Origin: Pelomonas sp. Root405
GTDB lineage: Bacteria; Pseudomonadota; Gammaproteobacteria; Burkholderiales; Burkholderiaceae_C
DNA: 64,000 nt
NCBI RefSeq assembly: GCF_001425165.1
Contig: NZ_LMDU01000002.1
Coordinates: 1-64,000, forward strand
Reading direction: 5' to 3'
Each line of letters opens with the position of its first letter. Positions within the stretch are counted from its first letter, which is position 1. Position numbers and translations under genes: made by a program. The notes under the pieces were generated by a model. It worked only from the letters and a program-made list of their open reading frames with translations. It was not told the origin of the DNA and ran no database searches. Below, piece by piece: positions 1-64,000 of the stretch.

Positions 1-72
1 CTCGAGCCTGCGGATGCGGTCACCCAGGGAGTTCAGCTCGAGCCTGCGGATGCGGTCACCCAGGGAGTTCAG
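1..72. repeat. two perfect tandem copies of a 36-bp unit at the window edge
   Basis: Bases 1-36 and 37-72 are identical 36-mers that begin CTCGAGCCTG. The unit is exactly 12 codons long. Read on the minus strand it encodes LNSLGDRIRRLE twice, in the same frame as the upstream truncated prsK but after two stop codons. The copies abut the edge of the window, so the full copy number cannot be seen. It could be a coding minisatellite of a neighbouring gene, a rearrangement product or an assembly-end artefact. Confidence 0.85.
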
Positions 73-135
73 GCAACATCAACAGCGCGTCACCCAGACC
101 GGGAGCGCGCCAACCAGCGCATAGACCGTGTCCGG

Positions 136-1242
136 TTATGCAGGGGCAAGATCAAACATGCCACTGGGGCTCTCCACCAGATTCGCCAAGGCTCGCACCA
201 CTGTCTCTGCAGTGTGCTGTGGCTCCGCGCTGCCCGACAACAGTTGCGTGAAGCGCAGCCACTCTTCGCGGTAGTCGTAGCGATAGCTGAAGAAGTTCTT
301 GCTGATGTAGACGCGCAATCGCGAGCGCATCGAACCGGATGCAACGAGCAAGGCCAGCGCGACCATGGCAACGAAGACCAGGGCGAGGGACAACGCCCGC
401 CCCCAATGCCCCCCCGTGTAGCGCACGTAATAACCGACACCAGCCACGATCAGCAAATAGGCGCCCACTAGCAGCAACGTTGCCGAGTGGAAGACAGCCG
501 CTCGCGACACATGCAACTTGCCCAGCCAGTCGGCATGCCGCCGGGACGCCACGTAGAGCAAGGGCACCGCTGCCGCGTGCACAAGGGAACGCACGCTGAT
601 CGCGTCGCCATCGAAGCGTTGGAACAATGCGGCTTGCGAGCCGATGAACAGGTCGAAGACGAAGATCGCACCCAGGCCCAGGCAGACGGGCTTGGCATTC
701 CAGCGCGTGTCTCCCGTCGCATTGCGCAACATTTGCTCGACAAGAACCAGCCCCAGCACGGCAATCCCAAGCGCGGCAAAGGCGCGGGGCCGAGCCAGCG
801 TCTCCGGCGGCAGACCCTCACCTAGGAAGATCAGCCCGAGCTGGGCCAGAAGCACAAGGGTCGTGATCGGGCGCAACCACCCCAACCCACCGCCACGCCT
901 TGGCTTTGGCAGCAACATCAGCATGAAAGCGAACCACAGGCTGAAGCGCAACAGGTCGAGCGCCGGGGCTGCCCAGGTTGGGAGCTGGTTGGACCAATGC
1001 CTGAAACCGTCTATCAGCCCGACACCTGCCCAGCATGAAGTGGCAATCAGTGCGGCAAGAAAGACAAGGGCCAGCACGCTGACCGGTACGCCACCGCGAA
1101 GCAGCCGTTGCGCGAAGTACAGCGCAAAGAGCCCATAGGCTGCACAGCAGATCAGATTGCCCAGGCCACTCAGCGAAAAGAAGGGAAGAAGCGCTTCGAT
1201 CACGACGCCTGGGGCAGAGTCCAATTCAGCGGCGGTAGACAT
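136..1242 (-). CDS. prsK: PrsK-type PEP-CTERM histidine kinase, C-terminally truncated (likely broken gene)
   Basis: PrsK is the membrane histidine kinase that pairs with the PrsR regulator in XrtA/PEP-CTERM exopolysaccharide loci. The first roughly 300 residues form a series of hydrophobic membrane segments. They are followed by the linker ISKNFFSYRYDYREEWLRF, which is characteristic of this family, and then by LVESPSG. After that the reading frame ends within about six residues (GMFDLAPA, then stop). Family members are usually close to 700 residues, with GAF, HisKA and HATPase domains. This protein has 368 and lacks the whole catalytic half. The expected downstream sequence is not found in bases 1-135, so this is a real truncation or a sequence joint. 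It lies 60 bp downstream of the sugar transferase gene and is probably co-transcribed with it. It cannot act as a kinase as encoded. Confidence 0.75.
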   Translation of the reverse strand: MSTAAELDSAPGVVIEALLPFFSLSGLGNLICCAAYGLFALYFAQRLLRGGVPVSVLALVFLAALIATSCWAGVGLIDGFRHWSNQLPTWAAPALDLLRFSLWFAFMLMLLPKPRRGGGLGWLRPITTLVLLAQLGLIFLGEGLPPETLARPRAFAALGIAVLGLVLVEQMLRNATGDTRWNAKPVCLGLGAIFVFDLFIGSQAALFQRFDGDAISVRSLVHAAAVPLLYVASRRHADWLGKLHVSRAAVFHSATLLLVGAYLLIVAGVGYYVRYTGGHWGRALSLALVFVAMVALALLVASGSMRSRLRVYISKNFFSYRYDYREEWLRFTQLLSGSAEPQHTAETVVRALANLVESPSGMFDLAPA

Positions 1243-1302
1243 GCATCATTCAAGCATGCCCCAGGGCGACAGACATCGGCGCTTACGCCGAGGAAGCTGC
1301 GT

Positions 1303-2685
1303 TCAGCGCGCGCCCTTGCCGGTCAGCACGACGGCCACGGTCTCCAGCATGATCAACAGATCAAGGAAGAGCGAGTGGTTCTTGACGTAGTAGAGGTCGT
1401 ACTGAAGCTTCTCGACCGAATCCTCGATCGTCGAACCGTACTCATAGCGCACCTGGGCCCAACCTGTGACGCCCGGCTTCACGCTGTGGCGCACGGCGTA
1501 ATAGGGAATCTTGGCGACCAACTCATCCACAAAGAACTGGCGCTCCGGGCGCGGGCCGACCATGCTCATTTCGCCCCACAGCACGTTGAAGAGCTGCGGC
1601 AGTTCATCGATACGGACCTTGCGGATGAATCGGCCGACACGTGTCACGCGATCATCGTTCTTGGTCGCCCAGCGCGGCTTGCCATCCTTTTCCGCATCGG
1701 TGCGCATGCTGCGGAACTTGATGACGTTGAACGGCACGCCGTTCAGGCCGACGCGCTCCTGCCGGTAGAGCATCGGACCGCGCGATTCGAAGCGGATGGC
1801 TAGCGCGGTGATCAACATGATCGGCCAGGTCACAGCCAGAATCAGCATCGCAAAGACGATGTCGCAAATCCGCTTCATCGCGGCGCGCAGCATGCCCTGG
1901 CTGAAGCCGTCACCAAAGACCAACCAGCCGGCGTTGACGTGTTTGATGTTGATCTGAGCCAGCGTCTTCTCAAAGTGAGTGGCGATGTCCACCACGCGCA
2001 CACCAGACAACTTGCAGTCCAGCAACTGGCGCAACGGCATGCTGCCGCCGCGGCGTTCGCTCAGCGCGACGACAATCTCGTCCACGTTGTGCTTCAGTGC
2101 GGCTTCGGTCAGATTGGCACCGTCGTTGATGATCTCGGCGCTGGGCACCTCAGGATGGTCCTCATTGGGACCCGCGTAGAAGCCGACGATCTGCGCATGG
2201 GGATCAGAGGCCCGCAAGGTGTTGCCAACGGTTCGCGCTGCGACGCCCGTGCCGAATATAAGGATGCGGCTGCGCAGGCGCGCCTGAGTGCCCGAGTGGG
2301 CGGCGTAGACGCGGTGCACCATCACCGCAGCGACCGCGACCATGGCCACCAGCGTCAGCAGGTCGCGATGGCTGGTGGTCGAAGGCACCAGGCTGAAGAT
2401 CACATAGGCCAGGGGCAAGCCGAACAGCAGACCGAACAGTGCGCGAGCACAGGACTCAGTCACCGAGCGGTTATGGACGTGCTGGTAAAAGCCGGTTGCC
2501 GAGTTGATAACGAACATGCAGCCCGCCAACGACAGGCTGTGCGACGCCGCAAACGGCAGTACGGTCTGGGCAGATTCCCCTTGGCTGAGGACGACGGCGA
2601 TGACGGCGAAAACAATCAGGCCAAGATCGAAGAAAACCTGGAGCAAGGTCTGCTTATGCAGGTAATGGTTGAATATTCGAATCAT
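1303..2685 (-). CDS. PEP-CTERM/XrtA-associated undecaprenyl-phosphate sugar transferase (TIGR03013-like)
   Basis: This is a membrane enzyme that starts exopolysaccharide repeat-unit assembly by moving a sugar-1-phosphate onto undecaprenyl phosphate. The 460-residue protein has about four N-terminal membrane helices. A nucleotide-binding-like segment follows (LIFGTGVAARTVGNTL). The C-terminal bacterial sugar transferase domain starts with another membrane helix and carries PMLYRQERVGLNG, FRSMRTDAEKDGK, VGPRPERQFFVDEL and KPGVTGWAQVRYEYG. Those motifs define the polyisoprenyl-phosphate hexose-1-phosphate transferase family. The placement directly before prsK matches XrtA exopolysaccharide loci. 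A GGGGA sequence lies upstream of the ATG. The sugar specificity cannot be read from the sequence. Confidence 0.88.
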   Translation of the reverse strand: MIRIFNHYLHKQTLLQVFFDLGLIVFAVIAVVLSQGESAQTVLPFAASHSLSLAGCMFVINSATGFYQHVHNRSVTESCARALFGLLFGLPLAYVIFSLVPSTTSHRDLLTLVAMVAVAAVMVHRVYAAHSGTQARLRSRILIFGTGVAARTVGNTLRASDPHAQIVGFYAGPNEDHPEVPSAEIINDGANLTEAALKHNVDEIVVALSERRGGSMPLRQLLDCKLSGVRVVDIATHFEKTLAQINIKHVNAGWLVFGDGFSQGMLRAAMKRICDIVFAMLILAVTWPIMLITALAIRFESRGPMLYRQERVGLNGVPFNVIKFRSMRTDAEKDGKPRWATKNDDRVTRVGRFIRKVRIDELPQLFNVLWGEMSMVGPRPERQFFVDELVAKIPYYAVRHSVKPGVTGWAQVRYEYGSTIEDSVEKLQYDLYYVKNHSLFLDLLIMLETVAVVLTGKGAR

Positions 2686-3264
2686 TTGCTTCCCCGATCT
2701 TTACTACTTGGCATTCTGCGTTCGCAATTCGACCAATGAAACTCGAATCAAGTATCGATATTCACTCGCCGCGCGAAGGCCATCTGTCGCATCACTGCCA
2801 ATGCGGCAACCCAACAGCCGACCACCTCGAAGACCGCCTGGCTGGCTCGGGATGTCCCGGGCTTGACGCCGCAATGGACATGTCCGACCAACCCTTGATC
2901 GCGCCGGCATCATGCCTCCGGCACCCAGGCTTGAAAGCCCCCCGTTTAAAGGGGGCTTGCCCCTTGAATCCGCGTCGTGACGAGGTCGTTCGGCGGTCCG
3001 CCGCAGTGCTAGTTTCAACGACGCGCGGCAGTAGAACCGAAAGCGGGCGACAGCACCATGACAACGTCGCGGCGCCGGCAGCAAAGCGTGCGAAACGCAC
3101 AGGCGATCTACCGAAATTATTGAAACCGATCCACGACCACCCGACCAAGGCGGCACGGAAGATATGCAAATACTCTGGAGCGGCGTCTCTCCGGCAGTAT
3201 TCACGCTCCAGGCTCGACCAATTGAACTAGTAAGCAGTGTTTACCCGCTGCTGCAGTCGCCCCA
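2686..3264. other. gene-free interval upstream of the exopolysaccharide genes
   Basis: About 580 bp separate the sugar transferase start from the terminator of the solute-binding protein gene. Long open frames exist on both strands, but none has a ribosome binding site, recognisable family features or a convincing start. They look like high-GC spurious frames. The interval probably carries the promoter of the minus-strand exopolysaccharide genes. I found no convincing sigma-54 element, although PrsR-type regulators are sigma-54 dependent. A small hairpin is listed separately. Confidence 0.5.
2935..2958. repeat. 8-bp perfect inverted repeat (hairpin) in the intergenic region
   Basis: AAGCCCCC (2935-2942) and GGGGGCTT (2951-2958) are perfect inverted repeats around the loop CGTTTAAA. 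There is no T-tract on either side, so it is not a clear intrinsic terminator. It may be a small dispersed hairpin element or an mRNA leader structure. Confidence 0.55.
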
Positions 3265-3268
3265 AATG

Positions 3269-3323
3269 AAAAGCCCGCACACGGCGGGCCTTGGCAACAA
3301 AGAACGCCCGCGCAGGGCGGGCG
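3269..3323 (-). terminator. double intrinsic terminator after the solute-binding protein gene
   Basis: Two GC-rich hairpins follow the minus-strand gene. The first to be transcribed pairs 3317-3323 with 3305-3311 and is followed by TTCTTTGTT. The second pairs 3284-3289 with 3273-3278 and is followed by TTTTCATTT. Tandem terminators suit a highly expressed binding-protein gene. Confidence 0.75.
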
Positions 3324-3339
3324 TGCGTAACGCAGACGG

Positions 3340-4482
3340 TCAGCGAACGACAGCCAGTTGCTCGCGGGCGCCGCCCTTGTAGGTGTAGAGCGTCAGCGCA
3401 CCGTTCTTGATGTCGCCCTTTTCGTCGAAAGCGATCGTTCCAGTCACGCCCTTGTAGCCCGTGGTCTTGGCCAGCACGGGCAGGTACTTGGCCGGATCGG
3501 CTGAGCCGGCCTTGGCCATCGCTGCCACCATCACATTGACGGCGTCGTAGACGTAAGGGGCATAAATCTGCACGTCGACATTGAACTTGGACTTGAACTT
3601 GGCCTTGAAGTCGTCCATCGACTTCTTGGCTTCGCCCTCGACGCCACCGGCTTCGGCGCACACGACCTGGCCATCGCCCATGGTGCCGGCGGCCAGCTTG
3701 GGCAGTTCGCCGGAGCAGATGCCGTCGCCGCCCATGAACTTCGCTTCGATGCCCAGTTGCTTCATCTGGCGCAGCATCGGGCCGGCCACGGCGTCCATGC
3801 CACCGAAGAAGACGACGTCGGGCTTCTTGCCCTTCAGGGAGGTCAGGATGGCGGTGAAGTCCGTTGCCTTGTCATTCGTGAACTCACGGCCGACGACCTT
3901 GCCGCCCGCACCCTTGACACCCTTTTCGAACTCGTCAGCGACGCCCTGGCCGTAGGCCGTGCGGTCATCGATGACGGCGATCGACTTGCCCTTCAAGTCC
4001 TTGGCAGCGTAGCGGCCCAGCGTGCCGCCCAGGTGCACGTCGTCAGCGACGACGCGGAAGGTGGTCTTGTAGCCGTTGCGCGTGAACTTGGGGTTCGTGG
4101 CTGAAGGCGAAATCTGGGGAACGCCCGCGTCGCTGTAGACCTTCGAAGCCGGGATGGAGGTGCCCGAGTTCAAGTGACCCACGACACCATTGACCTTTGA
4201 GTCAACCAGCTTCTGCGCGGCGGCCGTGCCCTGCTTCGGATCGCCAGCGTCGTCTTCGGCCAGCAACTCGAACTTGGCCTTCTTGCCACCGATCATGACG
4301 CCCTTGGCGTTCAGCTCTTCGATAGCCAGGCGCGCACCCAATTCGTTGTCTTTGCCCAGGTGGGCAATGGCACCGCTGGTCGGCGCCACGTGACCGATCT
4401 TCACGACCAGGTCCTGCGACATTGCAGCGCCGCTGAGGAGTGCTGCCACTGCGCCCACGACGATATTCAGCTTGATTTGCAT
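3340..4482 (-). CDS. branched-chain amino acid ABC transporter substrate-binding protein (LivJ/LivK family)
   Basis: This is a periplasmic type-I solute-binding protein that delivers leucine, isoleucine, valine or a related compound to a LivHMGF-type importer. The 380-residue product begins with a Sec signal peptide ending near AAMSQ. It continues with VKIGHVAPTSGAIAHLGKD, NELGARLAIEELNAKG and GVVGHLNSGTSIPASKVY, which are hallmarks of the LivK fold. No permease or ATPase gene is adjacent, so the gene is a stand-alone binding-protein unit, as is common in Burkholderiales. It has its own double terminator. Upstream, 4527-4548 contains two overlapping small palindromes (GTTGA-TTTT-TCAAC and TTCAA-CTAA-TTGAA) that may be operator sites. 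The ligand is inferred from the family only. Confidence 0.92.
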   Translation of the reverse strand: MQIKLNIVVGAVAALLSGAAMSQDLVVKIGHVAPTSGAIAHLGKDNELGARLAIEELNAKGVMIGGKKAKFELLAEDDAGDPKQGTAAAQKLVDSKVNGVVGHLNSGTSIPASKVYSDAGVPQISPSATNPKFTRNGYKTTFRVVADDVHLGGTLGRYAAKDLKGKSIAVIDDRTAYGQGVADEFEKGVKGAGGKVVGREFTNDKATDFTAILTSLKGKKPDVVFFGGMDAVAGPMLRQMKQLGIEAKFMGGDGICSGELPKLAAGTMGDGQVVCAEAGGVEGEAKKSMDDFKAKFKSKFNVDVQIYAPYVYDAVNVMVAAMAKAGSADPAKYLPVLAKTTGYKGVTGTIAFDEKGDIKNGALTLYTYKGGAREQLAVVR

Positions 4483-4599
4483 GGATCAACTCCAGTTTGA
4501 AAGAGAGAGGAACAAACAGAGAACTGTTGATTTTTCAACTAATTGAACATACCCCAAATCCAGGGGGCACTCATTCGGGAAAGCGTGGACGCAGCGTTG

Positions 4600-5022
4600 T
4601 CAACCCGCCGCTGAAAAGTGGTCCAGCTTGGCACCCGACTGCTGGTAGACGCGATAACGCGCACGCCCCGCTTGAACGCGCGCCGGGTCGGTTCCGATGA
4701 CCTCCAATACGCGTTCGAAACCCAGCGCGTCGCCCGGCATCTCGTCGCCCAAGTTCAGAAGCAGACCGCGGTGCGGCAAAAGGGCCGCGTCTTCAACCAG
4801 CAGCACTTCGCCCGGCGCGGGTGTTGTCGCCCCGTCCCAACGACGGTGGGGGAGGAAGTCGGTTGCGTCAAAGCTCCACAGCAGCTCGTCCAGACGCGCG
4901 GCCAAAGGCGCTGGCGCACAGACGCCGACCGGCTTGCCCGACGCAAGGGCGCGGCGGATCAAACGGCAGGCGTACTGAAGTGGCTCGGCCGCGTCGCTGT
5001 AAAAGCTGACCTGGACGGCCAC
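4600..5022 (-). CDS. holC: DNA polymerase III chi subunit
   Basis: HolC joins the clamp-loader complex (through HolD/psi) to single-stranded DNA-binding protein at the replication fork. The 140-residue product begins MAVQVSFYSDAAEPLQYACR and includes LIRRALASGKPVGV and ATDFLPHRRW, which match the HolC family, and the length is normal. Its start lies directly at the pepA stop codon (position 5022). The pepA-holC order is widespread in proteobacteria and supports the call. The two genes are probably one transcript. Confidence 0.9.
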   Translation of the reverse strand: MAVQVSFYSDAAEPLQYACRLIRRALASGKPVGVCAPAPLAARLDELLWSFDATDFLPHRRWDGATTPAPGEVLLVEDAALLPHRGLLLNLGDEMPGDALGFERVLEVIGTDPARVQAGRARYRVYQQSGAKLDHFSAAG

Positions 5023-6485
5023 TACTTCGCCTGGCTCAGCACGAAATGAGTCAGCAGACCCACCGGCCGGCCTGTCGCGCCCTTGGCGGCGCCACCCTTC
5101 CAGGCCGTGCCTGCGATGTCGAGATGGCCCCAGCGATATTTGCCGGCAAACCGCTGCAGGAACTTGGCCGCCGTGATCGAGCCGCCGGCGCGCCCGGCGA
5201 TGTTGGGGACGTCGGCAAAGTTGCTCTTCAGGCCGTCGGCGTACTCATCGTCCAGCGGCATGCGCCAGCAGGGGTCGAGGACGGCGTCGCCCGCAGCCGT
5301 CAGCGCGGCGGCCAGTTCGTCGTCGCTTGCATACATGCCGCTGCGCACCCCGCCCAGCGCGATGACGCAAGCGCCGGTCAGCGTGGCGACGTCAACAACG
5401 ACCGCCGGCTTGAAGCGCTCCGCATAGGTCAGCGCATCACAAAGGATCAGCCGACCTTCGGCGTCAGTGTTCAGGATCTCGATGGTCTGGCCCGACATCG
5501 ACGTGACGACGTCGCCCGGCTTGATGGCACGGCCGCTGGGCATGTTCTCGCAAGCGGCCACGATCATCACCAGATTGAGCTTGGGCTTGAGTTCGGCCAC
5601 CGCCCGCAGCGTGCCGATGACGCTGGCAGCGCCGCCCATGTCGAACTTCATCTCGTCCATCTCGGCGCCGGGCTTCAACGAGATGCCGCCGGTGTCGAAG
5701 GTGATGCCCTTGCCGACCAGCACGACCGGCGCCACCGTCTTGGCCGCGCCTTCGTAACGGGCGACGATGAAACGCAGCGGCTCGTCAGACCCTTGCGCCA
5801 CGGCCAGGAAGCTGCCCATACCCAGCTTCTCGACGGCCTTGCGGTCCAGCACCTCGACCTTGAGGCCATGCGTCTTGCCAAGGCCCTGCACCACCTCGCC
5901 CAGATAGGTCGGTGTCGCATAGTTGCCCGGGAGGTTCGCGCACTCACGCGCCAGCTCGACGCCGGCAGCAATGGCCTGGCCGCGTGCCAGCCCCGTCTTG
6001 ACCGCCTTGGCGTCAGCCTTGCTCACCGCCAGGACAAGCTTTGCTAGCTTGGAGGCTGGCGCCGCGCTCGGCTTGGTATGACGGTAGAGATAGATAGCTT
6101 CGGACCCGGCAAGCGCCGTCTGCTCAGCCAGCGACTCGGCCATGCCCGCGTCGAACCCCACAAACGCCACAGCCGCGCTGACAACGCCGCGCGATTTGAT
6201 CTGCGCCAGGGCCGCAGCCAGGGCAGCGCGCCCGGCGGCCAGCGATGTCTTGCCACTCGCTGCCAGCACGAGACGCGGCGCCTTGACACCGTCCGCCTGC
6301 GTCAACGTCAGCACCTGCCCGGCCTTGAGCGCGAAGTCGCCGAGCTTGATCGCTGCCTGCGCATGCCTGGCCACCACTGCATCCAGACCGGGCGCCAGCA
6401 ACTCGCCGCCGAGCACGACAACGAGGGCGTCAGCGGCGATTCCCGCGAGCGCATCCAGCTCAGCGGTTTGAATCTTGAAGTCCAT
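5022..6485 (-). CDS. pepA: leucyl aminopeptidase (M17 family)
   Basis: PepA is a cytosolic two-metal aminopeptidase that removes N-terminal residues. In enterobacteria it also binds DNA in Xer recombination and carAB control. The 487-residue product carries the metal-binding segment VGKGITFDTGG (about residues 257-267) and the family signature NTDAEGRL (about 339-346). A catalytic-region sequence, ENMPSGRAIKPGD, lies between them. The N-terminal domain is of normal length. The start is 29 bp from the divergent lptF start, the same divergent arrangement seen in Escherichia coli. holC follows with no gap. Confidence 0.96.
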   Translation of the reverse strand: MDFKIQTAELDALAGIAADALVVVLGGELLAPGLDAVVARHAQAAIKLGDFALKAGQVLTLTQADGVKAPRLVLAASGKTSLAAGRAALAAALAQIKSRGVVSAAVAFVGFDAGMAESLAEQTALAGSEAIYLYRHTKPSAAPASKLAKLVLAVSKADAKAVKTGLARGQAIAAGVELARECANLPGNYATPTYLGEVVQGLGKTHGLKVEVLDRKAVEKLGMGSFLAVAQGSDEPLRFIVARYEGAAKTVAPVVLVGKGITFDTGGISLKPGAEMDEMKFDMGGAASVIGTLRAVAELKPKLNLVMIVAACENMPSGRAIKPGDVVTSMSGQTIEILNTDAEGRLILCDALTYAERFKPAVVVDVATLTGACVIALGGVRSGMYASDDELAAALTAAGDAVLDPCWRMPLDDEYADGLKSNFADVPNIAGRAGGSITAAKFLQRFAGKYRWGHLDIAGTAWKGGAAKGATGRPVGLLTHFVLSQAK

Positions 6486-6514
6486 AATGACCAGAAGTAG
6501 ATTGAAGTAATTTC

Positions 6515-7612
6515 ATGTTATTCGATTCATCGACGCGCTCAGAGCTGGCCAAGAGCTTCGGCGTCACCCTGGTGGTCATCCTGACCATCATGCTCACGTC
6601 GACCTTGATCCGCACGCTCGGCCAGGCCGCTGGCGGCAATGTCGCGCCGCAGGACGTCGTGCTGCTGATGGGCTACGCGACCATCGCCCATCTCGCGACG
6701 ATGCTCATCCTGTCCCTCTTCATCGCCGTCGTCCTCACGCTGGGCCGCATCTACCGCGAGTCGGAGATGACGATCTGGTTCGCCAGCGGCATTCCGCTGT
6801 CGCGTTTCGTGCGGCCGGTGCTGCACATGGCCTGGCCGATCCTGCTGGCGGTCATCGTGCTCGAACTGGTCGTCTGGCCCTGGGGCAACCAGAACAGCAC
6901 GGAACTCAAGGAGCGCTACCAAAAGCGCAGCGACCTGTCACGCGTCGCCCCAGGGCAGTTCCAGACCTCGCGCGACGGCAGCCGCGTCTTCTTCATCGAG
7001 CGCGACGGCGACGACGCCGCGACCGGCCGCAACGTCTTCATCCTGGCCAGCAAGAACGAGCGTGAATCGGTGACGACATCGGCCCGCGGCCGGCTGGAGA
7101 TGGAGGGCGATGACCGCCTCCTCGTCCTCGACCATGGCCAGCGCAATGAGACCCAGCTCAAGACCGGCGAGAAAAGCCTCGCTCGCTTCGAGCAGTACAA
7201 GGTCATGACCGACACCCAGGTGCTGGCCAACGCCAACCAGTTGCCCCCCAAGGCCATGGCGACGCTCGACCTGCTGCGGGCGCCAACCGCCAAGAACCAG
7301 GGCGAACTGGCATGGCGCCTGGGCATGATCCTGGGGGCCATCAACATGGCCTTGCTGGGCGTGGGCCTGGCCGCCTCCAACCCGCGCCGGGCCAGCAACT
7401 GGAACCTGCTGTTCGCGCTGCTGGCCTTCATCGTCTATTTCAACCTCATCAACCTGTCGCAGTCCTGGGTTGGCAACGGCCGCGCAGGCCTGCCACAGGC
7501 GCTCGCCGCCGTGCATGGCAGCGCCTTCTGCCTGGCGCTCGCCGTCATCTGGATAAGGGACAACGGCAACCGCTTCTGCCTGCGCCGCCGCATGAAGGTG
7601 GCTGCCGCATGA
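6515..7612 (+). CDS. lptF: LPS export permease LptF
   Basis: LptF is one of the two inner-membrane permeases of the LptB2FGC transporter that extracts lipopolysaccharide and passes it to the periplasmic bridge. The 365-residue product shows the family plan. There are three membrane helices at the N-terminus (residues 10-125). A periplasmic beta-jellyroll domain follows (about 130-265). Three more helices lie at about 270-350. Landmarks are YRESEMTIWFASGIP and the polar motif LKERYQKRSDLSRVAPGQF. The stop overlaps the lptG start (ATGA). A possible -10 (TAGATT) sits 11 bases before the ATG in the short divergent gap. Confidence 0.95.
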   Translation: MLFDSSTRSELAKSFGVTLVVILTIMLTSTLIRTLGQAAGGNVAPQDVVLLMGYATIAHLATMLILSLFIAVVLTLGRIYRESEMTIWFASGIPLSRFVRPVLHMAWPILLAVIVLELVVWPWGNQNSTELKERYQKRSDLSRVAPGQFQTSRDGSRVFFIERDGDDAATGRNVFILASKNERESVTTSARGRLEMEGDDRLLVLDHGQRNETQLKTGEKSLARFEQYKVMTDTQVLANANQLPPKAMATLDLLRAPTAKNQGELAWRLGMILGAINMALLGVGLAASNPRRASNWNLLFALLAFIVYFNLINLSQSWVGNGRAGLPQALAAVHGSAFCLALAVIWIRDNGNRFCLRRRMKVAAA

Positions 7613-8736
7613 GGACCGTTCGCCGCCTGCTCTACAAGGACATCATCGGCTCGGTCGTGCTGGTCGCGCTGGCCTTCCTGTCGCTCTTCTTCTTCATCGA
7701 TTTCGTTGACGAGCTCGACCGCATGACCCGCATCGGCGTGGGCGGCGGCAAGGCCGCATTGCTCGCCGCGATGGAGCTGCCACGGCATTTCTACGAACTC
7801 TTTCCCATTGCCGTGCTGATCGGCGCCATCGTCGCGCTGGCACGCCTGGCACAGAGCAGCGAGTTCACCATCCTGCGCACCGGCGGCCTCGGCCCTGCGC
7901 GCGCGCTCGCATTGCTGGCCGGACTGGCCACCGTGTTCGCGGCGCTGACCTTCGTCATCGGCGATTACGTCGCGCCGCATTTCGACCGCCAGGGCGAAGA
8001 CCTGCGCGCCGGCTTCAGCCGCGGCGCCGCGCAGACCAAGCGCGGCGTCTGGCTCAAGGACCACCAGAAGGTCGACGGCCAGGACCGCAGCTATTCGATC
8101 AATGTCGGGCGCGTCGGCAGCAGCGGCGCGCTGGAAGACGTGCGCATCTTCGAGTTCGATGCCCAGGGCCGGCTGATGTCGCGCACCGAGGCCGACAAGG
8201 TCGATGTCGATGGCCAAGGGCTCTGGCGCCTGCAGACGGTCAGGCGCAGCATCTGGAATCCCGGCACATCTGCCGCCGCCAGCCCCGTCGGCGATGTCGT
8301 CATCAGCGAGCAATCGATGGACAAGCTGGATTGGCAAAGCTCCTTGCACGCCGGCGTCATCGCTGCGGCCGTGTTGCCTGCCAAGACCATGTCCACGCTG
8401 GAGCTCTACCGCTACACCGAACACCTGTCGGCCCAGGAGCAGTCGGCGCAGGCCCACAACATCCAGTTCTGGCGCAAGGCCTTCTATCCCTTCGCCTGCT
8501 TCGTCATGGTGGCGCTGGCCCTGCCCTTCGCCTATCTCCACGGCCGCTCGGGCGGCATCAGCATCAAGGTCTTCGGCGGCATCATGCTGGGCATCAGCTT
8601 CGTGCTGCTGAACAACGTGGCCGGGCATCTTGGCTTGCTGAAGAACTGGACGCCCTGGGCGGTGGCGGCGACGCCGAGCCTGATCTATTTCGGACTGTCG
8701 ATGGCGGCATTTACCTGGCTGGTGAAGTACAGATGA
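7609..8736 (+). CDS. lptG: LPS export permease LptG
   Basis: LptG is the partner permease of LptF. The start is the ATG at 7609 that overlaps the lptF stop, because the product then begins MRTVRRLLYKDIIGSVV like the family. Longer in-frame extensions would run inside lptF. The 375-residue protein has N-terminal helices with FFIDFVDELDRM, then SSEFTILRTGGLGP, a periplasmic domain and C-terminal helices (HGRSGGISIKVFGGIMLGI). The stop overlaps the cbiX-like start (ATGA), so the four-gene run is translationally coupled. Confidence 0.95.
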   Translation: MRTVRRLLYKDIIGSVVLVALAFLSLFFFIDFVDELDRMTRIGVGGGKAALLAAMELPRHFYELFPIAVLIGAIVALARLAQSSEFTILRTGGLGPARALALLAGLATVFAALTFVIGDYVAPHFDRQGEDLRAGFSRGAAQTKRGVWLKDHQKVDGQDRSYSINVGRVGSSGALEDVRIFEFDAQGRLMSRTEADKVDVDGQGLWRLQTVRRSIWNPGTSAAASPVGDVVISEQSMDKLDWQSSLHAGVIAAAVLPAKTMSTLELYRYTEHLSAQEQSAQAHNIQFWRKAFYPFACFVMVALALPFAYLHGRSGGISIKVFGGIMLGISFVLLNNVAGHLGLLKNWTPWAVAATPSLIYFGLSMAAFTWLVKYR

Positions 8737-9104
8737 CTGAAGGCCTGCTCTTGTTCGCTCACGGCGCCCGCGACCCGGCCTGGGCGCGCCCTTTCGAGAT
8801 CGTCGCCGAACGACTGCGCACGGCGCGGCCCGGCACGCCGCTCGTGTTGGCCTACCTCGAAATCATGGCGCCCGACATGGCGGGCGCCGCTGAGCAACTC
8901 GTGGCGGCCGGCTGCACGCGTGTACATGTGCTGCCCCTGTTTCTCGGCACCGGCGGCCATGTGCGGCGTGACGTGCCGCCGTTGCTGGAGAGCCTGCGCG
9001 AGCGCCATGGCGACGCCGTCGAATGGCGGCTGCATGCGCCGCTGGGCGAGCAGGAGGCTGTGCTCAACGCCATCAGCCTCGCCTGCCTCGGCGTCCTCGA
9101 ATGA
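8733..9104 (+). CDS. cbiX: CbiX-type sirohydrochlorin chelatase, short form
   Basis: Small CbiX proteins insert cobalt or iron into sirohydrochlorin. The 123-residue product begins MTEGLLLFAHGARDPAWARP, with the active-site histidine in FAHGARD. It continues with LAYLEIMAPDM and VHVLPLFLGTGGHVRRDVP, whose second histidine completes the metal site. The length fits the single-domain CbiXS class. It overlaps lptG upstream and the CysB-type regulator downstream by 4 bases each. Linkage to a sulfur regulator suggests siroheme synthesis for sulfite reduction rather than cobalamin; this is inference. Confidence 0.85.
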   Translation: MTEGLLLFAHGARDPAWARPFEIVAERLRTARPGTPLVLAYLEIMAPDMAGAAEQLVAAGCTRVHVLPLFLGTGGHVRRDVPPLLESLRERHGDAVEWRLHAPLGEQEAVLNAISLACLGVLE

Positions 9105-10045
9105 ACCTGCATCAATTCCGCTTCGTCCAGGAAGCCGCCCGCCGCAACCTCAACCTGACCGAGACGGCCAAGGCGCTGTTCACGTCGCAGCCCGGCGTCT
9201 CCAAGGCCATCCTGGAGCTGGAGGAGGAACTGGGCGTCGACATCTTCTCGCGCCACGGCAAGCGCCTGCGGCGCATCACCGAGCCGGGCCAGCAGGTGCT
9301 CGCATGCATCGAGATCATCCTGCGCGAGGTCGGCAACCTGAAGCGCATTGGCGAGGAGTATTCGCGCCAGGACAGCGGCACCTTCTCCATCGCCACGACC
9401 CACACCCAGGCTCGATACGTACTGCCCGCGCCGGTGGCCCAGTTGCGCAAGAACCTGCCGCAGCTGCGCATCAGCCTGCACCAGGGCAGCCCGGACCAGG
9501 TCGCCAAGATGCTGCTGGACGAGACTGCCGACCTCGGCCTCGCGACGGAGTCACTGGCCCAGTACCCCGAGCTCGTCACCCTGCCCTGCTATGAGTGGCA
9601 GCACGTGATGGTGGTGCCGCGTGACCACCCTCTCGCGGCGGTCGAGCGCATCAACCTCGAACAGCTGGCCAGCGAGCCCCTGGTGTCCTACCACCCCAGC
9701 TTCACGGGCCGCACCCGCATCGACAAGGCCTTTGCAGCGCGTCACCTGACGCCCAACGTCGTGCTGGAGGCCATCGACTCCGACGTCATCAAGACCTATG
9801 TGCGCCTGGGGATGGGTGTGGGCATCGTCGCCGAGATGGCGATGCGCGAAGAGCCCGCCAACAGCGACCTGGTCGCGCGGCCGCTGGGCGCCATGCTGGG
9901 CAGCAATGTGACGCGCATCGCCTTCAAGCGCGGCGCCTACCTGCGCAACTATGTCTACGCCTTTGCCGAGCTGCTGTCGGAGCGCCTGTCACGCAAGCTG
10001 ATCGAGAAGGCCATGAGCGGCGACTCGACCGACTTCGGTATCTAG
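9101..10045 (+). CDS. CysB-family LysR transcriptional regulator
   Basis: LysR-type regulators of the CysB/Cbl group switch on sulfate assimilation and alternative sulfur source genes, usually with N-acetylserine or APS as ligand. The 314-residue product starts at the ATG overlapping the cbiX-like stop. It opens with the CysB-type helix-turn-helix (MNLHQFRFVQEAARRNLNLT, then SQPGVSKAILELEEELG). The effector domain contains TTHTQARYVLP and LHQGSPDQVA, typical of CysB. It ends tail-to-tail with fimV, with a 4-base overlap. Whether it is CysB itself or the Cbl paralogue cannot be decided here. Confidence 0.88.
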   Translation: MNLHQFRFVQEAARRNLNLTETAKALFTSQPGVSKAILELEEELGVDIFSRHGKRLRRITEPGQQVLACIEIILREVGNLKRIGEEYSRQDSGTFSIATTHTQARYVLPAPVAQLRKNLPQLRISLHQGSPDQVAKMLLDETADLGLATESLAQYPELVTLPCYEWQHVMVVPRDHPLAAVERINLEQLASEPLVSYHPSFTGRTRIDKAFAARHLTPNVVLEAIDSDVIKTYVRLGMGVGIVAEMAMREEPANSDLVARPLGAMLGSNVTRIAFKRGAYLRNYVYAFAELLSERLSRKLIEKAMSGDSTDFGI

Positions 10046-11739
10046 CGCGCGTCGCTGCCGAAGCTTGAATCGAGCGGCAGCATCAGGTCCACCTCGGCGC
10101 CCCGCAGCCCGGCCTCAAAGAGATCGCGCGCAACGCTGTAGAGCGTCAAGAGGTCGCGATAGGCCGGCAGGTCGAACCGGGCGACGCCAGGCCCGCCACC
10201 TTGGGCGAGCAGCTCCTGCAACATCTTCATCGCAGCGGCCGGGTCGTCCCAGACCGCCTGCAGATGTGCGACGACGCTCGGGTTGGCCTCCAGGCTGCGG
10301 CCACGCGACAGGCTTTGCGACCACTGGGGCGCCGGCGCGCCAAAGCGCTGTTCGAACTGCTTGACCAGTTCGGCAAACACCTCGGGCTCGCCACGTTGCT
10401 GACAAAGCTCCATCAGCAGCAGATAAGGCATCGCGCCCGCCTGGTCGCGCGTCAGCCGCGTGGCCAGCAGATCGGCGGCGGCGTCCTGCTGGCCAAGCAG
10501 CTGCAGGAATTCGACTTGCTGCTGCAGGTCCAGCAGCTCGTCGGCAACGGTCAGCTCATTGGAAAGCACCGGCGCCGCTGCCGCTTGCACCGGCAGTGGC
10601 TGGGTGGCCTCCATGCGCGGCACGGGGGCGGCCGCCGAGGAAGCGGAGGGTGCCGGGGCCCAGGGCATCGGCCGGGGCTGCGGACGCGTGATCTGGTGCT
10701 GGCCTTCATCCGGCAACGCTGCAGCCACGCCGACCACCGGCGGCGCGATGCCGGGCGAAGGCGCAGCCGGCGGCAGGCCGGCCCCCTCCGCCGCATGCAG
10801 GGCCCGCCAATAGGCCAGTTCGCGCCGCGCGCGCTGGTCGCGCCAGCGGCTGAAGTAAAAGGCGGCGGAACCGGCAAGCAGGCTCAAGGCCAGCGTCAGC
10901 ACCCAGGTCATGGGGTCGCGATGGGGTGACGCCCGCACGCTCTGAATGGGCGCGGGCACCGCCACCGACGCGGCAGGCGGCGGCGCCGGGATGGCTGCGG
11001 ACGTAGCTTGTGCGTCGGCCTGCTGGCGTGCCAGCAGCTCCGCGCGCAGCTGCGCCACCGTCTGCTCCAGCTGCACGATCTGCGCTTCAAGCTCCGGCGT
11101 CAGCTCCAGCTCCGGCGCGCTGGCTGCTGGCTGCGCGGGCCGCGGCGCCTCGGCAACCAGCACCTCCGGCCGCTCCAGCAGCAGGCGTGGGCCGCTTGCA
11201 CGCGGCTTGGGCCGCGGGCGCTGCCGTGCGACCGGTGTCGGTGCGGGCGGCGCCTCGGCCTGCAAACGCGCGACCGGCTCGACAACGGGGGGCGCCGGCG
11301 GCGCGACTGCCGGCGGCGGCGGCTCGGGCGCGGAGGCCGCGCTGGCCGGCGGGTCGACGAAGGCATTGAACTCGCGCGTCAGCCGCAGTGGGCAACCCAG
11401 GGCCAGCGTGATGCGCAACGCCGGCTCCTCGATGCGCACCTGGCTTTGAAGGCGGACGCGCTGTTGGCCAAGCTCGCCCTCGACGCGCAACTGCAGCAGT
11501 CCCGCCGGTACGCGCGAATCACCTGCCGAGACCTCGGCACGCAGGCAGGCGTCGCTCAGTCGTTCGCCCTCGGCCAGGGTCAGCGGGATGCTCGCATCCA
11601 GCGGCCGGCCCAAACTGGAATGGATCAGCGGCTGGCCGAGCCCCAGTGCCTGGGCCGGTTGAGGCGCCACGCCGAGCAGCAGTGTCAAAGCGGGTGTGAG
11701 GGCACCCAGCAACATCGGGCGCAGGGCCGTAAGGGGCAT
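10042..11739 (-). CDS. FimV-like protein
   Basis: FimV proteins are polar inner-membrane scaffolds affecting type IV pili, cyclic AMP and cell polarity. The 565-residue product has a signal peptide and then the FimV N-terminal domain (LGLGQPLIHSSLGRPLDASI, LRLTREFNAFVDPP). A long Ala/Pro-rich linker follows, then a short coiled coil (about residues 215-245, LEAQIVQLEQTVAQLRAELL). One transmembrane helix lies at about 278-300 (WVLTLALSLLAGSAAFYFSR). The cytoplasmic C-terminal part includes a segment rich in DAAADLLATRLTRDQ, like the FimV TPR-type end. I see no LysM motif, and the protein is shorter than Pseudomonas FimV. Confidence 0.82.
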   Translation of the reverse strand: MPLTALRPMLLGALTPALTLLLGVAPQPAQALGLGQPLIHSSLGRPLDASIPLTLAEGERLSDACLRAEVSAGDSRVPAGLLQLRVEGELGQQRVRLQSQVRIEEPALRITLALGCPLRLTREFNAFVDPPASAASAPEPPPPAVAPPAPPVVEPVARLQAEAPPAPTPVARQRPRPKPRASGPRLLLERPEVLVAEAPRPAQPAASAPELELTPELEAQIVQLEQTVAQLRAELLARQQADAQATSAAIPAPPPAASVAVPAPIQSVRASPHRDPMTWVLTLALSLLAGSAAFYFSRWRDQRARRELAYWRALHAAEGAGLPPAAPSPGIAPPVVGVAAALPDEGQHQITRPQPRPMPWAPAPSASSAAAPVPRMEATQPLPVQAAAAPVLSNELTVADELLDLQQQVEFLQLLGQQDAAADLLATRLTRDQAGAMPYLLLMELCQQRGEPEVFAELVKQFEQRFGAPAPQWSQSLSRGRSLEANPSVVAHLQAVWDDPAAAMKMLQELLAQGGGPGVARFDLPAYRDLLTLYSVARDLFEAGLRGAEVDLMLPLDSSFGSDAR

Positions 11740-11838
11740 TGACTGCGGGCGGCTACAAGCGGTTGAGAGAGGGTGGGGACAACGCGAATCACTCTAGCAT
11801 GGGGCCGGCCACCGACGAGGCAGCGGCGGGCCGGCACA

Positions 11839-12555
11839 ATGCCTCAAGCCATGAACGCACTCAGCCTCACCCCCGCCGAACGCCAGCAGATCGACCAGGG
11901 CCCCTGGTTCTCGAAGTTGTCCGAGCCGCTGCGCAATGACATCCTGCAACGCGCCTTCGTGCGCCGCCTGCCTGACGAGACCATGCTTTCCCACCGCGGC
12001 GAGCCCGCCGAGGAATGGTCGGCCGTGGCCAAGGGCGCCGTGCGCGTCAGCTCGGTGTCCCTGGCCGGCAAGCAGATCTCGCTGACCTATGTCGAGCCCG
12101 GCACCTGGTTCGGCGACATCGCCCTGTTCGACGGCCTGCCCCGCACCCACGACGCCTACGCCCATGGCGAGACGACGCTGCTGTGCGTGCGCAAGTCCGA
12201 CTTCCGCGCGCTGCTGCAGGCCCACTCCGAGCTCTACGACGCGCTGCTGCGGCTGAACTGCCGACGGCTGCGGTTGATGTTCGACATGATCGAGGACCTC
12301 AACACCCGGCCGCTCGCGGCCCGCCTGGCCAAGCAGGTGCTGCTGCTGGCGCGCTCCTATGGCGTGCAGGAGGGTGACGAAATCCGCATCGGCCTGCAGC
12401 TTGCGCAGGAAGACCTGGCCCAGCTGCTCGGCGCCTCGCGCCAGCGCGTCAACCAGGAACTCAAGGCATTCGAGCGTGAAGGTGCCGTGCGGGTGGAGCC
12501 GACCCGCCTCGTCGTGCTGAGCCGCGAGAAGCTGCTGGCCGCTGCGGCGCGCTGA
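11839..12555 (+). CDS. Crp/Fnr-family transcriptional regulator
   Basis: This is a cytosolic regulator with an N-terminal cyclic-nucleotide-binding-type beta roll (about residues 40-150: YVEPGTWFGDIALFDGLPRT) and a C-terminal winged helix-turn-helix (QEDLAQLLGASRQRVNQELK). No Fnr-type N-terminal cysteine cluster is present, so direct oxygen sensing through an Fe-S cluster is unlikely. Two starts are possible. ATG 11839 gives 238 residues. ATG 11851 gives MNALSLTPAERQ and lies 10 bases after CACAAT (11835-11840), which would make a leaderless message. The second may well be the true start. The target genes are not apparent. Confidence 0.87.
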   Translation: MPQAMNALSLTPAERQQIDQGPWFSKLSEPLRNDILQRAFVRRLPDETMLSHRGEPAEEWSAVAKGAVRVSSVSLAGKQISLTYVEPGTWFGDIALFDGLPRTHDAYAHGETTLLCVRKSDFRALLQAHSELYDALLRLNCRRLRLMFDMIEDLNTRPLAARLAKQVLLLARSYGVQEGDEIRIGLQLAQEDLAQLLGASRQRVNQELKAFEREGAVRVEPTRLVVLSREKLLAAAAR

Positions 12556-12610
12556 GCCGCTGCCACGAACGGGACACCCGGCGACGGGCGTGCCGCGCAC
12601 AATCGCCGGC

Positions 12611-13684
12611 ATGGAAGCATTCACCGGCACCCGTCCCCTCGCCCAGGCCCTGGACACCGCGGCACTCGAAGCCTGGCTGACCTCGCATGTCGAAGGCTTT
12701 GCCGGGCCGCTCGCCATCGAGCAGTTCAAGGGCGGCCAGTCCAACCCGACCTATCTGCTGAAGACGCCGGGCGCGCAGTACGTGATGCGCAGCAAGCCCG
12801 CGCCGGTGGCCAAGCTGCTGCCCTCGGCCCACGCCATCGAGCGCGAGTTCCAGGTCATGGGCGCGCTGGCCGGCACCGACGTGCCCGTGCCGACCATGTA
12901 TGCGCTGTGCGAGGACGAGAGCGTCATCGGCCGCGCCTTCTACGTCATGTCCTTCATGCCCGGCCGCGTGCTGTGGGACCAGAGCCTGCCCGGCATGAGC
13001 AACGCCGAGCGCGCAGCCCACTACGACGAGATGAACCGCGTCATCGCGGCCCTGCACCATGTCGACTTCAAGGCCGTGGGCCTCTTGGCTTACGGCAAGC
13101 CGGGCAACTACTTCGAGCGCCAGATCGGCCGCTGGAGCAAGCAATACCTGGCCTCGGTCACCGAGCCCAACCCGGCGATGGACGCGCTGCTGGCCTGGTT
13201 GCCGGCCCACATCCCGGCGTCGGCACGTGACGAGCGCGAGGTCGGCATCGTGCATGGCGACTACCGCATGGACAACCTGGTCTTCCACCCCACCGAGCCG
13301 CGCGTCATCGCCGTGCTGGACTGGGAGCTGTCCACGCTCGGCCATCCGCTGGCCGACTTCAGCTACCACTGCATGAGCTGGCACATCAAGACCTCGGGCG
13401 CGGCGCGTGGCCTGGGTGGCAAGGACTTGGTCGAGCTGGGCATCCCCAGCGAGCGCGAGTATGTGCAGCGCTACTGCGAGCGCACCGGTCGCACGGACGT
13501 CGATGCCGTCATGGCCGACTGGAACTTCTACATGGCCTACAACATGTTCCGCATCGCGGCCATCGTGCAGGGCATTGCCAAGCGGGTGGTCGACGGCACG
13601 GCGTCCAGCGCCCAAGCCAAAGAAACCGCGACAAGTGCCAGGCCGCTAGCCGAACTCGCCTGGAGCTTTGCTCAGAAATCGTGA
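12611..13684 (+). CDS. APH-fold phosphotransferase family protein (ACAD10/11-like kinase domain)
   Basis: The protein belongs to the aminoglycoside phosphotransferase/choline kinase fold. Within it, it resembles the group fused to acyl-CoA dehydrogenase ACAD10/11 in animals and found beside acyl-CoA genes in bacteria. The 357-residue product has the N-terminal nucleotide-binding lobe (FKGGQSNPTYLLKT, VMRSKP). It also has the catalytic loop HGDYRMDN and the metal-binding DWELSTLGHPLADFSY. ATG 12611 is preferred over the upstream in-frame codon at 12590. CACAAT ends 7 bases before it, so the message is probably leaderless. The substrate is unknown; phosphorylation of a 4-hydroxyacyl-CoA type compound is a family-based possibility. 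It is not evidence of antibiotic resistance. Confidence 0.85.
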   Translation: MEAFTGTRPLAQALDTAALEAWLTSHVEGFAGPLAIEQFKGGQSNPTYLLKTPGAQYVMRSKPAPVAKLLPSAHAIEREFQVMGALAGTDVPVPTMYALCEDESVIGRAFYVMSFMPGRVLWDQSLPGMSNAERAAHYDEMNRVIAALHHVDFKAVGLLAYGKPGNYFERQIGRWSKQYLASVTEPNPAMDALLAWLPAHIPASARDEREVGIVHGDYRMDNLVFHPTEPRVIAVLDWELSTLGHPLADFSYHCMSWHIKTSGAARGLGGKDLVELGIPSEREYVQRYCERTGRTDVDAVMADWNFYMAYNMFRIAAIVQGIAKRVVDGTASSAQAKETATSARPLAELAWSFAQKS

Positions 13685-13728
13685 ACCCCTCGCCCAGTTC
13701 GCAGCGCTAAACGCGCGCGATCTAGTCG

Positions 13729-13780
13729 GTCCCCCGAGGGGACGGCGATGCCTGCCGGATTGACCGGCCAGCGCATCGCC
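13729..13780. repeat. two adjacent GC-rich inverted repeats between convergent genes
   Basis: GTCCCC (13729-13734) pairs with GGGGAC (13738-13743). Directly next to it, GGCGATG (13744-13750) pairs with CATCGCC (13774-13780), enclosing GCCGG-attga-CCGGC. The element sits between two convergent genes and may stop transcription both ways, although no T-tract is present. It resembles the dispersed GC hairpins frequent in Burkholderiales. Confidence 0.55.
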
Positions 13781-13841
13781 ATAGCGGGCCGGCTTGGGAG
13801 CGGCCCAGCGCTCGGCCCGGAACGGCCGGACAACTCAGGCG

Positions 13842-14579
13842 TCAGGCTACGTCGCCAGGGCGCGTCGAAGGCGTGAAGGCGATGGACGTCGTCGTCGGCC
13901 AGGCGCCGCTGTCTGACAGCCGGGCGTTGACGCGCAGTGCCTCGCGTGCGGCGCATTCGAGCAGGCGCACGAAGGCCTGCACCTTGGGCAGGTCGGGCTC
14001 GCTCATCTCGGTGCGCAGATAAAGGTTGCCGCGCATGCTCATCAGCACGAAGGGGTGGCCTTCGGGCAGCAGGTCCTGGCTGGCCTGCACCAGCGCCTCG
14101 CTGAGTTCACCGTCCAGCCAGGCGCCGGTCAGATCCTTGGTCACGCCCACGAGTCCATAGCGCTGGCGCAGCAGCTGCGAACTCGCGTTGTTGAACTTCG
14201 GGAACATCACCAGCCAGCGCATTTCCTCTGGCGTGTCAGTGTCGACGCGCGTCTTCAGCGTGTCGGTGTAGGCCTCGAAGACGGCGCGCTCCAGGTTCTC
14301 CATCAGCGTGCGGCACAGCACCATCAACTGCAGGTCATGGTGCAGCTTCATCTCGCAGCGCATGCGCAGCTCCGAGCCGGGCAGATAGCTGCGCTGTGAC
14401 ACACCCCATTCGATGCGCAGCGACCCCGGTGCCGCCGTGGGCTGCTCGATGAGGAAGCCTTGGCCGTCACGGGTCTGCGTGAACTCGGCGCCACGCGCCT
14501 CGGCCCAGTCCTCGATCGGACGCCAGCGGGCTGCGTTGGCGCGGGTCACGAGCCAGTGCTTGACTTGCTTTACCACCAT
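13842..14579 (-). CDS. conserved-looking protein of unknown function
   Basis: I do not recognise this family. The preferred start is the ATG at 14579 (MVVKQVKHWLVTRANAARWR), giving 245 residues. An upstream in-frame ATG at 14666 would run through the divergent gene start. The protein is soluble, without signal peptide or membrane helices. It contains WRPIEDWAEARGAEFTQTRD near the N-terminus, a central LHHDLQLMVLCRTLMENLE, and RWLVMFPKFNNASS further on. It is divergent from a glutathione S-transferase gene, with a 59-bp gap. Codon use looks like its neighbours. No function is proposed. Confidence 0.7.
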   Translation of the reverse strand: MVVKQVKHWLVTRANAARWRPIEDWAEARGAEFTQTRDGQGFLIEQPTAAPGSLRIEWGVSQRSYLPGSELRMRCEMKLHHDLQLMVLCRTLMENLERAVFEAYTDTLKTRVDTDTPEEMRWLVMFPKFNNASSQLLRQRYGLVGVTKDLTGAWLDGELSEALVQASQDLLPEGHPFVLMSMRGNLYLRTEMSEPDLPKVQAFVRLLECAAREALRVNARLSDSGAWPTTTSIAFTPSTRPGDVA

Positions 14580-14638
14580 GAGTCGTGCGGAAGTCTGAGA
14601 ATGGGGCCGCTTGCTAGGCACATCGCAGGAGGCGAAGA

Positions 14639-15331
14639 ATGATCGAAGTGTATTCATGGCCCACACCCAACGGCCACAAGGTGCACATCATGCTGGAGGA
14701 GTGCCGCCTCGCGTACCGGGTCCATCCCGTGGACATCGGTGCGGGCGAGCAGTTCACGCCCGACTTCCTGGCCATCAGCCCCAACAACAAGATCCCGGCC
14801 ATCACCGACCCCGACGGTCCCGATGGCCAGCCGATCTCGCTGTTCGAAAGCGGCGCCATCCTGCTCTACCTGGCCGGCAAGACGGGCAAGTTGCTGCCCA
14901 CCGACGTGCGCGGCAAGTACGAGGTGCTGCAGTGGCTGATGTTCCAGATGGGCGGCGTCGGGCCCATGCTCGGCCAGGCCCACCACTTCCGCATCTACGC
15001 GCCCGAGAAGCTGCCCTATGCCATCGACCGCTACACCAATGAGGCCAAGCGGCTCTACACGGTCATCAACAAGCGGCTGGCGCATGCCACCTACATCGGC
15101 GGGGCCGAGTACAGCATTGCCGACATCGCCGTTTTCCCCTGGCTGCGCTCCTGGAAGAACCAGGGCGTCGAGATGAACGACTACCCGCATCTCAAAGGCT
15201 GGTTCGACGAGGTCGCCAAGCGCCCGGCCGTGCAGCGCGGGGTCGAGGTGCTGGCCGGCGCGCGCAAGCCGTTGACCGACGACAAGGCGCGCGAGGCGCT
15301 GTTCGGCAAGCGCCAGGTCGAGCAGCGCTGA
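14639..15331 (+). CDS. glutathione S-transferase family protein (YfcG/YghU/Ure2-like)
   Basis: This soluble enzyme of the nu/Ure2-like GST group often shows disulfide reductase activity with glutathione. The 230-residue product has a thioredoxin-like N-terminal domain (MIEVYSWPTPNGHKVHIMLE, then NNKIPAI and FESGAILLYLA, which bind glutathione). The helical C-terminal domain has GGAEYSIADIAVFPWLRSW. A strong Shine-Dalgarno AGGAGG at 14627-14632 fixes the start. It ends 7 bp from the tail-to-tail sheath gene. Confidence 0.92.
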   Translation: MIEVYSWPTPNGHKVHIMLEECRLAYRVHPVDIGAGEQFTPDFLAISPNNKIPAITDPDGPDGQPISLFESGAILLYLAGKTGKLLPTDVRGKYEVLQWLMFQMGGVGPMLGQAHHFRIYAPEKLPYAIDRYTNEAKRLYTVINKRLAHATYIGGAEYSIADIAVFPWLRSWKNQGVEMNDYPHLKGWFDEVAKRPAVQRGVEVLAGARKPLTDDKAREALFGKRQVEQR

Positions 15332-15338
15332 GCCGCCG

Positions 15339-17114
15339 TCAGACCGGTCGGTCAGCGGTCCATTGACCGATGCGCAGGATGACGAACTCCGCCGGCTTCA
15401 AGGGCGCCACACCGATCAGGCAGACAAGCCGCCCGTTGTCCAGGTCGTTCTGCGTCATCGTCGAGCGGTCGCAGCGAACGAAGAAGGCGTGTTCGGGCTT
15501 GTCGCCGAGCAGTCCGCCCATGCGCCACTCATTGAAAAGGAAGTCGCTGACCGCCGCGCGCACCTGCGCCCACAGGGCCTCGCCGTGGGACTCGAACACC
15601 ACCCACTGCGTGCCCTTGTCGATGCTGTGCTCAAGGTAGGTGAAGTAGCGCCGCAGGTTCACGTACTTCCACTCGGGGTCGCTGCTGACGGTGCGGGCGC
15701 CCCAGAGCCGGTGGCCGCGGCCCGCGAGCGAGCGGAAGCAGTTGATGCCCTCGGGGTTGAGCACCTCTTGCTCCGCGGCCTTGATCACCGTCTCGAAGCC
15801 GATGGCACCGCGCACCACTTCGTTGGCCGGCGCCTTGAAGACGGCGCGCTCGACATCGTTGCGGGCAAAGATGCCAGCGACGAAACCAGACGGCGGCAGG
15901 TTCAGCGGCTGGTTCGTGAGCGGGTCCTGAACCGTCACCCAGGGGTAGTAAAGCGCTGCGTGGTTGCTGTCCAGCCCCGATCTGAAGTCGCGCACCCCGG
16001 CGACGCTCAGCCTTTGGGGCGGGTCAAGCAGGGCGATGCGGTATCGCATGTGCTCGGCGTGTGCGATCAGCAGCTTGTTGATGGTGGCGGCATCGCTGGC
16101 GCCGGGGGCGGCGATGGTGGCGATGTCGTCGATCAGCTCGAACTGCTTCAGCCCCGTGGCCTGGCCCAGCGCCGGGTCGGCCTGGCCCTCGTAGTCGGCG
16201 CCAGCGGGCAGCACGCCGTCGTTGCCACCGGTCAGATGGATCGTGGCCTGCAGGCCACGTTTCAGTTTCAGGCCGTCGGGCAGCGCAGCCAAAGCCCGCA
16301 GCAGGTCAATGCCATGGTTGACAACGTCTGTGCCTGCCGCGCTGCCGTCGACCAGCACGATGGGAGCGTCGCCATCCAGGCCGAACCGGTCGAAGATGCG
16401 GTCCGGGCGCAGTGGCAGCCCCTGCCAGGCGCCCAGCGAGCGGCCCGCCGCAGTCAGCACTTCGATGTCAAGCGTGAGGGCGCAGATCGCATCGGCGCCG
16501 TCGAGCGAGAAACCTGCCCCGCCGCCGCTGAAGCGCCAGCTCCCGTCATCGCCCTTGCCAGCGATGCAGACCGGCAGCTCTGCGATGCGACGCACCGCCC
16601 GACGCGATCCCACCGCAGACCTCCAGACCACGTCGCCAACGCCGAGTCCGGCCAGCGTCGGCAGCAGGTTGGGGCCGACCTTGACGGTAAAGCGGACCTG
16701 CAGATTGCCCATCGCCCCGGGGTGGCGTGCGACGACGCGAAACACATGCGGCGCGATGCCCGCCGATGCGCGCCCATGGCCGTCGTCCAGGTCCGCGGCA
16801 TCGGCGCCGCCTTGCGGACGGAACACACGGCTGACGTACAGCCGCTTGCCGCCCTCATCGAAGAAGCTGCGCACCGCATGCCAGAGGTAATTCACGCGCC
16901 CCGCCGCATCGTCTGCAGCAAAGACGAGGGGGCCGCCATCGCCATGCAGGCGCTCGAACTCCGACAGGCTGGTGATGACGACCGGCGCGCCCGCCACAGG
17001 CCCGTAGCGGCAGGGACCGAGGAAGCCCGCGGTGGATGTGCTGACCCCTTCGATGACCTTGGGCCGGGTGGTCAGCTCTTCGACATAGACACCGGGTGCA
17101 AGGTAGTCGGGCAT
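15339..17114 (-). CDS. orphan contractile tail sheath protein (phage/CIS type)
   Basis: Sheath proteins polymerise round an inner tube and contract to drive it through a membrane in phage tails, R-type tailocins and extracellular contractile injection systems. The 591-residue product (start ATG 17114, GGAG at the right spacing) begins MPDYLAPGVYVEELTTRPKV and continues VSTSTAGFLGPCRYGP. It ends with the conserved core DKGTQWVVFESHGEALWAQV, FFVRCDRSTMTQNDLDNGR and GVAPLKPAEFVILRIGQW, as in non-phage sheaths. No tube, baseplate, spike, AAA+ ATPase or other phage gene is in the window. It begins only 28 bp after soxA on the same strand and appears to be the last gene of that operon. The identification is firm; the role here is unknown. 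Confidence 0.9.
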   Translation of the reverse strand: MPDYLAPGVYVEELTTRPKVIEGVSTSTAGFLGPCRYGPVAGAPVVITSLSEFERLHGDGGPLVFAADDAAGRVNYLWHAVRSFFDEGGKRLYVSRVFRPQGGADAADLDDGHGRASAGIAPHVFRVVARHPGAMGNLQVRFTVKVGPNLLPTLAGLGVGDVVWRSAVGSRRAVRRIAELPVCIAGKGDDGSWRFSGGGAGFSLDGADAICALTLDIEVLTAAGRSLGAWQGLPLRPDRIFDRFGLDGDAPIVLVDGSAAGTDVVNHGIDLLRALAALPDGLKLKRGLQATIHLTGGNDGVLPAGADYEGQADPALGQATGLKQFELIDDIATIAAPGASDAATINKLLIAHAEHMRYRIALLDPPQRLSVAGVRDFRSGLDSNHAALYYPWVTVQDPLTNQPLNLPPSGFVAGIFARNDVERAVFKAPANEVVRGAIGFETVIKAAEQEVLNPEGINCFRSLAGRGHRLWGARTVSSDPEWKYVNLRRYFTYLEHSIDKGTQWVVFESHGEALWAQVRAAVSDFLFNEWRMGGLLGDKPEHAFFVRCDRSTMTQNDLDNGRLVCLIGVAPLKPAEFVILRIGQWTADRPV

Positions 17115-17142
17115 GGCAGTCTCCGGCGTGGGCGACGGGGCT

Positions 17143-17868
17143 TCAGGGTCGCACACCCGGCGGCTGCATCGCCATGCCGGCCGAGCGGCGCGCGAGATAG
17201 ACCTCCAGCGCCAGCAGTTCGTCGCTGTCCCAGGCCCACACCGTCGCTCGCACGCCGCTGAGGCAGCCCCGCAGGCGGCGCTGCAGACTGCCCAACGACT
17301 GCCACTCCAGCCGGAAGACCGGGTAGTCGTCCACATGGCCCTGCGGAATCAGGCTGCCACCCAGGCGCAGCCCCGCGCGGTCGTCATGGCATTGGGCGCA
17401 GGACAGGTTGAGTGCGCCGATGCGGGTCGTGTAGAGGCGCTGGCCTTGGCTCGCGGCCTTGTCGAGCGCCGCGCTTTGCGGCGGCTTGAGCGGCAGGCCG
17501 CGCGACTGCTGTGCCACCAGGGCCGTCAGCGACAGCAGGGGCTCGGCCTCCGGCTGCCACGCGGGCTGTTGCTGGTGGCGCACACGGCAGCGCTGGATGC
17601 GGCCGGGGAGGTCGATGAGACCGTGATCCCACGCGGGGTAGCGCGTGGCGGCGCCGCGCAGCTTCGCGGGCTCGCCGTGGCAGCTGGCGCAAGACTTGTC
17701 ACCGGCGGCCCACTGATCGCGGCCGAGCGCCAGCGCGAGCTGCGCGGGGTGTTGCGCATCGTCGGCCTGCAGCGTGCGCAGCGCCGGGCTCATCGTGTCG
17801 CGGCCGGAGCGGCGCTCGTCTGCCCCCGCCGGGAGCGCGACGAAGAGCAGCAGCAGCGCAGTCCTCAT
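17143..17868 (-). CDS. soxA: sulfur oxidation dihaem c-type cytochrome SoxA
   Basis: SoxA with SoxX forms the periplasmic SoxXA cytochrome that oxidatively couples a sulfur substrate to the SoxY carrier cysteine. The 241-residue product has a signal peptide. It has two haem motifs, CASCH (residues 60-64) and CAQCH (157-161), and the conserved cysteine in RLRGCLSGVRA (Cys202) that ligates the active haem in the family. KSCASCHGEPAKLRG, RYPAWDHG and FRLEWQSLGSLQRRLRGC are classical SoxA signatures. The start overlaps the soxZ stop (ATGA). No soxB follows; a tail sheath gene takes that place. Confidence 0.93.
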   Translation of the reverse strand: MRTALLLLFVALPAGADERRSGRDTMSPALRTLQADDAQHPAQLALALGRDQWAAGDKSCASCHGEPAKLRGAATRYPAWDHGLIDLPGRIQRCRVRHQQQPAWQPEAEPLLSLTALVAQQSRGLPLKPPQSAALDKAASQGQRLYTTRIGALNLSCAQCHDDRAGLRLGGSLIPQGHVDDYPVFRLEWQSLGSLQRRLRGCLSGVRATVWAWDSDELLALEVYLARRSAGMAMQPPGVRP

Positions 17869-18188
17869 GCCACGGTCAACCGGCGTGTCTCGCGGTGCTC
17901 GAAGCCCTTGTCGCCGCGCCAGACGAAGGTCAGCTCACCGGACTTGTCGGCCCGCACCCAGAAGGCCAAATACGGATTGGCCGAGACGGCCGCGAACAGG
18001 TCGGCGGCAAAGACCAGCTCGCCATCGAGCCGGCATTCAAACCGCCGGACAAGGTCGCGCGGCAGGCGGTTGCCTTCATCGCTGGCGCGGTAGCCGGTCT
18101 CCATCGGATGCGCCACCGTTGCGCGCACCTCAAAGGGCTCGCCGGCCTTGATGGCGGCGGGCAGCGTGATGACCGCGCGGGTGGTCAT
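17865..18188 (-). CDS. soxZ: sulfur carrier complex subunit SoxZ
   Basis: SoxZ is the immunoglobulin-fold partner of SoxY in the periplasmic SoxYZ carrier and is exported as a complex with it. The 107-residue product (start ATG 18188) reads MTTRAVITLPAAIKAGEPFE, then VRATVAHPMETGYR and GNRLPRDLVRRFEC, matching the SoxZ family in length and motifs. It has no signal peptide, as expected for co-export with Tat-signal-bearing SoxY. The stop overlaps the soxA start. The gap from soxY is 160 bp and is filled by a repeat element. Confidence 0.93.
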   Translation of the reverse strand: MTTRAVITLPAAIKAGEPFEVRATVAHPMETGYRASDEGNRLPRDLVRRFECRLDGELVFAADLFAAVSANPYLAFWVRADKSGELTFVWRGDKGFEHRETRRLTVA

Positions 18189-18348
18189 CAGCGCCTGCCG
18201 GGCCGCCCCAAGGGCGCTGGCGCCCCCTCGGGGGGCTGAGTCCGCACACACAGCGTCCAGTGGACGCTGTGTGGCTGACGAAGGACCGGGCCACTGGCCC
18301 GGTGCGGCCTGCAAGGCGTCGAGCGAAGCGAGCGTGGGGGCTTCATGC
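18189..18348. repeat. compound palindromic intergenic repeat between soxY and soxZ
   Basis: The whole 160-bp gap is built from inverted repeats. A 13-bp perfect palindrome with a 1-base loop lies at 18247-18273 (CACACAGCGTCCA and its complement). A 9-bp pair with a 1-base loop lies at 18285-18303 (ACCGGGCCA). There are further GC blocks such as GGGCGCTGGCGCCC. The CCCCGAGGGGGCGCC-type block resembles a dispersed intergenic element I associate with Rubrivivax/Leptothrix-type genomes. It interrupts an otherwise overlapping gene string and could process or attenuate the mRNA. Confidence 0.7.
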
Positions 18349-18759
18349 TCAGGGCTCCACGCAGGCAGCGAGCGTCACGATGACATCCATGCCTGTCTGC
18401 CAGCAGCGCCCGTCTGCCGCTTTGGCGACGGCAACGATGCGCTGGCTGCGCGCCAGGCGCATGCGGGTGCCGAACTCCGGCTTGCCGTTGCCCGCGCCCA
18501 GGCTGACCTGCACGACCTGCGGCTCCGGGTTCAGCGGCGTGAACAGGGCCAGGCCCGTCACCGGCTCGCTGGCAACGACGCGCACTGGCACCGCGTTGCC
18601 GTTCTCCACCAATTCGGCAATCTCGATCTTCAATGCCCCCGCCACAGGGTCGCGGCCGGCCCAGTCACGGATGGCCGCCTGCATCGCCTCGTCGCTGGCC
18701 TGCGCCTCGGGCAGCAGCGCCAGCGCCGTGGCGCTCATGACGAATTCGCGCCGCTTCAT
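18349..18759 (-). CDS. soxY: SoxY-like sulfur carrier subunit with an atypical C-terminus
   Basis: SoxY normally carries sulfur intermediates on the cysteine of a C-terminal GGCGG swinging arm. The 136-residue product begins with a twin-arginine-type signal (MKRREFVMSATALALLP). It contains IEIAELVENGNAVPVRVVAS and FTPLNPEPQVVQVSLG, which are clear SoxY features. The end, however, reads VTLAACVEP: the cysteine is kept but the flanking glycines are not. That may change carrier flexibility or substrate. The start codon overlaps the soxX stop. Downstream lies the repeat-filled gap and then soxZ. Confidence 0.87.
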   Translation of the reverse strand: MKRREFVMSATALALLPEAQASDEAMQAAIRDWAGRDPVAGALKIEIAELVENGNAVPVRVVASEPVTGLALFTPLNPEPQVVQVSLGAGNGKPEFGTRMRLARSQRIVAVAKAADGRCWQTGMDVIVTLAACVEP

Positions 18760-19130
18760 GGCCTGGCCAGCGTTCCGAGATAGGCCACGATGTCGTCGAG
18801 CTGCTGCTCCGTCAGCGCCGGCTTGCCGGCCCAGGCCGGCGCCACGTCGCGCAGGCCTTCGGTCGAGCGGAAAGGTGGCATCACGGTGGCGGGGTTGAAG
18901 CGCCGCATGTCGGCAATGCGCTCGCGCAAGCTTTGGGCATCCAGGCGCGCCGCGCTGGCGTCCAGCGGCGGCGCCAGATTGCCCTGGTTGGCATCGCCCG
19001 CACTGTGCAGCGCATGGCAGAGCAGGCACAGGCTCTGCGTGCGGTCGGCCACCAGCGCCCGGCCGCGCTGCGCGTCACCGGGCTCGGCCTGGGCGCCGGC
19101 CGCCACGAGCAGCAGGGCCAGCGCGTACAT
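18756..19130 (-). CDS. soxX: sulfur oxidation monohaem c-type cytochrome SoxX
   Basis: SoxX is the electron-accepting monohaem subunit of SoxXA. The 124-residue product has a signal peptide ending near GAQA. One haem motif, CLLCH, spans residues 35-39, and a candidate axial methionine lies in ATVMPPFRS (about Met84). GNLAPPLDASAARLD and LDDIVAYLGTL are typical of SoxX. The start codon overlaps the stop of the molybdenum hydroxylase large subunit (TGATG) and its stop overlaps soxY. This ties the cytochrome translationally to the hydroxylase. Confidence 0.9.
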   Translation of the reverse strand: MYALALLLVAAGAQAEPGDAQRGRALVADRTQSLCLLCHALHSAGDANQGNLAPPLDASAARLDAQSLRERIADMRRFNPATVMPPFRSTEGLRDVAPAWAGKPALTEQQLDDIVAYLGTLARP

Positions 19131-21289
19131 CACACGAGAGGCTGGTTCTTCAGCGGCAGGTCGCGCACCCGCTTGCCCGTCGCTGCAAAGATCGCGTTCA
19201 GCACCGCCGGCGCCGCCACTGCGATGGTCGGCTCGCCGACACCGCCCCAGAAGCCGCCCGAGGGCATGACGATGGTCTCGACGGCCGGCATGTGCGCCAT
19301 CTTCAGCACCGGGTAGGTGTCGAAGTTCTGCTGCTCGACGCGGCCGTCCTTGACGGTGATCTCGCCGAAAAGCGCTGCGGAAAGCCCGTAGACGAAGCTG
19401 CCCTCGACCTGCGCTGCGATCTGCTGCGGGTTGACCGCATGGCCGGGGTCGGTGGCGGCAACGATGCGGTGGATCTTCAGCTCGCCCTTCTTCGACACCG
19501 ACACCTCGGCGCAGGCCGCCACATAGCTGCCGAAGCCCATGATCTGCGCCAGGCCCAGGTGGCGGCCCTTTGGCCGTGGCTTGCCCCAGCCGGCCTTGGC
19601 GGCCACGGCGTTCAGCACGGCCAGATGCTTGGGGCTTGCGGTCAGCAGTTCGCGGCGCAGCTCCAGCGGGTCGCGCTTGGTGGCATGGGCCACCTCGTCG
19701 AGGAAGCACTCCAGATAGACCGCGTTCTGGTTCAGGTTCACGCCGCGCCAGAAGCCCGGCGGCACCGTCGGGTTGCGCATCGCATGGTCGATCAGCAGGT
19801 GGGGCACCGCATAGCCCAGCGCGCCTTCCGCGCCACCGGCGTTCAGGCCCTGGAAGACGGCCGGGTCCTTGCCGTCCTTGATGTTCTGCGGAAAGATGCC
19901 CGCGACGATGCTCTGGCCGGAGATGCGCATGTGCAGCGCAGTCAGCTTGCCCGCGGCGTCCAGGCCGGCCGTCAACTTGCACTGCGTGACCGGGTGGAAG
20001 CGGCCGTGCAGCATGTCCTCCTCGCGGGTCCAGATCAGCTTGACCGGCGTGCCGGGCAGCTCCTTGGCAATGGCCACGGCCTGGCGCACCCAGTCGTGCA
20101 CGGCACCGCGCCGGCCGAAGCCGCCGCCCAGGTGCAGCTTGTAGACCTCGCAGGCGGACGGCGGCAGGCCCGACGATTCGGCCGCCGCGGCCAGCGCAGC
20201 CTCGCCGTTTTGCGTCGGCGTCCAGACCTCGCAGCGCTCCGGCGTCCATTTGGCGGTCGCGTTCATGACCTCCATGCAGGCGTGGTTCTGGTGCGGGTAG
20301 CTGTAGACGGCCTCGACCTTGCGCGCCGCACCGGCCAGCGCGGCTTTCACGTCGCCCTGGGCGCTGCCGACCGCCGCCGTGTCGGCGTCCAGGCCTGCCT
20401 TCAGGATGGCGGCCGTGTCAGCGCTGTTCTGCGTCGCGTTGGCGCCCTCGTCCCAGACGATGGGCAGCGCGTCCAGCGCCGTCTTGGCGCGCCACCAGGT
20501 ATCCGCCACCACGGCCACGGCCGTGTCGCCGACCTTGACGACCTTCTTCACGCCCGGCCGCTTCTCGACCTCGGTCGCGTCGAAGCTCTTGAGCTTGCCG
20601 CCGAACACCGGGCAATCCTTGATGGCCGCGTTCAGCATGCCGGGCAACTGCAGGTCCATGCCGTAGACCAGCGAGCCGTCCAGCTTGGCCTTGGTGTCCA
20701 GGCGCTTCATCGGTCGGCCGGCCAGCTTCCAGTCCTTGGCGTCCTTCAGCTGGATGTCGGCCGGCGCCGCCAGCTTGGCGGCCTCGGCGGCGAGCTGCCC
20801 GTAGCTCAGCTTCTTGGCCCCATGGGTCACCCAACCCGAGGCCGTCGCGCATTCCACGACGGCCACATTCCACTGGTTGGCCGCCGCCTGGATCAACAGC
20901 GCGCGCGCCAGAGCCCCGCCCTTGCGAACGTACTCATGAGACTCGCGCACGCCGCGGCTACCACCGGTGCTCATGCTGCCCCAGGCGCGGTTGCGCGCCA
21001 GGTTCTGGCCCGGCGTCGGGTATTCGGTCTTCACCTTGGCCCAGTCGCATTCCAGCTCCTCGGCCACCAACTGGGCCAGGCCGGTCAGCGTGCCCTGCCC
21101 CATCTCGGAACGCGCAATGCGGATGACCGTGGTCTCGTCCGGGAGGATCTGCACCCAGGCGTTCAGCTCGGGCGCGGCGTTGGGTTCGGCGCTCTGGGCA
21201 AGACCCGGCACATGGAAACCGACCATCAGGCCGCCGGCAGCGGCACTCGTGGCGCTGAGGAAGCCGCGCCGGTTCAGAACGGCGCTCAT
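19130..21289 (-). CDS. xanthine dehydrogenase-family molybdopterin-binding subunit (IorB/aldehyde oxidoreductase-like)
   Basis: This is the large catalytic subunit of a two-component molybdenum hydroxylase in the isoquinoline 1-oxidoreductase/membrane aldehyde dehydrogenase group. The 719-residue product starts at ATG 21289 with a Tat signal ([20 protein letters not shown]), so the mature enzyme is periplasmic. [20 protein letters not shown] and [18 protein letters not shown] are cofactor-domain signatures. [20 protein letters not shown] near the end contains the catalytic glutamate region. No FAD subunit is encoded, so electrons must leave through the Fe-S subunit to a cytochrome. The adjacent SoxX, whose start overlaps this stop, is a candidate. 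The substrate is unknown. Confidence 0.88.
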
Positions 21290-21780
21290 GCCTGGCCTCC
21301 CTCGATGACGATGGGAATCTGCTTGCGCTGCACCTGGCCGGCCGCCAGGTGGATGGCCGCACGCACGCGGTTGTAGGTGCCGCAGCGGCAGATGTTGGTC
21401 ATGGCCGCGTCGATGTCGGCGTCGGTCGGTTTCGGCTTGCTCTTCAACAGCGCTGCGGCGGCCATCAGCATGCCGCTCTGGCAGAAGCCACACTGCGGCA
21501 CGTCGAGCGCGTCCCAGGCCTTCTGCAGTGGGTGGGAAGCATTGGGCGCCAGGCCCTCGATGGTGGTGACCTTCTGCGCCGCCGTCAGCGCCGAAGCCGG
21601 CATCACGCAGCTGCGCACCGGCGCGCCGTCGATGTGCACCGTGCACGCACCGCACTGGGCCACACCGCAGCCGTATTTGGTGCCCGTCAGGCTCAGCTGC
21701 TCGCGCAGCACCCAGAGCAGCGGCGTATCGGCTTCCGCCTCGTACTGCATCCGCTTGCCGTTGACCGTCAATTCCGCCAT
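21286..21780 (-). CDS. (2Fe-2S)-binding small subunit of the molybdenum hydroxylase
   Basis: This is the electron-transfer subunit partner of the downstream large subunit. The 164-residue product (start ATG 21780, [20 protein letters not shown]) has a plant-type 2Fe-2S motif ([16 protein letters not shown]) and a second, helical 2Fe-2S domain ([11 protein letters not shown] and [14 protein letters not shown]). It lacks a signal and is presumably exported with the Tat-bearing large subunit. The stop overlaps the large-subunit start by 4 bases. It is the first gene of the minus-strand string that continues through soxXYZA to the sheath gene. A GGGAG sequence precedes the ATG. Confidence 0.93.
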
Positions 21781-21893
21781 GCCGCTGCTCCCGTATGCCA
21801 CCTTGGCGGGCGGCAGACTAGCAGGGTCTGCGCCGCTCTGTCACGCGGTCAGCAATCCGACCGAGCGCGGCGCTGGGTTGAAGCGCCGGGCGC

Positions 21894-23462
21894 TCACCGC
21901 CGCGTCAGCACCGCCTTCTCGACAGCCGCCCAAGGCACCAGCTTGAAGTTCTGCGGCCCGTGCGGCAGGCGCTTGTGGCCGTCCTGCACGACGAGCACAC
22001 CCTCGGCGTAGGGCCCGCCCAGGTTGGCGCCGGTCAAGTCCAGCCCATCGGTTTCCGACACGGCGTCGATGCCGAGCGCCGTGTTGATGCCGATGGCAAA
22101 CGTGCCGCGCTGCGCGAATGGCCGCTTGATGTCGTAGACGGCGAAGGAGTCGCTGCCCTGCGAAGACACGACCAGCCAGCCGCGGCCGGGGTGGAGGGCC
22201 AGGCCTTCCACATCGGGCGTCAGGCCCGGGCCGGCCGTGATGACCAGCTGTGGCGCACTGCCCGCCGTGGACAGGTCCAAGCGCCAGACGCCGCGCTTCT
22301 CCTCGCCGACGAACAGCGCGCCATTCGCCTCGTCGACGACGCAGCCTTCGGGCTGGCTGTCCAGGCGGAACTCGGCGACTTGCTCGGACTGCCAGGTCTT
22401 GCCTGACAGCTTCAGCCGCAGCCGCAGCACGCGGCCGTCCTTGTCGTTCGGGAAGACATCCAGCCCGCCCTCGGCATTGCGGCCGACACAGACACCGTAG
22501 ATGTCGTCCAGCCCGGTCTTCAGCCGCGCCAGTTCGCTCACCTTGCCGCCGGCCGACACGCCGAACAGCACCAGGCCGGCCTCGTCGCGCTGCGTGGCCA
22601 CGGCCAGGTCGAGCTTGCGGCCGCCGTAGGCCAAGCCCTGGCGCAGGTCGACGTTGTTGATGCGGCCCACGGGCAGGAACTGGCGCTCGCGGCCATTCAG
22701 GCCGTAGACGGCCAGGCCGCGCTTCTTGTCGGTGCCGAGGATCAGGCTCTGCGCGCCGCTCGTCGGGTGCACCCAGATGGCGGGGTCGTCGGCCGCATCG
22801 CCGGCCTCGCGCATCGGCTGGGTCTGGCCAGTCGGCAGCACGACGGGTGGGCGCATCGGCGCCGCGGCAGCTGGGTGCTCGGCCAGCCAGGTGTCCAGTC
22901 GCGCATGCAGCGCCTTCTCGCCCGACTCGGCATCGGCCATCAGCAGGCGCCGGCCGGCCCGCTCGGCGTTGGCGGAAAGCGCCCACAGCCCCACGCCGGG
23001 TTCGGCAACGTAGAGCGTGCTCTCGGCATCGCGCACGCGGCAGGCGCTGGGCGCCAGTGGCGTGGCCAGGTGCTGCACCGGCAGCGCACGCTGGCCGTCG
23101 ATCAGCCATTGCTCGGACAAGCCTTCGTTGCCGAGCAGGAAGAGCTGCAGCAGGCCCTGCGGGTCGCGGTAGAGGCAGAGCTGCTCGACCCCCAGCGCCG
23201 GCGGGGCCCAGGCCGCGTCGCGCTTCAACTGGCCGCCTTCGGCGCGCCAGAGCTGGATCTGGCCGCTGTCGGCGTCCTGCAGCACGGCCAGCGCGCCGCC
23301 GTCGTGGCGCTGGTCCATGTGCTTGGCGCGCACGGCATGCCGGGCCAACACGCGGCCGGCGTCGTCGTACAGCTCCAGCGCTGCCTTGCCCAACGCAAAG
23401 CGCTCGGCCTGGGCGCCGCTGAGACAGGCCGTCAGGACCAGGGTCAGGAGAACGCGTTTCAT
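21894..23462 (-). CDS. beta-propeller phytase, two-domain form
   Basis: Beta-propeller phytases release phosphate from calcium-phytate. The 522-residue product has a signal peptide (to about residue 19). The C-terminal half (about 230-520) is a canonical phytase propeller with DDPAIWVHP, LGTDKKRGLAVYGLNGR and QPEGCVVDEANGALFVGEEK. The N-terminal half (about 20-210) looks like an incomplete propeller domain, as in known dual-domain phytases. The start overlaps the stop of the TonB receptor gene (TGATG). The two form a uptake-and-hydrolysis pair found in several Gram-negative bacteria. Confidence 0.9.
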   Translation of the reverse strand: MKRVLLTLVLTACLSGAQAERFALGKAALELYDDAGRVLARHAVRAKHMDQRHDGGALAVLQDADSGQIQLWRAEGGQLKRDAAWAPPALGVEQLCLYRDPQGLLQLFLLGNEGLSEQWLIDGQRALPVQHLATPLAPSACRVRDAESTLYVAEPGVGLWALSANAERAGRRLLMADAESGEKALHARLDTWLAEHPAAAAPMRPPVVLPTGQTQPMREAGDAADDPAIWVHPTSGAQSLILGTDKKRGLAVYGLNGRERQFLPVGRINNVDLRQGLAYGGRKLDLAVATQRDEAGLVLFGVSAGGKVSELARLKTGLDDIYGVCVGRNAEGGLDVFPNDKDGRVLRLRLKLSGKTWQSEQVAEFRLDSQPEGCVVDEANGALFVGEEKRGVWRLDLSTAGSAPQLVITAGPGLTPDVEGLALHPGRGWLVVSSQGSDSFAVYDIKRPFAQRGTFAIGINTALGIDAVSETDGLDLTGANLGGPYAEGVLVVQDGHKRLPHGPQNFKLVPWAAVEKAVLTRR

Positions 23463-25942
23463 CAGTGCAGGCTCCACTTCACGCCGATCTTGACGCTGCG
23501 ACCATAGCGCTCGTACTGCGCGTTCTGCGCCGGCGTGGCCTGATAGACGTAGTAAGGCTCGTTGATCAGGTTGGCCGCCTCGAAGCCGAATTCCAGCTGC
23601 TTGCTGGGCGCGTACTTCAGCGAGAAGTCCAGGCGCTTCTGGCCGTCCACGCGCAGGTCCTTGGCCGCGTCGAAGACGTCGCCGACCTCGATCAGGTAGG
23701 AGGACTGCTGGTTCATCGCCAGGCGCGTGCTGAAGCCGTGGCCCTCCCAGCCCAGGCTGAGGTTGAAGCTGCGGTCGGACTGGCTGGGCAGACTGATCTC
23801 GCGGCTCTTCCAGGTACCGCCGTCGTAGCCGCCGACGCGCGCCTTGGAGCTCACGAAGCTGACGTTGGCGCCGACGATGAGACCGTTGAACGGTGCCGGC
23901 AGGCCGCGCAGGGCCTGCGCATAGGCCAGCTCCACGCCGTGCAGCTTGGCGCTGTCGCCATTGGCGTAGGTGACGACCTCGTCGAAATCCTCCCAGCCGG
24001 GGCTGCCGGCCAGGTCGGTCTGGAAGACGAAGTCCTTGATGCGCTTGGTGAACACATAGGCCGACAGCGTGCCGTCGCGACCCAGGCCTTGCTCCACGCC
24101 GAGATCCAGGTTGCGCGAGCGCAGCGGCTTGAGCCTGGGGTTGCCCAGCTCGGCCTCGTCGCCGTCCACCAGCATGCCCGGCGACAGCTGCTCGAAGCTG
24201 GGGCGCACCAGCGAACTCGTCAGCGCCGCGCGCAACAGCAGCTGGTTGCCGAAGTCGTGGCGCAGCAGCAGCGCAGGCAGCCAATGCGTACTGCGTGTGT
24301 CGACGCTGACGGGCTGCGCTTCTTCATTGAACAGCGCCATGCCGCGCGCCTTGAACGTGATGCGTTCCATGCGCAGTCCACCCAGCAGCTGCAGGCCGCC
24401 GCTTTCCCAGGTGGCCTGGGCATAGCTGGCATCGATGTTTTCCTTCATGTCGAAGTCGCCCACCAACGAATCTTCATCGTCGCGCGAGCCGGCCAGGTCG
24501 ATGCCGCGCCACAGCGCGCGCACCTTGCCCGCGTCGATGGCCGGACCGAAGCCGCCGCCCCATGGGTAGCTGACGCCACCGCTGCCGGCCACGTCGGCCA
24601 GGCCGCGCTCGCCCAGCGTGTCGCTGTCCAGCACATACGTTTCCTGCTGGTTGTCCTTGTGGCGGCGCGTGGCCTTGGCGCCGGTCATGAACTCCAGGCT
24701 GGCGCCGCCGGCCAGGTCAAAGCTGCGCTTCAGGTCCAGCTTCAGGTGGCGCACGCGGTCGCGGGCACGGCTGTCTTCCACCTCCACCTCGTCCAGCTCG
24801 TAGGCCGACGCATCACGCAGCGCGGCCGGGCTTTGCAGCAGCGGGCGGCGGCTGTCCGCAAAGCCCAGGCCGGCGAAGTCCGCCTCGAAGGCTGCGCCCG
24901 CCAGCCCCTCGGGCGTCCGCTCTTCCGCGCGGCCCAGGCCGGCCTCGGCGCCGAGTTGCCAGCCCGCTGCTTCCACGCTGCCGCCCAGTGCCAGCGACGC
25001 CGTGCGGGCCGTCTCCTTGCGTGCCTTCAGGCTGCGCACGACCGTGCCTTCGCCCAGTTCACCGGCGCCCTGCGCATCCTCGAACTCCACAGCCAGCGAC
25101 TGGCGCTGCTCGTCGTCGGTAAAGCGGCTGGCAAAGCCGCGCAGATACAGCTGCTGGCCGGCGGCGGGCCGCCAGTCCAGGCTCATCGCCGCACCCGTGC
25201 GCGAGCGCAGGATGGTGTAGCGGCGCAGCTCCAGCTCCTCCAGCTTGCCGTCCTCGTCCCAGGCGCCGCCGGTCTCGACGTTGTCGCTGGCGAAGCGGCG
25301 CTGGTCGCGTGACACCGACACGGCCAGGCCCAGCTTGCCGTCTGCAAAGCGGTCGGCGAAGGTCAGCCCGGCGCGGGGCCGGGTCTTGCCCAGATTGCTG
25401 TCGTGGTTGGCACCGGCATCCAGCACCAGCAGCCTGCCCTGCACGTCGAACGCCGTCAGCGTGTTCACGCTGACGCTGCCGCCCAGGCTGCTCGCATCCA
25501 TGTCGGGTGTCAGCGTCTTGTGCACTTCCAGCGAGCGGATCAGGCCGGCCGGCACCACGTCCAGCCCCGGCGCGCGGCGACCGGCCTCGGAGGCCGGCAC
25601 CGTGGCGCCGTTGATGCTGATGGTGTTGTAGTCCGACCCGAGGCCGCGCACCCGCACGAAGCGGCCCTCGCCCTGGTCGCGCTCCAGCGTCACGCCGGGC
25701 AGCCGGGCCAGCGCCTCGGCGGCGTTGTCGTCAGGCAGCTGGCCGATGGCGTCGGCATGCACGACGCTGAGCAGCCCTTGAGCGTCGCGCTGCTTGTCCA
25801 GCGCCGACCGCAGGCTGGCGCGCTGGCCGGTGACGACGACGCTGTCGAGCTGCCGGGGCTGGGTTTGGGCTTGGGCCGAGAAGGCCAGGCCCAGGGCCAG
25901 GCCGAGCAGGCTCAGGCGCGGGAGTTTGTTGTTGTGATGCAT
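23462..25942 (-). CDS. TonB-dependent outer membrane receptor (phytase-linked)
   Basis: This outer-membrane beta-barrel transporter is driven by TonB. The 826-residue product starts at ATG 25942 (MHHNNKLPRLSLLGLALGLA) with a signal peptide ending at AQA, followed by the TonB-box-like LDSVVVTGQRAS. The plug domain has DNAAEALARLPGVTLERDQG, RVRGLGSDYNTISINGA and SLGGSVSVNTLTAF, in the style of the TIGR01782 receptor group. It ends YERYGRSVKIGVKWSLH with a C-terminal aromatic-rich strand. Coupling to the phytase suggests uptake of phytate or its breakdown products; this is inference. Confidence 0.92.
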   Translation of the reverse strand: MHHNNKLPRLSLLGLALGLAFSAQAQTQPRQLDSVVVTGQRASLRSALDKQRDAQGLLSVVHADAIGQLPDDNAAEALARLPGVTLERDQGEGRFVRVRGLGSDYNTISINGATVPASEAGRRAPGLDVVPAGLIRSLEVHKTLTPDMDASSLGGSVSVNTLTAFDVQGRLLVLDAGANHDSNLGKTRPRAGLTFADRFADGKLGLAVSVSRDQRRFASDNVETGGAWDEDGKLEELELRRYTILRSRTGAAMSLDWRPAAGQQLYLRGFASRFTDDEQRQSLAVEFEDAQGAGELGEGTVVRSLKARKETARTASLALGGSVEAAGWQLGAEAGLGRAEERTPEGLAGAAFEADFAGLGFADSRRPLLQSPAALRDASAYELDEVEVEDSRARDRVRHLKLDLKRSFDLAGGASLEFMTGAKATRRHKDNQQETYVLDSDTLGERGLADVAGSGGVSYPWGGGFGPAIDAGKVRALWRGIDLAGSRDDEDSLVGDFDMKENIDASYAQATWESGGLQLLGGLRMERITFKARGMALFNEEAQPVSVDTRSTHWLPALLLRHDFGNQLLLRAALTSSLVRPSFEQLSPGMLVDGDEAELGNPRLKPLRSRNLDLGVEQGLGRDGTLSAYVFTKRIKDFVFQTDLAGSPGWEDFDEVVTYANGDSAKLHGVELAYAQALRGLPAPFNGLIVGANVSFVSSKARVGGYDGGTWKSREISLPSQSDRSFNLSLGWEGHGFSTRLAMNQQSSYLIEVGDVFDAAKDLRVDGQKRLDFSLKYAPSKQLEFGFEAANLINEPYYVYQATPAQNAQYERYGRSVKIGVKWSLH

Positions 25943-26116
25943 TGCAAATGCCGACTGAGTGGGTGGATAGCCGCCATGCTCGCGACCACCCATGGCGCCC
26001 GTTTGAATCGGTTGTCACAAAGGCGGGTTGGCGCACGCCGGTGTGGCGCGTGAGCCGATCCGACTCCCCCGCCGCGCCTTCGCCACGCTGTCACACGGCC
26101 TTCATACGATGCCGCG

Positions 26117-27019
26117 ATGAACCGCCTGACGCTCCCTGGCCCGCGCCTTGACCTGCCGCTGAACCTGCTGCTGCGCGAGGTCTTCTATCCGCTGCTCGCC
26201 GTGCTGATGGTTGGGCTGACGCTGGTGTTTGCCGTACTCGGCAGCGTGAAGCCGCTGGTGGAATGGCACGGGATGGACGTGCTGGCCGAAGGCGGCATGG
26301 CGCTGATGGTGGGCGTGTGGCTCGTCTACGTGCGCGGCAGCCGGCCTGCTGGTCGCGTGACGACCTGGCTGACGCTCGGTCTGGCCGGGATGCTGGTGGG
26401 CGAATGGGTGGACGCGCTGGACGAGGTCTGGCGCCTGCCCAAGGCCGCCGTCTGGGACAACTGGCTGGAGGCGCTGACGCCGCTGGGCATGGTGCTGCTG
26501 ACGGTGGGCCTGCACTTCTGGCGCCAGGAGCAGCGCGTGCTGAGCCGGCAGCTCGCCCAGCGCGAGCGCTTCCTGCGCGACCACCGCGCGGTCGACCGTG
26601 TCACGCAGCTGGCCGATGCCGGCTACATGGCCGAGCAGATCCAGCTCGAACGCAGCCTCGGCCGCACGGCTTGCGTGCTGATGCTGGGCTTCGATGGCTT
26701 TGACCGCCTGACGCGTGAGCTGGGCATGCAGGCGGCCGACCACGCGCTGGAAGCCGCCAGCCTGACGCTGCTGCTCAACCTCAGGCCCGGCGACCTGCTG
26801 TGCCGCTATGCCGGCGACCGCTTCGTCGTGCTGCTGCCCGATTGCGGCGCGGCCGAGGGTCGGCGGCTGGGTGACGAACTGAAGGCCGCGCTCGAACCGC
26901 TGAACTTCAACGGCAGCGACGGCCAGCGCCTGCGCTTGCCGGTGCGCGCCGCGCACGGCGACACGGCCGGCAGCGAGCCGCCAGCGCAGCTGTTGCTGGG
27001 CCTGCTGAGGCGCCTGTGA
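26117..27019 (+). CDS. membrane protein with a degenerate GGDEF domain
   Basis: The 300-residue product has about four hydrophobic helices (residues 20-135). A GGDEF-fold domain follows (VDRVTQLADAGYMAEQIQLE, MLGFDGFDRLTRELG, RYAGDRFVVLLPD). The catalytic GGDEF signature reads AGDRF, so diguanylate cyclase activity is unlikely. It may bind nucleotides or act as a scaffold. It is translationally coupled (GTGA) to the downstream AraC-type regulator. A TACGAT -10 box ends 6 bases before the ATG, so the message may be leaderless. It is divergent from the TonB receptor. Confidence 0.8.
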   Translation: MNRLTLPGPRLDLPLNLLLREVFYPLLAVLMVGLTLVFAVLGSVKPLVEWHGMDVLAEGGMALMVGVWLVYVRGSRPAGRVTTWLTLGLAGMLVGEWVDALDEVWRLPKAAVWDNWLEALTPLGMVLLTVGLHFWRQEQRVLSRQLAQRERFLRDHRAVDRVTQLADAGYMAEQIQLERSLGRTACVLMLGFDGFDRLTRELGMQAADHALEAASLTLLLNLRPGDLLCRYAGDRFVVLLPDCGAAEGRRLGDELKAALEPLNFNGSDGQRLRLPVRAAHGDTAGSEPPAQLLLGLLRRL

Positions 27020-28056
27020 ACCTTCAGCTGCAGCTCGACGCCTTGCTGCCGCTGGGGCTGGGCGGTGCCGACGCCGGCCTGCCGCCCTACGACATCGACA
27101 CCGCCTGCCTGCCGGTGGCCGACCACGCCGCGCTGCTGTCCGAATTCGCTCATCACCGGGGGGTCGCCCTGCCCTGGCCGCAACAGGCGCTGATCTCGCC
27201 GCGCCAGCTGCTGGAGCTGCTCGCGCCGCTGCGCGAGGCCGGCGCCGACAGCGCCTTCGAACTGGGCCGGCTGCTGCTGCCCGGCCACTACGGCCTGGCC
27301 AGCCAGGCGCTGCTGCAGGCGCCCAGCCTGGTCGACACACTGCGCCTGTTGTGCCGGCATGCCGGCCGGCTGACGCCGCTGCTGACGCCGCGTTTGCTGG
27401 TGGACGAACGCGAGCTGATCCTCGTGTGGACCGATGCTTGCGGCCTGCCGGCGGGTCTGCGCGGCTTTGTCATCGACCTGCACATGAGCGCCGTGGCCAG
27501 CCTGTGCGGCTGGCGCGCCGGGCGCCGTCTGCCGTGGCAGTTCAGCTTCAACCGCACCGCGCCGCGCAACGTGGCTCAGCATGCGGTGCATCTTGGGCCA
27601 GAGCTTCATTTCGGCTGCCAGGTCGACGCCATGCGCTTACCGCGCGCCTGGATCGAGCCCGGCTGGCCGGCCCCCACCGCCCCCGGGCTCGCCGAGCTGG
27701 CACTGGCCCGCCAGGCCGACCCACAGGCGCTGCGCCGCGGCTTCCTGGCGGCGCTGGGAGACTGCTTGTTGCGGCAACTGGCCGACCCGCCGCGCCTGGA
27801 GGCATTGGCCGAAGCGTTCGGCGGCAGCGCGGCCACCTTCAAGCGCAGGCTGTCACGCCATGGCACGCACTATCAGGCCGAGATTGACCGTGCGCGCAGT
27901 CATGTAGCGCTGTACCTGCTGGGGCCGTGCGGCCACAGCCGCGACGCGGTCGCGCAGGCGCTGGGCTACTTCGACGGCGCCAATTTCCGGCGCTCGTTCA
28001 AGCGCTGGACCGGCATGGGGCCGGGCGACCGGGTGTCACCGGCAACCGTGGGCTGA
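27016..28056 (+). CDS. AraC-family transcriptional regulator
   Basis: The 346-residue product begins at a GTG overlapping the stop of the degenerate GGDEF gene. The N-terminal two thirds resemble the Arabinose_bd/OruR-type effector domain (FELGRLLLPGHYGLASQALL, TLRLLCRHAGRLTPLL). The C-terminal AraC helix-turn-helix has LEALAEAFGGSAATFKRRLS and VAQALGYFDGANFRRSFKRW, ending TGMGPGDRV. The ligand and targets are not evident. Coupling implies that the two proteins are made in step and may belong to one signalling unit. Confidence 0.88.
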   Translation: MNLQLQLDALLPLGLGGADAGLPPYDIDTACLPVADHAALLSEFAHHRGVALPWPQQALISPRQLLELLAPLREAGADSAFELGRLLLPGHYGLASQALLQAPSLVDTLRLLCRHAGRLTPLLTPRLLVDERELILVWTDACGLPAGLRGFVIDLHMSAVASLCGWRAGRRLPWQFSFNRTAPRNVAQHAVHLGPELHFGCQVDAMRLPRAWIEPGWPAPTAPGLAELALARQADPQALRRGFLAALGDCLLRQLADPPRLEALAEAFGGSAATFKRRLSRHGTHYQAEIDRARSHVALYLLGPCGHSRDAVAQALGYFDGANFRRSFKRWTGMGPGDRVSPATVG

Positions 28057-28068
28057 GCGCAAAAAAGA

Positions 28069-28091
28069 AACCCCGGCACCAGGCCGGGGTT
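28069..28091. terminator. hairpin terminator after the AraC gene
   Basis: AACCCCGGC (28069-28077) pairs with GCCGGGGTT (28083-28091). On the plus strand it lies 13 bases after the araC-type stop but has only a short T-run. The minus-strand side has a much better tract (TTTCTTTTTT), so it may work mainly in that direction or in both. Confidence 0.6.
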
Positions 28092-28375
28092 GAAAACCGC
28101 CTTCCGCTGTCACGGTAGGCGCCTGCTCAGGGAGGAACAGCAGGGGGCCGAAGCCCGAAGCCAATGTAGGCCACCCGCGGGCGCCGGTTTGTAGGACGAC
28201 AGCCCGATCACCTCGATGGTGCGATTCCGCGGGATCCACCCCACTTGAGGCTCGATCACGTGACAAACCGCATGAACGCCATGTGAGCCATGTATCGGTC
28301 TGTGAGATGCGGGCTCGTTGGGGTTATGGGTCCATAGACTGCGCCGCTTGCCAATGGACGCTGAGGATGCAGCCG

Positions 28376-29065
28376 ATGTTCCACGTATCTCAACCGACGC
28401 CGCGAGCGTCGACGCCGAACAAGTTTGCAAACCCGTCGCTCGCCTTGAACAGCGGCTTCGGTGCGCTGGACGGCGACGCGCGGGACCTCGTCGAGCGCCG
28501 CTATAGCGACCGTGGCCTGCTGACCAAGCGCGAGCGTTACAGCAGCCGCAACCAGGATGGCGACATCGTCTGCACCGCTCGCGACGGCGAGGCCATCGTC
28601 GGCACGCTGTCCGTGCGTTTCGACGGCGCCGGCGGCCTGCACGCCGACCTGCTGTTCGGCGCCGAGCTGGATGAATGGCGGGCGGATGGTGTCAAGCTCT
28701 GCGAATTCGGCGGCCTGGCCGTGGACAAGCATTCGCACGACCCCAAGCGCGTGCTGGCCCAGATCTTCCACCTGGGATATCTGCATGCCCACCGTCGCGC
28801 CGGCTGCGAGCGCCTGGTTGTCGAAGTCAACCCGCGCCACGTGCCCTTCTACCGGCGCTGCCTGGGGCTGGTGCCCTGCACCAAGCCCCGGCACAACCCT
28901 CGTGTCGAGGCGCCGGCCGTGCTGATGAGCATCGCCTTCGCCGACATCCGCGAGCAGATCGCCCTCTGGGGCGGCATGCCGGATCGCCTGGGTTCGGCAC
29001 GCAGCCTGTACCCGCTGGCCTGGGATGAAGCGACCGAGGCCACCATGCTGGCCAGCCTGTCCTAG
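28376..29065 (+). CDS. FeeM-type N-acyl amino acid synthase / GNAT-fold acyltransferase
   Basis: FeeM-like enzymes join an acyl-ACP to an amino acid and resemble LuxI-type and PEP-CTERM-associated acyltransferases. The 229-residue product (ATG 28376, GAGG 9 bases upstream) contains ERRYSDRGLLTKRERYSS, EFGGLAVDKHSH and HAHRRAGCERLVVEVNPRH, with FYRRCLGLVP, characteristic of the group. The acyl donor and acceptor are unknown. It stands alone on the plus strand and converges on two small minus-strand ORFs 13 bp away. The distant PEP-CTERM locus in the window makes a link to that system possible but unproven. Confidence 0.78.
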   Translation: MFHVSQPTPRASTPNKFANPSLALNSGFGALDGDARDLVERRYSDRGLLTKRERYSSRNQDGDIVCTARDGEAIVGTLSVRFDGAGGLHADLLFGAELDEWRADGVKLCEFGGLAVDKHSHDPKRVLAQIFHLGYLHAHRRAGCERLVVEVNPRHVPFYRRCLGLVPCTKPRHNPRVEAPAVLMSIAFADIREQIALWGGMPDRLGSARSLYPLAWDEATEATMLASLS

Positions 29066-29078
29066 GGGGTCATCTGGC

Positions 29079-29309
29079 TCAGCCGTGGAAACGGCGGACG
29101 TCAAAACTGGTCTCCTCCCACTCGGTCCAACTCGACCGACTGTCCTCGGCGCCGGCAGGAAACGGCTCTTCATCGCCGTCGTGAGCGGCGGCAGCGTGGA
29201 TTGAAGTCAAGCGGCGAAGGGCGTCACGCAATTGCTGGACCGAGGTCTGGGCCAGGGTTGCGAACAGCGGCCGCCGGGCGGGCTTGGATGGGAACAGCGC
29301 GGGCTTCAC
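29079..29309 (-). CDS. small protein B of a coupled paralogous pair, unknown function
   Basis: This 76-residue product starts at GTG 29309, overlapping the stop of the upstream small ORF (GTGA). It contains TSVQQLRDALRRL in the middle and ends TEWEETSFDVRRFHG. The end resembles that of its neighbour (EAWEGTELDFRRTVL), and QQLRDAL corresponds to SQLREWE there. The pair therefore looks like a tandem duplication that has diverged. There is no signal peptide, membrane helix or cysteine. An upstream in-frame ATG at 29348 is less likely because it lies within the neighbour. The family is not recognised. Confidence 0.5.
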   Translation of the reverse strand: MKPALFPSKPARRPLFATLAQTSVQQLRDALRRLTSIHAAAAHDGDEEPFPAGAEDSRSSWTEWEETSFDVRRFHG

Positions 29310-29494
29310 AACACCGTCCGGCGAAAGTCCAGCTCGGTACCTTCCCACGCCTCCTCATCGGCCTTCGGCAACGTGACGCCATGCCGGGCAACGTCGATCT
29401 CCCATTCGCGCAGTTGGCTGATGGTGATGCGCAGCACTGCGGCGCTCGCCCAGCGGGCGTCATCGGTGGTGGGCGTGTCGGATTGAGATTGCAT
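29306..29494 (-). CDS. small protein A of a coupled paralogous pair, unknown function
   Basis: This is a 62-residue product with a good ribosome binding site (AGGAG, 6 bases before ATG 29494). It begins MQSQSDTPTTDDARWASAAV, then has LRITISQLREWEIDVARHG, and ends EEAWEGTELDFRRTVL. It is acidic and polar, with no signal or membrane segment. Its stop overlaps the GTG start of protein B, whose C-terminal W-E-x-T/S-x-x-D-x-R-R pattern it shares. A large palindrome lies about 60 bp upstream. I do not recognise the family. Confidence 0.6.
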   Translation of the reverse strand: MQSQSDTPTTDDARWASAAVLRITISQLREWEIDVARHGVTLPKADEEAWEGTELDFRRTVL

Positions 29495-29550
29495 GGCGGC
29501 TCCTGTGTCGATGGAGCCAGTCTCGGAGCCCGGCCCCCCCGCGGGAATCG

Positions 29551-29613
29551 CCCTTAAGTGGGGTCGGTGGGGGATGGCCGGGTGGGCATCCCCCACCGTC
29601 TCCCTCTTAAGGG
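29551..29613. promoter_or_regulatory. nested concentric palindrome upstream of the small-ORF pair
   Basis: A 12-bp perfect inverted repeat (CGGTGGGGGATG at 29565-29576, complement at 29587-29598) is enclosed by an outer pair, CCCTTAAG (29551-29558) and CTTAAGGG (29606-29613), with nearly the same centre. It lies between tRNA-Arg and the minus-strand small ORFs. It could be their operator or a 5' leader structure; part of it could instead be a weak terminator after the tRNA. Confidence 0.5.
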
Positions 29614-29710
29614 GGATGGACGCCGGCCGAGACCGCGTGCAGCCATGCGCCGGTTCGCCATGAAAAAAGCGCCCGGGTCCTTGAGGACGCTGGGCGCTCT
29701 GATGCGATGG

Positions 29711-29787
29711 TGGCCTGTCCGGAGGGACTCGAACCCCCGACCTGCTGCTTAGAAGGCAGCTGCTCTATCCAGTTGAGCTACGGACAG
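29711..29787 (-). tRNA. tRNA-Arg (anticodon UCU)
   Basis: The minus strand folds as a complete cloverleaf. The acceptor is CTGTCCG with CGGACAG (29781-29787 and 29715-29721). The D-arm starts GCTCAACTGGATAGAGC. The anticodon arm is GCTGC-CTTCTAA-GCAGC with anticodon TCT. The T-arm is GGGGG-TTCGAGT-CCCTC. The CCA end is encoded (29711-29713). It reads rare AGA codons. Confidence 0.96.
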
Positions 29788-29797
29788 TCAGACCGAA

Positions 29798-31783
29798 TTA
29801 GATCAGCACGTTGATGATGGCGTTGCCGATGCCCATCAGCGCAGCACCCGAGATCAGGCCGGCGCAGATCGGCTCCATGCCTTCGACCCAGACACGGTGG
29901 CCGGGGGTGCCCGGTGTCTTGTGCTTGCGGCCCATGGCGAAGAAGAGCACCGCGCCGACGAACATCGCCAGCACCGCCTCGGGCGGCAGCACCACGCCCA
30001 GGCCGGTGGCCACGGCCGAGAGCTGGAAGCGCCCCTTGGTCTTGATGCGCGCCACTTCCATCGCAACAGCGGCCAGCGCGGCCACAGCCATGGAAATCAA
30101 CGCCGACGTCGGCAGGCCCTTCAGGCCCTTGGCGATGATGTCGGCCACGCCCTTCCACTGCAGGGCCGCCGGCATGGCGAATTGGTCGGACACCAGCGTC
30201 GTCACGCTGCGCACGCCGTTGGCGTCGGGCGTCAGGAACAGCAGGAAGAACAACGGCACGCAGAAGATCACGCCGGCCAGGTTGCCGATGATGTGACCGA
30301 TGGCCTGGTGGCGCGGCTTGCCGCCGAGCATGTAGCCGGGCTTGATGTCGGACAGCAGGTTGGCCGCGTTGGAGGCGATCTCAGCGGTCATGCCCGCCGG
30401 CAGCAGGTTGGAGCCGGGGTTGGTGCGGTCCAGCGCGCCCATCGTGAACTGCGTGATCTTGGACAGCGCGCCGGTCGGCGTCCACGAGGTCAGCGCCATC
30501 GAGTTGGTGCAGATGATGGTCAGTACGAAGATCAGGGGCAGCGACACCAGGGCCAGCCAGAAGGGCACGTTGAAGAAGACGTGCGTGACATAACTGCCCA
30601 GCAGGCTGAACAACGGCACGCCGACGTAGCTGATCCACAGCGGCACCTCGATGTCCTTGAGCAGGTCGCCGTTGCCGCCGGCGCTGGTCACCGGCGCCGC
30701 CTTGCGCTTGAAGATGCTCTTGAAGATCTCCGGCTTTGCCAGCAGGCCGACCAGCGCACCAACGACCATCATGGTCACGCCCCACCACAGCGACCACTGG
30801 TTGACGATCTCGGCGCGGTTCAGCGGGATCAGCGTGCCGTCGGCGGCCAGGCGCGGCGCGATGTCGCCGGCCTGGATCATCATGGGAGCCAGCACGACGA
30901 AGTTGATGAAGGACCCGAGGAAGCAGCTCGTGGCCACGGCGATGCCCATCAGGCCGCCGACGCCCAGCATGGCAGCATCCAGCGTCAGGCGCAGGCCGAG
31001 CTGGCGGATGTCGGTGCCCATGATGGTCGGGATCAGCGCCGTCGTCTTGCCGGCCCACGCGTAGTAGTAGTGGTCCAGGCGCTCATGCAGATGCCAGGGG
31101 ACCGACATGCCGGCCCACTTGTCCAGCATGAGGATCTTGAACTGGACCAGCTTCATCCAGCCGTCGCTGACGATGGCCTGGTAGAGGGCCGTGAAGCCAG
31201 CCACCACGCCGAGCAGCTTGGCCTTGAACATGCCTTCGCCACCGGCGCCGTGATAAAGCGAATCCAGCACCACGCCGCAGGCGCGGCCTTCAGGGAACGG
31301 AGCCTGGTCTTCGTTGATGAAGCGGCGCTTGAGCGGGAAGGCCAGCAGCACGCCGATCATCGCGACGACGAATATCCACACCATCAACTGCCACCACGCC
31401 GGGATGACGCCGGTGATCAGCATGTAGGCCGCGAGGCTGGAAAACAGCGGCGTGATGACGTAGCCCGCAGCGGTCGCTACCGACTGCGTGCAGTTGTTTT
31501 CCAGGATGGTGTAGTCCTGTGCGAAGCCGCTGGCATGCAGTGCACGGAACAACGCGAAGGCGAGGATGACTGACGTCAGGCCCACGCCAATGGCGATGCC
31601 GGTCTTGGCGCCGATGTACAGGCCGGTGGCCGACAGGATGCCGCCGAGCAGGAAGCCGGTGAAGCCTGAGCGCAGCGTCAACTGGGCCATGTCGCCGCGG
31701 AAGACGTTTTTGAACCACCACTCGTCCTTTTGGGCGCGTGTCCAGGTGGCGATCTGCTCGTCGGTCAGGTGTTGGAGTGCCAT
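29798..31783 (-). CDS. OPT family oligopeptide transporter
   Basis: OPT proteins are multi-pass secondary transporters of small peptides or metal chelates. The 661-residue product starts at ATG 31783 (MALQHLTDEQIATWTRAQKD). It contains many membrane helices, with FTGFLLGGILSATGLYIGAK, LENNCTQSVATAAGYVI and FPEGRACGVVLDSLY as family marks. It ends GLISGAALMGIGNAIINVLI. It is flanked by two tRNA genes on the same strand. A TetR-like palindrome lies 62 bp upstream. The substrate is not known. Confidence 0.92.
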   Translation of the reverse strand: MALQHLTDEQIATWTRAQKDEWWFKNVFRGDMAQLTLRSGFTGFLLGGILSATGLYIGAKTGIAIGVGLTSVILAFALFRALHASGFAQDYTILENNCTQSVATAAGYVITPLFSSLAAYMLITGVIPAWWQLMVWIFVVAMIGVLLAFPLKRRFINEDQAPFPEGRACGVVLDSLYHGAGGEGMFKAKLLGVVAGFTALYQAIVSDGWMKLVQFKILMLDKWAGMSVPWHLHERLDHYYYAWAGKTTALIPTIMGTDIRQLGLRLTLDAAMLGVGGLMGIAVATSCFLGSFINFVVLAPMMIQAGDIAPRLAADGTLIPLNRAEIVNQWSLWWGVTMMVVGALVGLLAKPEIFKSIFKRKAAPVTSAGGNGDLLKDIEVPLWISYVGVPLFSLLGSYVTHVFFNVPFWLALVSLPLIFVLTIICTNSMALTSWTPTGALSKITQFTMGALDRTNPGSNLLPAGMTAEIASNAANLLSDIKPGYMLGGKPRHQAIGHIIGNLAGVIFCVPLFFLLFLTPDANGVRSVTTLVSDQFAMPAALQWKGVADIIAKGLKGLPTSALISMAVAALAAVAMEVARIKTKGRFQLSAVATGLGVVLPPEAVLAMFVGAVLFFAMGRKHKTPGTPGHRVWVEGMEPICAGLISGAALMGIGNAIINVLI

Positions 31784-31844
31784 GGAATCTCGGGCGGCGC
31801 TTGTGGCCCCGCCAGGGTTGAAGCAAAGCCGGGCATTGTCCCGG

Positions 31845-31860
31845 CCGACCGCTCGGTCGG
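31845..31860. promoter_or_regulatory. palindromic operator candidate upstream of the OPT gene
   Basis: CCGACCG-CT-CGGTCGG is a perfect 7+7 dyad. It resembles operators of many TetR-family repressors and sits about 60 bp before the OPT start codon, where an operator overlapping the promoter would be expected. No regulator gene is adjacent. The assignment is inference from form and position only. Confidence 0.4.
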
Positions 31861-31957
31861 ACTTTGGGGGATGCCCTCGGATCGAAGCCCCGGGATGAGG
31901 GGTTTCAAAAAACAAACCCGCCGTGGCCAGAGCCAGCGGCGGGTTGCTGAAGAGGTT

Positions 31958-32034
31958 TGGTCGGGGCGGCGGGATTCGAACTCGCGACCCTCTGCTCCCA
32001 AAGCAGATGCGCTACCAGGCTGCGCTACGCCCCG
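31958..32034 (-). tRNA. tRNA-Pro (anticodon UGG)
   Basis: This is a full minus-strand cloverleaf. The acceptor is CGGGGCG with CGCCCCG. The D-arm is GCGCAGCCTGGTAGCGC. The anticodon arm is TCTGC-TTTGGGA-GCAGA with anticodon TGG. The T-arm contains GTTCGAATC. The CCA end is encoded (31958-31960). Confidence 0.97.
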
Positions 32035-32049
32035 AACAAGCTGCGCATT

Positions 32050-35000
32050 CTATGCGACAGGAATGAATCGTCCCGTGCCGCTGATCAAAGCAGCGCGAAT
32101 CGGCTCGCCGGGCTGCAGGTTTTGAACCGCCGCGACATAGTCGCGCATCTGCGCCAGATAGGCCGGATCGCGCTCCGGCGTGGCGCCCAGCTTGTAGTCC
32201 AGCACCCACCACTGGCCATCGTCCAGCTGCACCAGCCGGTCGATGCGTTGATCGTCGCCGCCCGAACCCACGGCCACCTCGTTGCCGGCCCAGCGCAGCC
32301 GCGCTGGGTCGAAGAAGGCGCTGCAGTCAGGGCTGGCGAGGATGGCCTGGGCCGCCTGCGCCAGCTGCTCGCGCGCCTTCTTGTCCAGGCCGAAGGCCTG
32401 CGAGGCGGCCGACGTGAGCACGGCCAGCGGCTGGGTCTGGCCCGGTGCCGAGGCCCATTCCAGCACGCGGTGCAGCGCCTCGCCGACACGCGCCTGGCGC
32501 TCGTTGCGGGCCGCGCCGTCGCGGGCGGCAACGGGCGCGGGCGGCTGCCAGCGCGGCAGTGGGGCCAAGCGAGGCGGCGCGGCGTCGGCCCGGCCGCCAG
32601 TGGCCATCGGGACGGGCCAGCGCCGGGCCAGCGGCTGCAGCCTGGCCCACCAGCTCGTCGCCTGGCTGCGGCTGGGCGTGTGGCTGAGCACCAGTGCCCG
32701 CCGCGCCCGCGTCAACGCCACATACAGGCCGTTGAGCTCCTCGCGCTCGCGCTCGGCGCGCTCCTCATCGACCAGGACCTGCAGTGATGGCGGCGGCCTC
32801 GCCTCGGAAGCCAGGAATGCAGCGCGGCGCGGCGCTGCCTGCCCCACCGGCCAATCCAGCAGCAGGCCCAGCGTCTCGGCCTTGGGCGGCGCGGCGTCGG
32901 TGTCGATCAGGAAGACGATCTCGGCCTCCAGACCCTTGGCCCCGTGGATGGTCAGCAGCTGCACCGCATCGGGCGCGGCGGCCGGCACGAACTTGACGGG
33001 GCGGCTCTTCAGCGCACGCACAAAGCCGTAGAGCTGGGCGTAGCGGCCGCCGTCCAGGTCCAGCGCGGCGCGCAGCAAGGCCTGCACGCTCTGCAGCCGA
33101 ACGGCCGCGTCTGGCGCCGGCACGGCCGCGGCGATGCGCGCGAACAGGTCGCCTTCGTGGACGATGCGGTCCAGCAGCTCGTGCGGTGTGCGTTGGCGCG
33201 CCTGCTCGGCCCAGCCGCGCAGCAGCACCTGTGCGCGCGCCATCGCCGGGCTGGGCGACGCGAGGCCCTGCAGGGCGCTCCACCACGACCGCCGCTCGGC
33301 AGTTGGTCGCCCCAGCCATTCGGCCGTGCCGGCGGCCTCGGCCAACATCAGCAGGTCCGCCTCATCGGCGCCGAACAGCGGGCTGCGCAGCGCGTGGGCG
33401 AGCGACAGGTCATGGCCCGGCGAGGCCAGGACGTCCAGCAGCGCCAGCAGGTCGGCCACGTCGACCATCTCGGCCAGTGGCTGCTCCTCGGGCGCCGCAT
33501 GCGGCACACCCGCCGCCGTCAACGCCTCGCTCAACTGACGCAGCGGGTCGCGCTTGCGCGCCAGCACGAAGAGATCTCCAGGCTGCAGCTCGGGACGGGC
33601 CCGCAGCAAGCCGACGATGGCCGCGCAGACGCGTTCGCATTCGGGCGCTCGGCGGCTGATCTCGGGCTCGCGGCGCGGCTCGGTCAGGCTTGGCCGCCAG
33701 CGCAGCGGGTCTGCCTCGGGTGCGGCAGGCGTTGCGACGACCTCGGCATCCAACGACCACAGGCCCGCCATGTCGTCCACGCCGGCCACTTCGGTCGTGT
33801 GCAGGCGAAAGCCCTGGTAGGCACCGGCGCGCTGGGCGCTGTCGAAGGCGGCGTTGACGGCGGCCAGCACCTCGGGCGCATTGCGCCGCGTGTGGTCACA
33901 GGCCAGGCGCACGCCAGCCAGCCCGTCGCAGACGAAATCCTGCGCTGCCGCGAACACGCGCGGGTCGGCGCGCCGGAAGCGGTAGATGCTCTGCTTGGGG
34001 TCGCCGACGATGAAGACCGACAGCGGCGAGCCCGCACCCGCGCCCGCATAGGCCGACAGCCAGCCGTGCAGCGCCTGCCACTGCAGCGGGCTGGTGTCCT
34101 GGAACTCGTCGATGAGCAGGTGGCGCACCTGGGCGTCCAAGCGCTGCTGCACCCAGCCGGCCGTCTGCGCATCGGCCAGCAGGGCCAGCGCGCCGCGCTC
34201 CAGGTCGTTCATGTCGACCAGGCCGCGCTCGCGCTTGAGTGCCTCGAAGTGGCTCACCAGCACCAGGCTCAGGCGGCGCATCGCGGCGTGCTCGTCGGCG
34301 GCGCGCTGCTGGGCGATGGCCGCGCGCAGGCGTTGCAGCTCGTCGCACAGCTCGTCGAGGTCCGAGCAGTCCAGGCCCAACTTGCGAGGCTCGCCCTTCA
34401 GCGTGAACAACGCGGCGAAGGCGGCGTCGAAATCCTGCGCCTGCTCCAGCGCCGCGGCAGCATCCTGCGCCTTCTTGCCCTTGGCGGCGCCGAGCAGCCG
34501 GGCCAAGCCCTGCAGCGGCTCGCGCAGATGCTCGAAGAAGCGCTCGGGCGTGGTGCCCAGCAGGTCCGCCGCGCCCGGCAGACTGGTCTCCAGCACACCG
34601 GCGGCCTCGGCCAGGCGCAGCTCCACGCGCTTGGCAAAGGCGCCCAGCAGCCACTCACGCAGGTTGAAGCGGCCGCGCGATTGCGTCAGCGACTGGAAGT
34701 CGGCCCGCAGCGCCTCGTCTGCCAGCACGGCAACGTGGAAGCGCCGCCAGAGCTGCGGCATCAGCTCCGCTTCGTCCTCGATGAGCTTGAGCTCGGGGGC
34801 GATGCCCTGGGCCTGCAAAAAGGCCAACGGCGCGGCGCGCAGCAGTTGTGAGAACCAGCCGTGGAAGGTGCGCACCTCCACCGCACGCCCGCCGCGCAAC
34901 AGCGCGGCCTGCAGCGCCGCGAGCCTGGGGCGCAGCGCGACAGCGTCGGCCTCGGACACGCCGCGCTGGCGCAGCGCTGCAAGCTGCTCGGCCTCGCTCG

Positions 35001-35265
35001 CATGCGCAAATTCGGCCAGCCATTCGGCCAGGCGCTGCCGCATCTCGCCGGCGGCCTTGCGGGTGAAGGTGATGGCGACGATCTGCTGCGGCTCGGCGCC
35101 GGCCAGCAGCGCACGCAGGATGCGCGAGACCAGCATCCAGGTCTTGCCCGCGCCGGCGCAGGCCTCGACGACGATGCTGCGGGACGGGTCGCAGGCCAGC
35201 GCGTAGAACTGCTCACGCGGGATGCGCAGGCCGTCGGCCCAGTAGGCGAGTTCGGCGCCGCTCAT
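32050..35265 (-). CDS. addA: AddA-type helicase-nuclease (UvrD superfamily plus PD-(D/E)XK domain)
   Basis: AddAB processes double-strand breaks for RecA-dependent repair, like RecBCD. The 1071-residue product begins with a UvrD-type motor: Walker A in [17 protein letters not shown] near residue 35, [16 protein letters not shown] (motif Ia), [17 protein letters not shown] (motif II) and [15 protein letters not shown] (motif III). The C-terminal nuclease has [11 protein letters not shown] and [14 protein letters not shown], with the catalytic Asp and Lys. The start overlaps the addB-like stop (ATGA). The paired order and motifs support AddA rather than RecB. Confidence 0.88.
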
Positions 35266-37853
35266 GTCCAGTCATCCTTCCGGCACAGGCCGCGGGCCTC
35301 GCAGTAGTCACAGGTCTTGCCTTCACCGAGGGCGGGCAGCGGAGCGCCATCGCGCATGGCCATCAGGTCGGCTTGCAGACCGTCGCGCAGGGCCAGCGCG
35401 GTGTCGCTGACGTCTTCGTGCGGCAGCAGCGCGATGCCCTTGCCGTCGTCGAGCACCAGGTAGGCGGCCTGCAACCCCGTCTCTGCGCCCATCAGCAACG
35501 CGTAGGTGGCAAGCTGGGTGTCCTCCAGTTTCGCGGTCACCTTGTCCTTCAGGCCCTTCGCATCGCCGGTCTTGTAGTCCAGCAGCCAGGTCTGGCCCGC
35601 GCGGTCGTCATCGATGCGGTCGATGCGGCCTTTGAGCAGCAAGCCGTCCAGCGGCGCGTCGAACGGCTTGCAGTCGCGATCCACCTCGCCGGCCGCATAG
35701 CTTTGGCCACGGGCCTCGGCTTCGGCCAGCCAGGCGAGATAGAGCGGCCTCAGCCGCTCGAAGGCGGCGGTGAAGGGCAGGAAGTCGGCCGCATCCAGCC
35801 ACGCCAGCTCGGCATCGGCCGCGGCGCGCAGGGCGGCATCGTCGTCACCGCCATCACGCGACTCGTGGAAGCGCTTCAGCACGGCGTGCAGCCAGGTGCC
35901 GTAGTCGCGCTTGGTCGCCTCCTGCTCCAGCTCGTCGGCTTCGCGCAGGCCGAGCAGCGCACGGCTGAAGAACTGGTAGGGGCAGTTGCGCAGCGCCTCG
36001 ATGGCGCTGGCGCTGAGGGCCGCCGGCAGGCGCCCCTGGGCGGTTGCAGCGGCGCGGTACTGTGGCCGGCCGCGCGGCGTCAGCAGCTCGCGCTCGTCGA
36101 CCCAACGGTCCAGGGCACGGCCGCTGGCCAGCCGCTCCAGCAGCGGGCTCGGCGGCAATGGCTCGGCACCGGCGAAGGCACAGCGCAGCAGCGTCAGCAC
36201 TGGCGCTCGCAACAGTTGCGCAAAGCCCAGGGCTTCGGCCTCTCGGCGGTCAGAAAGGCTGGGCAGGCCCAGTGCGGCCGCGTCGGCATCGGCCAGCAGG
36301 CCGGTCTGGGGGTTCACGGGGCCCAGCGTGGCGGCATCTGCGCCTGGCAGCACGATGGCGCCAAACGGCCGCAGCATCGCGCGAGCCAGCGGCGTGATGA
36401 TCACTTCGGCAGTGCCCGGTTCTTCGGTGGGCTCGAACTGAGCGGCCTCCAGGCTGTCATCCACCCAGGCAAGAAATTCCTCGGGTCGCAGCCGCGTCTG
36501 CGCCAGCGCATGTTCATGCGCACTGCCGGCCCAGGGGTTGCGCGAGATCCACAGCGTCTCCAGCAAGGCCTCGCCGCCTTCAACCTCGGCCAGCGAGCCA
36601 AGGCCGTTCAGCGCCTGACCCAGGCCCAGCAGCCAGCCACCCAGCGTGCGAGCGCCGCCCGCGAGCGGCTCCAGCTGACAGCGCGCCCGCTGCCAGACTG
36701 CGCCGGTAGCAGGCGGCAGAGTGGCCGCGTCGAGCTGGGCGGCCTGGCGCCAGCCGAAGCGGCGGCAGCGGGATTCCAGCCCGTTCAGGCCCCCGACGTC
36801 CCAGCCCGCCGTCAGCGGCGACTTCAGCCAGGCCAGCCAGTCGTCCACCACGCCACCCGACAGCGCTGCGCGCAGCAGGGCCATCAGCGCGGCAGCGGCA
36901 GGCGTGGTGGCCAGCGTCCAGCCGGTTTCGTCATGCACGGGCACGCCCTGGCGCGCCAGCAGCGCCCGTACGCGGCGGATGGCGACGCGGTCCTGGGCCA
37001 GCAGCGCAACCGGCCGGCGGCCGGCATTGAGATGCTGGACAACGGCCGTGGCGGTCTGCTCGGCCAAGGTCTCGAAATCGTCTGCCACTGCCTCCTCCAC
37101 ATGCGCGGCAGGCGTGAAGCCCAGCCAGGCCTGGTCGAGGTCCAGTTCGGCATCCAGGCAAAGAGCCGGCGCGTCGCCCGCGAGCAGGGCCTGGGCCAGC
37201 GGGTCGGGCCCACCGGCGCGCAGCCAGATCCAGGCGCTGGGCCGCAGTGCGAACAGCGTGTCCGTGGCGGGTTGGCGGTCATCACTGGCCACCCAGGCCA
37301 ATGCGACCTGGGCCAAGGCGCGCTCCAACAGGCCGGGGCCGGCGTCCAGAGCGGCGAGCCGCTGTTGCGCGGCACTCAGGAACGCAGGCCGCTCGGTCGG
37401 CGGCACCTGGGCCGCGGCGCGGGCCAGCGCCTGGGCGGTGTCGACCAGCCGGGCGAGCGCCACGCGGTAGTCGCGCGCACTGCTGCGCTTGAGCGGCTGC
37501 ACCCAGCTCTGGTCGGCGAGCAGCCGGTCCGCCGTGAAGACGTCAATGGCGGCATCGCCGGAGAGCTGGTCGGGCGCGGCCAGCGCGGTAGGCGCCAGCG
37601 TCGAGGCCAGGCTGCGGCTGGTGGTGATGCGCGGCTGCCAGCCGCCCTGGGCCAGCCATGCGCGGCGCGCCGGCGCGATCTGCTGCGCGAAGGGCAGCAG
37701 CAGCACGGCGTCACGCGCGGCGGCGCCCTGCCCCGCCAGCCAGTCGGCGCTGACGGCCGCCACGCGGCGCCAGAACCCGTCGATGTCTTCACCCGGCACG
37801 AGGCCCAGCTTCAATGCTTGCAATTCAGGCCTCCCGCCCTCACGTCCTGCCAT
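35262..37853 (-). CDS. addB: AddB-type PD-(D/E)XK nuclease/inactive helicase subunit
   Basis: AddB carries an inactive helicase fold and a second nuclease domain held by an Fe-S cluster. The 863-residue product shows [19 protein letters not shown] in the helicase-like part and [20 protein letters not shown] at about residue 625. The nuclease motif is [20 protein letters not shown], followed by TGDAKG. The C-terminal [10 protein letters not shown] together with the upstream NCPYQF cysteine fits the four-cysteine cluster of AddB-type nucleases. No active Walker A was seen, as expected. It is coupled to addA. The start codon choice is tentative. Confidence 0.83.
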
Positions 37854-37967
37854 GTTGCGGTCAACCTCGCGACCGTCCGGACAAAGTGGCTATGTCACAA
37901 TGATTTTGCCTATTCGGACGGCGCCTTCGCGGCGACCGCCAACCCTTTGAGGCCAAGGAATCCTCCC

Positions 37968-38297
37968 ATGAGCAGCGAACTGATCAAACATGTTTCCGAC
38001 GCGTCCTTCGACGCCGACGTCATCCAGGCGGGCAAGCCCGTGCTGGTGGACTACTGGGCCGAATGGTGCGGGCCCTGCAAGATGATCGCGCCCATCCTGG
38101 ACGAGGTCGCCACCGGCTACGGCGACAAGCTGCAGGTCGCCAAGATGAATGTCGACGAGAACCGTGAAGTGCCGGCCAAGTTCGGCATCCGCGGCATCCC
38201 GACACTGATGCTGTTCAAGGACGGCCAGCTGGCCGCCACCAAGGTCGGCGCCCTGTCCAAGGCCCAGTTGACCGCCTTCCTCGACGCGAACCTATAA
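37968..38297 (+). CDS. trxA: thioredoxin 1
   Basis: Trx is the cytosolic disulfide reductase that serves ribonucleotide reductase, PAPS reductase and other partners. The 109-residue product has the active site WAEWCGPCK, the cis-proline region [14 protein letters not shown], and a normal length. AAGGAA lies upstream of ATG 37968. Its stop codon overlaps the -10 box of the rho promoter, and rho follows, as in many proteobacteria. Confidence 0.97.
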
Positions 38298-38298
38298 T
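38268..38298 (+). promoter_or_regulatory. rho promoter inside the end of trxA
   Basis: TATAAT at 38293-38298 is a perfect -10 that contains the trxA stop codon TAA. TTGACC at 38268-38273 is a good -35, with a slightly long 19-bp spacer. Initiation near 38305 would give a rho leader of about 235 bases. The leader begins with a 9-bp stem (CTGCTGCGG at 38307-38315 with 38342-38350). A palindrome GGGTTCC-AA-GGAACCC lies at 38369-38384. rho genes are commonly autoregulated through their leader, which fits this arrangement. Confidence 0.7.
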
Positions 38299-38540
38299 CG
38301 CGCCAACTGCTGCGGTGTTGACCGCGCCTCCCGGCGCCTCGCCGCAGCAGCCAAAGCCAACACGCCCCGGGTTCCAAGGAACCCAGCCAGCGTGGTCTCG
38401 GCCCCCCTCCCTCCACTTGGTTAGTTGTCGAATCCGCGCCGTTCGCTGTTTGAACGGCCCGTCATTCGCTCAGCATGGGACGGCCGTGGAATCGTCGTTG
38501 CGCCTTGGCTGGCGCTGCGACCCCTGACGGGTGTCCACCC

Positions 38541-39806
38541 ATGCATCTTTCCGAACTCAAAGCCCTTCACGTCTCCGCCCTCATCCAGATGGGCGAGGAG
38601 CTGGAGATCGACAACGTCACGCGCCTGCGCAAGCAGGAGCTGATGTTCGCCATCATGAAGAAGCGCGCCAAGGCCGGCGAGCAGGTCTTCGGCGATGGCG
38701 TGCTTGAAGTGCTGCCCGACGGCTTCGGCTTCCTGCGCTCGATCGAGGCCAGCTACATGGCATCGACGGACGACATCTACCTGTCGCCCAGCCAGATCCG
38801 GCGCTTCAACCTGCACACCGGTGACCTGGTGGAAGGTGAAGTGCGCGTCCCCAAGGATGGCGAGCGCTACTTCGCGCTGGTCAAGGTGGACCGCGTCAAC
38901 AACCAGACGCCGGAGGAGAGCAAGAACAAGATCATGTTCGAGAACCTGACGCCCTTGTTCCCCAAGGAGCAGTTCAAGCTCGAACGCGAAGGCTACAAGG
39001 CTGATGAAAACATCACCGGTCGCATCATCGACCTGGTGGCGCCCATCGGCAAAGGCCAGCGCGCGCTGATCGTCTCGCAGCCCAAGACCGGCAAGACCGA
39101 GATGATGAAGAGCCTGGCGCATGCGCTGGTGGCCAACCATCCGGACTGCCACCTCATCGTGCTGCTCGTCGACGAGCGCCCCGAGGAAGTGACAGAGATG
39201 ATCCGCACCGTGCGCGGCGAAGTCATCAGCTCGACCTTCGACGAGCCGGCCGCCCGCCACGTGCAGGTGGCCGAGATGGTCATCGAGCGCGCCAAGCGCC
39301 TGGTGGAGCTGAAGAAGGACGTGATCATCCTGCTGGACTCGATCACCCGCCTGGCGCGCGCCTACAACAACGTGCTGCCCAGCTCGGGCAAGGTGCTGAC
39401 CGGCGGCGTTGACGCCAATGCTCTGCAGCGCCCCAAGCGCTTCTTCGGCGCGGCCCGCAACATCGAGGAAGGCGGCTCGCTGACCATCATCGGCACCGCG
39501 CTGATCGACACCGGCTCCAAGATGGACGAGGTCATCTACGAAGAGTTCAAGGGCACCGGCAACTGCGAGATCCACCTGGACCGCCGCATGGCCGAGAAGC
39601 GCGTCTACCCTTCGCTGCTGATCAACAAGTCGGGTACGCGCCGCGAGGAGCTGCTGCTCAAGCCCGAGATCCTGCAAAAGAGCTGGATCCTGCGCAAGCT
39701 GCTCTACAACATGGACGAGATCGAGGCGATGGAGTTCATCCTCGAGAAGATGAAGGCGTCGAAGAACAACCATGATTTCTTCGACATGATGCGGCGCGGC
39801 GGGTAG
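38541..39806 (+). CDS. rho: transcription termination factor Rho
   Basis: Rho is the hexameric RNA-dependent ATPase that ends transcription at factor-dependent sites. The 421-residue product starts at ATG 38541 ([20 protein letters not shown]). It has the RNA-binding cold-shock-like domain ([18 protein letters not shown]), Walker A in [13 protein letters not shown], Walker B in [16 protein letters not shown], and the R-loop region [20 protein letters not shown]. There is no N-terminal insertion. It lies between trxA and rpmE2, and its own terminator overlaps the next gene's -10 box. Confidence 0.98.
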
Positions 39807-39841
39807 GCCCGGCACCCAGAATTAGCCAAACCGCAGCGAAG

Positions 39842-39862
39842 CCCGCTAGAATCGCGGGTTTT
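39842..39862 (+). terminator. rho terminator hairpin whose loop is the rpmE2 -10 box
   Basis: CCCGC (39842-39846) pairs with GCGGG (39854-39858), followed by TTTT. The 7-base loop is TAGAATC, which contains TAGAAT, a good -10 for the downstream rpmE2 gene 94 bases away. The two signals share the same 21 bases. The stem is short, so termination may be partial. Confidence 0.5.
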
Positions 39863-39945
39863 CCGCCCAGACAACCTTCGGAAAGTGCGTCGCCATCGCT
39901 ATGAAGCTTTGCGGCGTGGCTCCCGACCAGACCTAAGAGGTTCCC

Positions 39946-40197
39946 ATGAAAGAAGGCATTCACCCGAACTACCGCGACGTCGTCTTCGTCGACCAGTCCA
40001 ACGGTTTCCAGTTCGTGACGCGCTCGACGCTGCAGACCAAGGAATCCATCGAGATCGATGGCAAGAAGATGCCGCTGGTGAAGCTGGAAACCACCAGCGA
40101 GTCGCATCCCTTCTACACGGGCACGCAAAAGAGCATCGACAACCTCGGTGGTCGCGTCGAGAAGTTCCGCAACAAGTTTGCCCACCTCAAGAAGTAA
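39946..40197 (+). CDS. rpmE2: 50S ribosomal protein L31 type B (zinc-free form)
   Basis: This is a large-subunit protein of 83 residues, [20 protein letters not shown] to KFAHLKK. It has no cysteine, so it is the zinc-independent B type (RpmE2/YkgM class). AAGAGG lies before the start codon. In many bacteria this form replaces zinc-binding L31 under zinc limitation. Here it is in the rho-rpmE position normally held by the housekeeping copy, so it may be the only or main L31. A strong terminator follows. Confidence 0.95.
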
Positions 40198-40229
40198 GCG
40201 GCTTGGCGGCTTGTGCCGCGTCAACCCAC

Positions 40230-40260
40230 AAGGGGCAGCTCAGGCTGCCCTTTTGTTTTT
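40230..40260 (+). terminator. intrinsic terminator after rpmE2
   Basis: GGGCAGC (40233-40239) pairs with GCTGCCC (40244-40250) around TCAG. It is followed by TTTTGTTTTT. Flanking A and T bases extend the stem. This is a textbook rho-independent terminator. Confidence 0.93.
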
Positions 40261-40324
40261 CTCGTCCCAATAAGACGCTGGGCGTGAAGCCGCCCTGCCA
40301 TTGCGGCCCTCTTTTGACGGCATC

Positions 40325-41995
40325 ATGCCGCCCGGCTCCATCGAACTTCAGCGCGTGAACCTCCCCACTCCCGCCATCGTCGCCGAGCGCGGCGTCGAAC
40401 GCCTGCCGCGGCTGGCGCTGCTGCTGCTGTGCGCCGCCTATGTGCTGCCGGGCATCTTCGGCCGTGACCCCTGGCGAAGCGCCGACCTGAGCGCCTTTGG
40501 CTTCATGGCCAGCATTGCCCAGGGTCACGCACCCTGGTGGCAGCCCGCCATCGCCGGCATCCCTGCCGAAGGCGGCCCCCTGCCCTACTGGCTGGGTGCA
40601 CTGGCGATCAAGGTCCTGCCCTTTCTGGACGCGCCCGTCGCTGCCCGGCTGCCTTATGCGCTGGTGCTCGTCGGTGTTCTCGTGGCCGTCTGGTATGCCT
40701 GCTTCCACCTGGCGCGCACGGATGCCGCCCAGCCGGTGGCTTTCGCCTTTGGGGGCGAGGCGCAGGCGGTCGACTACGCGCGCGCGCTGGCCGATGGCGC
40801 GCTGCTGGCGCTGATGGCCTCGCTGGGCCTGCTGCAACTGGGCCACGAGACGACACCCGAGCTGATGCAGTTGCTGGGCGTGTCCGTGTTCATCTACGGA
40901 CTTGCCGCAGCGCCCTACCGACGCCGCCGCTCGCGGCTGGCCGTGCTGCTGTCGCTGCCGGTGCTGGCCGCCAGCGATGCCCCCACGGTAGCCTGCGCAT
41001 TGGGCCTGCTGGGCGTTCTGCTCAACCACCGCTCCAGCTATGCGGAGGCCAAAGATCAGCGTGTCTGGCTGTTGGGCGCATTGACGCTGGCCGTGCTGGC
41101 CGCCTGGGCCTTTGACGGCTGGGCATGGCGCGCGCGAACAGGCCTGGATGTCGCCTCCTTTCTCAGCCTGCTGGCCTGGTTCTGCTGGCCGTCCGGGCCA
41201 CTGGCGCTTTGGACGCTGTGGCGCTGGCGCCGCCATGGCCTGAGGCGCCACATCACGGTACCGGCCATCGCCTTGCTGGTCCCGCTGGCTGCCTGTATTG
41301 GCATGGAAGGCTCTGACCGCGCGCTGCTGCTGGCCCTGCCTTCGCTGGCGATCCTGGCTGCCTTTGCGCTGCCGACGCTGACCCGCGGTTTTTCGGCCGC
41401 GGTGGACTGGTTCTCGGTGTTCTTCTTCAGCGCGGCGGCGCTGTTCTTCTGGCTCTACTACCTGTCCATGCACACCGGTTGGCCGCCGCGGCCGCTGGCG
41501 AACCTGCGTCGCCTGGCTGAAGGCTTCGAGCCTCGCTTCAGCCTGATGGCGCTGCTGCTGGCCATCGCTGCCACGGTGGCCTGGCTGGCGCTGGTTCGCT
41601 GGCGCACGGCCAGGCACCGTCATGCGCTCTGGAAAAGCCTGGCTCTTCCCGCAGGCGGTGTGGCGCTGGGCTGGTTGCTGGTGATGAGCCTGCTGCTGCC
41701 GCCGCTGGACTACGCGCGCAGCATGGCGCCCCTGGTGGCGCGGCTGAAGCTGCGCATGCCCGCGGATACCAACTGCCTGGCTGCGGCGGGCCAGAACCTC
41801 GCAACCCTGGCCGCGCTGGAATGGCATGGTGGCTGGCAGGTCCGCGGCCGCGGCTCGCTGGATTCATCTGGCTGTAGCCACGCCGTCATCAGCGCCGGCC
41901 AACCGACGCCGGCGGGCTGGCAGGTGATGGCCCAGGTGAAGCGCCCGACGGACCGCCGCGGCAGCGCCGGGTTGGTGCTACTGCGGAGGCTTTGA
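40325..41995 (+). CDS. ArnT-like/GT39-family membrane glycosyltransferase
   Basis: These polytopic enzymes move sugars from polyprenyl phosphate donors. The 556-residue product (ATG 40325; a TTG at 40301 is less likely) has about a dozen membrane helices. The N-terminal periplasmic-loop motif GIFGRDPWRSADLSAFGFMA corresponds to the acidic catalytic loop of ArnT-type proteins. HAPWWQPAIAGIPAEGGPLP is also typical. The C-terminal soluble tail has LRMPADTNCLAAAGQNLATL. It is a stand-alone gene that converges on phoR. The acceptor is unknown; lipid A or a glycoprotein are possible. Confidence 0.8.
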   Translation: MPPGSIELQRVNLPTPAIVAERGVERLPRLALLLLCAAYVLPGIFGRDPWRSADLSAFGFMASIAQGHAPWWQPAIAGIPAEGGPLPYWLGALAIKVLPFLDAPVAARLPYALVLVGVLVAVWYACFHLARTDAAQPVAFAFGGEAQAVDYARALADGALLALMASLGLLQLGHETTPELMQLLGVSVFIYGLAAAPYRRRRSRLAVLLSLPVLAASDAPTVACALGLLGVLLNHRSSYAEAKDQRVWLLGALTLAVLAAWAFDGWAWRARTGLDVASFLSLLAWFCWPSGPLALWTLWRWRRHGLRRHITVPAIALLVPLAACIGMEGSDRALLLALPSLAILAAFALPTLTRGFSAAVDWFSVFFFSAAALFFWLYYLSMHTGWPPRPLANLRRLAEGFEPRFSLMALLLAIAATVAWLALVRWRTARHRHALWKSLALPAGGVALGWLLVMSLLLPPLDYARSMAPLVARLKLRMPADTNCLAAAGQNLATLAALEWHGGWQVRGRGSLDSSGCSHAVISAGQPTPAGWQVMAQVKRPTDRRGSAGLVLLRRL

Positions 41996-42003
41996 CGGCG
42001 ACG

Positions 42004-43371
42004 TCAGTGGTCGGACAGGACCGCACCGCTGAACGCGGCTTCGTCGCCCAGGGCTGAATCGTTTTCCTGACGCACTCGCGCGGCCGGGAACACCAGGCGG
42101 AAGCGCGAGCCCTTGCCGACATCGCTCTGGATCATCAGCTCGCCGCCATGGCGCTGCATGACGTGCTTGACGATCGACAGCCCCAGGCCCGTGCCGCCGG
42201 TCTCGCGCGAGCGGCTGCCATCGACACGGTAGAAGCGCTCAGTCAGCCGCGGGATGTGTTCGCGCGCGATGCCCAGGCCGGTGTCGGCGACGGCCAGTTC
42301 GCCGCTGCCGCCATCGAGCAGCCGCCAGGCCACCTCGATCTCGCCGCCGTCCGGCGTATAGCGGACCGCGTTGTTGACGAGGTTGGCGATGGCACTGAGC
42401 AGTTCGCTCTCGATGCCGGCCAGTTCGACATGGGTCTGGGCCCTCAGGTGCAGCTGATGTCGTCCGGCCGACAGCGCTTCTGCGTCGGCGGCGATGCGCA
42501 GCAGCATGCTGTCGAGGGATACCCAACGGTCCGGTGCCGGCCGTGGGCTGCCCTCAAGCTGGGCCAGCGTCAGCAGGTCGGCCACCAGGGTCTGCATGCG
42601 CTGCGTCTGCTGGTTCATCAGGACCAGCACGCGCTCGCGCTCCACCGCCGTCAGCGGCAACGAATGCATGGTTTCGATGAAGCCTGACAGCACGGTCAAC
42701 GGCGTGCGGATCTCGTGCGACACATTGGCGACGAAATCGCGCCGCATCGCCTCGGAACGCACCCGCTCGGTGATGTCGAGCGACAGCACCAGCCGCATGC
42801 CCTCGCCGTACTCGCGCACGATGATGGACAGCGTGCCCGGGCCGCGGCCATTGCCAAGCACCAGCGCTTCGGCAAAATTGCCCGCTTGCAGGTAGGCCAC
42901 GAAGGCCGGCGCGCGCACGAGGTTGGTGATGCGCTGGCGCAGGTCGCGCTGCGGGTCCAGCGAGAAGTGATCGGCCGCGACGCGGTTGCACCAGACGATC
43001 TGCTCGTGCGAGTCCAGCATCAGCACGCCGTTGGGTGACGCCTCGATGGCAGACAGGAACTGGTCCAGCTCCAGCCGTCCGCGCGCCACGGCGCGTTCAC
43101 GGTCACGAACCGCGCGCTCTACGCGATAGCCCAGCTCACCCCACAGGCCGGTGTCGCGCGGCGCGTTGTCGAGCTGATTGCTGCGCAGCCAGTTCAACAG
43201 CCGGTTGCCACGCACTGCGTCCAACAGCAACACAAGGGCAACGCCCGCCGTGACCGCCGTTCCGAGACCCAGGCTGCCGATGCCCGTGACCTTTTCGACC
43301 ACCACACCAACGAAAAATCCGAACAGCGCGGCCCCAAGGGCCATCAGCAGCCGAGGTAGCAACCAGGTCAT
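42004..43371 (-). CDS. phoR: phosphate regulon sensor histidine kinase PhoR
   Basis: PhoR phosphorylates PhoB under phosphate limitation, held in check by PstSCAB-PhoU. The 455-residue product has two N-terminal membrane helices (residues 5-55) and a PAS domain (LSAIEASPNGVLMLDSHEQI). The H-box is FVANVSHEIRTPLTVLSGFI. The N-box and ATP lid are in ANLVNNAVRYTPDGGEIEV and RETGGTGLGLSIVKHVMQRH. It follows phoB by 16 bp and is the last gene of the pst-pho operon. Confidence 0.96.
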   Translation of the reverse strand: MTWLLPRLLMALGAALFGFFVGVVVEKVTGIGSLGLGTAVTAGVALVLLLDAVRGNRLLNWLRSNQLDNAPRDTGLWGELGYRVERAVRDRERAVARGRLELDQFLSAIEASPNGVLMLDSHEQIVWCNRVAADHFSLDPQRDLRQRITNLVRAPAFVAYLQAGNFAEALVLGNGRGPGTLSIIVREYGEGMRLVLSLDITERVRSEAMRRDFVANVSHEIRTPLTVLSGFIETMHSLPLTAVERERVLVLMNQQTQRMQTLVADLLTLAQLEGSPRPAPDRWVSLDSMLLRIAADAEALSAGRHQLHLRAQTHVELAGIESELLSAIANLVNNAVRYTPDGGEIEVAWRLLDGGSGELAVADTGLGIAREHIPRLTERFYRVDGSRSRETGGTGLGLSIVKHVMQRHGGELMIQSDVGKGSRFRLVFPAARVRQENDSALGDEAAFSGAVLSDH

Positions 43372-43387
43372 GTACTGCCGATGGGCC

Positions 43388-44089
43388 TCAAGCGGAGAGC
43401 GCGCTGCTCTGTTGTGTCAGCCGGTAGCCCGCACCGCGGACGGTTTCGATCATGCGCGCGCATTGCACCCGCTCCAGCGCCTCGCGCAGCCGCTTGACAT
43501 GGACGTCGATGGTGCGTTCCTCGATGAAGACATGGTCGCCCCAGACACGGTCCAGCAATTGCGAGCGGCTGTGCACGCGCTCGGGGTGCGTCATCAAGAA
43601 ATGCAGCAGGCGGAACTCGGTCGGACCGAGCTTGACCTCGGTGCCATCCCGGCTGACGCGGCGCGTGCCCGGGTCCAACAGCAAGGGGCCCACTTCAACC
43701 GCACTGTCCAGCGCCTCGGGCGCCTTGCGGCGCAGCACGGCGCGGATGCGGGCCAGCAGCTCATTGGTCGAGAACGGCTTGGCGACATAGTCGTCGGCAC
43801 CGGCGTCCAGCCCGGCGACCTTGTCGGCTTCCTCGGCGCGCGCCGTCAGCATGATGATCGGCAGCTCCTTGGTCCGGGACGCGCCGCGCCATTGGCGGGC
43901 GAGCGCCACGCCGCTTTGGCCCGGCAGCATCCAGTCCAGCACGACCAGGTCGGGCAGCACGCGGTCGACCTCGTATTGCGCCGCGCTCGCGGTACCTGCC
44001 AGCGTGACCTCGAAACCCGCGTGGCGCAGATTGATGGAGATGAGTTCGGCGATGGCCGATTCGTCTTCGACGACAAGAATCCGGCTCAT
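43388..44089 (-). CDS. phoB: phosphate regulon response regulator PhoB
   Basis: PhoB activates Pho promoters by binding tandem 11-bp Pho boxes. The 233-residue product starts at ATG 44089 (MSRILVVEDESAIAELISIN). It has the receiver phosphoacceptor in PDLVVLDWMLPGQSG and the conserved lysine in VAKPFSTNELLARIRA. The winged-helix output domain has LGPTEFRLLHFLMTHPERVH and RTIDVHVKRLREAL. It begins 2 bp after the phoU stop. Its likely binding sites are annotated upstream of pstS and of the fasciclin gene. Confidence 0.97.
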   Translation of the reverse strand: MSRILVVEDESAIAELISINLRHAGFEVTLAGTASAAQYEVDRVLPDLVVLDWMLPGQSGVALARQWRGASRTKELPIIMLTARAEEADKVAGLDAGADDYVAKPFSTNELLARIRAVLRRKAPEALDSAVEVGPLLLDPGTRRVSRDGTEVKLGPTEFRLLHFLMTHPERVHSRSQLLDRVWGDHVFIEERTIDVHVKRLREALERVQCARMIETVRGAGYRLTQQSSALSA

Positions 44090-44091
44090 GT

Positions 44092-44799
44092 TCAACGCAC
44101 CATCGTTTCGACGGCTTCGGGACTGTTGTGCCGCACGTCCTGGCCCTTGACCACGTAGATGACGACCTCGGCCAGGTTCTTGGCATGGTCGCCGACACGT
44201 TCGATGGCCTTGGCTACGAACACCAGGTCGATGGACGACGAGATCGTGCGCGGGTCTTCCATCATGTAGGTGATGAGCTTGCGCAGCAGGCCGTCAAACT
44301 CCTTGTCGATGGCGTCGTCGTGCTTGAGCACATCGAGCGCGCGCTCGACATCCAGGCGGGCGAAGGCGTCCAGCGCCTTGCGCAGCTGGGCGGTGGCCAG
44401 TTCGGCTTCGAAGCTGAGGTCGGACATCGGCACGCGCAGGCGGCTCGACACGCCGCTGGCCACCAGGCGCTGCACGGTGCGGGCGATGCGCGCGGCCTCG
44501 TCGCCGACGCGCTCGAGGTTGGCGATACTCTTGGAAATCGCGATCAGCAGGCGCAGGTCGCGGGCCGTCGGCTGGCGGCGCGCGATGATGGTCGAGAGAT
44601 CGTGGTCGATCTCGACTTCCATCGTGTTGACGCGGCCTTCGCGCGCCAGCACTTCATCCGCCGACTCGGGGCTGAAGTCCTTGAGCGCCTGCACGGCCTG
44701 GGCCACCTGGGCTTCCACCAGGCCACCCATTTCCAGCACGCGAGTCGAAATGCCGCTGAGTTCAGCGTCGAACTGGGTCGAGAGATGCTTGTCCACCAT
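44092..44799 (-). CDS. phoU: phosphate transport regulator PhoU
   Basis: PhoU links the Pst transporter to PhoR and represses the regulon when phosphate is sufficient. The 235-residue helical protein has the duplicated PhoU domain (MGGLVEAQVAQAVQALKDFS, AISKSIANLERVGDEAARIA in the first half; VFVAKAIERVGDHAKNLAEV in the second). The E/DxxxD metal-binding motifs are in the VGDEA and VGDHA segments. AGGAGG precedes ATG 44799. pstB lies 14 bp upstream. Confidence 0.97.
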   Translation of the reverse strand: MVDKHLSTQFDAELSGISTRVLEMGGLVEAQVAQAVQALKDFSPESADEVLAREGRVNTMEVEIDHDLSTIIARRQPTARDLRLLIAISKSIANLERVGDEAARIARTVQRLVASGVSSRLRVPMSDLSFEAELATAQLRKALDAFARLDVERALDVLKHDDAIDKEFDGLLRKLITYMMEDPRTISSSIDLVFVAKAIERVGDHAKNLAEVVIYVVKGQDVRHNSPEAVETMVR

Positions 44800-44813
44800 A
44801 CCGTCCTCCTTGA

Positions 44814-45599
44814 TCAGCCGAAGCGGCCGGTGATGTAGTCCTCGGTGTCCTTGCGCTTGGGCTTCATGAAGAGCTCAGCGGTGGGACCGAATTCAATCAG
44901 GTCGCCCAGGTACATATAGGCGGTGTAGTCGGAGCAGCGCGCAGCCTGCTGCATGTTGTGCGTGACGATGGCCACCGTGTAGTCGGTCTTGAGCTCATGG
45001 ATGAGCTCTTCGATCTTGCCGGTCGAGATGGGGTCCAGCGCCGAGCACGGCTCGTCGAGCAGCAACACCTCGGGCTTGATCGCGATACCGCGTGCGATGC
45101 ACAGGCGCTGCTGCTGGCCGCCGGAGAGGCCCGAGCCACTCTGGTTCAGCTTGTCCTTCACCTCGCCCCACAGCGCCGCCTTCTTCAGCGCCCATTCGAC
45201 GCGCTCATCCATCTCCACGCGCGGCAGCGTCTCGAACAGGCGCACGCCGAAGGCAATGTTGTCGTAGATGGACATCGGGAACGGCGTGGGCTTCTGGAAG
45301 ACCATGCCGATCTTGGCGCGCACCAGCGAGACGTCTTCGCCGCTGGACAGGATGTCCTCGCCATCCAGCAGGATCTGGCCCTCGGCGCGCTGCTCAGGGT
45401 AAAGCTCGAACATGCGGTTCAACGTGCGCAACAGCGTCGATTTGCCGCAGCCCGACGGGCCGATGAAGGCGGTGACCTTCTTCTCCGGGATGTCGAGATT
45501 GATGTTCTTCAGCGCGTGGAAACTGCCGTAGTAGAAGTTCAGGTTGCGCACCGCGAGCTTGGCTCGCTCGCCCACGGGCGTTTCGATCTTGGCGTCCAT
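44814..45599 (-). CDS. pstB: phosphate ABC transporter ATP-binding protein PstB
   Basis: This is the ATPase of the high-affinity phosphate importer. The 261-residue product (ATG 45599) has Walker [18 protein letters not shown], the signature [16 protein letters not shown] and Walker [14 protein letters not shown]. The switch histidine is in [16 protein letters not shown], and [10 protein letters not shown] is the usual PstB C-terminus. AAGGAT precedes the start. It follows pstA by 9 bp. Confidence 0.98.
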
Positions 45600-45608
45600 G
45601 GTCAATCC

Positions 45609-46469
45609 TTAATGTTTGTTCTTGAAGAGCACGCGGGCGAGGATGTTCAGCAGCAGCACGCCGACGGTGATCAGGAAGACGCCGGCCCAGGCCAGCTTCT
45701 GCCAGTTCTCGTACGGACTCATCGCGAACTTGAAGATGGTCACCGGCAGGCTCGCCATCGGTGAGCTGAGGTCGTTGGTCCAGAACTGGTTGGACAGCGC
45801 GGTGAACAGCAACGGCGCCGTCTCGCCGGACACCCGTGCCAGGGCCAGCAGGATGCCGGTGATGACGCCTGCGCTGGCCGCCTTCAGCGTGACGGACATG
45901 ATGACCTTCCACTTGGGCGTGCCCAGGGCATAGGCCGCTTCGCGCAACGCGTTGGGTATCAGGCTGAGCATGTTCTCCGTCGTGCGGATGACCACCGGAA
46001 TCACCAGCAGCGCCAGCGCCAGCGAGCCAGCGAACCCGGAAAAACTCTTGAGCTTGGCGACCACGACTGCGTAGACGAACAGGCCGACGACGATGGACGG
46101 CGCGGACAGCAGGATGTCGTTGATGAAACGCACCACGCTGCCCAGCAAGGTCTTCTGGCCGTACTCGGCCAGGTAGACACCGGCCAAGATGCCGATGGGC
46201 GTGCCCAGCAGCGTGGCCACGCCAACCATCACGAAGCTGCCGAAAATGGCATTCGCAAGACCGCCGCCCTCGCCCTGCGGCGGCGGCGTCATCTCGGTGA
46301 AGGTGGCCAGGTTGAGGCCGCCGATGCCGAGATAGACGGTCTCGAACAGGATCCAGATCAGCCAGAACACGCCGAAGCTCATCGCTCCCAGCGACAGCGC
46401 CAGCGCGACGAAGTTCATGCGCTTGCGCTTGGCATGCATGGCCAGACGGCCGGCATCGATTGAGCTCAT
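45609..46469 (-). CDS. pstA: phosphate ABC transporter permease PstA
   Basis: This is an inner-membrane permease subunit with six helices. The 286-residue product begins [20 protein letters not shown] and includes [20 protein letters not shown]. The ATPase-contact loop is [20 protein letters not shown]. Its start overlaps the pstC stop by 4 bases, so the two permeases are translationally coupled. Confidence 0.97.
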
Positions 46470-47425
46470 GTGCGGGTTCCTTCGCTCTTCTTGAGCTGGG
46501 CGAGCAGCAGCTTGGAAACGGTCAACACGATGAAGGTAATCAGGAAGAGCACCAGGCCGAGATACATCAGCGATGCCTGGTGCAGGCCTTCACCCGCTTC
46601 GGCGAACTCGTTGGCCAGCGTCGAGGTGATGCTGTTGGCCGCCTCGAAAACCGAGAGCGAGTTCAACTGGTTCATGTTGCCGATGACGAAAGTGACCGCC
46701 ATCGTCTCGCCGAGCGCCCGCCCGAGCCCGAGCATGATGCCGCCGACGACACCGGTCTTGGTGTAAGGCAGCACGACCTTGGAGACGACCTCCCAGGTCG
46801 TCGCGCCCAGGCCATAGGCGCTTTCCTTGAGCATCGGCGGCGTGACCTCGAAAACGTCCCGCATCACCGAGGCGATGAAGGGAATGATCATGATCGCCAG
46901 GATGATGCCCGCCGACAGGATGCCGATGCCGACCGGCGGCCCCGAGAAAAAGGCGCCGAGGTAGGGCACGCCACCGAAGGCGGCCTGCAGGGGCGCCTGC
47001 ACATAGGTGGCCAGGATGGGGCCAAAGACCAGCAGGCCCCACATGCCGTAGACGATGGACGGCACGGCAGCGAGCAGTTCGATGGCCGTACCGAGCGGGC
47101 GCTTCAGCCACTTGGGCGACATCTCGGTCAGGAAGATCGCGATGCCGAAGCTGACCGGCACGGCAATCAAGAGCGCGATGAAGGAGCTGGCCAGCGTGCC
47201 GTAGATCATCACCAGCCCGCCGAACTTCTCCTGCACCGGGTCCCATTCCGTGCTGGTCAGGAAACCGAGGCCAAAAGCCTCCAGGGCCGGTGCAGCACCG
47301 ACGATCAGCGAACCGATGATGCCGGCCATCAGGGCCAGCGTCAGCCACGCAGCGCCCTGCGACAAGGCGGCGAACAAAGCGTCTGCCCATGGGGCGACGC
47401 GGCGGCGCTTGGGCTGAGGGTTCAT
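46466..47425 (-). CDS. pstC: phosphate ABC transporter permease PstC
   Basis: This is the second permease of the Pst importer. The 319-residue form begins at ATG 47425 ([20 protein letters not shown]). An alternative TTG at 47488 has a GGAGG four bases upstream and would add 21 residues; which start is used is unsettled. [20 protein letters not shown] and [20 protein letters not shown] are PstC family marks. A hairpin separates it from pstS, which would lower permease expression relative to the binding protein. Confidence 0.95.
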
Positions 47426-47536
47426 CGGCGCGGTCTGCGGCTTGCTTCTATCGACGCCGGCGTCGCCGGCTGGAAGGATGGCTGCCAAGGAACCTCCGAA
47501 AGGTCATGTCACAAGAAAGGGCGCTGCGGACATGGC

Positions 47537-47558
47537 AAAGCCCGGCAAGGGCCGGGCT
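47537..47558 (-). terminator. intercistronic hairpin/attenuator between pstS and pstC
   Basis: AGCCCGGC (47539-47546) pairs with GCCGGGCT (47551-47558) around four bases, with a short T-run on the minus strand. It sits just after the pstS stop. Such hairpins often protect or partly terminate the binding-protein message so that PstS is made in excess. Confidence 0.65.
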
Positions 47559-47576
47559 CTGCCTCGCGCCCCGTGT

Positions 47577-48617
47577 TTACTGGAATGCGATGGGCTTGCC
47601 GGCAGCGTCCTTGATCTGGCCGGCCCACTGCTTGCGCACCAGGTCCTTCACCAGGTCGGGCAGCGGCACGTAGTCGAGCTCATCAGCCATCTTGTCGCCA
47701 TTCTTGTAGACCCAGTCGAAGAACTTCAGCGTCGCCGCGGCGCTCGCCGGCTTCTCCTGGGACTTGTACATGAGGATGTAGGTCGGGTTGGTGATGGGCC
47801 AGGCATCCTTGCCCGGCTGCTCTGTCGTGATCTGGTAGAAGGTCTTGCTCCAGTCAGCGCCGGCTGCGGCGGCCTTGAAGGCCGTGTCGCTGGGGGGCAC
47901 GAACTGGCCGTCCTTGTTGCGCAGCAGGGTGTAGGTCATCTTGTTCTGCTTCACATAGGCGTACTCGACGTAGCCGATGGAGTTGGGCAGGCGTTGCACG
48001 AAAGCGGCGACGCCTTCATTGCCCTTGCCGCCGGCACCAGCCGGCCAGTTCACCGCTGTACCCTCGCCAACCTTGGTCTTCCATTCTTCGCTGACCTTGG
48101 ACAGGTAGTTGGTGAAGATGAAGGTCGTCCCCGAACCATCGGCGCGACGCACGACGGCGATGGCGGCATCAGGCAGCGGGACGCCGGGGTTGAGCGCGGC
48201 GACCGCAGCGTCATTCCACTTCGTGATCTTGCCGAGGTAGATGTCGGCCAACAAGGCGCCAGTCAGCTTGAGCTGGCCCGGGGCAATGCCCTTGACATTG
48301 ATGACGGGCACGACGCCGCCGACGACAGTGGGGAACTGCACCATGCCGTCCTTGGCCAAGTCTTCGTCCTTCAGCGGCATGTCAGACGCGCCGAAGTCGA
48401 CCGTCTTGGCCTTGATCTGGCGAATGCCGGCACCGGAGCCGACGGATTGGTAGTTGATGCGGACACCGGTGGCCTTGTTGTAGGCATCGGCCCACTTGGC
48501 ATAGATGGGCGCCGGGAAGGTGGCACCGGCACCGGTCACATCCTGAGCAAAAGCCGCTTGAGCGCCGAACAGACCTGCGACGAGCGCAAGAGACTTGCTG
48601 ACCTGGACAAAGTTCAT
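47577..48617 (-). CDS. pstS: periplasmic phosphate-binding protein PstS
   Basis: PstS captures inorganic phosphate for PstCAB. The 346-residue product starts at ATG 48617 (GGAAGG 8 bases upstream, favoured over a GTG at 48626). It has a signal peptide ending AAFAQ. The phosphate-binding signatures are [33 protein letters not shown] and [18 protein letters not shown] three-unit Pho box with a correctly spaced -10 lies upstream. First gene of pstSCAB-phoUBR. Confidence 0.98.
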
Positions 48618-48655
48618 CTGAGACACCTTCCGCGAGCGGTTTTGACAATGACGGC

Positions 48656-48700
48656 ATCCTAGGGACTCAATGTGACGATTCGGTGACCGTCACGTCATGC
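48656..48700 (-). promoter_or_regulatory. Pho box and -10 of the pst operon
   Basis: On the minus strand three 7-base units with 11-base periodicity precede pstS: GCATGAC (48700-48694), CGGTCAC (48689-48683) and TCGTCAC (48678-48672). The last two are good matches to the CTGTCAT-type PhoB half-site. A 10-base gap then leads to TAGGAT (48661-48656) as the -10, the spacing expected when PhoB replaces the -35 contact. The start codon is 38 bases further. Confidence 0.82.
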
Positions 48701-48760
48701 ATGCGGCCATTGGACCGTGAGAAGGCGCCACTGGGAAGACGCCTGAAGCGCTTTATGACA

Positions 48761-48805
48761 TCGTCATTTGAGCTTCACGTGACGGTCATATTGAGCTTCT
48801 AGAGT
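48761..48805 (+). promoter_or_regulatory. Pho box and -10 of the fasciclin lipoprotein gene
   Basis: On the plus strand there are TCGTCAT (48761-48767), GCTTCAC (48772-48778) and CGGTCAT (48783-48789), again 7 bases with 4-base linkers. A 10-base gap (ATTGAGCTTC) and TAGAGT (48800-48805) follow. The sequence after the last unit (ATTGAG) is the same as in the pstS promoter. The ATG is 29 bases downstream of the -10. This predicts PhoB control of the fasciclin gene. Confidence 0.75.
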
Positions 48806-48834
48806 GCGTCTGCCCTTGTTCTGGAGCTTTTTAC

Positions 48835-49314
48835 ATGATCCGTCGCTCAACCCTGATCGCCCTTGCGGGCAGCGCGCTGCTGGCTGCTTGCGCCACCACC
48901 CCCGCGCCGGCTCCTTTGGCCGACACGCTGGCCCGCGAGCCTCAGCTCAGCACCTTCAACCGCCTGGTGGCCCAGGCCGGCCTGGCCGAGGACCTGCGCG
49001 CTGCCGGTCCGGTGACGGTGTTCGCACCGAGCGACGAAGCCTTCAAGGCCGTGCCAGCCAAGACAATGGAAGCGCTGGCGGCGGACCGCGCGCAACTCAA
49101 GGCGGTGCTGAGCCATCACATCATCGACGGCCGCATGGCCGCCGCCGATGTGAAGCAGGGCTCTGCCAAATCGCGTCAAGGCAGCACGGTAGCGCTGGCC
49201 AGGGCCGGCAGCTTCATCACCATCGAAGACGCCGTGGTGCAGCAGGCCGATATCACCGCGACCAATGGCGTCGCCCATGTTGTCGACCGCGTGCTGATGC
49301 CGCCGAAGAAGTAA
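48835..49314 (+). CDS. fasciclin-domain lipoprotein, predicted Pho regulon member
   Basis: FAS1-domain proteins are secreted or surface proteins with adhesive or binding roles. The 159-residue product (ATG 48835) has a lipoprotein signal with lipobox LLAAC (cysteine at residue 19). One FAS1 domain follows (LSTFNRLVAQAGLAEDL, GPVTVFAPSDEAFKAVP, LSHHIIDGRMAAADV, ATNGVAHVVDRVLMPP). It is divergent from pstS and has its own Pho box. A strong terminator follows. A role in phosphate starvation is inferred from the promoter. Confidence 0.9.
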   Translation: MIRRSTLIALAGSALLAACATTPAPAPLADTLAREPQLSTFNRLVAQAGLAEDLRAAGPVTVFAPSDEAFKAVPAKTMEALAADRAQLKAVLSHHIIDGRMAAADVKQGSAKSRQGSTVALARAGSFITIEDAVVQQADITATNGVAHVVDRVLMPPKK

Positions 49315-49336
49315 TCACGGGGCATGCCCAAAAAGC

Positions 49337-49365
49337 AAGGCCGCCTCCAGGGCGGCCTTTGTTTT
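49337..49365. terminator. bidirectional terminator between the fasciclin gene and glmM
   Basis: AAGGCCGCC (49337-49345) pairs with GGCGGCCTT (49351-49359). It has a T-run on the plus strand (TTTGTTTT) and a run of A on the other side that makes a T-run for minus-strand RNA. It serves both convergent genes. Confidence 0.88.
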
Positions 49366-49376
49366 GGCGAGACGGT

Positions 49377-50708
49377 TCAGGCGGCGACGGCTTCCGCCAG
49401 GCGCTGGGCACAGCGCTGCGCCAAGCCGGCGTCCGAGGCTTCCACCATCACGCGCAGCAATGGCTCCGTGCCCGAGGCGCGGATGAGAATGCGCCCCCTG
49501 TCACCGAGTTCGGCCGTCACGGCGGTCTGCTCCTCCGCCAGACGCCTGTTGGTCTTCCAGTCCTGGCCTGATTGCAGGCGGACATTGATCAGGGTCTGCG
49601 GGAAGAGATCCACGCCTTGCAACTGCTCGGCAAGGCTGCGACCGCTGCGGCAGACCGATTGCAGCACCAGCAAGGCGCTGACGATGCCATCGCCGGTGGT
49701 GTGCTTGTCCAGCGCCAGCAGATGGCCGGAGCCCTCGCCGCCCAGCTGCCAGCCGCGTGCGGCCAGCTCTTCCAGCACATAGCGGTCACCGACCTTGGCG
49801 CGCACGAACTCGACATCGCGCGAGCGCAGCGCCAGCTCGACAGCCATGTTCGTCATCAGCGTGCCGACGGCGCCAGGCACGCGCAGGCCCTGGCTCAGGC
49901 GGTCCGCCACCATCACGTATAGCAGCTCGTCGCCGTTGTAGAGGCGCCCGTTGGCGTCAACCAGCTGAAGACGGTCGGCGTCACCGTCGAGCGCCACGCC
50001 GTAGTCGGCGCCATGGGCCTTGACCGCCTCAACCAGCGCACCTGGCGCCGTCGCGCCGAAACCGGCGTTGATGTTGAAGCCATCGGGCTTGCAGCCGATC
50101 GAGATGACCTCAGCGCCCAGCTCGTGAAAAACGTCCGGGGCGACGTGATAGGCCGCGCCGTTCGCGGCGTCGACAACGATCTTGAGTCCCTTGAGCGTCA
50201 GGTCGGAGCCGAAGCTGTTCTTGCAGAACTCGATATAGCGGCCGCGCGCGTCTTCCAGGCGCTTGGCGCGGCCCAGGCTGGCCGAGTCCACCCACTGCGG
50301 CGCCTCTTCGAGTGCGGCCTCCACCGCCAGTTCCCAGGCATCGGGCAGCTTCTCGCCCTTGGCCGAGAAGAATTTGATGCCGTTGTCCGCAAACGGGTTG
50401 TGCGATGCACTGATGACGACCCCCAGGTCCTGGCGCAGCGCCCGCGTCAGGTAAGCAACGCCAGGCGTTGGCAACGGGCCGGTCAGCAGCACGTTGACGC
50501 CCGCCGACGCGAAGCCGGCTTCAAGCGCGGACTCGATCATGTAGCCGGAAATGCGCGTGTCCTTGCCGATCAGGACGGTCGGGCGTTTGGCCGACTTGCT
50601 CAAGACCCTGCCCACCGCATGGCCCAGGCGCATCATGAAGTCGGGCGTGATCGGGCCCTGGCCCACCGTGCCTCGAATGCCGTCGGTTCCAAAATACTTG
50701 CGGCCCAT
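49377..50708 (-). CDS. glmM: phosphoglucosamine mutase
   Basis: GlmM converts glucosamine-6-phosphate to glucosamine-1-phosphate for peptidoglycan and LPS precursors. The 443-residue product begins [20 protein letters not shown]. The phosphorylated serine is Ser102 in [14 protein letters not shown]. The metal loop is [13 protein letters not shown], the sugar-binding loop GGEGSGHLL, and the phosphate-binding loop [14 protein letters not shown]. It follows folP by 17 bp in the conserved ftsH-folP-glmM order. Confidence 0.98.
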
Positions 50709-50725
50709 CGAGCTCTTTCTTGTGT

Positions 50726-51565
50726 TCAGTGGGGTGGAATTGTCGCCGCATCGACGGCGGCCCAGACCTTGAGCGCGTCCACCATCGGCGCGACATCGTG
50801 CACGCGCAGCAGCTTCGCGCCGGCGCTGACGGCCCGCAGACCCGCCGCCAGACTGGCAGCCAGGCGCTGGTCGACCGCCCGGCCGGTGATGTCACCCAGC
50901 GTGCGCTTGCGCGACCAGCCGACCAGCAGCGGGTAGCCCAGTTCGGTCAGGCGCTGCTGGCCGGCGAGCAGACTCAGGTTGTGCTCTGCGTTCTTGGCAA
51001 AGCCATAGCCGGGGTCGAGGACGATGGCGTCAGCCGGAATGCCAGCGTCCCGTGCGGCCTGGGCACGTTGAGCGAGAAAGGCGCCCACCTCAGCCACCAC
51101 ATCGCCATAGACCGCCAGGTCCATCATCGACGCCGGCTCACCACGCATATGCATCAGGCAGACGCCGGCACCGCTACCGGCAACGGCAGCCAGCGCACCG
51201 GGCGACTGCAGGGCTTGCACGTCGTTGATGATGTCCGCACCGGCATCCAGCGCGCGTTGCATGACCACCGGCTTGCAGGTATCCACCGAGACCGGCACAC
51301 CCATCTGGATGGCCGCAGCCAGCACATCGGCAATGCGCGCCCATTCCGCCTCGGCGTCGACCCGGGGGGCGCCCGGCCGCGTGGACTCACCGCCGATGTC
51401 GAGAATGTCGGCGCCCTCGGCGACCAGGCGCTCGCAATGCGTGATTGCCGTGCGCGTGTCGCCGTGGCTGCCGCCGTCCGAGAAGGAGTCTGGGGTCAGA
51501 TTGACGATGCCCATCACCCGCGGACGGGTCAGATCGATGCGGGAGCGGCAGGTCTGCCAGTGCAT
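50726..51565 (-). CDS. folP: dihydropteroate synthase
   Basis: FolP condenses dihydropterin pyrophosphate with p-aminobenzoate in folate synthesis and is the sulfonamide target. The 279-residue TIM-barrel product has [14 protein letters not shown] near residue 20, [33 protein letters not shown] and [13 protein letters not shown], all conserved pterin or pABA contacts. A terminator lies between ftsH and this gene. Confidence 0.97.
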
Positions 51566-51576
51566 GGGGCGGAATG

Positions 51577-51609
51577 GAAAACGGGCCCGACTGGATGGCC
51601 GGGCCCGTT
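51577..51609 (-). terminator. intrinsic terminator between ftsH and folP
   Basis: On the minus strand AACGGGCCCG pairs with CGGGCCCGTT (51600-51609 with 51580-51589), followed by TTTTCC. It follows the ftsH stop, so folP-glmM expression depends on readthrough or on a start site within the remaining short gap. Confidence 0.75.
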
Positions 51610-51622
51610 GATGGGGTGGAGA

Positions 51623-53521
<1,899 letters not shown>

Positions 53522-53605
53522 TGCGACTCCTTGGCCCTGATGGCCCGGCACGGGTTTCAGGACAGTGGGGGCGATTTTAGGGGTGGCAAGGGGCCAACCC
53601 TGTAA

Positions 53606-54280
53606 TCAGCGGTTTTTCAATCCGATACCGACCAAGAAGTTCTCGGAAGAACGGATACGGGACGCCTTCGGCTTGACGGCCTTGACGACCTTGAAGCGCT
53701 CGCGGAACAGCGCCACCAGTTCGTTGTAGCCGCTGCCATGGAAGACCTTGGCCACCAGCGCGCCTTCGGGCTTGAGGTGCTGCCCGGCAAAGTCCACGGC
53801 CAGCTCGACCAGATTGGAAATGCGGGCGGCGTCGGTGGATGCAATGCCCGACATGTTGGGCGCCATGTCCGACACCACCACATCCACCGGACGGCCGGCC
53901 AGCGCCGCTTCCAACTGGGCGTAGATCGCTTCATCCTGGAAATCGCCCTGGATGAACTGCACGCCTTCGATGGGCTCAAACTCCAGCAGGTCCAACGCAA
54001 TGATGGTGCCGTTGAGCTGACCCACCGCCGCACCGCCACGACCCGCCTCCATCGGCGCAAACCGGCGACGCAGATACTGGCTCCAGGCACCCGGCGTCGC
54101 GCCGAGGTCGACCACGACCTGACCAGGGCGGATCAGCTTCAACTCCTCGTCGATCTCCTTGAGCTTGTAGGCTGCACGCGAGCGGTAGCCCTCCTTTTGT
54201 GCCTGCTGCACATAAGGGTCTGACACATGGTTGTTCAACCATGCCTTGTTGAGCTTTTTGCTTTTCGTTTGAGTTTTCAT
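53606..54280 (-). CDS. rlmE: 23S rRNA (uridine-2'-O)-methyltransferase RlmE (FtsJ/RrmJ)
   Basis: RlmE methylates U2552 of 23S rRNA during late 50S assembly. The 224-residue product (ATG 54280) has the SAM loop [17 protein letters not shown] and [13 protein letters not shown]. The K-D-K-E catalytic set includes the Lys in ALVAKVFHG. The N-terminus [19 protein letters not shown] is typical. It is divergent from yhbY, with 20 bp between starts and a shared -10 element. The message is probably leaderless or nearly so. Confidence 0.97.
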
Positions 54281-54288
54281 GCCCACGG

Positions 54289-54296
54289 GATAATAC
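54289..54296. promoter_or_regulatory. symmetric -10 element shared by rlmE and yhbY
   Basis: The 20-bp gap between the two start codons contains GATAATAC. On the plus strand GATAAT (54289-54294) ends 6 bases before the yhbY ATG. On the minus strand TATTAT (54295-54290) ends 9 bases before the rlmE ATG. One near-palindromic -10 could thus serve both directions, with start sites at or next to the start codons. Confidence 0.6.
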
Positions 54297-54300
54297 GGGG

Positions 54301-54777
54301 ATGCCTCAAATCATCCTGACCCCTGCCCAGCGCAAGGACAAGCGCTCCGACGCTCACCATCTTGACCCGGTCGTGATGATCGGCGGCGACGGCCTGACCC
54401 CTGCCGTCGTCAAGGAAACCGACATGGCGCTCAATGCGCATGGCCTGATCAAGGTGCGGGTGCTGGGCGACGACCGCACGGCCCGCGAGGCGATGTTTGC
54501 GCAGCTCTGCGACGAGCTGAACGCCGCGCCCATCCAGCACATCGGCAAGCTGCTCGTGCTTTGGCGCCCGATGCCCGAAAAGGCCAAGGGTGAGCGCGAG
54601 GACGGCATGCCCGGCCCACGCGTGGTCAAGATCGTGAAGTTCTCCAAGAGCGGCAATGCACGGCCACAGGTCAGCAAGGTCAAGGTGATGGGCAATCAGC
54701 GTGTGACCCAAGGCGGCGAGATCAAGCGTGCCAAGAAGCGTCGCCTGACCAGCGTCAAGAAGAACGTGGCCGACTGA
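54301..54777 (+). CDS. yhbY: YhbY-family RNA-binding (CRM domain) protein
   Basis: YhbY binds pre-50S ribosomal particles through its CRM domain. The 158-residue product begins [20 protein letters not shown] and has [28 protein letters not shown] and [10 protein letters not shown]. The C-terminal extension (about residues 100-158) is basic and rich in Lys, longer than the E. coli protein, and common in betaproteobacteria. It overlaps the tail of the convergent membrane-protein gene by 23 bases. Confidence 0.94.
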
Positions 54778-55201
54778 GTCGCCACGCCAGGGCCAGCACC
54801 GCCAAGCCCTTGACCGCGAACAAAGCCAGCGAAGCGCCATGCAGCGCCGCGAAGGACGCGACGCCCGCACCGGTCCGCGCGTCTGCCATCAGCGGCTGCA
54901 AGCCGTAGTAGCCGGCAACCGTGCAGAACAAGGCAAGCGCAGGCAGCAGGACTTCAGCAGAGAAGATGTTGGCGGGAGCACCCGCTTCCGCGGCGTCGCG
55001 CGCGCGGCGGCGCTCCAGCAGCATCAGGATCAGCGCGGCCGCCAGGCTGACCTGGGCTTCGACGCCGAACACCCGGCCGACCAGCATGCCGGCCTGGGCG
55101 CGCTCCAGCACCGCGAAAGCGCTGGGCGCCGCTGCAAACGCCACACACAGCAAAAAGCCGCCCCAGAGGGCGGCCAGCAGGGCTTGTAGCCGAGCGAACA
55201 T
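54755..55201 (-). CDS. DUF4149-like small membrane protein
   Basis: This 148-residue protein of unknown function has four hydrophobic segments (residues 5-28, 45-62, 80-100, 118-142). It begins [27 protein letters not shown]-like residues (FAVLERAQAGMLVGRVFGV) and the overall size match the DUF4149/TMEM205-like group usually found beside greA in Burkholderiales. The start overlaps the greA stop (TGATG). The tail overlaps the end of yhbY. Confidence 0.82.
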   Translation of the reverse strand: MFARLQALLAALWGGFLLCVAFAAAPSAFAVLERAQAGMLVGRVFGVEAQVSLAAALILMLLERRRARDAAEAGAPANIFSAEVLLPALALFCTVAGYYGLQPLMADARTGAGVASFAALHGASLALFAVKGLAVLALAWRLSRPRSS

Positions 55202-55677
55202 CACTCGTAACGCACTTCGACGATCTCGTAGCGCTTGATGCCGCCTGGCGCCTGCACCTCGGCCACGTCGCCGGCTTCCTTGCCGATCAACGCACGGGCG
55301 ATGGGCGAGCCAACGGAGATGCGGCCATGCTTGATGTCGGCCTCGTCGTCGCCAGTGATCTGGTAGGTCACTTCCGTGCCGCTGGCCTCTTCCTCCAGGT
55401 CAACGGTCGCACCAAATACCACGCGGCCACCGGCGTCCAGCGACGAAGGGTCAATGATTTGCGCGGCCGCAAGCTTGCCTTCGATCTCCAGGATGCGGCC
55501 TTCGATGAAGCCTTGCTTGTCCTTGGCCGCGTCGTACTCCGCGTTCTCGCTCAGGTCGCCCTGGGCACGCGCCTCGGCAATCGCCTGCACGACGGCATGA
55601 CGCTCCACCGTCTTCAGTCGGTGCAGTTCGGCTTTGAGCGCCTCGGCGCCGCGCTTGGTCAGGGGAATGGTCGTCAT
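55201..55677 (-). CDS. greA: transcription elongation factor GreA
   Basis: GreA rescues backtracked RNA polymerase by stimulating transcript cleavage. The 158-residue product has the coiled-coil tip acidic pair in [19 protein letters not shown]. The C-terminal FKBP-like domain ends [18 protein letters not shown] and YEIVEVRYE. The start is ATG 55677. An intrinsic terminator ends only 16 bases upstream of the start, so any greA mRNA from carB or the gap must read through it. Confidence 0.97.
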
Positions 55678-55693
55678 GTCAAAACTCACTGGC

Positions 55694-55741
55694 AAAAAGA
55701 GTTCCGCCGCTGCAGCCCGGGGTCCAGGCTGCTGCGGCGGA
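55694..55741 (-). terminator. intrinsic terminator in the greA leader, after carB
   Basis: On the minus strand TCCGCCGC plus GCAGCC (with one bulged base) pairs with GGCTGC plus GCGGCGGA (55734-55741 and 55727-55732 with 55712-55717 and 55703-55710). It is followed by ACTC and TTTTT (55698-55694). It lies between the carB stop (55758) and the greA ATG (55677). It both ends the car transcript and forms an attenuator for greA. Confidence 0.78.
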
Positions 55742-55757
55742 ATCGATAAGCTGTAGT

Positions 55758-59036
<3,279 letters not shown>

Positions 59037-59051
59037 GGCTTGCGAGTCTGC

Positions 59052-59693
59052 TTAGAGCGTGGCCGTGGCCAGCTTGGCCCCGAACCCAACGAAAAGTGCG
59101 CCGACGCCGGCGTTGGCGGTGCTGGACAGCCGGCGGCGCGCGCGGAAGGCGGCGGCGAGGCGGGCGCCGGCAAAGATCAGCGTCGAGAGATAGAGGAAGC
59201 TCAGCACCTGGATGATGGAGCCCAGGATGAGGAAGGTCAGCGCCGGGTGCGGGTAGGCCGGGTCGACGAACTGTATGAAGAAGGACAGCAGGAAGGCGAT
59301 GGCTTTGGGGTTCAGCAGGCTGACGACCAGAGCCTTCCTGAACGGCTGGCTGGCGTCGACGGCTTGCGGCGCCCCTTCGGCCTTGGTGTCCCCGCGCCAA
59401 GTACTGATCGCACCGCGCAGCAGCTGGATGCCGATCCAGCCCAGGTAGACCGCGCCGACCATCTTCACGACGAAGAAGATCTGCGGGCTGGCCATCAGCA
59501 GGGATGCGCCGCCGGCGGCGGCCGCCGTCATCAGCACCGTGTCACCCACGAACACACCGCAGGCCGCGATATACCCGGCGCGCACGCCACGCTGGGCCGC
59601 GACGGACAGCACGTAGATCGAGTTAGGCCCGGGCAGCAAGATGATGAAGATCGCCGCCGCGAGGAAGGTGCCGAGGTCGGTGATGCCGAACAT
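59052..59693 (-). CDS. leuE: LysE/LeuE-family amino acid exporter
   Basis: RhtB/LysE-type inner-membrane exporters expel amino acids by proton antiport. The 213-residue product closely follows E. coli LeuE in outline: IFIILLPGPNSIYVLSVAAQ, GYIAACGVFVGDTVLM, YLGWIGIQLLRGA, LLNPKAIAFLLSFFIQFVDP and GALFVGFGAKLAT. It has about six helices. It sits between carA and carB, 13 bp and 15 bp from them, and is evidently in their operon. Leucine specificity is by resemblance. Confidence 0.88.
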   Translation of the reverse strand: MFGITDLGTFLAAAIFIILLPGPNSIYVLSVAAQRGVRAGYIAACGVFVGDTVLMTAAAAGGASLLMASPQIFFVVKMVGAVYLGWIGIQLLRGAISTWRGDTKAEGAPQAVDASQPFRKALVVSLLNPKAIAFLLSFFIQFVDPAYPHPALTFLILGSIIQVLSFLYLSTLIFAGARLAAAFRARRRLSSTANAGVGALFVGFGAKLATATL

Positions 59694-59706
59694 GGGAGCG
59701 CCTCCT

Positions 59707-60867
59707 TCAGGCCTTGTTCATCAACGACAAGAAGTGGTCGAACAGGTAGGCGATGTCGTGCGGCCCGGGGCTGGCCTCCGGGTGGCCTTGGAAGCTGAAA
59801 GCCGGCTTGTCGGTGCGGGCGATGCCCTGCAACGTGCCGTCGAACAGGCTGATGTGCGTGGCACGCAAGGTTGCCGGCAGCGTGTCGGGGTCCACCGCAA
59901 AGCCGTGGTTCTGGCTCGTGATGCCGACGCGGCCGCTGTCCAGGTCCTTGACCGGGTGGTTGGCACCGTGGTGGCCGAACTTCATCTTGAAGGTCTTGGC
60001 ACCCGAGGCCAGCGCCACGATCTGGTGGCCCAGGCAGATGCCAAAGACGGGGATGCCCGATTCGATCAGTTGAGCCGTGGCCTTGATGGCGTAGTCGCAG
60101 GGCTCCGGGTCGCCGGGGCCGTTCGACAGGAAGATGCCGTCCGGCTCCAGGTCGAACACCACGCTGGCGGGCGTCTGAGCCGGCACGACGGTGACCTTGC
60201 AGCCTCTTGAAGCCAGCATGCGCAGGATGTTGCTCTTGACGCCAAAGTCATAGGCGACGACGTGGAACTTGGCATTCGTCTGTTCGCCATAGCCGCTGCC
60301 CAGTTGCCATTCCGTCTGGGTCCAGACTTCGTTCTCGGTGCGGCTGACCACCTTGGCCAGATCGAGACCGGCCATCGACGGGGCGGCTTTCGCTTGAGCG
60401 ACCGCTTCATCAATGTCGGCCTGGGTCAAGGCCTGGCCGGCGGGTAGCGCCAGGATGCAGCCATTCTGCGCGCCCTTGGTGCGCAGAACGCGCGTCAGGC
60501 GGCGGGTGTCGAGGCCGGCGATGCCGACCGTACCTAGCTCACGCAGGTAGGTGTCGAGCGTCTTGCCAGCGCGGAAGTTCGACGCGCGCAAAGGCAAGTC
60601 TTTGATGACGAGGCCGGCGGCATAGACCTTGCCGGCTTCGACGTCTTCGTCGCTGACGCCATAGCTGCCGATGTGCGGATACGTCAGCGTGACGATCTGC
60701 TTGCAGTAGCTCGGGTCGGTCAGGATTTCCTGGTAGCCGGTCAGTGCGGTGTTGAACACCACTTCACCGACCGTCTGGCCCGTGGCGCCGATGGATTGGC
60801 CTCGGAACACCGTCCCATCCGCCAACGCCAAGATTGCTTGAGGGGGGTGGAGCAGGTCAGCCAGCAC
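59707..60867 (-). CDS. carA: carbamoyl-phosphate synthase small subunit
   Basis: CarA is the glutamine amidotransferase of carbamoyl-phosphate synthase. The 386-residue product starts at GTG 60867 (GGAG 6 bases upstream). It has [39 protein letters not shown] and the class-I amidotransferase nucleophile in [17 protein letters not shown]. The catalytic His-Glu occurs in [15 protein letters not shown]. It is the first gene of carA-leuE-carB and has a leader of about 110 bases. Confidence 0.97.
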
Positions 60868-60902
60868 AAAGGTCTCCGCAAGTGGGGCGCGTGCCCAGCA
60901 TC

Positions 60903-60987
60903 GACCCGTCGGTGACGGGTCAGCTTGAAGAAACCGAGGGGGTTTTTCGCCGGGCAGCGTGGGGTTCAGGTAAACCCATCAAGTATA
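60903..60987 (-). promoter_or_regulatory. carA promoter and structured leader
   Basis: TATACT on the minus strand (60987-60982) is a good -10 about 115 bases before the carA GTG. The -35 is not clear. The leader contains a perfect hairpin GACCCGTC-acc-GACGGGTC (60903-60921). A run AAAAACCCCC lies before it. Pyrimidine- or arginine-dependent control of carAB is usual, but no known operator was recognised here. Confidence 0.45.
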
Positions 60988-61044
60988 GCCGACTGGGGTT
61001 AGTACGGAGGCTTCGTGACCGCTCGGCGACGTCTTCGTGAAGAC

Positions 61045-61446
61045 TCAAAGTGCCGCGATGCCGGCGCGGGCGATCTCGACGTCCTCGCTCGACTTGACGC
61101 CGCTGACACCGACCGCGCCGACACACTGGCCGTCGATCAGGATGGGGACGCCGCCCTCCAGCAGGCCGTGCAGTCCTGGCGCACTGAGGAAGGACACGCG
61201 GCCTTGGTTGATCATGTCCTCATAGACCTTGCTTTCTCGGCGCCCGAGCGCAGCCGTCTGCGCCTTGGCCGGCGCGATCTGCGCAGAAATCGGCGCTGCG
61301 CCGTCCAGCCGCTGCAGCCACAACAGATGCCCGCCTGCGTCGGCGATGGCAATGCTGACTGCCCAGCCTTGCTGCCTGGCATGGGCTTCGGCCGCCGCCG
61401 CGACGCGCTTGACATCTTCGAGTTCGAGCTGAGCTTGCTGTTTCAT
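61045..61446 (-). CDS. GlcG/HbpS-family haem-binding-like protein
   Basis: Small GlcG/HbpS-domain proteins bind haem or corrinoid-like ligands in some bacteria and are often of unknown function. The 133-residue product (ATG 61446, MKQQAQLELEDVKRVAAAAE) has WAVSIAIADAGGHLLWLQRL, PAKAQTAALGRRES, LEGGVPILIDGQCVGAVGVS and SEDVEIARAGIAAL, the family pattern. No signal peptide is seen. It is divergent from the BI-1 gene and probably monocistronic. Confidence 0.87.
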   Translation of the reverse strand: MKQQAQLELEDVKRVAAAAEAHARQQGWAVSIAIADAGGHLLWLQRLDGAAPISAQIAPAKAQTAALGRRESKVYEDMINQGRVSFLSAPGLHGLLEGGVPILIDGQCVGAVGVSGVKSSEDVEIARAGIAAL

Positions 61447-61537
61447 GGTCTTGCGTTTGCTGGGACAGGCCCCAATGTAGCCGCCTTGCACCGACCTAGA
61501 ATCGGTGCAGTTTCTATTGCCCCTTCGGAGGATCGTC

Positions 61538-62230
61538 ATGAACGAAAGTCTGCAAAACCAATATGGCTACGCCAACGTAGGCCTTGCGGCTGATCGTCAG
61601 CGTGTGCTGCGTAACACCTACTGGCTGCTGGCTCTGTCCCTTGTGCCGACGGTCCTCGGCGCCTGGGTCGGCGTCGCGACCGGGCTGTTCGCGGCGATGA
61701 GCCCCGGTATCAGCATGATCGTGTTCTTCGTCGGCGCCTTCGGGTTGATGTTCGTCGTCGAGAAGACCAAGGACAGCGCAGCCGGTGTAGCCGCGCTGCT
61801 GGCGTTCACCTTCTTCATGGGGCTGATGCTGTCGCGTCTGGTCGGCCACGTACTCGGCTTCAAGAACGGCACATCGCTCGTCATGACTGCCTTCGGCGGC
61901 ACCGCTGCGGTCTTCTTCACGATGGCTACCCTCGCGACCGTCATCAAGCGTGATCTGTCGGGCATGGGCAAGTTCCTGACTGTGGGCGCCATCGTGTTGC
62001 TGGTCGCCTGCATCGCCAACTTCTTCCTGCAGTCATCGGCCCTGATGCTGACCATCCTTGTGCTGATGCTGGGCGTGTTCTCGGCCTTCATGCTCTACGA
62101 CATCAAGCGCGTCATCGACGGCGGCGAGACCAACTACATCAGCGCAACGATGGCAATCTACCTGGACATCTACAACGTCTTCCAGAGCCTGCTGTCGTTG
62201 CTGGGCATCTTTGGCGGCGAGCGCGACTGA
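61538..62230 (+). CDS. Bax inhibitor-1/YccA family membrane protein
   Basis: BI-1 family proteins have about seven membrane helices. E. coli YccA inhibits FtsH at the membrane, and other members act as pH-gated calcium leak channels. The 230-residue product begins MNESLQNQYGYANVGLAADR. It has RVLRNTYWLLALSLVPTVLG and the C-terminal FMLYDIKRVIDGGETNYISA, with the paired aspartates near the last helix. GGAGGAT precedes ATG 61538, and TAGAAT (61497-61502) is the likely -10. A strong terminator follows. Confidence 0.93.
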   Translation: MNESLQNQYGYANVGLAADRQRVLRNTYWLLALSLVPTVLGAWVGVATGLFAAMSPGISMIVFFVGAFGLMFVVEKTKDSAAGVAALLAFTFFMGLMLSRLVGHVLGFKNGTSLVMTAFGGTAAVFFTMATLATVIKRDLSGMGKFLTVGAIVLLVACIANFFLQSSALMLTILVLMLGVFSAFMLYDIKRVIDGGETNYISATMAIYLDIYNVFQSLLSLLGIFGGERD

Positions 62231-62250
62231 TGCGCCAGCCGGCTTGAGCA

Positions 62251-62276
62251 CCAAAGGCGGCCGAGGCCGCCTTTGG
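62251..62276. terminator. bidirectional terminator between yccA-like and GH5 genes
   Basis: CCAAAGGCGGCC (62251-62262) and GGCCGCCTTTGG (62265-62276) form a perfect 12-bp stem with a 2-base loop. TCTTATT follows on the plus side. It lies just past both convergent stop codons. Confidence 0.85.
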
Positions 62277-62278
62277 TC

Positions 62279-63796
62279 TTATTGGGCAGGTTTGTAGTTC
62301 TTCAAAACAAACGGCGCGCTCAGCACCACGGGCTGGCCGATCTGGCCCAGTTGCAGCGCCAGGTTGACCGTGCCGCCGGCGAAGCTCTCGGCCGCCACGC
62401 CGCCGATGGCGATGGGCTCCAGCTTGCTGGTCAACGTCACCGAACCGGAGACCACGGCCGTGTAGGGCGGCGTGCCGAGTTGCAGCAGCATGGGCAGGAC
62501 CGCCTGAGCCTTGGTGTCCTCGGTGTCGAGCCGAGCCCAGGCGATGACTTGCAGCTTGTCGCCCTTGGCGATGCTGCCCTGCAGCGGTGCAACGGCGCCG
62601 ATGTCCCAGACATTGGGCTTGGCGGACTGCAGCGCCACGCGCAGGCAGACCTTGCCGGTCGCCGCGCAGGGCACCTGCTGGCTGGATTGGCCCTCGCCGT
62701 AGACCGACCAGGTTGTCACGCGCGGCGTGTTGATCAGATAGTCCAGTGCGGGGTCGCTCGTGCGTGCGGGCGCCGCAGCGCTGGCCTTCTCGGGCACCAG
62801 CGCGCCATGGATGGGTTTGACCCAGCCGTCGGCCTTCATGTCCCAGAGCACGAAGTCGGAGTCGAACTGCCAGTAGGACCACGCGAAGCCGCGCGCTTCG
62901 GCCGCGCGCGCCACGGCGGCCGTCCAGGCGACGCGCTGCGCCATGCCCGCCGTTTCCAGTGCGCCGAACTCACCCAGCAGGATGGGCCGCTGGTGCTTGT
63001 CCGCCCAGGCCTTGACCCGGTCCAGGTCATTCTTCAGCTTCTCCTGGTCGGCCGCCGTGCCCCAGGTCACGCCGGACAGCTTTTGAAACTGCGGCGTCCA
63101 CGACGCTCCCTGGTGGGTGAACTCCATCGGCGTGTAGTAGTGGAAGGTGACGATGAGTCGCCGATCAGCCTCTGGCAGCCGCAGGCTGTCGAGCTGGTCC
63201 AGCGAGTTCCAGGACTTCGGGCCGACGATGACGCGGCGTGTCGGATTGGTCTCGCGGATGATGGCCAGGTTCTCCGCCAGCATGTCGTTCCAGACCGGGT
63301 CGGCCGCACCGTTGGGTTCGTTCAGGATCTCGAAGATCACCGCGTCCGGCGTGCCCTGGTAGCGCGCGGCAACCTGCCGCCAGAACGCTTGCAGACGGAC
63401 GCGGCAAGGCGCCAGGTCCGCATCCTTGGCACACTCGTTGAAGTTGTGCTCGTCCAGGATGACCTGCAGCCCGGCCTTCACACCCGCGTTGACCAGGTCG
63501 TCGAGCGTCTTGAACCACTGCGCGGACAGGCGGTTCTCCGCGTCCATGTGGGCAAAGGCGTGCAGGTTCAGGCGCACATGATCGAAGCCGCCGTCGCGGA
63601 TGGCCTGCATGTGGCGCGACTGGAAGCGCGCCTTGGTTGGGTCCGTCCAGATCGCGTCGTAGCCGACGATGTTGACGCCGCGCTTGAGCGTCCCCAGCGC
63701 CGAAGCGCCATCTCCTTGAGCCTGCGCGACGCCAGACAGGCTGAACGTCAGCCAGGCCAGACCCAGCAGTCGAGCGACATCGAAACGATTGAACAT
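62279..63796 (-). CDS. secreted glycoside hydrolase family 5 protein (endoglucanase-like)
   Basis: GH5 enzymes cleave beta-1,4-glucans, mannans or related glycans with retention. The 505-residue product has a signal peptide ending at AQA (about residue 27). The TIM-barrel domain (about 35-310) has FDHVRLNLHAFAHMD, the acid/base Glu160 in FEILNEPNG, HYY near 219-221, and the nucleophile Glu276 in PILLGEFGALE. Residues from about 350 to the end form a beta-rich domain (LRVALQSAKPNVWDIGAVAP) like a carbohydrate-binding module. A 10-bp inverted repeat lies just upstream, probably an operator. Confidence 0.87.
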   Translation of the reverse strand: MFNRFDVARLLGLAWLTFSLSGVAQAQGDGASALGTLKRGVNIVGYDAIWTDPTKARFQSRHMQAIRDGGFDHVRLNLHAFAHMDAENRLSAQWFKTLDDLVNAGVKAGLQVILDEHNFNECAKDADLAPCRVRLQAFWRQVAARYQGTPDAVIFEILNEPNGAADPVWNDMLAENLAIIRETNPTRRVIVGPKSWNSLDQLDSLRLPEADRRLIVTFHYYTPMEFTHQGASWTPQFQKLSGVTWGTAADQEKLKNDLDRVKAWADKHQRPILLGEFGALETAGMAQRVAWTAAVARAAEARGFAWSYWQFDSDFVLWDMKADGWVKPIHGALVPEKASAAAPARTSDPALDYLINTPRVTTWSVYGEGQSSQQVPCAATGKVCLRVALQSAKPNVWDIGAVAPLQGSIAKGDKLQVIAWARLDTEDTKAQAVLPMLLQLGTPPYTAVVSGSVTLTSKLEPIAIGGVAAESFAGGTVNLALQLGQIGQPVVLSAPFVLKNYKPAQ

Positions 63797-63822
63797 GGCT
63801 TGCTCGTCTCCGTGTGGATTTT

Positions 63823-63856
63823 TAGATAAACAAAACTAAACAAGAATGTTTATCTA
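63823..63856. promoter_or_regulatory. AT-rich inverted repeat, operator candidate for the GH5 gene
   Basis: TAGATAAACA (63823-63832) and TGTTTATCTA (63847-63856) are perfect 10-bp inverted repeats 14 bases apart, starting 26 bases upstream of the GH5 start codon. The segment is markedly AT-rich in a GC-rich genome. It probably combines promoter and repressor binding. The regulator is unknown. Confidence 0.6.
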
Positions 63857-63916
63857 TTTTGTCCACGAGACCCGATTCGGCACCCCGGACTTACGCGGAG
63901 ACGGCCGCCCGACTGG

Positions 63917-64000
63917 TCAGCGCTGGAACACGGCGATGGATTCAACGTGGGCCGTGTGCGGAAACATGTTCACCGCGCTCGCCGCCGTACAGCGGTAGCC
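63917..64000 (-). CDS. rlmD: 23S rRNA (uracil-1939-C5)-methyltransferase RlmD, C-terminal fragment
   Basis: Only the last 27 residues are in the window; the gene runs off the right edge. The frame ends SAVNMFPHTAHVESIAVFQR, the standard C-terminus of RlmD/TrmA-type RNA uracil methyltransferases. HVESI contains the conserved glutamate next to the catalytic base region. The stop is at 63917-63919. Confidence 0.88.
   Translation of the reverse strand, partial: GYRCTAASAVNMFPHTAHVESIAVFQR

Follow-up and report, generated by a model that had tools for sequence, protein, structure and literature searches.

Gene content of the locus

The window analyzed here, a 64,000-nucleotide stretch of DNA from Pelomonas sp. 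Root405, includes seven minus-strand genes that the first-pass annotation had described as one coupled string. All seven are present, with profile matches far beyond chance (Table 1). Coupling through overlaps holds at the FeS/Mo (4 bp), Mo/SoxX (1 bp), SoxX/SoxY (4 bp) and SoxZ/SoxA (4 bp) junctions, and the hydroxylase stop overlaps the soxX start as had been described. It fails between soxY and soxZ, which are 160 bp apart in this genome. This spacer is missing or shorter in other Roseateles, and the junction measures -1 or -4 bp in 8 of the 14 rows compared (two rows represent the same species). A promoter scan returned no promoter-like sites, and the terminator-like sites (5, versus 3.2 in shuffles) were uninformative.

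Table 1. Features of the gene string, with positions in the window
Feature	Position	Strand	Length	Profile evidence
[2Fe-2S] subunit (FeS), two-subunit molybdenum hydroxylase	21286..21780	-	164 aa	Fer2_2 3.6e-27, Fer2 7.8e-10
Mo (molybdopterin) subunit, isoquinoline 1-oxidoreductase / aldehyde dehydrogenase type	19130..21289	-	719 aa	MoCoBD_1 1.9e-33, MoCoBD_2 6.5e-31
SoxX, monoheme cytochrome c (CLLCH)	18756..19130	-	124 aa	TIGR04485 66.5 bits (cut-off 61)
SoxY variant, AACVEP carrier arm	18349..18759	-	136 aa	TIGR04487, Pfam SoxY
soxY-soxZ spacer with inverted repeats	18189..18348	-	160 bp	
SoxZ	17865..18188	-	107 aa	Pfam SoxZ 5.5e-24
SoxA, diheme cytochrome c, active-site cysteine (RGCLSG)	17143..17868	-	241 aa	TIGR04484 178.6 bits (cut-off 110)
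Contractile tail sheath, orphan, module neighbor only	15339..17114	-	591 aa	Phage_sheath_1 2.9e-21, phrog_23 1.1e-57

The inclusion of the sheath gene in the string was not borne out. It lies 28 bp from soxA here, and in the loci of the genus that were examined it is either missing or 28 to 3273 bp away. Three other Roseateles loci (L194-L196) have a contractile-injection locus at the same place, to which the sheath belongs. When nine probes taken from this locus in L195 were compared, all nine matched L194 and L196. In the window the sheath probe alone found a counterpart, and the tube, baseplate and hub genes of a contractile injection system do not stand beside the sheath. The sheath was thus rejected as a member of the module.

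The Mo subunit and its FeS partner fit a two-subunit IorAB-type hydroxylase, since both subunits are present and the family Glu and Arg are conserved. Glu686 and Arg515, which we take to be the catalytic residues of the active site, occur in 77/77 aligned relatives (the mis-cut fragments L225 and L229, both of which were in the Mo tree, were excluded from this alignment). The N terminus, judged by eye, resembles a Tat-type signal. The closest solved relative is 8gy3_C (1.4e-72), from an aldehyde dehydrogenase that presumably works with a cytochrome c subunit. As in the aldehyde dehydrogenase and isoquinoline 1-oxidoreductase enzymes, an FeS and a Mo subunit, probably exported, are found and no FAD subunit is encoded in the string, as the earlier description had noted. 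Those enzymes work on a free substrate with a cytochrome that is either their own or free; in the window, Sox carrier genes follow.

SoxX and SoxA score above the cut-offs of their NCBIfam profiles (TIGR04485, E 2.6e-18; TIGR04484, E 1e-52), and SoxA also matches structure 2c1d (1.3e-29). The SoxA cysteine is present in 62/62 SoxA sequences, including the window's, from loci with SoxX and SoxA, canonical ones among them. This conservation suggests that the locus has the cysteine-ligated active heme that canonical Sox requires of SoxXA. SoxZ falls slightly below its NCBIfam cut-off (5.3e-21; 74.4 bits, cut-off 76). SoxY matches Pfam SoxY (1.3e-21) and scores 72 bits with the true-SoxY profile. 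Its best NCBIfam match is TIGR04487, the SoxY-related "AACIE arm" protein (1.3e-31), with which it shares the cysteine context (AACVE), although its 109.4 bits are below the cut-off of 172. Its C-terminal arm reads AACVEP instead of the canonical GGCGG, and the arm cysteine is found in 83 of 84 aligned SoxY sequences. A literature search for AACIE together with SoxY gave no match. The locus resembles the canonical thiosulfate system in its SoxXA with the catalytic cysteine, SoxY and SoxZ, and differs from it in the arm and in the lack of SoxB; no SoxCD was seen among 30 scanned window ORFs.

Conservation of the module and a separate SoxY clade

The FeS-Mo-SoxXYZA string is a conserved module. 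A sample of 60 SoxY loci with a Mo gene nearby was compared, representing 58 genomes (L072 and L203 belong to one species, and L093 and L104 come from a single genome). SoxX, SoxY, SoxZ and SoxA were all found in 48 of the 60, and the synteny looked for in relatives was found, 44 of these 48 keeping the window's gene order, 40 with the FeS gene found and four without; L092 was scored as another gene order only because a second FeS gene was picked. Within the order the module is spread over at least 11 families, and it also occurs in three families that belong to another class, the genus, order and class of some of the compared genomes being inferred. Among 399 genomes of the order, 66 have a SoxY match, 72 a Mo match (E <= 1e-200) and 63 have both.

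Within the sample, the linkage is specific to one SoxY type. A Mo gene lies within 7 kb in none of the 17 loci whose SoxY has a GGCG tail, versus 60 of the 67 with another tail. In the SoxY tree, which included 20 of the 30 canonical control loci (L011-L040) and left out L212 (no cysteine in the last 25 residues as cut), one split with support 0.9 parts 37 GGCG-type from 60 Mo-linked sequences without error. Across the module the arm typically reads AAC-hydrophobic-Glu/Asp in place of GGCGG; the SoxY of L098 was mis-cut and its true end is SSCG. Members of TIGR04487 above the cut-off occur in 14 of 398 genomes of the phylum, in two families (f88 and f32), and the loci from such genomes in the tree (L109, L113, L173, L174 and L176) group on the same side of the split as the window's SoxY. 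That the genes merely share an operon and have no common function is hardly credible: relatives of the FeS-Mo pair do occur on their own, but the order is kept in all those families and the linkage to SoxY type is strict within the sample.

In 12 of the 60 Mo-linked loci SoxX and/or SoxA are lacking, yet SoxY and SoxZ are retained. Near ten of these 12 there is no CxxCH ORF that could supply a replacement cytochrome; L111 has its own SoxA and one antisense-looking CxxCH ORF, and L098 could not be placed. Among 20 loci chosen by their Mo gene, none has SoxX or SoxA without SoxY; since loci were otherwise found mainly through SoxY, those with Mo and SoxX/A but no SoxY could escape outside this set. 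These observations bear on whether the hydroxylase simply oxidizes a free aldehyde or N-heterocycle and passes the electrons to SoxXA, with SoxYZ as a bystander. The missing FAD subunit and the kinship with the aldehyde dehydrogenase 8gy3 are in line with such a cytochrome outlet. However, the 12 loci that retain SoxY and SoxZ but lack SoxX and/or SoxA, and the absence of the converse among the 20 Mo-chosen loci, speak against it, and the conserved cysteines of SoxY and SoxA would be needless. We consider it improbable.

FeS-Mo relatives with no Sox genes on the fetched stretch make up 17 of the 20 Mo-chosen loci (one is a 3.8-kb contig), an observation that counts against a function tied to the Sox carrier. 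In the Mo tree such genes nest among the Sox-linked ones, and inspection by eye showed no common partner gene beside them. Candidates for partners beyond the six module genes were likewise rejected by eye, the clusters being lineage-bound or tctC-type solute-binding proteins. The free-standing relatives also argue against a role of SoxYZ and SoxXA in cofactor upkeep, in which they would maintain the sulfur ligand of the exported Mo enzyme by restoring Mo=S in the periplasm. SoxYZ carries sulfane sulfur, and the accessible part of one report describes the equatorial sulfur ligand of xanthine-oxidase-family enzymes (PMC2997495); nonetheless, this proposal does not explain the co-occurrence with flavocytochrome c sulfide dehydrogenase (FCSD) described below, and it appears distinctly improbable.

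SoxB and flavocytochrome c in module genomes

The absence of SoxB, first noted for the window, extends to the whole 5.8-Mb genome, where no match exceeds the family cut-off. The sole weak match reaches 58 bits (cut-off 550), and sub-cut-off matches of the same kind occur in 10 of 14 control genomes. No second SoxY was found there either, and on these two counts a complete sox set elsewhere in this genome, which would have spoken against the initial interpretation, was rejected. No SoxC-type Mo domain was detected at E 1e-10 by Pfam in 30 window ORFs outside the module, a part of the window's ORFs. SoxB above the cut-off is also lacking in 20 of the 66 genomes of the order with a window-type SoxY match, this genome included. 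Of these 20 genomes, 14 reach a completeness of 90% or more, and G680 contains a sub-cut-off SoxB fragment. SoxB is nevertheless commoner in module genomes (46/66) than in other genomes (35/80, sampled from 333), which would fit the use of inorganic sulfur equally well. In the 46 genomes with SoxB a separate sox set could contribute.

FCSD was found in 15 of 16 Roseateles with the module and in none of four without it (Fisher p 0.001, which ignores kinship; the genomes were hand-picked). However, FCSD is not peculiar to the module. Of 13 non-module genomes, 6 have an FCSD above the cut-off, and 8 of 17 GGCG-type loci have one on the stretch that was fetched. Among the 60 Mo-linked loci only 7 have FCSD inside the module or next to it, six times between Mo and SoxX (five of them among the 44 window-order loci) and once behind soxA. 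The window operon has no SoxF/FCSD, and one FCSD is encoded on another contig of the same genome.

These distributions would also fit an inorganic variant, in which FeS-Mo would be a sulfane dehydrogenase replacing SoxCD on SoxY-bound sulfane, derived from sulfide via FCSD or from thiosulfate, with release by a SoxB encoded elsewhere or by another route. The logic would be that of SoxCD, itself a Mo enzyme, and the co-occurrence and partial linkage of FCSD and the higher frequency of SoxB in module genomes favor it. On the other hand, 20 of the 66 module genomes lack SoxB above the cut-off, the known substrates of the xanthine-oxidase family are C-H groups or CO, and the second cluster of Starkeya novella, described below, is very low on thiosulfate. 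We regard this variant as unlikely.

A possible carrier pathway and its known relatives

The first-pass annotation had suggested that SoxXA and SoxYZ serve the hydroxylase, either by carrying a bound substrate or as a cytochrome outlet. Their conservation as a unit with no soxB in the string supports the general idea. Of the two options, the carrier is favored and the outlet is not, because 12 of the 60 loci keep SoxY and SoxZ without SoxX and/or SoxA and none of the 20 Mo-chosen loci shows the converse. We propose, with a probability of about 0.45, that the Mo enzyme oxidizes a SoxY-bound sulfur compound in a periplasmic carrier pathway independent of SoxB. As the conserved parts suggest, SoxXA would use its cysteine-ligated heme to attach a reduced sulfur compound to the SoxY arm, at the only cysteine there; loading must differ in the 12 loci in which SoxX and/or SoxA are lacking. 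The arm, to judge from the linkage, would present its load to the FeS-Mo hydroxylase instead of SoxB or SoxCD. By the chemistry of the family, the enzyme would hydroxylate the bound group, taking the oxygen from water, and electrons would leave through the 2Fe-2S centers to a cytochrome c, the probable acceptor because there is no FAD subunit.

As to the load, our best guess, an unlikely one on our own estimate, would be an organic thiol, for example methanethiol. Hydroxylation of the carbon beside the sulfur would give an S-hydroxymethyl group, which is unstable and would be released as an aldehyde, and the remaining sulfane or sulfide would pass to FCSD. We lowered our estimate slightly because FCSD is as common near canonical sox loci. 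The module might then form a third and so far unrecognized Sox branch, in which SoxXA loads thiols on a dedicated SoxYZ arm, the xanthine-oxidase-type Mo enzyme oxidizes the carbon, aldehyde and sulfide are delivered, the latter for flavocytochrome c, and organosulfur compounds are respired without SoxB and with no periplasmic sulfate; the odds are well against this full scheme. If the carrier reading is true, this would be, to our knowledge, the first Mo hydroxylase acting on a protein-bound sulfur substrate. In either event, roles of SoxYZ beyond thiosulfate can be tested on the module, since its gene set is defined and its arm signature readable. Genomes are often called thiosulfate oxidizers on the basis of soxY, soxX or soxA. 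Such calls are unsafe for organisms with the module, because its SoxY forms a separate clade with its own Mo partner, often without SoxB in the sampled genomes.

The combination is not new to the literature, although the first-pass annotation knew of no described pathway with this composition. According to the accessible text of a 2013 report, Starkeya novella has a second sox cluster, soxX2Y2Z2A2F2, with a xanthine-oxidase-family Mo enzyme (Snov_1975/1976); its SoxAX and SoxYZ were undetected, its transcripts were very low, and the authors assigned it no functional significance, at least in the conditions that they used (PMC3797975). It is the only printed instance we found, and it is left unexplained there. 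Both operons hold SoxXA, SoxYZ and the Mo enzyme and lack SoxB and SoxCD. The Starkeya cluster also has SoxF2, as some module loci have FCSD and the window operon does not, and its printed gene order seems different from the window's. The Mo gene is not treated in the accessible parts of PMC10708946, PMC7074706 and PMC11582611, and PMC11237559 contained none of the terms looked for. It is known, as far as the available portion of one report goes (PMC12997753), that SoxYZ-like carriers can accompany periplasmic dehydrogenases of other kinds. TIGR04557, the quinoprotein dehydrogenase-associated carrier, is likewise a SoxYZ-type carrier tied to a dehydrogenase other than SoxCD, but there a fused SoxYZ accompanies PQQ enzymes, whereas the window has separate SoxY and SoxZ and a Mo enzyme. 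In Bradyrhizobium, soxY1 and not soxY2 is essential to thiosulfate oxidation, according to the accessible text (PMC5748708), and we infer that soxY2 encodes a SoxY of the module type.

Gene content of the string

The minus-strand string of seven genes described in the first-pass annotation is present in the window sequence, in the order FeS, Mo, SoxX, SoxY, SoxZ, SoxA and sheath. The six module genes, coding for the [2Fe-2S] (FeS) and molybdopterin (Mo) subunits of a two-subunit molybdenum hydroxylase and for the four Sox proteins, were recognized by NCBIfam and Pfam, and the sheath by Pfam and PHROGs. Both hydroxylase subunits matched many xanthine-dehydrogenase-family models, every one under its cut-off. 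The solved chain nearest to Mo was 8gy3_C, an aldehyde dehydrogenase large subunit (1.4e-72), and "isoquinoline 1-oxidoreductase beta subunit" was a frequent name on its near relatives (120 of 7999 among the matches listed). SoxA retains two CxxCH motifs and the active-site cysteine, SoxX retains its CxxCH, and SoxY retains its cysteine in an arm that reads AACVEP, not GGCGG. The best NCBIfam match of SoxY was the SoxY-related AACIE arm family (109 bits, cut-off 172) versus 72 bits for true SoxY; therefore, the arm type as such already has an NCBIfam name. The window opens contig C2 of a 5.8 Mb genome, and the closest named relatives belong to Pelomonas/Roseateles. The lack of SoxB noted for the window extended to this whole genome, where none was found over the cut-off, and with a single SoxY no second sox set was seen.

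Features in and around the module
Feature	Positions	Strand	Remark
LysR-type regulator	9023-10045		cluster c22
Tail sheath	15339-17114	-	
SoxA	17143-17868	-	
SoxZ	17865-18188	-	
soxY-soxZ spacer	18189-18348		160 bp; inverted repeats CACACAGCGTCC/GGACGCTGTGTG and CCCCCCGAGGGGGC
SoxY	18349-18759	-	
SoxX	18756-19130	-	
Mo	19130-21289	-	
FeS	21286-21780	-	
Phytase gene and TonB-dependent receptor	21894-25993		upstream of module; phytase by Pfam, 8e-57

The second motif of the spacer repeats has one occurrence in the window. Among the 14 rows for other Roseateles, 8 have a soxY-soxZ junction of -1 or -4 bp.

Conservation and link to the SoxY arm

The module is a real, conserved and little-studied Sox variant whose composition has been printed once. 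When the window SoxY was compared with 399 genomes of the order (threshold 1e-12; 1e-200 for the Mo protein), SoxY matches were found in 66 genomes and Mo matches in 72, with 63 common to both. The gene neighborhoods mapped (L numbers), a chosen part of all matches, were drawn from the order matches, named records, the genus Roseateles and a phylum scan with TIGR04487. A Mo gene lay within 7 kb in 60 loci (58 genomes) of the 84 mapped with a SoxY match; since loci were picked mostly by SoxY similarity, such proportions hold for the sample and not for all bacteria. SoxX and SoxA were both present in 48 of these 60 loci, and one or both were missing in 12. The synteny holds in relatives, as 44 of the 48 XYZA loci have the window gene order (40 with FeS found, 4 without), and they represent no fewer than 11 families within the order, plus three from another class that is probably Alphaproteobacteria. 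The flanking genes differ from family to family. A form with neither SoxX nor SoxA, FeS-Mo-SoxY-SoxZ or Mo-SoxY-SoxZ (L084, L085, L091, L094, L095, L098, L103, L116 and L117), has SoxY arms such as TACGG or SSCG and may be a distinct pathway.

In the sample, the presence of the Mo gene follows the arm type. None of the 17 GGCG-type (canonical) loci had a Mo gene near SoxY, and 30 short canonical loci (L011-L040) had no Mo match within about 1.5 kb. One split of the SoxY tree (support 0.9) divides 37 GGCG from 60 Mo-linked proteins with zero errors. Seven non-GGCG loci had no nearby Mo gene (L090, L101, L105, L115, L175, L210 and L212); the first four combine XYZA with an AACIE-like arm, and all four of their genomes carry a Mo relative elsewhere, in three of them beside another SoxY match by coordinates. 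The Mo tree, whose set included 20 Mo matches picked for having no adjoining SoxY match, was less clean, with solo Mo proteins nested among the Sox-linked ones. The fetched stretch was free of Sox genes in 17 of these 20 loci (one being a 3.8-kb contig), two had XYZA and one had YZ plus A. Thus, the FeS-Mo pair also occurs alone. Some of the 17 close relatives of the pair whose fetched stretch is Sox-free (L213-L219, L221-L226 and L228-L231) come from genomes that also carry the module.

The first-pass annotation knew of no described pathway of this composition, but one is in print. The second cluster of Starkeya novella, soxX2Y2Z2A2F2, lacks SoxB and SoxCD and includes a xanthine-oxidase-family Mo enzyme; its SoxAX and SoxYZ went undetected in proteomes, its expression was very low, and one subunit of its SoxF-like protein was found at low levels. 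The authors suggested no functional significance and left other growth conditions open (PMC3797975). In Bradyrhizobium diazoefficiens, soxY1 is reported as essential for thiosulfate oxidation and soxY2 as not (PMC5748708); soxY2 would be of the same type as the window SoxY, and family f88 of the sample would be Bradyrhizobium. A paper that set three Polynucleobacter SOX clusters, one with four genes, beside the Bradyrhizobium ones does not contain the term "molybd" (PMC3308952). The literature searched, which is short of most subscription journals, yielded nothing that links the arm type to the Mo enzyme or describes how widely the module occurs.

SoxB, flavocytochrome and proposed mechanism

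SoxB was found over the cut-off in 48 of 72 genomes examined, including 46 of the 66 order genomes with a SoxY match, and in 35 of the 80 order genomes sampled among those lacking such a match. A flavocytochrome c sulfide dehydrogenase (FCSD) flavoprotein (Pfam FCSD_central, 2.1e-50; 5n1t_A, 1.6e-147) is encoded between Mo and SoxX in six loci (L092, L173, L174, L176, L179 and L180) and behind soxA in L079, that is, in or beside the module in 7 of 60 Mo-linked loci. Of the 17 GGCG-type loci, 8 (L182-L185, L189, L190, L192 and L207) also have FCSD somewhere within the stretch fetched, and it is therefore not special to the module. In a search of 80 chosen genomes, counted over the cut-off, FCSD was present in 15 of the 16 module-bearing Roseateles versus 0 of the 4 that lack the module (Fisher p 0.001 within the genus, kinship uncorrected). 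Elsewhere in this chosen set, it was found in 17 of the 19 other module genomes that lack SoxB, in 19 of the 20 chosen ones that have SoxB, in all 8 genomes from the other class (six of which were mapped as carrying the module) and in 6 of the 13 genomes without the module. In the window's own genome, FCSD lies on contig C11. In SAR324 bins, SoxY and SoxZ flank FCSD with no further sox subunits (PMC4782131).

Gene content and order, arm type, conserved residues, linkage and FCSD co-occurrence are what was observed here. In the proposed mechanism, SoxXA would load SoxY, the SoxY arm would serve the Mo enzyme, and electrons would pass to cytochrome c. Of the two roles suggested earlier for SoxXA and SoxYZ in the service of the hydroxylase, that of substrate carrier is preferred to that of cytochrome outlet, given that loci without X and A retain Y and Z. 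An organic thiol as the load of SoxY is a guess, and quite unlikely to be right; an inorganic variant of the mechanism is rather unlikely.

The sheath and other neighbors

The sheath had been counted as part of the string, and it reads instead as the remains of a neighboring locus. It is separated from soxA by 28 bp in the window and by 70 bp in L193, and the other gaps run from 1656 to 3273 bp. A contractile-injection locus occupies the site behind soxA in L194, L195 and L196, with Pvc16_N, sheath, gp19-type tubes, CIS_tube, and hub and spike domains in L195. The sheath, a full-length lone gene in each case, is the sole injection-locus match in the window, L193, L197, L198 and L199. A sheath and a Pvc16-like piece are left in L200 and a single other piece in each of L073 and L201, and no injection-locus piece was matched in L071, L072, L202 and L203. 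There is an apparent stepwise loss of this locus behind soxA in Roseateles (L193-L201). Across the genus, a sheath match occurs somewhere in 15 of 20 genomes. The sheath tells nothing about the hydroxylase.

A membrane protein, MscS-like by eye, is encoded between soxA and the sheath in L199 (11666-13267) and L198 (13022-14629). The LysR-type regulator, which we take by eye to be CysB-like, belongs to a cluster found near the module again in L071-L073.
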